DNA of 34,730 nucleotides, taken from contig JANLHB010000005.1 in assembly GCA_024654625.1 (NCBI GenBank), positions 71,191 to 105,920 of the forward strand, in the 5' to 3' direction. Each line of letters begins with the position of its first letter. Position 1 is the stretch's first letter. A program made the position numbers and the translations under genes. The stretch is from Patescibacteria group bacterium (GTDB lineage Bacteria; Patescibacteriota; Minisyncoccia; GCA-002772825). Shown here piece after piece: positions 1 through 34,730 of the stretch. A model generated the notes under the pieces. The model ran no database searches and was not told the origin of the DNA. It saw nothing but the letters and a program-made list of their open reading frames with translations.

Positions 1-218
1 AGTACGCTATCTGTCTCTTGAAATTTTATTCTTATAGATGAATTCACCATCTCCTTAATTCTTGAATCCATTCTTCCCTGCGAATCACGAAAATACGAAA
101 GTACGCGAGAACGCAGAGATGTCGCTTTGCCAATATAAATGGGCTCCCCTTTCAAATCAATAAAAAAATACACTCCATGGCTTTGCGGCAACTTTTTAGC
201 TTGATCCAATAATTTCAT
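1..218 (-). CDS. uvrC: UvrC, N-terminal fragment (cut by window edge)
   Basis: Reading the minus strand from an ATG at 218 gives about 72 residues that run off the window. They begin MKLLDQAKKLPQSHGVYFF, followed by a GEPIYIGKA segment and RSRVLSYF. This is the GIY-YIG endonuclease domain at the N-terminus of UvrC, which makes the 3' incision in nucleotide excision repair. The start is supported by the position of GVYFF close to the N-terminus, as in the family. No Shine-Dalgarno is visible; an extended -10 lies 6 nt before the ATG. With uvrA and uvrB downstream on the same strand, all three Uvr subunits cluster here. The rest of the protein is not in view. Confidence 0.9.
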   Translation of the reverse strand, partial: MKLLDQAKKLPQSHGVYFFIDLKGEPIYIGKATSLRSRVLSYFRDSQGRMDSRIKEMVNSSIRIKFQETDSV

Positions 219-224
219 ATATTA

Positions 225-230
225 AGATTA
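225..230 (-). promoter_or_regulatory. Extended -10 of uvrC, leaderless type
   Basis: On the minus strand the sequence reads TGATAATCT, a TGn extended -10 with hexamer TAATCT. It ends 6 nt before the uvrC ATG, so transcription would begin at or next to the start codon. No Shine-Dalgarno is present. Confidence 0.55.
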
Positions 231-271
231 TCAAAAATAATATCTATTTTCAATTCTCCGGCCAAATGCGG

Positions 272-277
272 TATACT
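272..277 (+). promoter_or_regulatory. -10 element of the LOG-like gene, leaderless type
   Basis: TATACT is followed by six bases and then the ATG at 284. It lies back to back with the divergent uvrC promoter. No convincing -35 or Shine-Dalgarno is seen. Confidence 0.5.
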
Positions 278-283
278 GTATAG

Positions 284-817
284 ATGAAGCCTTTACGCAT
301 ACTTATCCTCGGTTCGTGGCATAACGACATCGCCAGACAATTTACGAAAGAGACCGAGGAGCTCGGTAAGCTTATATCTGAGCGCGAGCATATCCCAGTC
401 GTCGCTCCAGGTGCCGGTATCTACGGCGCCGTAGGCGCCGCCTATCGACGCGCCGGAGGAACTAAGAGTGTGGGGTATTACCCCAGAGAAGAGGCGCGGG
501 CAAAAGTAGGAGAAGTATATACCTTCGAGCCGGATGAGAAGATTATGGTAGAAGAAGATTACCCTACCCGCAACCTTCGCCAAGTCCAAGGATCTGACGC
601 TATCATCGCTATTGCCGGAAGGACGGGCACTATGACCGACTTCATCTCCGGAGCGACTGACTACGCGCTCCCCTGCGCTTACCTTAAAGGCTCGAGTCAC
701 AACATGGACACCTTGGTGGAGCTTGATGGTATAAAGGGTAAGCCAAATGTATTCGTCGGGGATACAGTAGAATCCCTACTAAACTTTGTCGAGAAATTTA
801 ATCCTAACCACCAGTAA
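284..817 (+). CDS. LOG/SLOG-family Rossmann-like nucleotide-binding protein
   Basis: The 177-residue protein opens with a beta strand (RILILGSW). It has a glycine-rich GAGIYGAVGAA segment near residues 44-54 and a GRTGTMTDF segment near residues 112-120. These sit where LOG ('lysine decarboxylase-like') proteins have their GGGxxGxMG and GGxGTxxE phosphate-binding motifs. LOG enzymes release cytokinin-type bases from nucleotides, and other SLOG members bind nucleotide signals. The second motif is divergent and lacks the usual Glu, so catalysis is uncertain. Its base composition and codon use (many GCG, CGC, CTC) are clearly more GC-rich than the AT-rich neighbours, suggesting recent transfer. 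It is the first gene of a plus-strand island between uvrC and uvrA. Confidence 0.6.
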   Translation: MKPLRILILGSWHNDIARQFTKETEELGKLISEREHIPVVAPGAGIYGAVGAAYRRAGGTKSVGYYPREEARAKVGEVYTFEPDEKIMVEEDYPTRNLRQVQGSDAIIAIAGRTGTMTDFISGATDYALPCAYLKGSSHNMDTLVELDGIKGKPNVFVGDTVESLLNFVEKFNPNHQ

Positions 818-838
818 TTTTAAATAATAAAAATAACC

Positions 839-862
839 ATGGAAAACGGAGAAAATATAAAT
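839..862 (+). repeat. 24-bp direct repeat, copy 1 (start of GNAT gene)
   Basis: These 24 bases, encoding MENGENIN, are identical to 2288-2311. The similarity extends a few bases upstream (aaaataa plus two mismatches). The two copies bound the GNAT and RhuM-Fic genes. Confidence 0.9.
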
Positions 863-1297
863 CTCAAGAAGGCTACCATTTCTGATATTCCAACATTAAT
901 AGAAATTGAAAGAAGTGTTGCTGGAACAAATATTTATTCACCAATGCTGCAAGCTGATGAATGGGAAGAAGAATTACAAAGAGGTGATGTCTACCTGATA
1001 GTACATGACGGTGCCACAGTGGGTAATATTTCATATAGAGAAAAAGATAAAAATCATGTTTATATCAGTGGCTTAGCTATTGATCCTCATTTTCAAGGTC
1101 GAGGCATTGCCAGAGAAGCTATGATAAGAATATTGGAAAAACTGAAAGATATATCAAGAGTCGACATGGTAACTCACCCTGATAATGTAAGAGCTCTTAA
1201 GCTATATCAATCTTTAGGATTCATTATAGAATCACGAAAGGAAAATTTCTACGGAGATGGAGAGCCTCGCCTAGTGCTAGTATTAAAAAATAATTAA
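839..1297 (+). CDS. GNAT-family N-acetyltransferase
   Basis: The 152-residue protein has the GNAT fold signature. An N-terminal segment (KKATISDIPTLIEIE) leads to the acetyl-CoA motif GLAIDPHFQGRGIAREAM around residues 80-97, with the pyrophosphate loop Q-G-R-G-I-A. This is followed by a C-terminal NVRALKLYQSLGF motif typical of RimI-like enzymes. It should transfer an acetyl group from acetyl-CoA to an amine; the substrate cannot be told. The first eight residues (MENGENIN) look like an add-on before the usual domain start. They are identical at DNA level to the start of the unrelated gene at 2288. No good Shine-Dalgarno is visible. Confidence 0.85.
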   Translation: MENGENINLKKATISDIPTLIEIERSVAGTNIYSPMLQADEWEEELQRGDVYLIVHDGATVGNISYREKDKNHVYISGLAIDPHFQGRGIAREAMIRILEKLKDISRVDMVTHPDNVRALKLYQSLGFIIESRKENFYGDGEPRLVLVLKNN

Positions 1298-1313
1298 ATA
1301 AAGACTACATAAA

Positions 1314-2285
1314 ATGAAAAAGGTTAATACAAAAAACCAAATAATCATATACCAGGCGCCGAGCGGGGCCATTGAGTTGAAAGGGGATGTGAAGCGCGAA
1401 ACAGTCTGGGCTACGCAAAGACAACTTGCTGAAGTATTTAAAGTTGATGTAAGAACAATCAACGAACACTTGAAAAACATATTTAAATTTCATGAATTGA
1501 AGGAAAAATCAGTTATCCGGAAATTCCGGATAACTGCATCTGATGGAAAAATTTACAATACAAATCATTATAATTTAGATGCAATTATTTCTGTTGGGTA
1601 TAGAGTAAATTCAAAGACCGCTACACAATTCCGCCAGTGGGCAACTAAAACACTTAGAGAACACATTGTCATCGGTTATACTATAAACCGCAAGCAAGTT
1701 ATGAAGAACTACAATGCCTTTATAAAGACCGTAGGAGACATTCAAGCATTACTGCCGGAACATATTGCGCTTGACCCAAAGTCTGTACTTGAACTGGTAA
1801 AAGAATTCTCAAATACATGGCAGTCGCTGGACGCGTATGACAAAGAATCGCTCAAAAAGATTGGCGCTACTAAAAAATCAGTAAAAATTTCCACTGATGA
1901 ACTTTTGGAATCTATTGCAATACTACGCCAAGATCTAATAAAAAGAGGCGAAACAACAGATATTTTCGCGCATGAACGCTCACCGGGAAGCATAGAAGGG
2001 ATTGTAGGTAACGTCGTGCAATCATTTAATGGCAAACCGGTATATCCAACTATTGAGGAGAAGGCTGCGCACTTGCTTTACTTTATGGTAAAGAATCATC
2101 CATTTACCGATGGGAATAAACGCTCCGGCGCATTTGCGTTTATATGGTTTCTACGAAAAGCGCGCAGTAAACGGAGTAGAAACATTAACCCTGCGGCACT
2201 TACCGCACTCACTCTCCTTATCGCTGAAAGTAATCCGACTAAAAAAGATCAGATGATTGCCCTTATAACACAACTTCTAAAATAA
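1314..2285 (+). CDS. RhuM-type N-terminal domain fused to Fic/DOC domain
   Basis: The 323-residue protein has two parts. Residues 1-120 match the RhuM 'virulence' family layout: VWATQRQLAEVFKVDVRTINEHL, then a segment ending in RQWATKTLREHIVIGY. Residues 200-323 are a Fic/DOC domain with EEKAAHLLYFMVKNHPF and the catalytic HPFTDGNKRSG motif at about 262-272 (His at 262, the Asn and Arg that hold the nucleotide are present). Fic proteins usually transfer AMP or another nucleotide group to a hydroxyl side chain. Known RhuM-Fic proteins occur in mobile and defence-like settings, often without a known partner. No clear [S/T]xxxE[G/N] inhibitory helix is seen; a PGSIEG stretch comes close but has Pro in place of Ser/Thr. 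The gene directly downstream could be a partner. Confidence 0.85.
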   Translation: MKKVNTKNQIIIYQAPSGAIELKGDVKRETVWATQRQLAEVFKVDVRTINEHLKNIFKFHELKEKSVIRKFRITASDGKIYNTNHYNLDAIISVGYRVNSKTATQFRQWATKTLREHIVIGYTINRKQVMKNYNAFIKTVGDIQALLPEHIALDPKSVLELVKEFSNTWQSLDAYDKESLKKIGATKKSVKISTDELLESIAILRQDLIKRGETTDIFAHERSPGSIEGIVGNVVQSFNGKPVYPTIEEKAAHLLYFMVKNHPFTDGNKRSGAFAFIWFLRKARSKRSRNINPAALTALTLLIAESNPTKKDQMIALITQLLK

Positions 2286-2287
2286 TT

Positions 2288-2311
2288 ATGGAAAACGGAG
2301 AAAATATAAAT
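2288..2311 (+). repeat. 24-bp direct repeat, copy 2 (start of acidic gene)
   Basis: Identical to 839-862. Recombination between the copies would remove 1,449 bp and still leave an intact start for the 108-residue gene. Confidence 0.9.
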
Positions 2312-2614
2312 AAAAACGAGGAGCCGGAAATTGATTTTAAAATGGAGGAATTTGAATATTCTCCTGAGGCAAAAGTCTTGAGGGAAAAATTGAAATCACT
2401 GAATAGAAAAGATGCAAATCTAATGTCGAATAAAATAGCCCTGTTTGGACAAGAACTAAAAGAAAAGCACGGCGAAGATGAACTTCATAAATATGAGGCG
2501 TATCGCCTGCTCGCCGGAAGTGGAGATAGAAAGAAGCCTGAGAATTTCGACCTTCCGGGCGAAGACTCTATTGAAAGGTTTATGGATTCACTGGAAGAAG
2601 AGATAAATCCTTAA
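2288..2614 (+). CDS. Acidic hypothetical protein next to Fic gene
   Basis: I do not recognise this 108-residue protein. It is strongly charged, Glu/Lys-rich and probably helical, with no membrane segment and no cysteine. It starts 2 nt after the RhuM-Fic stop, so the two are probably co-translated, and a role as antitoxin or regulator is possible but only inferred from position. Its first eight codons are identical to those of the GNAT gene at 839, although the rest is unrelated. Confidence 0.6.
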   Translation: MENGENINKNEEPEIDFKMEEFEYSPEAKVLREKLKSLNRKDANLMSNKIALFGQELKEKHGEDELHKYEAYRLLAGSGDRKKPENFDLPGEDSIERFMDSLEEEINP

Positions 2615-2723
2615 TGTTTTTCAACGGCTAAGTCCGCTATGGCTATTTACTATATCAATAAAATATTATATAAATAATACGGATACGATGCTCTTTAATT
2701 AACCCATAAATAAGAGGGGTGAT

Positions 2724-3230
2724 ATGATGAAAAAGATAATATCAATATCTCTTCTGCTTTTTGCACTTGTATTCACACTATTAAGCGCCAAAGTAAACGC
2801 CGAAAACATATCAAAGAGAACGATTATGGCGGAAAGTTGGGACAAAATACATTCTCACATAAACACACTGATAGATTACGAAATGGTAATATATTATCAT
2901 ATAAATAAGAGTAATGAAGAAGCCAAAGAAAAATGCGAGAATTATGATGCCAACAAAGAAACATTTGAACACGGCCTTTTTTACAAAGAGCAGATAATAA
3001 AAGCCCTGAAATCGTTCCGTGAATCGCTCGAAGAAATAGCGATTATTTCAAACTTAAAAAAGGGCGTATTCAATGAAATGCTCTTTCTAATGAGCATTCA
3101 TCACCTAAAAAGCACAAATCCTTTATGGACAGCGCTTGAAGAAAGAGGAGACTACTACGAAAGAGAGAGCGAACACAGGCTCGAGCTTGCAACCAGTATC
3201 TATGACATCATAGATAACGGGTGCAAATAA
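2724..3230 (+). CDS. Secreted hypothetical protein
   Basis: The 168-residue protein begins with a clear signal peptide: MMKKI, a hydrophobic core (SLLLFALVFTLL) and an SAKVNAEN cleavage region near residue 26. The remainder is helical and charged with two internal Cys and one near the C-terminus (NGCK). I recognise no family. Unlike many genes here it has a good ribosome site, gaggggtg at 2714-2721, a few bases before tandem ATG codons; the second ATG (2727) is an alternative start. It has its own 5' leader and ends just before a bidirectional hairpin shared with uvrA. Likely exported or periplasm/cell-surface facing. Confidence 0.7.
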   Translation: MMKKIISISLLLFALVFTLLSAKVNAENISKRTIMAESWDKIHSHINTLIDYEMVIYYHINKSNEEAKEKCENYDANKETFEHGLFYKEQIIKALKSFRESLEEIAIISNLKKGVFNEMLFLMSIHHLKSTNPLWTALEERGDYYERESEHRLELATSIYDIIDNGCK

Positions 3231-3254
3231 TCACAAATCCTTGATTCAAATTCT

Positions 3255-3282
3255 ATCCGCCACTTTCAATAAAGTGGCGGAT
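3255..3282. terminator. Bidirectional terminator between island and uvrA
   Basis: A perfect 12-bp stem (arms 3255-3266 and 3271-3282, loop CAAT) is followed on plus by a T-rich run (ttttatttc). It sits between the convergent secreted-protein gene and uvrA stops and can serve both. Confidence 0.8.
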
Positions 3283-3283
3283 T

Positions 3284-5845
3284 TTATTTCTTTAACCATT
3301 TTTTAAGATAAGAACCAGTATAAGAATCTTTTTCACTCGCCACTTTTTCCGGGGAGCCTTTTGCTACCACATTACCGCCGCCTGAACCGCCTAGAGGGCC
3401 CATATCCACAATATAATCGGCGCTTTTTATCACATCCATATTATGTTCTATAAGCACAACTGTATTTCCTTTATCAACCAGTTTATTCAATATCTTAAGA
3501 AGATTTTTCACATCCTCATAATGAAGACCGACAGTCGGCTCATCTAAGAGATAAATAGTCTTTTGAACCATAGGCCTATAAAGTTCAGAAGATATTTTTA
3601 CCCTTTGCGCTTCGCCGCCAGACAGAGTCGTCGCCGATTGGCCAAGCTCCAAGTAGCCAAGCCCTACGTCATTTAAAGTCTTCAGCCTGTCATAAATAGC
3701 GGGTATATCTTCAAAAAAGACGAGGGCTTCTTCAACTGTCATTTGAAGCGTCTCAAAAATATTTTTCTTCTTATATCTGACATCCAATGTTTCCTTATCA
3801 AAACGCTTCCCTCCGCAAATATCACACCCTACATAAACTGTCGGCAAAAAATGCATTTCAACAGCCACCGTACCGTTGCCTTGGCAAGCCTCGCACCTTC
3901 CGCCCTTCACATTAAAAGAAAATCTGGAAGGACCCCAGCCTCGCATCCTGGATTCTTCGGTTGAAGCGAAAAGGTCGCGAATATAAGTGAAAGCTCCGGT
4001 ATATGTTGCGGGGTTTGAACGCGGAGTTCTGCCTATCGGCGATTGGTCTATCATTATAACTCTTGATAAATATTCCGTGCCTGAGAAAGACTCGCAATTA
4101 AAAATTTCATTACTTCTATATCTCCTATCAAACCTTGCCTCGAGATTCTTATACAAAATCTCATAAAGCAACGTTGATTTCCCGCTCCCTGAAACACCGG
4201 TTATAACGCAAAATTTACCCAAAGGAATATCAACATTCAAATCTTTTATATTAAAAATCTTTCCGCCTCTTATCTTGATAGCTCCTCTTTCCGAAACTCT
4301 TCTTCTTTCAGGCACAGGAATATTGGCATCGCCTCTTAGATAATCCAAAGTAAGCGATTTGCCTTTTCTTGATTTTCCAGTCAAAAGATCTTCAATATAA
4401 CCTGACGCCACAATCTCTCCGCCATGAACTCCAGCGCCAGGACCGATATCCACAAGATAATCTGAAGCAAGGATAGTATCTTCATCGTGCTCAACCACTA
4501 TAATTGTGTTGCCCAAGTTACGAAGGTCTTTAAGCGTTTTTATAAGCCTGTCATTATCTCTCTGATGCAAACCAATAGTCGGCTCATCAAGGACATAGAG
4601 AGTCCCCACCAATTGAGAGCCGAGCTGAGAAGCAAGCCTTATCCTCTGCGCTTCTCCGCCTGAAAGAGTATTAGCTCTTCTATCAAGAGACATATAATCA
4701 AGCCCGACCGACAGAAGAAATTGCAACCTGTTTTCAATTTCCTTAAGCAAAACTTTGGATATTTCCCTGTCGCGTTCACTGAGCTTCAAATCTTTAAAGA
4801 ATTTTACAGCGCTTGAAATAGATAAAGCGATAAGCTCAACTATATTTTTATCATCTACAAACACATGCAAAGCTTCTTCTCTTAAGCGAGCGCCATGGCA
4901 AATATCGCACGGTTCATCGCCAAAAAGATGTTTTGTCCCGAGGCCATGGCAAGCCGGGCATGCTCCATAAGGCGAATTAAAAGAAAATAAGCGAGGCTCA
5001 ATCTCAGGGAAAGAGAAGCCGTCGTAAGGACAAGTAAAAGAAGACGACATTAAAAATTCTTCATCAGTATCCGGAAAATTAATCTTAACAATACCGTCTG
5101 CCTCGCGAAGAGCGCGCTCAATAGCTTCAGCCAATCGCGACCTAAAATCACCCTTAATCCCCTCCTTGCCGGAGAGAGATATCTCGTCTATCAAAATATC
5201 TATATCGTGTTTTTTATTTTTTGCCAATATTATCTGCCCGCGAAGCTTCTTTATCTTACCGTCAACCCTCACGCTCTCATAACCCTTTCCCAAAAGATCA
5301 TAGAGAAGTTGATAATACTCTCCCTTTCTTCCGCGCACAATCGGAGAAAAAACTAATATACTTCCTAGTTTAGAACCAGCTTTGACATTGCTTTTAACTT
5401 TTGAAATATTTTTTAAAACAACGTTTATTATTTCTTCATTTGAAAGACGCTTAATTTCTCTTCCGCATTTAATACAATGCGGTTTCCCTATCCTCGCGTA
5501 TAACACACGCAAATAATCATAAATCTCAGTAATGGTCGCCACTGTTGATCGCGGGTTTGAGGAACGAGACTTTTGATCTATAGAGATGGCTGGTGAAAGG
5601 CCATGAATCTCATCCACATCCGGTTTCTGCATTTGAGCTAAAAATTGCCTGGCGTAAGCGGAAAGAGATTCCACATAACGCCTTTGTCCTTCGGCAAAGA
5701 TAGTGTCAAAAGCAAGCGAAGACTTGCCCGAGCCTGAAAGGCCGGTAAAGACTATCATCTTACCCCTAGGAATCTCAAGATTAATATTCTTAAGATTATG
5801 CGTTCTGGCGCCTTTTATTATTATTTTTTCATCTTTATCTTTCAT
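3284..5845 (-). CDS. uvrA: Excinuclease ABC subunit A (compact form)
   Basis: UvrA is the dimeric ATPase that scans DNA for damage and loads UvrB. From the ATG at 5845 the product is 853 residues. It shows Walker [10 protein letters not shown] near residue 35 and a second GVSGSGKST, two [11 protein letters not shown] signatures, two LLDEPT/VLDEPT Walker B motifs, and paired CxxC zinc motifs (CIKCG; CPYDG region with CPACHG and CDICHG; CEACQG and CDICGG). The ORF extends to a TTG at 5917, but [18 protein letters not shown] from 5845 is where the family starts. About 90 residues found in typical UvrA between the two CxxC pairs of the first signature region are missing ([23 protein letters not shown] is continuous). 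A long leader with an inverted repeat precedes the start. Confidence 0.95.
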
Positions 5846-5855
5846 ATATTTTTCT

Positions 5856-5933
5856 ACAAGAACTCGGAGATTTGGCTTCTGAAGAATTTCCCTTATGACC
5901 GTTCTGGAAGAAGTCAAATCTCCGAGTTCTTGT
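5856..5933. repeat. 19-bp perfect inverted repeat in uvrA leader
   Basis: Arms 5856-5874 and 5915-5933 are perfectly complementary, with a 40-nt loop. The promoter-proximal side of the uvrA leader is at higher coordinates, so the hairpin would end 10 nt before the uvrA ATG. There is no U-run after it, so it is not an ordinary terminator; a translational control hairpin is possible. Confidence 0.75.
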
Positions 5934-5993
5934 TTATATCCTCAGAAAACCAAAATTTTCCCTCTTTTATTCAATGAGGGGTATATAGAGAAT

Positions 5994-5999
5994 ATTATA
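5994..5999 (-). promoter_or_regulatory. Candidate -10 of uvrA
   Basis: TATAAT on the minus strand, about 148 nt upstream of the uvrA ATG, after the uvrB stop. The -35 is weak. If used, it gives uvrA one of the few long leaders in this window. Confidence 0.45.
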
Positions 6000-6010
6000 C
6001 CAACTAGATA

Positions 6011-6076
6011 AAAAAGAAAGCCCCGCGTGCCGCAAAGAAAGAAACGGCTCAACGCGTTGAGCTGTTTCTTTCTTTG
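6011..6076 (-). terminator. Long hairpin at the end of uvrB
   Basis: Bases 6033-6076 form a 21-bp stem with one G-U pair and a tight loop. On the minus strand it is followed by a G+C-rich stretch and a T-rich run (complement of 6011-6019). The hairpin overlaps the uvrB stop codon and encodes the last residues of UvrB. Probably a terminator, though the U-run is not directly adjacent. Confidence 0.55.
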
Positions 6077-8142
6077 ATTTTTTCATCTCGCATCTTTTCA
6101 ATTTCTTTTATTTCATCTCTCAATATAGCAGCCGTCTCAAAATCAAGCTCTTTTACCGCCTGACTCATCTGTTTCTCTTTGTCTTTAATCAGTTTCTTAG
6201 GATTTTTTTCAAATAATTTCTTATCCATTTCAAACACAGCTTTTACCGTTTTCTGATGCTGACTCTCAAGCGCTTCTGTAATATCATGAATCTTCTTAAT
6301 AATAGTTTTAGGTGTAATTTTATGCTTTTTATTATAAGCAATCTGTATCTTCCTTCTTCTCTCTGTTTCGCCTATTGCCCTTTTCATAGAACCAGTGACC
6401 GTATCAGCATAAAGAATGACTCTTCCGGCAGAATTTCTAGCCGCTCGGCCGATGGTCTGGATAAGAGACGTCTCACTACGTAAAAATCCTTCTTTATCGG
6501 CATCAAGTATTCCGATAAAAGAAACTTCCGGCAAATCAAGTCCTTCTCTCAACAGATTGATGCCGACAAGACAATCAAACTTACCCCTTCTAAAATCTGT
6601 GAGTATTTTTATCCTATCAAGAGTCTTAATTTCACTATGCAAGTATTCTGCCTTGATTTTTTGTTCTTTTAGATACGAAGCCAAGTCTTCAGCCATCTTC
6701 TTGGTAAGAGTTGTGGCTATAGAACGCTCTCCTTTCTCAGCCGTCTTTCTTGCCTCTTCTATAAAATCGGCAATCTGGCCCCTATACTCAGCCTCCGGCT
6801 GAGTCGGGCGACCACCAAGTGGTTTAGCCCTATATTTCCCTTTCTCAATTATCGGCTTAATTTTAATCTCAGGGTCAATAAGTCCCGTCGGCCGAATAAT
6901 CTGTTCCACTATATTTTCACTTACTTCCTTCTCATAATTTCCAGGAGTCGCTGAAGTATATACGACCTGACCTACACGTTCTTCAAACTCTTTGAAATTA
7001 AGAGGCCTATTATCCATAGCTGAAGGCAGACGAAACCCATATTCTACCAAAGTCTTTTTTCTTGACGCATCACCGGCATACATACCAGCAATTTGAGGAA
7101 CGGTCACATGCGATTCATCAATAATAGTCAGGAAATCAGGTTTCCCGTCTTTAGCATAAGGAAAATATGAAAGCAGTGTTTCCGGCGCTGTACCGGCCGG
7201 CACGCCCCTAAAATGACGGGAATAATTTTCAATTCCATTGCAATAACCTATCTCTCTTATAAGAGCGATGTCATTTAATGTTCTTCGCCTGAGTCTTTCT
7301 GCCTCAAGCAATTTACCTTCTTTCTCAAGTTTCTTTAAATGAGCCCTTAGTTCTTTTTTTATAGACTCTATACCTGCGTCTCTTTTATCTTTTCCGGTAA
7401 TAAAATGCTTAGCCGGAAAAAGAAAAATAGTTTTTTCTCTCTTTAAAATATGGCTTGAAACAGGGTCTATCTTCAGTATCTCGCCGATGGAATCTCCGGA
7501 AATTTTTATATTATACACTACCCTTTCATTCACAGGCATTATCTCTATAGAATTACCGACTACTCTGAATTTCCCGGGAAGTAAATCCGCATTAGTTCTT
7601 TCAAAATAAATAGCAATCAATTTATGCAATAAATCTACGCGCGACATTTTTTCATTTTTTTCTATTTTTAACAGGCTTTCTTCATACTCCTTTGGGCTCC
7701 CTAATCCATAAATACAAGAGACGGAAGCGACAATGATAACATCCGAACGGCTTAAAAGCGCTTGAGTGGAAGCGTGGCGAAGACGGTCTATCTCTTCATT
7801 AATCTGCGTCTCTTTCTCTATATAAGTATCAGTTATTGGAATATAGGCCTCCGGCTGATAATAATCATAATAAGAAACAAAATAATGAACAGCGCTGTCA
7901 GGAAAAAACTCCTCATACTCAGAAGCAAGCTGAGCGGCAAGGGTCTTATTATGAGCTATGACCAATGTCGGCTTCTGGATTTTCTCTATGACATTAGCCA
8001 CCGTAAATGTCTTACCTGAACCTGTAACACCTAAAAGCGTCTGTCTCAATAAGCCGCTGTGAATACCCTTAGCAAGCTCGTTAATAGCCTTCGGCTGATC
8101 ACCGGCAGGCTTGAATTTAGACTTTAATTTAAACTTAGACAT
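6049..8142 (-). CDS. uvrB: Excinuclease ABC subunit B
   Basis: The 697-residue UvrB is complete. Walker A GVTGSGKT lies at about 38-45, the DNA-clamping beta-hairpin YYDYYQPEAY at 91-100, a Walker B-like IIDESHVT segment, helicase motifs TLTKKMAEDL, LVGINLLREGLDLP and IQTIGRAARN, and a C-terminal UVR domain (FETAAILRDEIKEIE) that contacts UvrC. It receives damaged DNA from UvrA and recruits UvrC. Residues about 437-453 (AKPLGGRPTQPEAEYRG) have no counterpart in E. coli UvrB and are encoded by two small DNA palindromes (6786-6830). The start overlaps the end of the upstream hydrolase gene by 8 nt, implying translational coupling. The stop is TGA. Confidence 0.97.
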   Translation of the reverse strand: MSKFKLKSKFKPAGDQPKAINELAKGIHSGLLRQTLLGVTGSGKTFTVANVIEKIQKPTLVIAHNKTLAAQLASEYEEFFPDSAVHYFVSYYDYYQPEAYIPITDTYIEKETQINEEIDRLRHASTQALLSRSDVIIVASVSCIYGLGSPKEYEESLLKIEKNEKMSRVDLLHKLIAIYFERTNADLLPGKFRVVGNSIEIMPVNERVVYNIKISGDSIGEILKIDPVSSHILKREKTIFLFPAKHFITGKDKRDAGIESIKKELRAHLKKLEKEGKLLEAERLRRRTLNDIALIREIGYCNGIENYSRHFRGVPAGTAPETLLSYFPYAKDGKPDFLTIIDESHVTVPQIAGMYAGDASRKKTLVEYGFRLPSAMDNRPLNFKEFEERVGQVVYTSATPGNYEKEVSENIVEQIIRPTGLIDPEIKIKPIIEKGKYRAKPLGGRPTQPEAEYRGQIADFIEEARKTAEKGERSIATTLTKKMAEDLASYLKEQKIKAEYLHSEIKTLDRIKILTDFRRGKFDCLVGINLLREGLDLPEVSFIGILDADKEGFLRSETSLIQTIGRAARNSAGRVILYADTVTGSMKRAIGETERRRKIQIAYNKKHKITPKTIIKKIHDITEALESQHQKTVKAVFEMDKKLFEKNPKKLIKDKEKQMSQAVKELDFETAAILRDEIKEIEKMRDEKIKERNSSTR
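6786..6830. repeat. Tandem palindromes inside uvrB reading frame
   Basis: First palindrome: actcagcc/ggctgagt (6786-6793, 6797-6804). Second: accac/gtggt (6811-6815, 6819-6823) with outer gggc/gccc (6806-6809, 6827-6830). Together they encode an in-frame extra segment of UvrB. Confidence 0.7.
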
Positions 8143-8830
8143 ATATTTTACCGAGCCATAAAATAAGCTCTTTTAAGAAGCCTTCATTTCTCAATAATAT
8201 TGTTGTACCGTGCGCCGAGTTAGAAAAAATTTTGATTTGCTTGTTTTTAGATGGTGCTGCTTCAAAAATATCTTTTGCCATATCGCTGGCGCACTTATCG
8301 GCTGACAATCCGCGAGCATCCTGATAGCCGCAATCATGCTCGCTACCGGAGGCAAAAATTGCCTGATTGTCATTTAAATTTTTAGCAAGCTCTCCTCCTA
8401 AAATGCCCCTGTAATTAAGCCCCGGGGAAAGTAAAATTGAGGCTTTAATCTCAGGGTTCTCTTTCTGATATTGCAATGAAAGATTTGCCCCAATAGAAGC
8501 GCCTGCCAGAAAAATCTTACCAATCGCCACCCCTTTATTTTTAAGAAATTCAATGCTGGCTTTAACATCTAACATAGACTTCTGGTGTTCCTTATCATCA
8601 AACCGCATAAATCCTTCCGGCCCTCCGTCTGACTCGCCATGCCCTCTTAAGTCTATAGCCAAAGAAGAAAATCCCGCCTCAAGCAGTTCTTTGGCAAATC
8701 CATTCCAGCTTTCTTTAGTAGAAGGCATCATATGAAGTAATAAACCGGCGCCTTTTGCGCCAGAAACTTCTATATAATTGCCAACTATTTCTTTATTATC
8801 AATTGTCTTTAAAATTACTTTTTCTTTCAT
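8135..8830 (-). CDS. Alpha/beta hydrolase
   Basis: The 231-residue protein has the alpha/beta-hydrolase pattern: LLLHMMPSTKESW oxyanion region, SLAIDLRGHGESDG, the nucleophile elbow GASIGAN (Ser about 114), and a C-terminal His in SAHGT (about 207). It should be a serine hydrolase or esterase acting in the cytoplasm; no signal peptide is seen and the substrate is unknown. An internal cysteine pair (DCGYQDARGLSADKC) is unusual. It overlaps uvrB by 8 nt (ATGTCTAA), so it is co-expressed with it. A -10 directly before the ATG overlaps the U-run of the upstream operon's terminator. Confidence 0.85.
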   Translation of the reverse strand: MKEKVILKTIDNKEIVGNYIEVSGAKGAGLLLHMMPSTKESWNGFAKELLEAGFSSLAIDLRGHGESDGGPEGFMRFDDKEHQKSMLDVKASIEFLKNKGVAIGKIFLAGASIGANLSLQYQKENPEIKASILLSPGLNYRGILGGELAKNLNDNQAIFASGSEHDCGYQDARGLSADKCASDMAKDIFEAAPSKNKQIKIFSNSAHGTTILLRNEGFLKELILWLGKIYV

Positions 8831-8836
8831 ATTTTA

Positions 8837-8842
8837 ATTATA
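8837..8842 (-). promoter_or_regulatory. -10 of hydrolase-uvrB transcript, leaderless type
   Basis: TATAAT on the minus strand ends 6 nt before the hydrolase ATG. It lies right after the U-run of the preceding operon's terminator, a compact terminator-promoter joint. Confidence 0.6.
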
Positions 8843-8847
8843 TAAAT

Positions 8848-8879
8848 AAAAAAGGGGCAAAGTAAACCTACTCTGCCCC
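8848..8879 (-). terminator. Rho-independent terminator of the rnhB-smc-ftsQ operon
   Basis: On the minus strand, arms 8869-8879 and 8854-8864 form an 11-bp stem (one G-U) with loop ggtt, followed by TTTTTT. It begins right after the stop of the 101-residue gene. Confidence 0.9.
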
Positions 8880-9185
8880 TCAGTGACCACCGACTATGTC
8901 CATAAATATCTTGCTTCTTTCGTCAAGAGTAATGCGTGATTTTTCCCCTTCTTCTTTCTTCTTGCTCTCTTTCAATACGGCAATCCTACGGCCATATTCA
9001 TCTTCTACCGATTTTATTTTTTTCTCATCCTCCTTAGAGAATCCAATTGCTTTTTTGTATTTTTCCAGAAGAATTTTCATCCTGTCCAAAGCTACAGCAT
9101 TATCACAATGCCTAGCATTAAGCAATACTCCTATCCAGACGAATATTTCTTCCACGTCATCTCTGTCTATTTTCTTTATCTCCAC
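8880..9185 (-). CDS. Small charged hypothetical protein
   Basis: I do not recognise this 101-residue protein. It is helical and rich in Lys and Glu, without membrane segment. The start is GTG at 9185, supported by a near-perfect Shine-Dalgarno (AAAGGAGGT on the minus strand, plus 9191-9199) 5 nt upstream, the strongest in the window. It is the last gene of the rnhB operon, 18 nt after the DUF167 gene and just before the terminator. The strong ribosome site suggests it is translated well, independently of its neighbours. Confidence 0.7.
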   Translation of the reverse strand: MEIKKIDRDDVEEIFVWIGVLLNARHCDNAVALDRMKILLEKYKKAIGFSKEDEKKIKSVEDEYGRRIAVLKESKKKEEGEKSRITLDERSKIFMDIVGGH

Positions 9186-9203
9186 AAAGAACCTCCTTTC
9201 TAT

Positions 9204-9425
9204 CTATATCTTTATAGATACTGTTTTATTGCGTTTCTTAGATCCGCTTATAATTTTAACCTGACTTTCAGAAATTTGGAAGTGCCTTGAAAGAAGCTCT
9301 ATAAGCCTATTATTCGCCTTCCCTTGCTCAGCTTTTTCTTTCACCTTCACCTCAAAAACTCCTTCATTTTTCTCCGTCACCTCTTCTTTCTTTATCCCGG
9401 GAAAAATTTTTACTTTAATCAGCAT
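9204..9425 (-). CDS. DUF167 (YggU-like) protein
   Basis: From the ATG at 9425 the product is 73 residues. It shows the DUF167 pattern: MLIKVKIFPGIKKEEV, then FEVKVKEKAEQGKANNRLIELLS and a C-terminal VKIISGSKKRNKTVSI. The family is small, widespread and cytoplasmic, of unknown function. The reading frame is open a little further upstream, but this ATG overlaps the CapA-like stop by 11 nt and starts exactly where the family starts. Translational coupling to the upstream gene is likely. Confidence 0.85.
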   Translation of the reverse strand: MLIKVKIFPGIKKEEVTEKNEGVFEVKVKEKAEQGKANNRLIELLSRHFQISESQVKIISGSKKRNKTVSIKI

Positions 9426-10572
9426 AATCTGAAAGATAAACCTGAAAAAAATCATTTAGCTCAACTCTCTTCTTATATATAGAGACGATATCTTGCCCAC
9501 TGAAAACCACATTAAGAAGCGATCCTTCCATTGTCTCCTCGGAAAAGTTTTGGTCAAATATAAAATTACCTAGACTGTAAGCAATAAGTCCGCCATTATA
9601 TAATTCTATCTTCTGCACCACGTGAGGATGATGGCCAATCACTATATTTGCCCCGGCATCTACCGCCTGCTTCGCAAGCTCTTCCTGTCTATAACTTGCT
9701 ACCGTTTCATATTCATTGCCAAAATGAAAAGAGACGACGACATAATCTGCCTTATACTTTGCTTTTAACACCAGCTCTTTAACAAGCTCCGTCTTAGCCA
9801 AAAGTATGCCCGGTTTATTATTCCCCGCCTCAAACCACTTAGGCCCCACATCAGAAAATGCCAAGAAACCGACCTTAAGACCGTTCCTTTCTATAATTTT
9901 TATACTCTCCGCATCATCTTTATTAATACCGCCTCCAACCGGACTGATGCCGTTTAACTCCAACCTATTAAGCGTATCTACAAATGCGCCTTCCCCCCAA
10001 TCAGCAGAATGATTATTAGCGACAGAAAGAACATCAAAACCTGCATCTTTAATAGGCGATAAAACGAGAGGGTTCATGCGAAATGAATATAAATTACCTA
10101 AGTCCATGCCCTTATCCGATACAGGGCCTTCCAGATTGCCAAAAGTTATATCGCTTGTTGACAAAAAATCAACATTTTCAAAAATAAAAGAAAAATCACC
10201 GCCGCCATTTTTATAAACAGAATTTTGAACATTACGGTCAAGCATTATATCTCCGACAAATGTGAACGATATTTCTTTTTCATTATTTTTCTCATCGTTA
10301 TTGACGTTGATATATTTAACTTCAGATGAAAAAATATCTGCGGTAATCGGCGCAACTTCTGCCGCGTTATCTTCTTTATACAAAGAAATAAGGTCGTCTG
10401 CCCAAAAAAATACAACTGCCAAACTCGTATTTAAATTAATATTTGGCTTTATATTCACATAAGCGACTTTAACGGCTTTTAAACCCAAAGATGAAACTAG
10501 AATACCAAGATATATAGCGGCAGAAGCCCAAATTAATTTACGAAAAAATATTTTTAAATTATCATTCATCAT
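9415..10572 (-). CDS. CapA/PgsA-family metallophosphatase-like protein, membrane anchored
   Basis: From the ATG at 10572 (a second ATG follows at 10569) the product is 385 residues. An N-terminal transmembrane helix (LIWASAAIYLGILVSSLGL) is followed by a CapA domain: FVGDIMLDRNVQ, FGNLEGPVS, ANNHSADWGEGAF, VVSFHFGNEYE and IVIGHHPHVVQ, then LGNFIFDQ. The Asp/His/Asn positions fit the calcineurin-like metal site. Family members take part in poly-gamma-glutamate or other capsule synthesis; the domain should face outside. It overlaps the end of ftsQ (start inside AATGATGAATGA) and the DUF167 gene, so it belongs to the same operon. The substrate here is unknown. Confidence 0.88.
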   Translation of the reverse strand: MMNDNLKIFFRKLIWASAAIYLGILVSSLGLKAVKVAYVNIKPNINLNTSLAVVFFWADDLISLYKEDNAAEVAPITADIFSSEVKYINVNNDEKNNEKEISFTFVGDIMLDRNVQNSVYKNGGGDFSFIFENVDFLSTSDITFGNLEGPVSDKGMDLGNLYSFRMNPLVLSPIKDAGFDVLSVANNHSADWGEGAFVDTLNRLELNGISPVGGGINKDDAESIKIIERNGLKVGFLAFSDVGPKWFEAGNNKPGILLAKTELVKELVLKAKYKADYVVVSFHFGNEYETVASYRQEELAKQAVDAGANIVIGHHPHVVQKIELYNGGLIAYSLGNFIFDQNFSEETMEGSLLNVVFSGQDIVSIYKKRVELNDFFQVYLSDYAD

Positions 10573-11377
10573 TGAATTTATAAAATATCTTATTGCCAAA
10601 ACGCAGGTCAATATATCCTATTTTTGTCATATAATCTTCTTTTATTTGATTGTCTAATATTATCTTTAAATTCTGAAATGCATCTTCCGGATTATTATGA
10701 TTATTTAAAATTATGCGCCAACCAAAACTTGCCTCCAAGTCATATACATCCTCGTCTTTAATGAAAATTTTATAAATAAATATATCTCTTGATGCAGCAA
10801 GATTGATAAACTCAATAATCATCTTGAAATCATCTTTAGGCAAAACTTGTCTCCCCTTATCAATATCTAGAGAAGAACTGTCCCTGCGCTCATCAAAAAA
10901 TTCAAGAAAAAGACCGCCATAAAAGACCGGGGACGGTTTAAAAACAAACCCGTCTTCATCAACAAAAGAACAATCCCCTTCTTTGAAACACCAGACGGCA
11001 AAAAGCTCTCTTTCTGAAGCTATAGTTAAAACTTTCTCCGGAAAAAAAATTTCAAACTCTATATCTTTTATATCAGGATATGCGCTAAGCACTTCAGCTT
11101 TAAGCCTTTTTTCGGGGAAAATAAAGATATTGCCATACGGGAAAATACCTAGATACTTATCTTTTATAACTCCGGAAAATTTGCTTGCTAATTTGTCTTT
11201 ATTAAATTCCGAAATACCGATTATCTCAATCTCTTTTATTTTAAATTCAGGTATATAAAAAAAAGCGACAAAAACGGCAAAAAGACAGACTCCGGCGAGA
11301 AGATAAAAAGATGCCCTTATCGCCAATCTTTTTCTCTTTATTTTTCTTGATGAAGCAAGAGTGTCTCTTCTTATCAT
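10562..11377 (-). CDS. ftsQ: FtsQ/DivIB-like cell division protein
   Basis: The 271-residue protein has a short basic cytoplasmic tail (SSRKIKRKRLAIR), one membrane helix (residues about 22-42), then a POTRA domain beginning FKIKEIEIIGISEFNKDKL. It ends with YIDLRFGNKIFYKF, the C-terminal strand typical of FtsQ. FtsQ/DivIB links early and late divisome proteins at the septum. It sits between smc and the CapA-like gene rather than in a dcw cluster. The 43-nt gap to smc is the largest inside this operon apart from the rpmF side. Sequence outside the POTRA and C-terminal motif is divergent, so the call rests on architecture. Confidence 0.8.
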   Translation of the reverse strand: MIRRDTLASSRKIKRKRLAIRASFYLLAGVCLFAVFVAFFYIPEFKIKEIEIIGISEFNKDKLASKFSGVIKDKYLGIFPYGNIFIFPEKRLKAEVLSAYPDIKDIEFEIFFPEKVLTIASERELFAVWCFKEGDCSFVDEDGFVFKPSPVFYGGLFLEFFDERRDSSSLDIDKGRQVLPKDDFKMIIEFINLAASRDIFIYKIFIKDEDVYDLEASFGWRIILNNHNNPEDAFQNLKIILDNQIKEDYMTKIGYIDLRFGNKIFYKFNDE

Positions 11378-11420
11378 ATCTCTTATTTTCTCATAAATTG
11401 CGAGATTTTAAAATAGAAAA

Positions 11421-13562
11421 TTAATTATTAAGTTTAACGGACAGAAGCTTTGAGATACCGTCAGACCCCATAGTAACGCCGTATAAAATACCGGCCTGCT
11501 TCATAGTCTCGCGATTATGAGTTATCACAACCAGCTGAATATTTGAGGAGAGTTCTTTTAACATCCTTCCGTATTTAGATGAATTTGTTTCATCAAGCGC
11601 GGCATCAGTTTCATCAAGAACGAGAAATGGAGGAGGATTTACTCTGGACATTGCAAAAAGCAAAGCTATTGACGTCAACGCTCTTTCACCTCCTGATAGC
11701 ATAGACATTGTATTAATTCTTTTCTTCGGAAGATTGACTGAAATATCAACACCGCCGGCTGACTCAATGGATTCAACTCCATCGTCATCTTCTATCAAAT
11801 TACCGTCTTCATCTTCAGACTTCTGTTTTACCGGCTTTATTATCTTAAGTTCCGCTTTGCCGCCGCCAAACATCAGCGAAAAAAGGTCATTCAATTCATT
11901 ATTGATTTTTTCCACTCCATCTTTAAAGCCTTTCTCAATCTTCTCCTCAAGCTCCTTCATAAGTTCATTCAATACCAGAGTGGCATTCTTCATATCGGAT
12001 AATTCTTTATTAAAAAATTCATCTCTCTTTTCAACCTCTTTATACTCAACTAATATATCTTCGCTAACACTTCCGGAATCTTCAAGCTTTATCTTGATTC
12101 TATTAATATCTCTTTTTATCTTATCTCGTTCTATATCATCAAGAATAGCGGATGATGATACAATCTCCACATTGCCGAGAATTCTCATTGCTTCATCTTT
12201 TTCATTATTGATTTCTTGTTTGCGGGCGTTTAATCGTTCTTCTTTAATACTGAATTCCATTATGATACCTTTTAAATTATTCACTATCTTTTCTTTCTCA
12301 TAAATTTTATGTTCAGAATCCCTGTAATCTTTCATCTCTTTATCCGCCATCAGTTTTATAAATGAAAGATTGTCCGATAATTTCTTTTCCTCTTTATGCA
12401 AATCATCAAGCTTCAATAAAAGCTCTTTATGCTTAGCTTCAGCTTCTAAAATATTCGTCTGCGAATACTCTTCATGGCTATCAAGATTGGACCAGAAAAA
12501 ATCCACTTCTTCTCTCATTTTAGAAAATTCGTTTCTCTCCAAATAACCCCTTATCTTCAGGATAAAATCTTTAATTATATTTTTAGGGATTGTTTTTCCT
12601 TCATCCTCCGCAATTCTCTTTTTTTCAAACTCCATCACCCCCTCATATCTTCCTATTTCTCTTTCCAAAGAAACTATATCTTTGCGCATTGCGCTAAGAT
12701 TTTCCTCAATTAACAAAAATTCCGGGGAATGATCTTCTTTCTTATCTTTTTTTGAAACTTCTCTCCTAAGAGAGCCTAATTCTTCCTCAACTTTAGCTAA
12801 CTCTAATTGCGGCTCTGATTTTAATCTATATAATTCATCGGATTCTTTCTTTAAATAATTTTCCTCTTTAGAGATATACTCTGTATAAAGTGTAGTTAGC
12901 TCTTCCCTTAGAGAAGATGTCTTTTCGTATTTCTCAACCTGACTTTTTAAAAATCTTAAATGCGGCTGAATCTCTCTGCGGAGGCTCTCCACCTGTTTGA
13001 TATTATCTTCCGTCTTCAAAAGCTTTCTCTCGCTTTCTTCTTTTTTTATTTGATAAATTTTAAGACCAAGAGCATCTTCAATCATACTCCTCCTTTCCTT
13101 TGGCGCAGTATTCAAGATTCTGTCTGCCTCACCCTGGCTTATTATGTGGTGCGCAGATGTGCCAAGCCCGGCACTGCCTAAAATCTCCACCACATCTTTA
13201 AGCCTGACTTTAGAATCATTGATCAGGTACTCATTAAGCCCATCACGAAAAACTTTCCTCGTTATAATCACTTCTTCATAATCCAACGGGAAGATCCCGT
13301 CAGTATTATCAAAAACCAAAGTAACGCTGGCTTTACCAAGCTTAGGAGCAGTTTGGGAACCGTTAAAAATAAGGTCTTCTCCTTTCTTTCCGCGAAGAGC
13401 TTTAATAGATTGCTCTCCCAAGACCCAGCGCAAAGCCTCGGCAACATTAGATTTACCGGAGCCATTTGGACCAACAACGCCTGAAACAGGCTCGCTGAAT
13501 TCAAGCTTGGTAGTTCTTGCAAATGATTTAAATCCCGATAATTCTAATCTTTTTAAACGCAT
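11421..13562 (-). CDS. smc: SMC-family ATPase lacking the hinge domain
   Basis: The 713-residue protein has full SMC heads. N-terminal: FKSFARTTKLEF, Walker A GPNGSGKSN (about 31-39), and Q-loop region HHIISQGEADRIL. C-terminal: signature LSGGERALTSIALLFA at about 622-637, Walker B FLVLDETDAALDE, and a THNRETM switch. Typical SMC is about 1,150-1,200 residues with a globular glycine-rich hinge between two long coiled coils. Here the coils are short, and the middle (residues about 310-370, KTIPKNIIKDFILKIRGYLERNEF) shows no hinge-like glycines. It should still bind ATP and DNA and act in chromosome organisation, but must dimerise differently. It starts 3 nt after rnc. The frame is continuous, so this is not a frameshift product. 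Confidence 0.92.
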   Translation of the reverse strand: MRLKRLELSGFKSFARTTKLEFSEPVSGVVGPNGSGKSNVAEALRWVLGEQSIKALRGKKGEDLIFNGSQTAPKLGKASVTLVFDNTDGIFPLDYEEVIITRKVFRDGLNEYLINDSKVRLKDVVEILGSAGLGTSAHHIISQGEADRILNTAPKERRSMIEDALGLKIYQIKKEESERKLLKTEDNIKQVESLRREIQPHLRFLKSQVEKYEKTSSLREELTTLYTEYISKEENYLKKESDELYRLKSEPQLELAKVEEELGSLRREVSKKDKKEDHSPEFLLIEENLSAMRKDIVSLEREIGRYEGVMEFEKKRIAEDEGKTIPKNIIKDFILKIRGYLERNEFSKMREEVDFFWSNLDSHEEYSQTNILEAEAKHKELLLKLDDLHKEEKKLSDNLSFIKLMADKEMKDYRDSEHKIYEKEKIVNNLKGIIMEFSIKEERLNARKQEINNEKDEAMRILGNVEIVSSSAILDDIERDKIKRDINRIKIKLEDSGSVSEDILVEYKEVEKRDEFFNKELSDMKNATLVLNELMKELEEKIEKGFKDGVEKINNELNDLFSLMFGGGKAELKIIKPVKQKSEDEDGNLIEDDDGVESIESAGGVDISVNLPKKRINTMSMLSGGERALTSIALLFAMSRVNPPPFLVLDETDAALDETNSSKYGRMLKELSSNIQLVVITHNRETMKQAGILYGVTMGSDGISKLLSVKLNN

Positions 13563-13565
13563 AAA

Positions 13566-14255
13566 TTATTTATACCATCCCTTTTTTTTGAGCCCATCTT
13601 CGGCTGCCTTTTGCTCTGCCTCTTGTTTTGATAAACCAACACCTTCACCAACAAGTTCATCTCCGATATATACACCAACTGTAAACTCCTTAGCATGGTC
13701 AGGCCCCTCATCCTTAAGCAGTTTATAATGAGGAGTTAATCCTTTTATATCTTGAGCTTTCTCTTGAAGAAAACTTTTAGCATCTTTCCATAATTTTTTA
13801 TCAACCATATTGTCAATATATCCGAATAAATTATCTGCTATAAAAAGAGAAGCGGCATCATAGCCAAGGTCAATATATATAGCGCCTATTAAAGCTTCAA
13901 AAGTATTCGCAAGAATATATTGCCGGGCTCTGCCAATGTCCTTTGACTCGCCTTTTGAAAGAAGAAGATAGTCATTCATATTAAGCTTTGAAGCATTGTC
14001 GGAAAGAGTATTAGTGTTAACCAATCCGGATCTATAGCTCGTCAATTCACCCTCCGTCTTATCCGGGTATCTATCATAAAGATGCCTTGTTACAACAAGC
14101 TCCAAGACAGCATCACCCAAAAATTCAAGTCGTTCATTATGTTCGCCAGCTTCAGGATTTTCATTTATATAAGACCTATGGGTAAAAGCCTGCCTTAATA
14201 AATTTTTATTATTAAAATTAATGTTTATATCCTTCTCAAATTTTGAAAAATTCAT
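13566..14255 (-). CDS. rnc: Ribonuclease III
   Basis: The 229-residue enzyme carries the RNase III signature ERLEFLGDAVLEL with catalytic Glu and Asp (about residues 42-52), a second acidic cluster (NTFEALIGAIYIDLGYDAA), and a C-terminal double-stranded RNA-binding domain (LQEKAQDIKGLTPHYKLL ... GEGVGLSKQEAEQKAAEDGL). It cleaves double-stranded RNA, notably rRNA precursors, fitting its neighbours nusB and smc; an rnc-smc pairing is common in bacteria. Length is normal. It begins 18 nt after the nusB-nudix stop, without a clear Shine-Dalgarno. Confidence 0.96.
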   Translation of the reverse strand: MNFSKFEKDININFNNKNLLRQAFTHRSYINENPEAGEHNERLEFLGDAVLELVVTRHLYDRYPDKTEGELTSYRSGLVNTNTLSDNASKLNMNDYLLLSKGESKDIGRARQYILANTFEALIGAIYIDLGYDAASLFIADNLFGYIDNMVDKKLWKDAKSFLQEKAQDIKGLTPHYKLLKDEGPDHAKEFTVGVYIGDELVGEGVGLSKQEAEQKAAEDGLKKKGWYK

Positions 14256-14273
14256 AATAAATAAAATAAAAGA

Positions 14274-15179
14274 TTACACTGCGACAGATTTATTCGACAA
14301 TATTTTTACAGCCTTAATAATGATAGGTCTTATATCATCATACATCTTTAAGTTCGCCACCTCTCTTGCTTCAAACCAATCTACTCCGTCAAGCCCGCCT
14401 GAATCAGACCTTTTTAATTCTTTTTGTTTTGCTTGCCCAAGAAAGTAAAAAACTCTCTTTTTTACTTTTCCCCTCTCCGGGTCAGAAGCTATATATGAAT
14501 TTTCACCCAATTCATTTTCTATATCCATATCTAACCCCATTTCTTCTTTAATCTCTCTTTTTGCGCCAACCATTAAATCCTCGCCTTTTTCAACTCTGCC
14601 CTTAGACAAAGTCCAAAAGCCAAAAACATCATGGACGAAAGCAAATATAATTCTGCCACCTTCTCTCCTATAAACAACTGCGCCGGCTAACATATCTTCA
14701 GGAAGATTATTGCTGTTGATCTGAGAATTGTCATTTTTTTTAGTATCTCCTTTTTGCGGCTCGCCCAGCTCTTTATATACTGTGCCTAAAACACCGTTTA
14801 CAAAACGGCTTGAAGAATCACCGCCAAAAGCTTTAGCTAGTTCAATTGCTTCATTAATCGCCACTTTTGGCGGGACTTCTTTCCTATTGCCAAAAAGCAA
14901 TTCATAAAGACCAAGCCGGAGAATATTTCTATCAATAACAGAAATTTGGTCAATGGGCCATTCAGGCGCTGCTTTTTCTATTATTTTATCTAATTTTTCT
15001 TTTTCTTTAACAACCCCAAGAGATAATTTTCTTGCAAAGCTTGCGTCATCAATCCCCGGAGCAAATTCTAAGATATCACGATCTAATATCTCATTAATAC
15101 TTTTTTTACCATTATCGTTAAAGTCCCACTCAAAGAGGGCCTGAATTGCTACACTTCTTGATAAATGTCTGTTTGCCAC
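14274..15179 (-). CDS. nusB: NusB fused to a Nudix hydrolase
   Basis: One 301-residue frame holds two domains. Residues 1-142 are NusB (NRHLSRSVAIQALFEWDF, IDQISVIDRNILRLGLYELL, PPKVAINEAIELAKAFG, SSRFVNGVLGTV), the antitermination factor that binds boxA RNA with NusE. A polar linker (about 143-160) leads to a Nudix domain with a perfect Nudix box, G194-x5-E-x7-REIKEEMGL to about 216, plus a YDDIRPII end. Nudix enzymes hydrolyse nucleoside diphosphates linked to other groups; the substrate is unknown. The fused frame has no internal stop, and no separate start with a ribosome site is seen at the linker. Its place between rpmF and rnc suits an RNA-related role. Confidence 0.93.
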   Translation of the reverse strand: MANRHLSRSVAIQALFEWDFNDNGKKSINEILDRDILEFAPGIDDASFARKLSLGVVKEKEKLDKIIEKAAPEWPIDQISVIDRNILRLGLYELLFGNRKEVPPKVAINEAIELAKAFGGDSSSRFVNGVLGTVYKELGEPQKGDTKKNDNSQINSNNLPEDMLAGAVVYRREGGRIIFAFVHDVFGFWTLSKGRVEKGEDLMVGAKREIKEEMGLDMDIENELGENSYIASDPERGKVKKRVFYFLGQAKQKELKRSDSGGLDGVDWFEAREVANLKMYDDIRPIIIKAVKILSNKSVAV

Positions 15180-15215
15180 GTTATTTGAAAATTTTAAAAA
15201 ACTGTACCTATAAAT

Positions 15216-15497
15216 TTACTTTTGCGAAAGTTCTCGAGCACTAAGCGTCTTCCCTTCTTTGGTTTTCCCTTCTTGAGATTGTAGCTCTTTCTCTTTATGT
15301 TTTTTTTCTTTTTTAGTAAGCCTTGCCAAGACATCTATTACTTCTTTTCCCTTATAAGAACCGCAATTTTTACATACTCTATGCGGCAATGAAGGTTCTC
15401 CGCATTTTGAACACGATAAAAGACCGATTTTCTTTAAAAAGTGATGGCTTCTCCTATTTCGGGTGTGAGCCCTTGTGTGCCTCATTCTGATTGACAT
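15216..15497 (-). CDS. rpmF: Ribosomal protein L32 with C-terminal extension
   Basis: The 93-residue protein starts [19 protein letters not shown], then CSKCG and CKNCG zinc-binding pairs typical of the CxxC form of L32. L32 is a small protein of the 50S subunit. Bacterial L32 is usually about 55-65 residues; here about 35 extra Lys/Glu-rich residues follow. The gene overlaps the end of rnhB by up to 44 nt in another frame. The second ATG (15485, MRHTRAH) is an equally good start and would shorten the overlap to 32 nt. No Shine-Dalgarno is seen, so coupling to rnhB translation is likely. Confidence 0.9.
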
Positions 15498-16077
15498 AGT
15501 TTCTATAGTTTACACAAAAAGTCCTCCTATGGCAAGAGGATAAGCCATTTTCTCTAATCTTCTCATAATGAAGCCTTGTCCCGTAACCCTTATGCCTGTC
15601 AAAACCATATTCAGGAAATCTGCTGTGGATAAACATCATTTTCTTATCCCTGCCAACTTTGGCGACAATTGATGCCGCTGATATGACAGAAATCTTCTCA
15701 TCTCCCTTTATAATCGTCTTCTGTTTATACTGCCACGGCGCTTTCAGAAGACCATCTAACAAAACGAGGTCTGGCTTTGTTTTCATCTTACCCAGCACTC
15801 TTTTTACCCCAAGGAGAACCGCCTTCTGTATACCAATCTTATCAATAATATGATTACTCACAGATGCAGTATGACATTCAAAATTATCTCTAATAATTTT
15901 ATCCCATTCTTCCCTCTTCTTACTGCTTATCTTCTTGGAATCTCTTGCCCCCTTAAGAATCTTTAATTTGCGTTTATCTTTAGTATCCACCAGAACAGCA
16001 CCGACAAAAACCGGCCCAGCCAGAGGACCTCTCCCGGCCTCATCTACACCTACAATGTATCTCGGCTTTCTATGCAT
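15454..16077 (-). CDS. rnhB: Ribonuclease HII
   Basis: The 207-residue enzyme has the RNase HII active site: [14 protein letters not shown] (Asp and Glu at about 12-13), a [11 protein letters not shown] segment, LVLLDGLL with a third Asp, and [12 protein letters not shown] with the fourth. It nicks RNA in RNA-DNA hybrids and removes single ribonucleotides. It is the first gene of the long minus-strand operon. A TAAAAT -10 lies 7 nt before the ATG and no Shine-Dalgarno is seen, so the message is probably leaderless. Its 3' end overlaps rpmF. Confidence 0.95.
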
Positions 16078-16084
16078 AAGTAAT

Positions 16085-16090
16085 ATTTTA
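16085..16090 (-). promoter_or_regulatory. -10 of the rnhB operon, leaderless type
   Basis: TAAAAT on the minus strand, 7 nt before the rnhB ATG. No good -35 at the usual distance. No other promoter is evident for the roughly 7.2-kb operon that ends at 8854. Confidence 0.45.
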
Positions 16091-16161
16091 CACTAAAAAG
16101 AAACATATCGCTTCAAAACTTCAAAAATATACCGGCACGAAAGTATATAAAACGAGACGAC

Positions 16162-16177
16162 CGTTGCTAAATATATA
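16162..16177 (+). repeat. 16-bp direct repeat, copy 1
   Basis: cgttgctaaatatata, identical to 16791-16806. The two copies flank the PaaX-like gene and its promoter. Confidence 0.8.
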
Positions 16178-16180
16178 TTT

Positions 16181-16741
16181 CTAAAAAAGATTGAATTCTT
16201 TCTTAAGCCATTTATCATTTTCTATTTTCTCTGCAGTGATATACAAAATATCCTTTCCTGTTTTTAGATATGATTTAAGCATAATTACCACACTTTCACA
16301 TTCATAAGGAAAAACCCAAACACTATTCTGAAGCTTAATAAAGCCTAAGTTTATCAATTCTTTTCTTAAAATATTTCTTGAATTCTTTCTTTCTTCTTTG
16401 ATATCAAAAGTAATGATTCTCCATTTCTGATCCCATTTCTTAGGTTTTTTTATAACAATATCACCGAGCTGATATTTAAGCCACCTTTCTTTTCCTTTTT
16501 CAGTTAAATTAACAAAAGTTTTACCATTCTGTTTTTTAAATTCAATATAGCCACCGGATCTTAATCTTTCAATGCTTTGGTTCAAATATTGATTCTTATT
16601 ATATTTTCTTTTATTTTTATTGTAAAAAATATCTAGGGCTTGTAGTGCATTGGGCGCCAAAACGGCTATACTTATAACACCAGCCAAGGCGACGGTTTTT
16701 AGAATTATTTTTGCAACTTTGATTTGCTTTTTTCTATCCAT
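16181..16741 (-). CDS. PaaX-like protein with Cas2-type ferredoxin fold and N-terminal hydrophobic helix
   Basis: From the ATG at 16741 the product is 186 residues. A basic start (MDRKKQIKVAKIILK) leads into a hydrophobic helix (TVALAGVISIAVLAP). A winged-helix-like part follows (LNQSIERLRSGGYIEFKKQNG...VNLTEKGKERWL), then KWDQKWRIITFDIKEERKNSRNILRKEL and SVWVFPYECESVV, the pattern of the PaaX C-terminal domain that shares the Cas2 fold. No cas1 or CRISPR repeats are present, so a regulator is more likely than an adaptation nuclease. A slightly longer start (ATG 16756) exists, but the -10 lies between the two, which favours 16741. Phased TGTATA repeats overlap the promoter and suggest autoregulation. 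Confidence 0.7.
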   Translation of the reverse strand: MDRKKQIKVAKIILKTVALAGVISIAVLAPNALQALDIFYNKNKRKYNKNQYLNQSIERLRSGGYIEFKKQNGKTFVNLTEKGKERWLKYQLGDIVIKKPKKWDQKWRIITFDIKEERKNSRNILRKELINLGFIKLQNSVWVFPYECESVVIMLKSYLKTGKDILYITAEKIENDKWLKKEFNLF

Positions 16742-16747
16742 GTTTCC

Positions 16748-16776
16748 ATTATACACTCGTTATACACTAATGTATA
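16748..16776 (-). promoter_or_regulatory. Promoter with phased TGTATA repeats for the PaaX-like gene
   Basis: On the minus strand: -35 TATACA (16771-16776), 17-bp spacer, -10 TATAAT (16748-16753), then six bases to the ATG. Three TGTATA units spaced 11-12 bp apart run through the promoter and look like an operator array. Confidence 0.65.
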
Positions 16777-16790
16777 CAAAATGATGCGGT

Positions 16791-16806
16791 CGTTGCTAAA
16801 TATATA
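16791..16806 (+). repeat. 16-bp direct repeat, copy 2
   Basis: Identical to 16162-16177, with similar flanking ctaa/aaaaaga sequence. Confidence 0.8.
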
Positions 16807-16822
16807 CTAATAAAAAAAGAAA

Positions 16823-16841
16823 ACCCGGATATTTTCCGGGT
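16823..16841 (-). terminator. Terminator of the small Cys-rich locus
   Basis: Stem acccgga/tccgggt (16823-16829, 16835-16841), followed on the minus strand by ttttcttttttt. It begins 3 nt after the stop of the broken gene. Confidence 0.85.
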
Positions 16842-16844
16842 CTA

Positions 16845-17072
16845 TTACTTAAATTTCGCTATTTTACTTTTTTGCTTATTTTGTTTATCAAATAGTCTCT
16901 TTATTTCCTCCAGGTCGCAAGTAAAATCATTGTCTCTCGTCTTCTTTATCCCCGCGCAACAATCTGTGAATTTGCAACCTTCCATTATGGGACATACTTC
17001 ATATGGATCAAGATAAATTCTTACTATAACGGGTCCTTACTCTTTTTCACGGCACATCTCTGTTATGTGCAT
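16845..17072 (-). pseudogene. Small Cys-rich gene interrupted by an in-frame TAA
   Basis: On the minus strand an ATG at 17072 follows a strong Shine-Dalgarno (AAGGAGG) by 8 nt and encodes MHITEMCREKE, then TAA (17037-17039). The same frame continues for 62 more codons to a TAA at 16845: GPVIVRIYLDPYEVCPIMEG, then CKFTDCCAGIKKTRDND, FTCDLEEIKRLF and a lysine-rich tail. The cysteine pattern (CPIMEGCKFTDCC...C) suggests a small metal-binding protein, but I recognise no family. It has a full promoter, ribosome site and terminator, so only the stop is wrong. This is either a recent nonsense mutation, a sequence error, or an 11-codon leader peptide followed by a second ORF (nearest ATG is internal, 44 codons, without ribosome site). 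Confidence 0.6.
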
Positions 17073-17112
17073 AACTTATGCCTCCTTTTTAGATAGACAA
17101 ATTTCCTTCCTA

Positions 17113-17141
17113 TTTATAAGGTTATACTAAATAATTGTCAA
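17113..17141 (-). promoter_or_regulatory. Strong sigma70-type promoter of the small Cys-rich locus
   Basis: On the minus strand: TTGACA (17136-17141), 17-bp spacer, TATAAA (17113-17118). This is the best -35/-10 pair in the window. Confidence 0.75.
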
Positions 17142-17163
17142 CATTCTTTGAGATAGTTATTTC

Positions 17164-17172
17164 TGCTATAAT
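17164..17172 (+). promoter_or_regulatory. Extended -10 of dnaE
   Basis: TGCTATAAT (TGn plus TATAAT at 17167-17172), 11 nt before the dnaE ATG, giving a leader of only about 5 nt and no Shine-Dalgarno. Confidence 0.65.
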
Positions 17173-17183
17173 ACGGGAATCTT

Positions 17184-20100
17184 ATGCCAGCTGAATTTGT
17201 ACATCTTCACGTCCATAGTCATTATTCCCTTTTAGACGGATTGGCTAAAATTGACGACCTGATAAAAATAGCCAAAGAATATGAAATGCCGGCTCTTGCC
17301 CTGACTGACCATGGCAATATGTATGGCGCCATTGAATTCTACAAGAAGTGCAAAAAAGCCGGAATAAAACCGATCATAGGATCAGAGGTTTATGTAGCTT
17401 TTGAATCGCTTCATGATAAACGGCCAGGGATAGACAATAAAAGATACCATCTTGTCCTTTTGGCAAAAAATGAAACTGGCTATAAAAATCTTATAAAACT
17501 TGTAACTTTATCTAACCTTGAAGGCTATTACTACAAGCCAAGAATAGATAAAAAAATTTTACGCAAGCACCATGAAGGATTGATAGGACTCTCTGCTTGT
17601 CTTGCCGGCGAAGTTCCAAAAGCGATATTAAATGAATCAGACCTTAATAGGGCTGAAAAAGTCGCGCTTGAATATGAAGAAATATTCGGCAAGGGCAATT
17701 TCTTCTTAGAAACCGGCTATCATCCGACAATAAATGAGTTCAATGCTCTTAATGAAAAAATGCCTCTCCTTTCTAAAAAGACCGGCATTCCTCTTGTAGC
17801 TACTCAAGATGTGCATTATATAAAACCGGAAGACAATATACCGCACGATACACTAGTTGCCATACAGACAAACTCCACGCTAAGCGATACAAACAGACTC
17901 ACAATGAAAGACGAAGATTTTTCTTTCACTTCTCCGAAAGTGATGGCAAAAAACTTCAAAAATATTCCGGAAGCAATTACAAACAGCTTAAAGATAGCCG
18001 ATATGTGCAATATTGAGCTTGAACTTGGCAAATGGGTTTTTCCAAAAGTTGAAACTAAAGATAACATATCGCCGGAAGATGAGTTATGTAGAGTATCCCA
18101 TGAAAAACTTGAGGATTTTATCAATCGCGAAAAATTAAACGATGAAATTAAAAATAAAGCAAAAGAAAGACTGAAATACGAGCTTAATATAATAAACACA
18201 AAAGGTTACGCTCCATATTTCTTAATAGTTGCCGATATTATAAACTACGCTCATAAAAATAATATTTTTACAAACACCAGAGGTTCGGCCGCCGGCTCTT
18301 TTACATCTTATCTTATAGGTATCACTAATATTGACCCGCTTAAATACAAACTTCCTTTTGAACGTTTCTTAAACCCGGACAGGCCATCTCCTCCTGACAT
18401 AGATATGGATTTTGCAGACGATAAAAGAGATATTATTCTTAATTATGTAAAAGAAAAATACGGCACTAACAAAGTCGCTCAAATAGGAACTTTCGGTACT
18501 ATGATGGCGAAAGGAAGCGTGAGAGATGTGACTCGGGCACTTGGATATCCTTACGATCTAGGAGACAGAATAGCAAATCTCGTTCCGCTAGGATCGCAAG
18601 GATTCCCAATGACAATAGATACGGCGCTCAAAATAACACCTGAGCTCTCCAAGCTATACAAAGAAGACGCTAAAGTAAAAGAAATTCTAAACCTGGCAAA
18701 GAAGATTGAGGGTTGCGCCAGACATATCTCCGTACATGCCGCCGGTGTGGTTATATCACCAACTGAACTTACCGATTTTGTTCCTCTTCAGCTTGAGCCA
18801 AAAGGAGAAAAAATTATAACCCAATACGATATGCATGCTGTTGAAGATGCCGGGCTTCTAAAATTTGACTTCCTGGGGATAAGAAATTTATCAATACTTG
18901 GAAATGCGGTGAGCCTTGTCAAAAAATTTCGCAACATAGATGTAGATATGGAAAATATCCCGCTTGACGACAAAAAAACATTTGAACTTCTTGGAAGAGG
19001 AGAAACAATGGGATTATTCCAATTGGGCGGAGCGGGTATGACAAGGTGGCTTCGTGAGCTAAAGCCGTCAACGATACACGATATTAACGCCATGGTTGCG
19101 CTTTTTAGGCCCGGTCCGATGGAAAACATCCCTGAATACATCAAAAGAAAATATGACCCGGCATTGATACAATACTTAGACCCAAGGCTTGAAGAAATCT
19201 TGTCGGAATCTTACGGAGTGATAACATACCAAGATGATGTTCTGCTTATAGCCATAAACTTAGCCGGATTCACATGGATAGAAGCCGATAAACTCAGGAA
19301 AGCTATGGGTAAAAAAATTCCGGCAGAAATGGCCGCCCAAAAAGAAAAACTATTAACCGGTTTTACAGAAAACGGACTTGATAAAAATAAAGCGGAAGAG
19401 CTATGGAGACTGATAGAGCCATTTGCCGCTTACGGGTTTAATAAAGCGCATGCCGCAAGTTATGGAAGAGTAGCTTATCAGACAGCCTATATGAAGGCAA
19501 ACTTCCCTGCTGAATATATGACAGCCGTACTTACCGCTGAATCAGGAGACACTGAAAAAATCGCTGAAATAATAAATGAATGTAAAAAAATGGACATTCC
19601 GGTATTACCGCCTGATGTTAATGAAAGTTTCGGCAAATTTACCGTTATAAAAGGAAAAGATGCCAATAAGCCTGCTATCGATTATGCTCATAATGAAATC
19701 AATGTTAAACAAGATACATCACTAAGACAAGATCAAATTCGCTTTGGATTATATACAATAAAAAACTTAGGCGCGGAAATAGCTGAAGCGATAATAGAAG
19801 AAAGAAAAAAGAATGGAAAATTTAATTCATTTTCTGATTTCCTTGAAAGAGTCCGTCATAAAAATCTAAACAAAAAATCACTAGAAAGTCTTATAAAAGC
19901 CGGCGCCATGGATTCATTAGGCGAAAGAGGGCAACTTATAAATAATATAGAAGAAGCGCTTCTATACAATAAAGAAATAACAAAATCAGCGGGACAAAAT
20001 CAAAACTCACTTTTCGGCTTGATGGAAGACCAGACAAGCATACCGGCATTTACTCTAAAAGAAAGTCCAAGTATGCCTCCGGAAGAAAAACTTTCTTGGG

Positions 20101-20456
20101 AAAAAGATTTACTCGGACTATATATATCAGGACACCCTCTTGATAAATTCAAAGAGAGATTTAAAGAAAAAAATATCTCAATAAAAAATACAAAAGAACT
20201 GATGAATGGCATTTCAACTGTTGTTGCCGGCATAGCGGAGTCGATAAAATTAATAACAACGAAAAAAGACGAACAAATGTGCTTTATGAAAATAGCTGAT
20301 CTTTCTGATAATATTGAAATTGTGGTATTCCCGAAAAAATTCACTGACCATAAAGATTTGCTAACAATGGATAAAATACTCGCCATAGAAGGGACTATAT
20401 CAAGACGAAACGGAAGCGTCTCAATCTTGGCAGAAAAGATAAAAGAACTTAAATAA
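17184..20456 (+). CDS. dnaE: DNA polymerase III alpha subunit
   Basis: The 1,090-residue replicative polymerase begins with a PHP domain (HLHVHSHYSLLDG at 7-19, LTDHGNMYGA), then the C-family core with catalytic PDIDMDF at about 404-410, a third acidic region, and the conserved GAGMTRWLRELKP and YGFNKAHAASYGRVAYQTAYMK. It ends with a helix-hairpin-helix region (FNSFSDFLERV) and an OB fold (TTVVAGIAESIKLITTKKDEQMCFM). It copies the chromosome as part of the holoenzyme. It is slightly shorter than E. coli DnaE and lacks a DnaQ-like exonuclease insertion, so it is the DnaE rather than the PolC type. The message looks nearly leaderless. thrS follows on the same strand with its own promoter. Confidence 0.97.
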   Translation: MPAEFVHLHVHSHYSLLDGLAKIDDLIKIAKEYEMPALALTDHGNMYGAIEFYKKCKKAGIKPIIGSEVYVAFESLHDKRPGIDNKRYHLVLLAKNETGYKNLIKLVTLSNLEGYYYKPRIDKKILRKHHEGLIGLSACLAGEVPKAILNESDLNRAEKVALEYEEIFGKGNFFLETGYHPTINEFNALNEKMPLLSKKTGIPLVATQDVHYIKPEDNIPHDTLVAIQTNSTLSDTNRLTMKDEDFSFTSPKVMAKNFKNIPEAITNSLKIADMCNIELELGKWVFPKVETKDNISPEDELCRVSHEKLEDFINREKLNDEIKNKAKERLKYELNIINTKGYAPYFLIVADIINYAHKNNIFTNTRGSAAGSFTSYLIGITNIDPLKYKLPFERFLNPDRPSPPDIDMDFADDKRDIILNYVKEKYGTNKVAQIGTFGTMMAKGSVRDVTRALGYPYDLGDRIANLVPLGSQGFPMTIDTALKITPELSKLYKEDAKVKEILNLAKKIEGCARHISVHAAGVVISPTELTDFVPLQLEPKGEKIITQYDMHAVEDAGLLKFDFLGIRNLSILGNAVSLVKKFRNIDVDMENIPLDDKKTFELLGRGETMGLFQLGGAGMTRWLRELKPSTIHDINAMVALFRPGPMENIPEYIKRKYDPALIQYLDPRLEEILSESYGVITYQDDVLLIAINLAGFTWIEADKLRKAMGKKIPAEMAAQKEKLLTGFTENGLDKNKAEELWRLIEPFAAYGFNKAHAASYGRVAYQTAYMKANFPAEYMTAVLTAESGDTEKIAEIINECKKMDIPVLPPDVNESFGKFTVIKGKDANKPAIDYAHNEINVKQDTSLRQDQIRFGLYTIKNLGAEIAEAIIEERKKNGKFNSFSDFLERVRHKNLNKKSLESLIKAGAMDSLGERGQLINNIEEALLYNKEITKSAGQNQNSLFGLMEDQTSIPAFTLKESPSMPPEEKLSWEKDLLGLYISGHPLDKFKERFKEKNISIKNTKELMNGISTVVAGIAESIKLITTKKDEQMCFMKIADLSDNIEIVVFPKKFTDHKDLLTMDKILAIEGTISRRNGSVSILAEKIKELK

Positions 20457-20483
20457 AGAGTCATTTTTAATTTCAGTAAATTA

Positions 20484-20492
20484 TGCTAATAT
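20484..20492 (+). promoter_or_regulatory. Extended -10 of thrS, leaderless type
   Basis: TGCTAATAT (TGn plus TAATAT at 20487-20492), 7 nt before the ATG at 20500. No Shine-Dalgarno. Confidence 0.6.
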
Positions 20493-20499
20493 TCTATTT

Positions 20500-22257
20500 A
20501 TGGAAAAAGATTCTAAAAATATAGAAAAAACAAGGCATTCCCTTGCCCACATTTTAGCCTTAATGGTAAAAGGAAGATGGAGCGACACAAAGCTCGGAAT
20601 GGGACCTGCTATAGAAAATGGATTTTATTATGATTTTGAATTTCAAAATCATACCCCTTCTTCGGAAGACTTATCTAAACTTGAAGACGATATGAAGAGC
20701 CTGATAAAGCAGGACATCCAATTCACACGCGAAGAAATCTCTATAGAAGAAGCCAAAAAAATCTTTAAAAGCGAGCCGTATAAGCTTGAGCTAATAAAAG
20801 AACTGGAGCAAAAAAGCGACACTGTATCCATCTACAGAAGCGGCGATCTCATAGATCTCTGTCAAGGTCCTCATATAGAATCAACAAAAGAAATAAATCC
20901 GGAAGCATTTCGTCTAACAAAAATTGCGGGAGCATATTGGAAAGGAGATGAAAATAATCAAATGCTGACAAGAATCTACGGTGTAGCCTTTGAGACAAAA
21001 AAAGAACTGGATGATTATTTAAAAAATATAGAGGAAGCTGAAAAAAGAGATCATCGCAAATTAGGGAAAGAACTTGATCTGTTTACATTTTCTAATCTTG
21101 TCGGCTCCGGATTGCCTCTCTTTACGCCAAAAGGAACTCTTTTGCGCGATCTGATAGGAAATAAAATATACGAAATACAATCAAAATTTGATTATAAAAA
21201 AGTGTGGATTCCTCATATTGCGAAAAAGGAACTATATGAGATTTCCGGACACTGGGCAAAATACAAAGACAGTCTCTTTCATGTAAAAGGAAAGTCAGAC
21301 ACAGAATTTGTAATGAAGCCGATGAACTGTCCGCACCATACTCAAATCTACGCTTCTACTCCAAAGAGTTACCGCGACTTACCTATACGCTTTGTAGAGA
21401 TCACCACTAATTACCGAGACGAACAGCCCGGGGAGCTCTTAGGACTTTCACGAGTAAGATCACTGACTCAGGACGATGGGCATATTTTCTGCTCCTTAGA
21501 ACAAGTTGAAGAAGAAGTAAAAAATATAATCCACATAATAAGAGAATTCTATACACTGCTTGGAATGTTTGATAAGAAAGATTACTGGGTCTCGCTTTCA
21601 GTAAGAGATTCTAAAACACCGGAAAACTATATTGGAGATGAAAAACATTGGGATGAAGCTGAAAAGATTCTTGAAAAAGTAGCTAAAAGCGAAGACCTAA
21701 ATTACAAAAAAATTGAAGGCGAAGCGGCTTTCTACGGGCCGAAACTTGATTTTATGTTCAAAGATTCTCTTGGACGAGAATGGCAGTTAGCCACTATCCA
21801 AGTGGACTTCTCTATGCCAGAACGCTTTGAGCTAAAATACACAGACAAAGACGGAACGATAAAAACTCCGGTTATGATACACAGAGCCATTGCCGGATCT
21901 TTAGAACGTTTCTTGTCAGTCATAATTGAACACTTTGCCGGAGAATTTCCTCTATGGCTTTCTCCTGTGCAAGCAATGATTATACCGGTATCAGAAAAAT
22001 TCAATGATTACGGCGACACAATTCTAGATAAATTAAAAGAAAACAATATCAGGGTAGAAATTGATACATCAAATGACACTCTTGGAAAAAGAATCAGAAC
22101 GGCTGAAATAAAAAAAATACCTTACATAATCGTTGTTGGCGGAAAAGAAGAAGAGAATAAGACAATATCAGTCCGCTCAAAAGAAAAAGGAGATGAAGGC
22201 GCTATTGAAGTTGATAAATTTATAGATACTATTACAAAAGAAATTACAAAAAAATAG
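20500..22257 (+). CDS. thrS: Threonyl-tRNA synthetase lacking the TGS domain
   Basis: The 585-residue class II synthetase charges tRNA-Thr. The start is immediately followed by the editing domain with HSLAH (residues 13-17) and CQGPH (121-125), so the zinc-like His/Cys editing site is intact. The catalytic core has FVMKPMNCPHH (about 276), RFVEITTNYRDE, RVRSLTQDDGH and the motif 3 region IHRAIAGSLERFL. A C-terminal anticodon-binding domain (VQAMIIPVSEKFNDYG) ends it. Full-length bacterial ThrS carries about 60 more N-terminal residues (TGS domain), which are absent here; the -10 just upstream rules out a missed start. Confidence 0.97.
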   Translation: MEKDSKNIEKTRHSLAHILALMVKGRWSDTKLGMGPAIENGFYYDFEFQNHTPSSEDLSKLEDDMKSLIKQDIQFTREEISIEEAKKIFKSEPYKLELIKELEQKSDTVSIYRSGDLIDLCQGPHIESTKEINPEAFRLTKIAGAYWKGDENNQMLTRIYGVAFETKKELDDYLKNIEEAEKRDHRKLGKELDLFTFSNLVGSGLPLFTPKGTLLRDLIGNKIYEIQSKFDYKKVWIPHIAKKELYEISGHWAKYKDSLFHVKGKSDTEFVMKPMNCPHHTQIYASTPKSYRDLPIRFVEITTNYRDEQPGELLGLSRVRSLTQDDGHIFCSLEQVEEEVKNIIHIIREFYTLLGMFDKKDYWVSLSVRDSKTPENYIGDEKHWDEAEKILEKVAKSEDLNYKKIEGEAAFYGPKLDFMFKDSLGREWQLATIQVDFSMPERFELKYTDKDGTIKTPVMIHRAIAGSLERFLSVIIEHFAGEFPLWLSPVQAMIIPVSEKFNDYGDTILDKLKENNIRVEIDTSNDTLGKRIRTAEIKKIPYIIVVGGKEEENKTISVRSKEKGDEGAIEVDKFIDTITKEITKK

Positions 22258-22329
22258 CCCTAACCAAGAAGAGTGCGGGCCTTTTAGTGGTGAAATATTA
22301 AAAAGGCTGGCGCTCTTCTTTGGTTAGGG
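22258..22329. repeat. Large imperfect hairpin between thrS and gyrB
   Basis: Arms 22258-22276 and 22310-22329 pair over about 19 bp with one bulge and one G-U, with more pairing inside (ggcctttt against aaaaaggct). It starts directly after the thrS stop. No clean U-run follows on either strand, so it may be a processing hairpin or a palindromic element rather than a simple terminator; convergent gyrB ends 60 nt further on. Confidence 0.7.
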
Positions 22330-22389
22330 CGGAGGCAGGTCACTAGATGACCCATTATTATTATAAACTACAGCAGTATCATTGTCAAA

Positions 22390-24372
<1,983 letters not shown>

Positions 24373-24966
24373 TTATATATTAACATAAATAGCCATTTTT
24401 CTCCAGTACTTTTTAAAGGTTTCAGTGGGGACAAATCTATGCTTTCCCTCCTCCTTATCTACCGAATCCGGGTCGTGATAATAGAAGCCTTTTACCTCCC
24501 CTCTGCCACTTTCAAACCCTGTTAAGAGCACCATGTGAAATTTATCGCCAATTTCAAAATTTTTAAAAATAGAGACTATCACCGGATGTCCATTCTCCAA
24601 TGAAGAAATTATTTTTTCTATTCCCTTATCAATAAGAGCCTCTTCATACTCGCTCACCTCCTCTTTCTTATTGGCATAATCTATCTTGTGGCTTCTAAAC
24701 TCTTGGGGATAAGCCATAAAACCATGATTTCTGGCAAGCAAGACCAAATGATTATGAGACCAGCCGTATGCAGGCAAATTCCCTTCTATATATGCGCCCT
24801 CTTTTATCAAATCATCCGCTGATATAATCACCCTGCCGGACTTTAAATTATAAAAATCCATAACCATCTTGAGGCAGATGACACCGCAAGCACGAGACTG
24901 CCAACTTTCATCCAAGACATCAATGTGTTGAGAATAATAAGGAACGTCTAAAATATGTTTTGCCAT
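24373..24966 (-). CDS. C39-like cysteine peptidase domain protein
   Basis: The 197-residue protein begins ILDVPYYSQHIDV and has SRACGVICLKMVMDFY with the likely nucleophile Cys27, FHMVLLTGFE with the likely catalytic His, and GFYYHDPDS with the likely acidic partner. This is the Peptidase_C39_2-like papain fold. No signal peptide or transporter domain is seen, so it is not a classic bacteriocin exporter peptidase. The substrate is unknown. It lies 6 nt upstream of gyrB in the same direction. Upstream is a 162-bp inverted-repeat structure separating it from pheT. Confidence 0.75.
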   Translation of the reverse strand: MAKHILDVPYYSQHIDVLDESWQSRACGVICLKMVMDFYNLKSGRVIISADDLIKEGAYIEGNLPAYGWSHNHLVLLARNHGFMAYPQEFRSHKIDYANKKEEVSEYEEALIDKGIEKIISSLENGHPVIVSIFKNFEIGDKFHMVLLTGFESGRGEVKGFYYHDPDSVDKEEGKHRFVPTETFKKYWRKMAIYVNI

Positions 24967-24990
24967 AAAAAATTAAGATGCTTAATACTT

Positions 24991-25152
24991 ATAACTTTTT
25001 CTGATTTTTTATCCTTTCGAGGATTAATTATAAATAAATGAGCGATTGAGTATAAAATTTCTGGCTTCCTGCTTGCGAGGAGAAATTTTAACGAAATATA
25101 GCGAATATTATTTATTTAAGACGAGAACGGATAAAAAATCAGAAAAAGTTAT
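24991..25152. repeat. 24-bp perfect inverted repeat with structured 114-nt interior
   Basis: Arms 24991-25014 and 25129-25152 are perfectly complementary. The interior also pairs partly (agaaatttta against taaaatttct; ataaataaat against atttattta). It lies between the pheT stop and the C39-like gene start. AT-rich arms, no gene inside. Confidence 0.85.
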
Positions 25153-25177
25153 GACAAAATCTTGTTTTAGTCAGTCG

Positions 25178-27571
25178 CTAGGTCGACTTTCTCACCTCCC
25201 ACTCAGGCCTCTCGTCGAGAGCTTTCATCACTTTATCCATAATCTCGTTTATCTCAGTGTCCGACAGTGTCTTGTCATAAGACTGGAAAATAAAGCGAAA
25301 AGCAAAAGATTTCCTCTCCTCGTTCTCATAGATATCAAAAAGGTCCGTGTCAAAAAGAAGTTCGCCTGCCATATTTTCTATAACATCAAGCACTTCTTCA
25401 ACCTTTGTACGAAACGGAACAAAAATAGAAAGATCTCGAACGGCAGAAGGGTACCTAGAAACAGGAGAGTATTCCAACTCTTCACTCGAGATACTCTTCA
25501 ATATATCAAAATCAATTTCCCAGCCTAGAACTGGATCGCCTTGCGCAGAAAAATTACTTATGATACCTAAAATATTGCCATTATATTTTATCAGAGCTGT
25601 ATCTTCCCCGTCATCCCCAAAACGTACGCCTAAAATACCGAGTTTTTCAAAAAGAGTGCTTAAGACTCCCTTAATCTCATAAAAAACTTCGTGTTCTTTA
25701 TTTTTCTTTTTATCTTTATAGGCAATAGATCCGCCTATCATCTTCTTCTCACTAACACACCCGTTATTATCAATCCTAAATACTTCTCCAATCTCAAACA
25801 CTTTAACTTCGTCAAAATATTTAAGGTTCTCTTCAACGTTATTTAAAAATCCCTCCACTAAGCTTGACCTTAAATATTCTTTGCCCTTCGCTATTGGATT
25901 CTGAAGTTCGATATCGCCCCTTTTTGCAAATGAGTAATTATATACTTCGCTAAAACCGGCGCCGACAAAAATATCCTTTATCTTTCTTGATAAGTAATAG
26001 CCCTCGTTTCTAATAGCCAGAACCAAAGCGCTCTCCGGAAGAACGGACGGTATATTTTCATACCCATATATTCTGCCCACCTCCTCTACTAGATCCTCTT
26101 TTATCCTTACATCCAGTCGGCTAGAAGGGACGGTGACGAGCAGTAAATCATCTGCCTCAGTGATGAATCTTCTAAATCCGCGAAGGTTTTTAAACTCTTT
26201 TATTTTTTTTAAATCTTTTATTACTATTTTGCCAGTGAAACTCGATGTATATATAATTTTTCCATTACCCAAATATAAGCCGACATGATCAACTCCTTCT
26301 TTTATCTTCGTTCCTTTCATAAAATTTACCGATTCGTAATGTATTTTATTTATAAGAACTTTTGTATTTGAAAAAACCAAATCACCCGGCTTCAAATCTT
26401 TTTGTTCAATTGGCTTTCCATAAAAATACTGATCTATAGTCATACGCGGAACCTGCACACCCGAATGAGCGAATACATAACTCACAAAAGAAGAACAATC
26501 AAAAAACTCCGGCGCGTCATATGATATACTCGCGCCGTATTTATAAGGTTTGCCTTTTAAGCTTTGCGCAATTTTTAAAATGTTATCAATCGGTTTTATC
26601 TTCTTAACCTCGAAAGACAGACTTTTCAATATTTTGACGATATCTTTCTCTGAGACCTCAAGTCCCAACAACGAAGACACATCCTTAGGGTGAAGACCTA
26701 ACTTATATTGGCTGACCTTCCTGGGGTAAAAATCTTTTACAGCACTACTTTTACCGCCAACCTCTTTTAGAATCAGAGAAGTCGCCTTTTCTAAAGCCTG
26801 TCCCGCAAGATTAAGTGAAATTTCATTCTCAAATCTTACAGAAGAATCGTTTCTAATCCCGACTCGTCGAGAAGTCTTCCTTGTATTTATCGGTTCAAAA
26901 TTAGCCGCCTCTAAGATTATATTTTTCGTCTCACTACCCACCTCTGCCCTCTTACCGCCTTTTATTCCTGCCAAGGCAAGCGGACCATTCTCATCAGCAA
27001 TTATTAAAATATTTTCATCAAGTTCAATATCCTGATTATCAAGAGTCGTAATTTTTTCTCCATTTTTTGCCTTTCTTACTACAACGCTTCCACTTATCTT
27101 ATCAGCGTCAAAAGCATGCATAGGCTGACCAACGTCAAACATAACAAAATTTAAAATATCAACCACATTATTGATAGATTTCTGTCCTATTGCCTCAAGC
27201 CTATCTTTAAGCCATTTCGGTGATAACTTTACCCTTACGCCCTCAATCATCACGCCGGCATAACGTCTACACAAACTCAGTTCTTTGACATCAATATCAA
27301 AATCTATTTTTAATTTGTAGCTTTTTATTTTTAACTTCTCAGTTTTTAATTTTAGGCCAACGATAGCCGATATTTCTCTTGCTATTCCCAAATGACTTAG
27401 GGAGTCGTGCGCTCTATTCGGAGTAACATTTATATCAATAATATAATCGCCTTTTTTCTTCTCAACACTCTCCACTTCTAAAGAGTGCATTGTCAAAAGA
27501 TTAGCCAATTTTTCCGGCTTAGGAATGTCTTTACTAAAATAACTTTGTAGCCATTTATAACTTACTATCAT
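25178..27571 (-). CDS. pheT: Phenylalanyl-tRNA synthetase beta subunit with an inserted NlpC/P60-like domain
   Basis: The 797-residue frame starts MIVSYKWLQSYF and goes straight to INVTPNRAHDSLSHLGIARE, so the EMAP/tRNA-bind domain of long PheT is missing. B3/B4 (about 100-270) and the B5 start (LGLHPKDVSSLLGLEVSEKD ... SLSFEVKKIK to 326) are normal. Residues about 327-472 are foreign: KIAQSLKGKPYKYGAS, FFDCSSFVSYVF (Cys359), DLKPGDLVF and VDHVGLYLGNGKIIY (His429) form an NlpC/P60 domain. At the usual third catalytic position there is Tyr441. PheT resumes at LLLVTVPSSRLDVRIKEDLVEEVGRIYGYENIP and continues through the core to a FDX-ACB anticodon-binding end. It starts 1 nt after pheS. Confidence 0.95.
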   Translation of the reverse strand: MIVSYKWLQSYFSKDIPKPEKLANLLTMHSLEVESVEKKKGDYIIDINVTPNRAHDSLSHLGIAREISAIVGLKLKTEKLKIKSYKLKIDFDIDVKELSLCRRYAGVMIEGVRVKLSPKWLKDRLEAIGQKSINNVVDILNFVMFDVGQPMHAFDADKISGSVVVRKAKNGEKITTLDNQDIELDENILIIADENGPLALAGIKGGKRAEVGSETKNIILEAANFEPINTRKTSRRVGIRNDSSVRFENEISLNLAGQALEKATSLILKEVGGKSSAVKDFYPRKVSQYKLGLHPKDVSSLLGLEVSEKDIVKILKSLSFEVKKIKPIDNILKIAQSLKGKPYKYGASISYDAPEFFDCSSFVSYVFAHSGVQVPRMTIDQYFYGKPIEQKDLKPGDLVFSNTKVLINKIHYESVNFMKGTKIKEGVDHVGLYLGNGKIIYTSSFTGKIVIKDLKKIKEFKNLRGFRRFITEADDLLLVTVPSSRLDVRIKEDLVEEVGRIYGYENIPSVLPESALVLAIRNEGYYLSRKIKDIFVGAGFSEVYNYSFAKRGDIELQNPIAKGKEYLRSSLVEGFLNNVEENLKYFDEVKVFEIGEVFRIDNNGCVSEKKMIGGSIAYKDKKKNKEHEVFYEIKGVLSTLFEKLGILGVRFGDDGEDTALIKYNGNILGIISNFSAQGDPVLGWEIDFDILKSISSEELEYSPVSRYPSAVRDLSIFVPFRTKVEEVLDVIENMAGELLFDTDLFDIYENEERKSFAFRFIFQSYDKTLSDTEINEIMDKVMKALDERPEWEVRKST
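26155..26593 (-). other. Segment of pheT encoding the NlpC/P60-like insert
   Basis: Approximate bounds of residues 327-472 of the pheT product. The insert is in frame and of ordinary base composition for this window. NlpC/P60 enzymes normally cut peptidoglycan peptides outside the cell; here the domain is inside a cytoplasmic tRNA synthetase. Confidence 0.85.
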
Positions 27572-27572
27572 A

Positions 27573-28370
27573 TTAAAATTGCTTGATAAATCTTAAATCC
27601 CCTGAATAAAAAAGCCGTACATCATCAATTTTGTATTTAAGCATAGCGAGCCTATCAACCCCCATACCAAAAGCGAACCCTCTGTATTCCCTTGGGTCTA
27701 ACCCGACACTCTCTAAGACTCTCGGGTGCACCATACCAGCACCGCCAACTTCAAGCCATTTCCCATTTCGACCTCTCCTTATATCTATCTCAACACCAGG
27801 TTCAACAAAAGGAAAGTAGCTAGGCCTTAAACGCACTTCAATATCTTTACTATTATAAAATCTCTGAAAAAATACTTCTATGATCGCTTTTAAATTAGCA
27901 AGATTAATATTCTTATCCACCATCAATCCTTCAAACTGATAAAACTGCGATTCATGCGTCATATCAGTCGCTTCATATCTAAATACTCGCCCGGGAGCAA
28001 TAATCCTTATTGGATGTCCGCCAATGGGCAGATTCTTCATATAACGAATCTGTACCGATGAAGTATGGGTACGAAGTAGAAGCTTCTCTCCTTTTTTTGA
28101 TTTCTCCCCAGCAAGACATAGTTTGTTTTCCCTGTCTTTAATCCAAAAAGTGTCTTGCATGTCTCTCGCAGGATGATCTTTAGGAACATTTAATGCGTCA
28201 AAATTATGCCACTCATCTTCAATTTGAGGACCTTCAGCAATCTCAAAACCCATACCCGAAAAGATGTCTGAAATCTTATCGGTAATTTGAGTTAGTGGGT
28301 GAAGATGTCCGCGAGGCGCTTTTTTACCAGGAGCGGAAACATCTATCCAGTTTTTATCATTATTAATCAT
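27573..28370 (-). CDS. pheS: Phenylalanyl-tRNA synthetase alpha subunit, short form
   Basis: The 265-residue class II core carries GHLHPLTQI, FSGMGFEIAEGPQIEDEWHNFDALN, LLLRTHTSSVQIRYM, RIIAPGRVFRYEATDMTHESQFYQFEGL, EVGGAGMVHPRVL and a C-terminal GFAFGMGVDRLAMLKYKIDDVRLF. It binds Phe and ATP in the alpha2beta2 enzyme. Bacterial PheS is usually about 330-350 residues; the N-terminal coiled coil that contacts tRNA is absent. The pheT start lies 1 nt beyond the stop. The upstream promoter (TATAAT, 14 nt before the ATG) is part of a repeated terminator-promoter module. Confidence 0.97.
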   Translation of the reverse strand: MINNDKNWIDVSAPGKKAPRGHLHPLTQITDKISDIFSGMGFEIAEGPQIEDEWHNFDALNVPKDHPARDMQDTFWIKDRENKLCLAGEKSKKGEKLLLRTHTSSVQIRYMKNLPIGGHPIRIIAPGRVFRYEATDMTHESQFYQFEGLMVDKNINLANLKAIIEVFFQRFYNSKDIEVRLRPSYFPFVEPGVEIDIRRGRNGKWLEVGGAGMVHPRVLESVGLDPREYRGFAFGMGVDRLAMLKYKIDDVRLFYSGDLRFIKQF

Positions 28371-28382
28371 AAAGATATTTAT

Positions 28383-28445
28383 CTATTATATATTATTTTT
28401 GGGAAAAAAGAAAAAACTGCTATCCAAGGGGGCCCCTTGGATAGC
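28383..28445 (-). repeat. Terminator-promoter module, copy 1 (before pheS)
   Basis: On the minus strand: a 13-bp palindrome (28419-28445), a run agttttttcttttttc, then TATAAT (plus attata at 28385-28390) serving pheS. Bases 28383-28429 match 29774-29820 at 41 of 47 positions; three of the six changes lie in the stem and are matched by compensating changes in the other arm. Confidence 0.85.
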
Positions 28446-28540
28446 TAAACGGATCATTCCTTCATCTGGAGGAGTGAGCCGTTTAAGTATATGATTGTGC
28501 GACATTGAATGTTGCACAAGGGTTTGATCATTTACAATCT
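28446..28540. repeat. Palindromic module B, degenerate copy
   Basis: A taaacgg/ccgttta stem (28446-28452, 28479-28485) is followed by tatgattgtgcgacatt and its near complement aatgttgcacaa. The same TGAGCCGTTTA...GTGC-ACATT arrangement recurs at 29267-29323. Confidence 0.65.
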
Positions 28541-28549
28541 AAGTATTTT

Positions 28550-28558
28550 TGTTATAAT
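28550..28558 (+). promoter_or_regulatory. Extended -10 of the toxin-like gene, leaderless type
   Basis: TGTTATAAT (hexamer 28553-28558) ends 6 nt before the GTG start at 28565. No Shine-Dalgarno. Confidence 0.65.
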
Positions 28559-28564
28559 CCTTAG

Positions 28565-29038
28565 GTGGAAGTTGATAAGAATCTGGAAAAAGTAAAAAAA
28601 GAAGCAGAAAAAGTATTTAAGGACATTAAAGAGGTTTATTGTCCTTATTTTAGTGAAAAAGTGGCTTTTAATTCTAGAGGGGTAAAGCATATAAAATTTA
28701 AAGCAGATAGATTGGCACGCGAAAGAAAAGATCAATTTATGAGATTAAAGAATGTACATTTAGCTCCAATTATTTTATTAAAAAGTTCAACACTCCAAGA
28801 AATTCAAAGAAGGAATATTTTTGTTGAGGTAAAGACAAACACTAGAAAAGAAAAGATTTTAAAAAATGCGACTTATTACGGGTTTATATCTATAATAGAA
28901 GATGGGTCTTTTAAAAAAAGAGTTAAGGTTATAGTTAGACAAATAGATGGCGGTAATAAGCACTTTTGGAGCATCATTCCTTTTTGGAATAATAACAAAG
29001 GGCTTAAGTTATATTCTGGGAATTTAGAAGAAGATTAG
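28565..29038 (+). CDS. Unknown protein, possibly a BECR-type nuclease
   Basis: The 157-residue protein starts at GTG 28565, fixed by a -10 just upstream. A charged helix leads to VYCPYFSEKVAFNSRGVKHIKFKADR, a helical segment with KERKDQF-like basic residues, and a C-terminal sheet KVKVIVRQIDGGNKHFWSIIPFW. The layout (helix, then strands with a late His/Trp-Ser strand) recalls RelE/barnase-EndoU-colicin type toxins common in these genomes, but I cannot name a family with certainty. It is alone on plus between pheS and two small membrane genes, has its own promoter and a perfect terminator, and is surrounded by palindromes. No antitoxin-like partner is adjacent. Confidence 0.6.
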   Translation: MEVDKNLEKVKKEAEKVFKDIKEVYCPYFSEKVAFNSRGVKHIKFKADRLARERKDQFMRLKNVHLAPIILLKSSTLQEIQRRNIFVEVKTNTRKEKILKNATYYGFISIIEDGSFKKRVKVIVRQIDGGNKHFWSIIPFWNNNKGLKLYSGNLEED

Positions 29039-29044
29039 TCTAAT

Positions 29045-29080
29045 ACTAAAAAACACCAGCTAACGCTGGTGTTTTTTAGT
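29045..29080 (+). terminator. Terminator of the toxin-like gene
   Basis: A perfect 16-bp stem (29045-29060, 29065-29080) with loop taac; the right arm contains a TTTTTT run. The A-rich left arm makes it usable from the other strand too. Confidence 0.9.
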
Positions 29081-29136
29081 GTGTTTGGTTACAGTTTAAC
29101 CATTGACCGTGACGGGGTAAAAACCCCCCAAACACA
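29080..29136. other. Possible multi-stem structured element
   Basis: An outer stem tgtgtttgg/ccaaacaca (29080-29088, 29128-29136) encloses two small hairpins, ggtt/aacc (29087-29101, sharing its first two bases with the outer stem) and ggggt/acccc near 29114-29127. No known riboswitch is recognised. The remaining bases to 29265 are AT-rich with only a 7-bp hairpin (tatggct/agccata), and I see no gene in 29081-29385. Confidence 0.35.
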
Positions 29137-29266
29137 TATTTACTATATATTCTTTTTTATAAAGAATCAATGATCTTAAATAATTTTGCATTTTTATGGC
29201 TCTAATAAGCCATATTTTTGTCCACAGTTTTATTTAAACCTATTTAAGCGCCTCAATACCTTTTGA

Positions 29267-29323
29267 AATCGGCGGATGAGCCGTTTAGGTGTATGATTGT
29301 GCAACATTCAATGTTGCACAATC
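29267..29323. repeat. Palindromic module B, full copy
   Basis: gatgagccgttta followed by atgattgtgcaacatt and its exact complement aatgttgcacaatcat around a single central base. Related to 28474-28531. Confidence 0.8.
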
Positions 29324-29335
29324 ATCGGCTAAACC

Positions 29336-29378
29336 ATTTAAGAATTGTGCACCACCGAGTGGTGCACAATTCTTAAAT
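29336..29378. repeat. Palindromic module C, copy 1
   Basis: A perfect 20-bp stem (29336-29355, 29359-29378) with loop cga, preceded by ctaaacc. It lies just after the stop of the 78-residue membrane gene. The core gtgcaccaccgagtggtgca recurs at 29847-29879. Confidence 0.9.
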
Positions 29379-29385
29379 CAATATA

Positions 29386-29622
29386 TTACAAACCAAGCGC
29401 TTTACTCAAAAGCCAAAAGGCAACGCCCGCCGCTCCCCAAAGAGGGATAGAAAGTATACTTGTATACCCTCCAACAGATAACCGGTTGTATGTCCAAAGT
29501 CTCTTATTTAAAGTCTTATGATATAGAAGCCCCACAATATACTCTAAAATAAAACCCACAATCGAACTTATAATAAATAAATATAGTATTTTAATATTTA
29601 TAAAATATACATACATAAACAC
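29386..29622 (-). CDS. Small membrane protein, CmpB-like
   Basis: The 78-residue protein has a first helix (YLFIISSIVGFILEYIVGLLYH), a loop with TLNKRLWTYNRLSVGGYTS and a second helix (IPLWGAAGVAFWLLS). The E-Y-x-x-G-x-x-Y...LWTY...WG pattern recalls the putative permease-like CmpB family, usually longer and of unknown function. The start is GTG 29622, overlapping the TAG of the upstream 47-residue gene (TAGTG); ATG at 29616 is the alternative. Both genes probably form a tiny operon. A strong palindrome follows the stop. Confidence 0.6.
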   Translation of the reverse strand: MFMYVYFINIKILYLFIISSIVGFILEYIVGLLYHKTLNKRLWTYNRLSVGGYTSILSIPLWGAAGVAFWLLSKALGL

Positions 29623-29765
29623 TACCAGTAATGGGGTGTAATTATCGCTAAATATTCATTCCATTTAAATTGTTTAGTTTTTCTTCCGTAAAAATAAGCA
29701 AACAAAAAGCCACAAACGATAATGACTATTGAAAGATTACCTAAATTTACAAATTCACTTCCCAT
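29622..29765 (-). CDS. 47-residue single-pass membrane protein
   Basis: A short minus-strand frame from ATG 29765: MGSEFVNLGNLSIVIIVCGF, LFAYFYGRKTKQFKWNEYLA, then IITPHYW and TAG. One membrane helix (LSIVIIVCGFLFAYFY) is followed by a basic segment, so the C-terminus is likely cytoplasmic. An AGGGGGA Shine-Dalgarno-like run precedes the ATG, and a TATAAT -10 from the repeated terminator-promoter module ends 10 nt upstream. It overlaps the next gene's GTG start. I recognise no family; the promoter, ribosome site and coupling are the reasons to call it real. Confidence 0.55.
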   Translation of the reverse strand: MGSEFVNLGNLSIVIIVCGFLFAYFYGRKTKQFKWNEYLAIITPHYW

Positions 29766-29773
29766 ACGTCCCC

Positions 29774-29836
29774 CTATTATATATTATTTCCGAGAAAAAA
29801 GAAAAAACTACCGTCCAAGGTGAGACCTTGGACGGT
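29774..29836 (-). repeat. Terminator-promoter module, copy 2
   Basis: On the minus strand: a 12-bp stem (29810-29821, 29825-29836, loop gag on plus), a run agttttttcttttttc, then TATAAT (plus 29776-29781) serving the 47-residue gene. 41 of 47 bases match copy 1 at 28383-28429, with compensatory stem changes. Confidence 0.85.
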
Positions 29837-29846
29837 TAAACCATTT

Positions 29847-29879
29847 AAAATTGTGCACCACCGAGTGGTGCACAATTTT
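29847..29879. repeat. Palindromic module C, copy 2
   Basis: A 15-bp stem (29847-29861, 29865-29879), loop cga, preceded by ttaaaccattt as in copy 1. Confidence 0.9.
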
Positions 29880-29964
29880 CATGCTAACTTGATTGATTTA
29901 GCTTATCAATTTTCTTCATATTCTTCGGCGTCACCACAAAAGCGTCGCTCGATTTGCTCGATCC

Positions 29965-29985
29965 CTAGAAACCCTCGGTTTCTAG
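29965..29985. repeat. Short palindrome after the glycosyltransferase gene
   Basis: ctagaaacc/ggtttctag with loop ctc, 9-bp perfect arms. The stretch 29880-30013 holds no gene that I can support. Confidence 0.6.
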
Positions 29986-30013
29986 CGTCTTACTGTTTTC
30001 CTACACGGGGAAA

Positions 30014-31609
30014 CTAGTCCGCCGACTGGCGGATTCCCGCTTGTCCCGTTTTGGCGGTGAAACCCCCTTCCCGCTTCTGGGTGCCGCCTTTCGGCGTGAC
30101 CCAGAAGCCCATGTACCTGCCAAACATTAGGCGGGTCTGCGCATCAAGCGCAGGAATAGAACCGAATATATTTATAGTAAGAGGGACGAGTATCCACTGA
30201 ATTGCCATAAAGAAGTAAATAAACTTGGAGCGATGTTTAGGTCTAGGCGGCAAGAAACTCATAGAAACAATAACTGACAGGATTAAGCCGACCATTGCAA
30301 GCGCCATCAGGTCTCTTGTGATTATAGGCAGATTATAAGATAGAAGCGTTTTGTTAAATGCCTGGCCGCCTAAAGCAAGAGGAGTCCAGCCAAGTAAAAA
30401 TATTATAAGCGGATTAGTGGCTAAAGACCAAAAACCTTCTAATTGCACAAAAGAAATATAAATCTTTTTTTTAAGGGGAATTTTTTTATTTTTAAAAAAT
30501 ACAAAAAGTATATACGGAATATTCTCTACGCCCCATGCCCATCGCCTCTGTTGCTTATAGGTATTCTTAGCTGTCTCAAGAAATGATATGGCGAGATTGG
30601 CGTCCATTGATACGGGATAAGACAAAGGCACCACTTTGTAGTCTCCATTATAATGGGAAAAAGCATTCCAAAAAATACGCGAATCCTCAGATACCATATT
30701 TTTCTGCCAATAGCCTATATCATAAAGCGCTTTAAAATTTAAAGAGTGAGACGAAAACGTGGCGAGCCTCTCCGGTCTCTCCTGCTGTATCATCTGCCAA
30801 AAAGTACCGCTTGTGGCAACGACCCTGGAGAAAGCTGGGGCTTCCCAAATATTATTGTTATACACAGGCACAGGTTGAAACGAAGAACGATAAGGATTCT
30901 CAGCTGTAAGAAAATTCCAAGTCAAACAGAGAAAATATTGAGGATAAACACGCGTATCTATATCAAAAGCAGAAATCAATACATCTTCATATTTTATATC
31001 ATTCTTATCAAGCACTCTAACTCTCGCCTCTTCGGCGGCAAAACTGATATTTGAACCCTTGCCCGCCATCTCGCCGGGGAGATTATCCGGGTGGCTGGTA
31101 ATTATAAACTCTCCAAAAAATGAGCTATATTTTTTGAAGATTTCTTCTGCTGTATTTTTAGCGCTATCTCCGGCGCGCGCCTCGCGCGCCAATACGATAA
31201 TCATCTTCTCTTTGTCCCACTTACTCTCAATCAACGATTCCACTGTTCTTGAAATAATATCAAAATCTTCTTTATAAAAAGGAAGAATAACTAATTGCCA
31301 AATTTTATCATACTTTATATTCTCCATTCTCTTTTCCCAGTCAAGCGCCATATTGTGCTTCATCCTCTTCCAACTAGACCTGAGATGGAAAGAAAGGTAA
31401 GCCGTTTTTACAAGCCAGTAAATATCAAAAGTTATTATGAAAAAAGCCGCCCAGATAGGCACCACCCAAGACAAAAAAATAAGAGTAAGGATACTTCCCC
31501 AAGATAAAGTTCCCGGCAAAATTTCAAGCGCTCTATAAAATAACCGGTCTCTGCCGGCAAGGTCGCTGGCTCTTCCCGTATGACTGTAAGTATAATGTCT
31601 TAGACTCAT
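30014..31609 (-). CDS. Membrane-bound family 2-type glycosyltransferase
   Basis: The 531-residue protein has two N-terminal membrane helices (about 36-75), a GT-A catalytic domain with VILPFYKED, a DxD-like SAFDIDTRV, MVSEDSRIFW and QQRRWAWG (the QxxRW motif of processive enzymes), and three or four C-terminal membrane helices. It should transfer sugar from a nucleotide sugar to a membrane or surface acceptor; the product is unknown. The last ~35 residues (GFWVTPKGGTQKREGGFTAK...) are encoded by GC-rich palindromes and look like an acquired tail. A TATATT -10 lies 8 nt before the ATG. Divergent from the DUF4446 gene. Confidence 0.85.
   Translation of the reverse strand: MSLRHYTYSHTGRASDLAGRDRLFYRALEILPGTLSWGSILTLIFLSWVVPIWAAFFIITFDIYWLVKTAYLSFHLRSSWKRMKHNMALDWEKRMENIKYDKIWQLVILPFYKEDFDIISRTVESLIESKWDKEKMIIVLAREARAGDSAKNTAEEIFKKYSSFFGEFIITSHPDNLPGEMAGKGSNISFAAEEARVRVLDKNDIKYEDVLISAFDIDTRVYPQYFLCLTWNFLTAENPYRSSFQPVPVYNNNIWEAPAFSRVVATSGTFWQMIQQERPERLATFSSHSLNFKALYDIGYWQKNMVSEDSRIFWNAFSHYNGDYKVVPLSYPVSMDANLAISFLETAKNTYKQQRRWAWGVENIPYILFVFFKNKKIPLKKKIYISFVQLEGFWSLATNPLIIFLLGWTPLALGGQAFNKTLLSYNLPIITRDLMALAMVGLILSVIVSMSFLPPRPKHRSKFIYFFMAIQWILVPLTINIFGSIPALDAQTRLMFGRYMGFWVTPKGGTQKREGGFTAKTGQAGIRQSAD
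30024..30108. repeat. GC-rich palindromes inside the glycosyltransferase 3' end
   Basis: Main stem gcttctgggt/acccagaagc (30073-30082, 30099-30108) with an inner cgcc/ggcg hairpin. A smaller tccgcc/ggcgga stem lies near 30018-30032. They encode the C-terminal tail in frame. Confidence 0.75.
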
Positions 31610-31661
31610 ATATCTAAAATATAACTTTTCTGATTGTTTTGCAAAATATCAAGAAATATTC

Positions 31662-31667
31662 TATACT
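31662..31667 (+). promoter_or_regulatory. -10 of the DUF4446 gene, leaderless type
   Basis: TATACT, 8 nt before ATG 31676, with TTGCAA (31639-31644) as a -35 at 17-bp spacing. It decides the start: the frame is open further upstream, but that part precedes the promoter. Confidence 0.6.
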
Positions 31668-31675
31668 TTATAGCA

Positions 31676-32131
31676 ATGTTATCAACCGCGAATATAATTA
31701 TTTATATTTTGGGAGTTTTCTCAATAATCCTATTTATATGGGTAATTATGCTTGAGCTCCGCTTAAAAAAGCTGTTTAAAGGAGGAAAGCCTGAGGGGCT
31801 GGAAGGACTATTAATGAATATTAATGCCGACTTTAAAGCGCTTCATATATCCAACAAGCAAATGGAAGAGTATTTAAGAAGCGTTGAAAGCAGACTTAAA
31901 AATACAATCAAGAGCGTGAGAATGCTGCGTTTCAATCCATTTAACAACTCCGGTTCAAATCAGAGCTTCACGATGGCTCTCTTAAACGAAGAAGGAGATG
32001 GAGCTGTTATAACAGGCCTTCACTCAAGAGAAAAAATCAATGTCTACGCAAAACCTATCGCCAACTTTCAATCTGAACATAAACTTACAGCTGAAGAGGA
32101 AGCTGTAATAAAGAAAGAACCCAATAATTAG
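31676..32131 (+). CDS. DUF4446 membrane-anchored protein
   Basis: From ATG 31676 the product is 151 residues. An N-terminal membrane helix (NIIIYILGVFSIILFIWVIM) is followed by a helical region and the DUF4446 core: RMLRFNPFNNSGSNQSFTMALLNEEGDGAVITGLHSR, VYAKPI and LTAEEEAVIKK. The family is found in Firmicutes and candidate phyla; function unknown. The soluble part should be cytoplasmic given the following basic residues (ELRLKKLFKGGK). It is divergent from the glycosyltransferase gene and separated from infB by 92 nt. Confidence 0.85.
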   Translation: MLSTANIIIYILGVFSIILFIWVIMLELRLKKLFKGGKPEGLEGLLMNINADFKALHISNKQMEEYLRSVESRLKNTIKSVRMLRFNPFNNSGSNQSFTMALLNEEGDGAVITGLHSREKINVYAKPIANFQSEHKLTAEEEAVIKKEPNN

Positions 32132-32223
32132 ATTTCCGGATTTTTATAAAACGTTAAATATTAAATTGGTCGTCTAATCATAGACTAAGCTTAACACCGC
32201 AAGCTTACTTATTAAATACTATT

Positions 32224-33738
32224 ATGACTGATAAATCACAAAATAAAAATATAATAAAAAGGCCTCCTGTTGTGGTAGTGATGGGTCATGTTGATCACGG
32301 CAAATCAAAACTTCTTGATTATATAAGAAAGAGTAACATTGTTGACAAAGAAGCCGGAGGCATAACCCAGCACATAGGCGCTTATGAAGTAGAAGTTCAC
32401 CCTATGCCTAATAACATAGAAAAAAGAGAACTTATAACATTTCTTGATACGCCCGGGCACGAAGCATTTGGCAAGATGAGGGCCAGAGGAGCAAAAGTCG
32501 CCGATATTGCTATCCTTGTGGTGGCGGCGGACGAAGGCGTAAAACCTCAAACTATTGAAGCTATAAAAATAATCCAAGAGGAAAAAATTCCTTTTATCGT
32601 AGCTATAAACAAAATAGATAAACCAAACGCTGAACCAGATCGTATTAAGAATGAACTTGCGTCAAACAATGTCTTCGTGGAAGGTTTTGGAGGAACAGTA
32701 TCTGTAGTAAATATATCCGCAAAAACAGGAGAAGGGATACCTGACCTCCTTGATACAATCCTTCTTACGGCTGAAATGGAAGATATTAAAGCTGATAGAA
32801 ACGCCAATGCAAGCGGTATAGTTATAGAAGCCAACTTGGACCAAAAACGAGGCATAACCGCAACGCTCCTCATACTTGACGGCACAATTAAAAAAGGAAT
32901 GTTTGTCGTATCTGGAGATGCATTGGCGCCAGTAAGAATTTTCGAAGACTTCAAAGGACAACAAGCTGAAGAAAAGAGTTTCTCTTCCCCCATTAAAATT
33001 ATAGGCTTTGATAAATTACCTAAAATAGGATCTAAATTCCAAACTTATAAATCCAAAAAGGATGCCGTTGAAGCAGTATCTAGATCAAAATCTTTTGATA
33101 AAGATAAAGATAAGCGACAAATTGAAACAGGCGGTAAAATTGTCATATCTATCATCATAAAAGCTGACGTTATGGGGTCACTAGAAGCAATCGCAAGCGA
33201 AATAAATAAACTGTCGGAAGAAAATGTATTGATAAATATTCTCCGTCAGAGCGTAGGCGCCATAAATAAAGACGACGCAAAAATAGCTTCCAGCGCAAAA
33301 GACGCTTATATAATAGGATTCAATGTGAAGACAGAGTCTGGTGTCAGCGACTTTGCGGATAAATTCAATATAAAGATAAAAAACTTTGACATAATATACG
33401 CCATAACAGATTGGTTAAAAGAAATTATAACTGAAAAGAAAACAAAATTTGAGCAAGAAAATATTTCCGGAGAAGTTAGAGTCTTAAAAATTTTTGAAAC
33501 TAAAGGAAACAAATATACTCTTGGCGGAGAAGTTATCAAAGGGGAAATTAAGCCAAATATGGCTGTAAATATAAAACGGCGGGGGTCTGTTATATCTAAA
33601 GGAGAAATACTAAGCCTTCAAAAAGGCGCTGAAAAAATTGAAAGCGCGCCAACAGGCGAACAATTCGGAGCTGTAGTTGAATCAAAAATTGAAATAGTGA
33701 AAGACGACCATCTTGAAGTTTTCACAAAATTAGATTAA
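32224..33738 (+). CDS. infB: Translation initiation factor IF-2, minimal form
   Basis: The 504-residue GTPase has G1 GHVDHGKSK (Ser in place of the usual Thr, followed by Lys), [14 protein letters not shown]3 DTPGHEAF, G4 NKIDKP and G5 SAKTGEG. Domains II, III ([14 protein letters not shown]) and the C2 fMet-tRNA-binding domain ([21 protein letters not shown]) follow. The long N-terminal region of most IF-2 proteins is missing, so this is only the core that brings initiator tRNA to the 30S subunit. rbfA follows 9 nt downstream, the usual order. The 92-nt upstream gap holds gtcta/tagac and aagctt repeats and no clear Shine-Dalgarno. Confidence 0.96.
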
Positions 33739-33747
33739 TCTATTACA

Positions 33748-34065
33748 ATGAGTTTGCGCCAAGAAAAAGTAAATTCACTGATAAGAAATCTTGCCGCAAA
33801 ATTCTTATCTCGCGAATTAGACAGGAAAACACTTGTAAGTGTAACTAGGATAGAAATAACTTCCGACTTGAAAAGTGCCACTGTATTTATTATTGTATTC
33901 CCAGAGAAAGAGGAGGATAAAATATTAGAGAAAATCAGGCCTGGAGAATTCAGGGGATTTGTAAAAGAAAATATGAAGACAAAATTCTTGCCGACATTTG
34001 AATTTAGAATCGATGAATCTTTAAAAAAAGAAAGAAAAATGGATAAGCTGATTGACAGCGCTTAA
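33748..34065 (+). CDS. rbfA: Ribosome-binding factor A
   Basis: The 105-residue protein has the RbfA KH-like fold: MSLRQEKVNSLIRNLAAKFL, VSVTRIEITSDLKSATVFIIVF and a C-terminal PTFEFRIDESLKKERKMDKLID. It assists late 30S maturation near the 5' end of 16S rRNA. Length is close to normal. It lies 9 nt after infB and is surely co-transcribed. The tRNA cluster begins 120 nt downstream. Confidence 0.92.
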   Translation: MSLRQEKVNSLIRNLAAKFLSRELDRKTLVSVTRIEITSDLKSATVFIIVFPEKEEDKILEKIRPGEFRGFVKENMKTKFLPTFEFRIDESLKKERKMDKLIDSA

Positions 34066-34097
34066 CAACCAGATAAACAACAGAGGAGATAGTAATT

Positions 34098-34165
34098 GGC
34101 CTGGTAGCCAAGTCCCGCCAAGGAAGAGGCGGGTAGAGTCCAGGCGAGAGTCTAGCTTTTCCAGT
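34098..34165 (+). pseudogene. Broken 5' copy of tRNA-Cys
   Basis: GGCCTGGTAGCCAAGT (34098-34113) is identical to the first 16 bases of the tRNA-Cys gene at 34186. In the D loop it is interrupted by a cccgcc/ggcggg hairpin, then aggcgag resembles the D-arm continuation. The rest is not tRNA-like and no anticodon arm can be formed. Confidence 0.65.
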
Positions 34166-34185
34166 TAAACAGACAAAGTGACAAT

Positions 34186-34257
34186 GGCCTGGTAGCCAAG
34201 TGGTAAGGCGAGGGTTTGCAAAACCCTTACGCGGGAGTTCGATTCTCCCCCAGGCCT
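34186..34257 (+). tRNA. tRNA-Cys (GCA)
   Basis: Acceptor GGCCTGG pairs with CCAGGCC; D stem GCC/GGC; anticodon stem AGGGT/ACCCT around TTGCAAA, anticodon GCA; T arm with GTTCGAT. Discriminator U fits Cys. CCA is not encoded. Confidence 0.93.
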
Positions 34258-34326
34258 AAGAATGAACGAAGTGAATTATTAGGCATAGAGAAAGCAAACT
34301 GCTTTGCTTTCGTGGAGAATCGAAAG

Positions 34327-34369
34327 GATTTTCCTTATAGAAGAACCGGAGGTTCTGAGATGGAAAATC
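34327..34369. repeat. Nested palindrome behind tRNA-Cys
   Basis: Outer gattttcc/ggaaaatc (34327-34334, 34362-34369), inner agaacc/ggttct (34342-34347, 34351-34356). Confidence 0.7.
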
Positions 34370-34387
34370 ACCTGGCTATGTGGTAGC

Positions 34388-34405
34388 CGATTCTCCCCCA
34401 GGCCT
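34388..34405 (+). repeat. Duplicated 3' end of tRNA-Cys
   Basis: cgattctcccccaggcct is identical to 34240-34257, the last 18 bases of tRNA-Cys. It is directly preceded by tggtagcc, a piece of the 5' half, so the unit resembles a tRNA with its middle removed. Confidence 0.9.
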
Positions 34406-34420
34406 CAAAGATATTTTGAT

Positions 34421-34501
34421 GCCGAAGTGGTGGAATGGTATACACGCATGACTTAAAATCATGTCCCGCAAGGGATGAGGGTTCGAGTCCCTCCTTCGGC
34501 A
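34421..34501 (+). tRNA. tRNA-Leu (TAA)
   Basis: Acceptor GCCGAAG pairs with CTTCGGC; anticodon stem CATGA/TCATG around CTTAAAA, anticodon TAA; long variable arm tcccgcaaggga marks a class II tRNA; T arm GTTCGAGTC. Discriminator A. CCA not encoded. Confidence 0.95.
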
Positions 34502-34531
34502 TATGCTGAAAGCATATTAAAAAATGAGGGA

Positions 34532-34598
34532 CGAGAAAGGAATGACCAATGTCATTCCTCGGGATTTTCCATAAGAAAATCGAGTCCCTCCTTCGGCA
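34532..34598 (+). repeat. Palindromes and duplicated 3' end of tRNA-Leu
   Basis: An aggaatgac/gtcattcct hairpin and a gattttc/gaaaatc hairpin (34563-34569, 34575-34581) lead into tcgagtccctccttcggca (34580-34598), identical to the last 19 bases of tRNA-Leu (34483-34501). Confidence 0.9.
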
Positions 34599-34633
34599 CA
34601 AGGAGTGAAATGAAGAATTAAATAATCAAATAT

Positions 34634-34706
34634 GCCCTGTTAGCTCAGTTGGTAGAGCAGCTCCCTCTTAAGGAGATGGTCGGGGGTTCGAATCCCTCAC
34701 GGGGCA
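34634..34706 (+). tRNA. tRNA-Lys (CTT)
   Basis: Acceptor GCCCTGT pairs with ACGGGGC (one G-U); D arm GCTC/GAGC; anticodon stem GCTCC/GGAGA (last pair mismatched) around CTCTTAA, anticodon CTT; T arm GTTCGAATC. Discriminator A, CCA not encoded. No duplicated end is visible before the window stops. Confidence 0.92.
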
Positions 34707-34730
34707 CAAAAAACAATGAGACAAATACGG

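Follow-up and report, generated by a model that had tools for sequence, protein, structure and literature searches.

The stretch of DNA analysed here (the window) covers 34,730 nucleotides of a Patescibacteria group bacterium genome (GCA_024654625.1, contig JANLHB010000005.1) and carries the genes for both subunits of phenylalanyl-tRNA synthetase (PheRS), followed by a gene for a papain-fold protein and gyrB (Table 1). In silico analysis with Pfam placed the B3_4, split B5, CLM and FDX-ACB domains together with an NLPC_P60 domain in a single protein, and this protein scored 521 bits against the TIGR00472 pheT_bact model, for which the cut-off is 402.65. No PF01588 match was obtained in the window PheT, in agreement with the original prediction that its tRNA_bind/EMAP (B2) domain is absent. 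The protein shares the order B3/4, B5, CLM and FDX-ACB with the bacterial PheT proteins of E. coli (3pco) and T. thermophilus (1pys/2iy5), but differs from them in lacking tRNA_bind/EMAP and in having its B5 hairpin interrupted by a 149-residue enzyme domain. Many relatives within the class are likewise without tRNA_bind/EMAP, and its loss is not a defining one. The Peptidase_C39_2-like protein encoded next to pheT has no obvious signal peptide, and its gene recurs between pheT (or a gene for a monomeric PheRS) and gyrB at about 24 loci.

Table 1. Features of the pheST locus, in window coordinates.
Feature	Position	Strand	Evidence
gyrB	22390..24366	-	gene in the window
Peptidase_C39_2-like papain-fold protein gene	24373..24966	-	PF13529, E 1.6e-12
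pheT (797 aa), beta subunit of PheRS carrying the NlpC/P60 insert	25178..27571	-	uninterrupted ORF; Pfam; TIGR00472
B5, C-terminal half; first residues overlap the insert end, hairpin strand resumes at aa 476-480	26060..26164	-	PF03484 positions 33-67; model strand
Inserted NlpC/P60 domain (aa 326-474)	26150..26596	-	PF00877; alignment with insert-free relatives; predicted fold
Tyr441 codon (TAT), third catalytic position	26249..26251	-	the remaining 33 distinct PheT inserts have His; sister genome codon CAT
His429 codon (CAT), catalytic	26285..26287	-	His in 34/34 distinct PheT inserts
Cys359 codon (TGT), catalytic	26495..26497	-	Cys in 34/34 distinct PheT inserts
B5, N-terminal half; final strand aa 321-325	26597..26695	-	PF03484 positions 3-35; model strand
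B3/4 editing domain of PheT (aa 101-269), main editing residues present	26765..27271	-	PF03483, E 2.2e-64; residue check
pheS (265 aa), reduced to the catalytic core, without the N-terminal arm	27573..28370	-	PF01409 from aa 9; N-terminal length comparison

The claim that an NlpC/P60 domain lies within PheT proved to be true, since PF00877 matched residues 340-456 with an E-value of 3.5e-18 and a score of 66 bits (cut-off 23). This is the sole NlpC/P60 domain found in the source genome. Alignment with insert-free relatives showed that the 149 inserted residues take the place of a turn of 1-10 residues between two B5 strands; in an alignment with T. thermophilus PheT the insertion point falls between residues 436 and 443 of that protein. 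The bounds given earlier, 26155-26593, are within a few bases of those in Table 1, and the PheT frame does resume exactly after the insert. When modelled alone with AlphaFold2 using 46 homologues, the insert gave an NlpC/P60 fold with a pLDDT of 94.7 and a pTM of 0.89. The nearest solved structure identified by Foldseek was the catalytic domain of the C. difficile autolysin Acd24020 (7cfl; E 1.4e-12), with a TM-score of 0.89 normalised to target length and 33% identity. In a model of full-length PheT (pLDDT 89.2) the insert is bracketed by strands 321-325 and 476-480, as would be expected if the domain projects from the B5 hairpin; the pTM of this model is 0.65, and the relative placement of its domains is less certain. 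Inserts of the main type keep the canonical NlpC/P60 motif 'IPRxSxDQ'. A self-splicing element was also considered, and Pfam detected no Hint or intein domain in the insert, the matches there being NLPC_P60 and, below threshold, the related Peptidase_C92. Together, these data indicate that the insert is almost certainly a complete, independently folding C40-type cysteine hydrolase domain, that is, an autonomous module. B5 has been described as taking no direct part in aminoacylation, its biological function being unknown (PMC10880493). We infer that PheT tolerates the insert because the B5 hairpin is a permissive surface loop, and the finding marks this hairpin as a natural insertion site.

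That such an architecture could be an assembly chimera or a random frame artefact was weighed against other genomes. The one feature found in its favour was a modest dip in GC content (0.327 in the insert versus 0.367 and 0.390 in the flanks). Against it, another genome of the genus, assembled separately and with a PheT that is 77.5% identical overall, has the same architecture, as do dozens of other assemblies, with an open frame and identical junctions. The related genomes that the original prediction had called for thus show the insert to be recurrent in Patescibacteria, with 34 distinct PheTs in addition to eight genomes from outside the window's class. A chimera, which it had allowed for, was not borne out; the independent genomes refute an artefact, and its probability is practically negligible.

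Cys359, His429 and Tyr441 were all found where they had been predicted. In C40 enzymes the third catalytic residue is usually His, and Asn, Gln, Glu or Asp are also seen. Cys-His-His is present in 33 of the 34 distinct PheT inserts, the window copy being the single one with Cys-His-Tyr, and in 42 of 50 free (unfused) forms of the domain; six of the eight divergent inserts from outside the class have Cys-His-His and two have Cys-His-Asp. The insert is also more conserved than its host: in 353 of 377 pairs its identity was higher than that of the PheT backbone (means of 0.501 and 0.435, respectively). Because the triad is kept and the insert is more conserved than the backbone, selection appears to maintain an enzyme in this clade, and the insert is very probably active in most lineages. 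The pair formed by the window PheT and its sister is among the exceptions, with a dN of 0.172 in the insert vs 0.125 in the backbone. The window copy has the profile match, the fold, and the Cys and His of C40, and lacks the third polar residue, Tyr441 standing in its place; it is still C40 by sequence family, and it does not qualify as an active enzyme by its residues. Given the Cys-His-Tyr triad and the faster evolution of its insert, this copy is probably decaying or altered, and weakened or inactive. Of the suggestion that the domain may have lost peptidase activity and become a binding module, the loss of activity probably holds for the window copy; as a general statement the suggestion is not supported, and a general loss of catalysis is rejected, Tyr441 being a change seen in the window alone. 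The broader form of that idea, in which the insert serves PheRS as a binding or regulatory module or as a structural spacer and is not used as an enzyme, draws on the same Tyr441 and the same rate difference, and catalytically dead NlpC/P60 proteins such as RipD (PDB 4jxb) are known. It is quite unlikely, however, as the triad persists in inserts and free forms alike across deep divergence (mean pairwise insert identity 0.50).

The distribution of the insert was determined with a profile built from it, and 15 of 384 genomes of the window's class, in eight families, were found to carry it inside PheT. The 34 distinct insert-bearing PheTs come from Paceibacteria/Parcubacteria-type genomes; the named loci (L044-L070, L072 and L105) include Yonathbacteria, Zambryskibacteria, Campbellbacteria, Vogelbacteria, Terrybacteria and Taylorbacteria. 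A divergent subtype, 'FDCSY', occupies the same PheT site in eight genomes from elsewhere in the phylum, beyond the window's class. The PheTs concerned are 929-970 aa long, and the four that were scanned all retained EMAP. The motifs with which all species were scanned were those particular to the class of the window. In a PheT tree built with the insert columns left out, 30 inserts fell in one clade and the others were scattered, and at least six gains or losses were needed across the phylum sample. In the tree of the NlpC domain itself, one clade for all inserts was not rejected (AU test p 0.51; test and tree without row L150, a HAD-like ORF). A single ancient insertion followed by losses, or several insertions at one site, would each account for this pattern, and neither is shown or rejected by the trees. 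Family f14 PheTs and family f31 mini-PheTs nest within the insert clade and yet have an unbroken B5, which indicates at least two clean losses of the insert. PheRS therefore works with and without the module, and charging does not depend on it.

The mini-PheTs, of 396-433 aa, were seen in four genomes (L006, L188 and L189 in G099, G191 and G167, and L195 in G109); they have neither B3/4 nor the NlpC insert, and all four nest inside insert-bearing clades. A further PheT of family f31 (L190, in G155) is unlike its family in having a tRNA_bind-like N-terminus and an intact B5, divided over two frames (502 + 252 aa); this split PheT is possibly a replacement, a frameshift or an assembly error. With regard to the alpha subunit, the PheS proteins of the main insert clade (the window's and those of loci L044-L066) are without the N-terminal arm of 80-100 residues. 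The other PheS proteins compared, including those of other insert-bearing lineages, keep the arm, with the exception of the mini-PheT genome G099.

The original prediction had suggested that the insert might compensate for the lost EMAP domain, and in its wider form this explanation would have the insert replace both of the lost tRNA-binding parts, PheT EMAP and the PheS arm, which are indeed both missing from the main insert clade. EMAP-less PheTs without an insert are common in the window's class, however, and insert-bearing PheTs with EMAP and with a full-length PheS exist (L105 and L151-L158), which argues that loss of EMAP is not the cause of the insert. To our knowledge, NlpC/P60 domains have no tRNA-binding role. 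Compensation of this kind is thus very improbable, and the suggestion failed. We also asked whether the insert could be a general replacement for B3/4, the known editing domain of PheRS. The B3/4 editing residues are mostly kept with or without the insert, and in the mini-PheTs of family f31 B3/4 and the insert are absent together. Free NlpC genes were found in 6 of 49 genomes without B5 versus 7 of 86 with an intact, insert-free B5, so that no enrichment was seen where the editing domain is missing, and most genomes with a monomeric PheRS, which has no editing domain, are also without an NlpC protein. General replacement of B3/4 editing is thus not supported by either co-occurrence or residues.

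Other Patescibacteria encode the nearest relatives of the insert as free proteins of about 145-175 aa. These begin a few residues before the domain and have no signal or membrane segment; many of the homologues outside Patescibacteria have a hydrophobic N-terminus. A PheRS gene lies within about 6 kb of 16 of the 27 named free copies, and within 5 kb in 12 of the 27 anonymous genomes in which the genes were located, where about 0.4 of 27 would be expected by chance as estimated from genome size, related genomes not being independent. In Giovannonibacteria the free gene abuts a monomeric PheRS gene, and in several of these loci C39 and gyrB come next, the arrangement seen in the window. Its neighbour in Jorgensenbacteria, Harrisonbacteria and others is a divergently oriented pheST, and it is often also next to genes that we take, from our own reading of the sequences, to be gatA, gatC and ligA. 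Since free copies are also found near gatA-gatC-ligA and C39-gyrB, their proximity is not exclusive to PheRS. A relic in G129 (L142:1189-1884) has an NlpC domain between degenerate B5 halves, beside a monomeric PheRS gene, and nests among the PheT inserts in the tree; as read from its sequence, it is a hydrolase domain that has outlived the rest of its PheT.

The monomeric PheRS proteins (L077:6417-7553, L071:6429-7619, L142:1866-3017 and others in genomes of the class) consist of a PheS core and FDX-ACB in about 380 aa, and the Paceibacteria that have them show no B5-containing PheT. Their best PDB match is human mitochondrial PheRS (E ~1e-56), and against the NCBIfam model pheS_mito they score 230, just below the cut-off of 258. 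We found no description of a bacterial monomeric PheRS in the open-access literature.

With the C40 catalytic domains of 7cfl, the T. thermophilus endopeptidase 4xcm and MepS/Spr it shares the fold, the Cys and His and the PRxSxDQ motif, and its relatives share the third His as well. It differs from them in that it sits in a cytoplasmic tRNA synthetase, that its free relatives are without signal peptides, that the loop before its catalytic His is longer and that Tyr occupies the third catalytic position in the window copy. The editing domain of LeuRS is likewise a whole hydrolase domain placed in a loop of a synthetase; it is present as an insertion only, and inserted synthetase editing domains are already known (PMC13114784). 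The NlpC/P60 insert has a different fold and chemistry from the LeuRS domain, and PheT already has B3/4. No report of a PheRS linked with an NlpC/P60 domain was found in the open-access literature, and the combination seems to be undescribed.

The sequences thus show a C40 domain, catalytically complete in most cases, placed in the B5 hairpin of PheT and belonging to a cytoplasmic Patescibacterial family that is recurrently tied to PheRS, being either built into PheT or encoded free near PheRS genes. We propose that the domain acts as a tethered second enzyme and has no share in aminoacylation itself. A small ester or amide of aminoacyl or gamma-glutamyl type, encountered at the place where Phe-tRNA is formed, is its probable substrate; under quality control this could be tRNA-Phe that has been charged wrongly or abnormally, or an amino acid that is blocked. 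The sequences are best read as encoding a cysteine hydrolase that is autonomous, cytoplasmic and tethered to PheRS, although we regard this reading as about evenly poised between right and wrong, and the B3/4 editing residues kept by the insert-bearing PheTs count against it. That the substrate is linked to PheRS, with quality control of aminoacyl-tRNA or amino acids as the leading guess, is more tentative; the amidase or editing-like role named in the original prediction is possible.

A different explanation is that the insert is an ordinary cytosolic hydrolase of peptidoglycan fragments (gamma-D-glutamyl-diamino acid), of the YkfC type, that rides on PheT for stable, constitutive expression, with PheRS irrelevant to its chemistry. 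Its nearest solved structures are autolysins and endopeptidases, the main type keeps PRxSxDQ along with the Cys-His-His triad, and the retained motif is just as compatible with a muropeptide-like substrate. Mur ligases are encoded in the genomes, which hence make wall precursors, and cytoplasmic NlpC/P60 enzymes of the YkfC type have a precedent in Chlamydia (PMC9928106), although these are encoded by separate murein-recycling genes and are not fused to a synthetase. However, the S66 LD-carboxypeptidase family of canonical recycling (PF02016) is absent from 11 of 12 carriers, the PheRS-specific fusion and gene proximity are left unexplained, and the divergent subtype from outside the class has no PR motif and has kept its insertion in PheT. 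We therefore consider the peptidoglycan-fragment hydrolase unlikely, though it is the strongest of the alternatives, and return to the hydrolase tethered to PheRS.

The NlpC/P60 proteins that are tethered to PheRS or encoded beside it could be quality-control hydrolases of a new kind, acting on aminoacyl-tRNA or amino acids, in which a cell-wall family was re-purposed for translation, a proposal that we put forward as conceivable though doubtful. On this proposal, the free proteins linked to PheRS would supply the activity in trans, having in part been set free from PheT. That a family known mainly for cutting cell walls turns up within an enzyme essential to translation, at a single precise site and in separate branches of a large bacterial radiation, is a gene-fusion ('Rosetta stone') hint, and the free and fused forms suggest an unrecognised hydrolase linked to translation.
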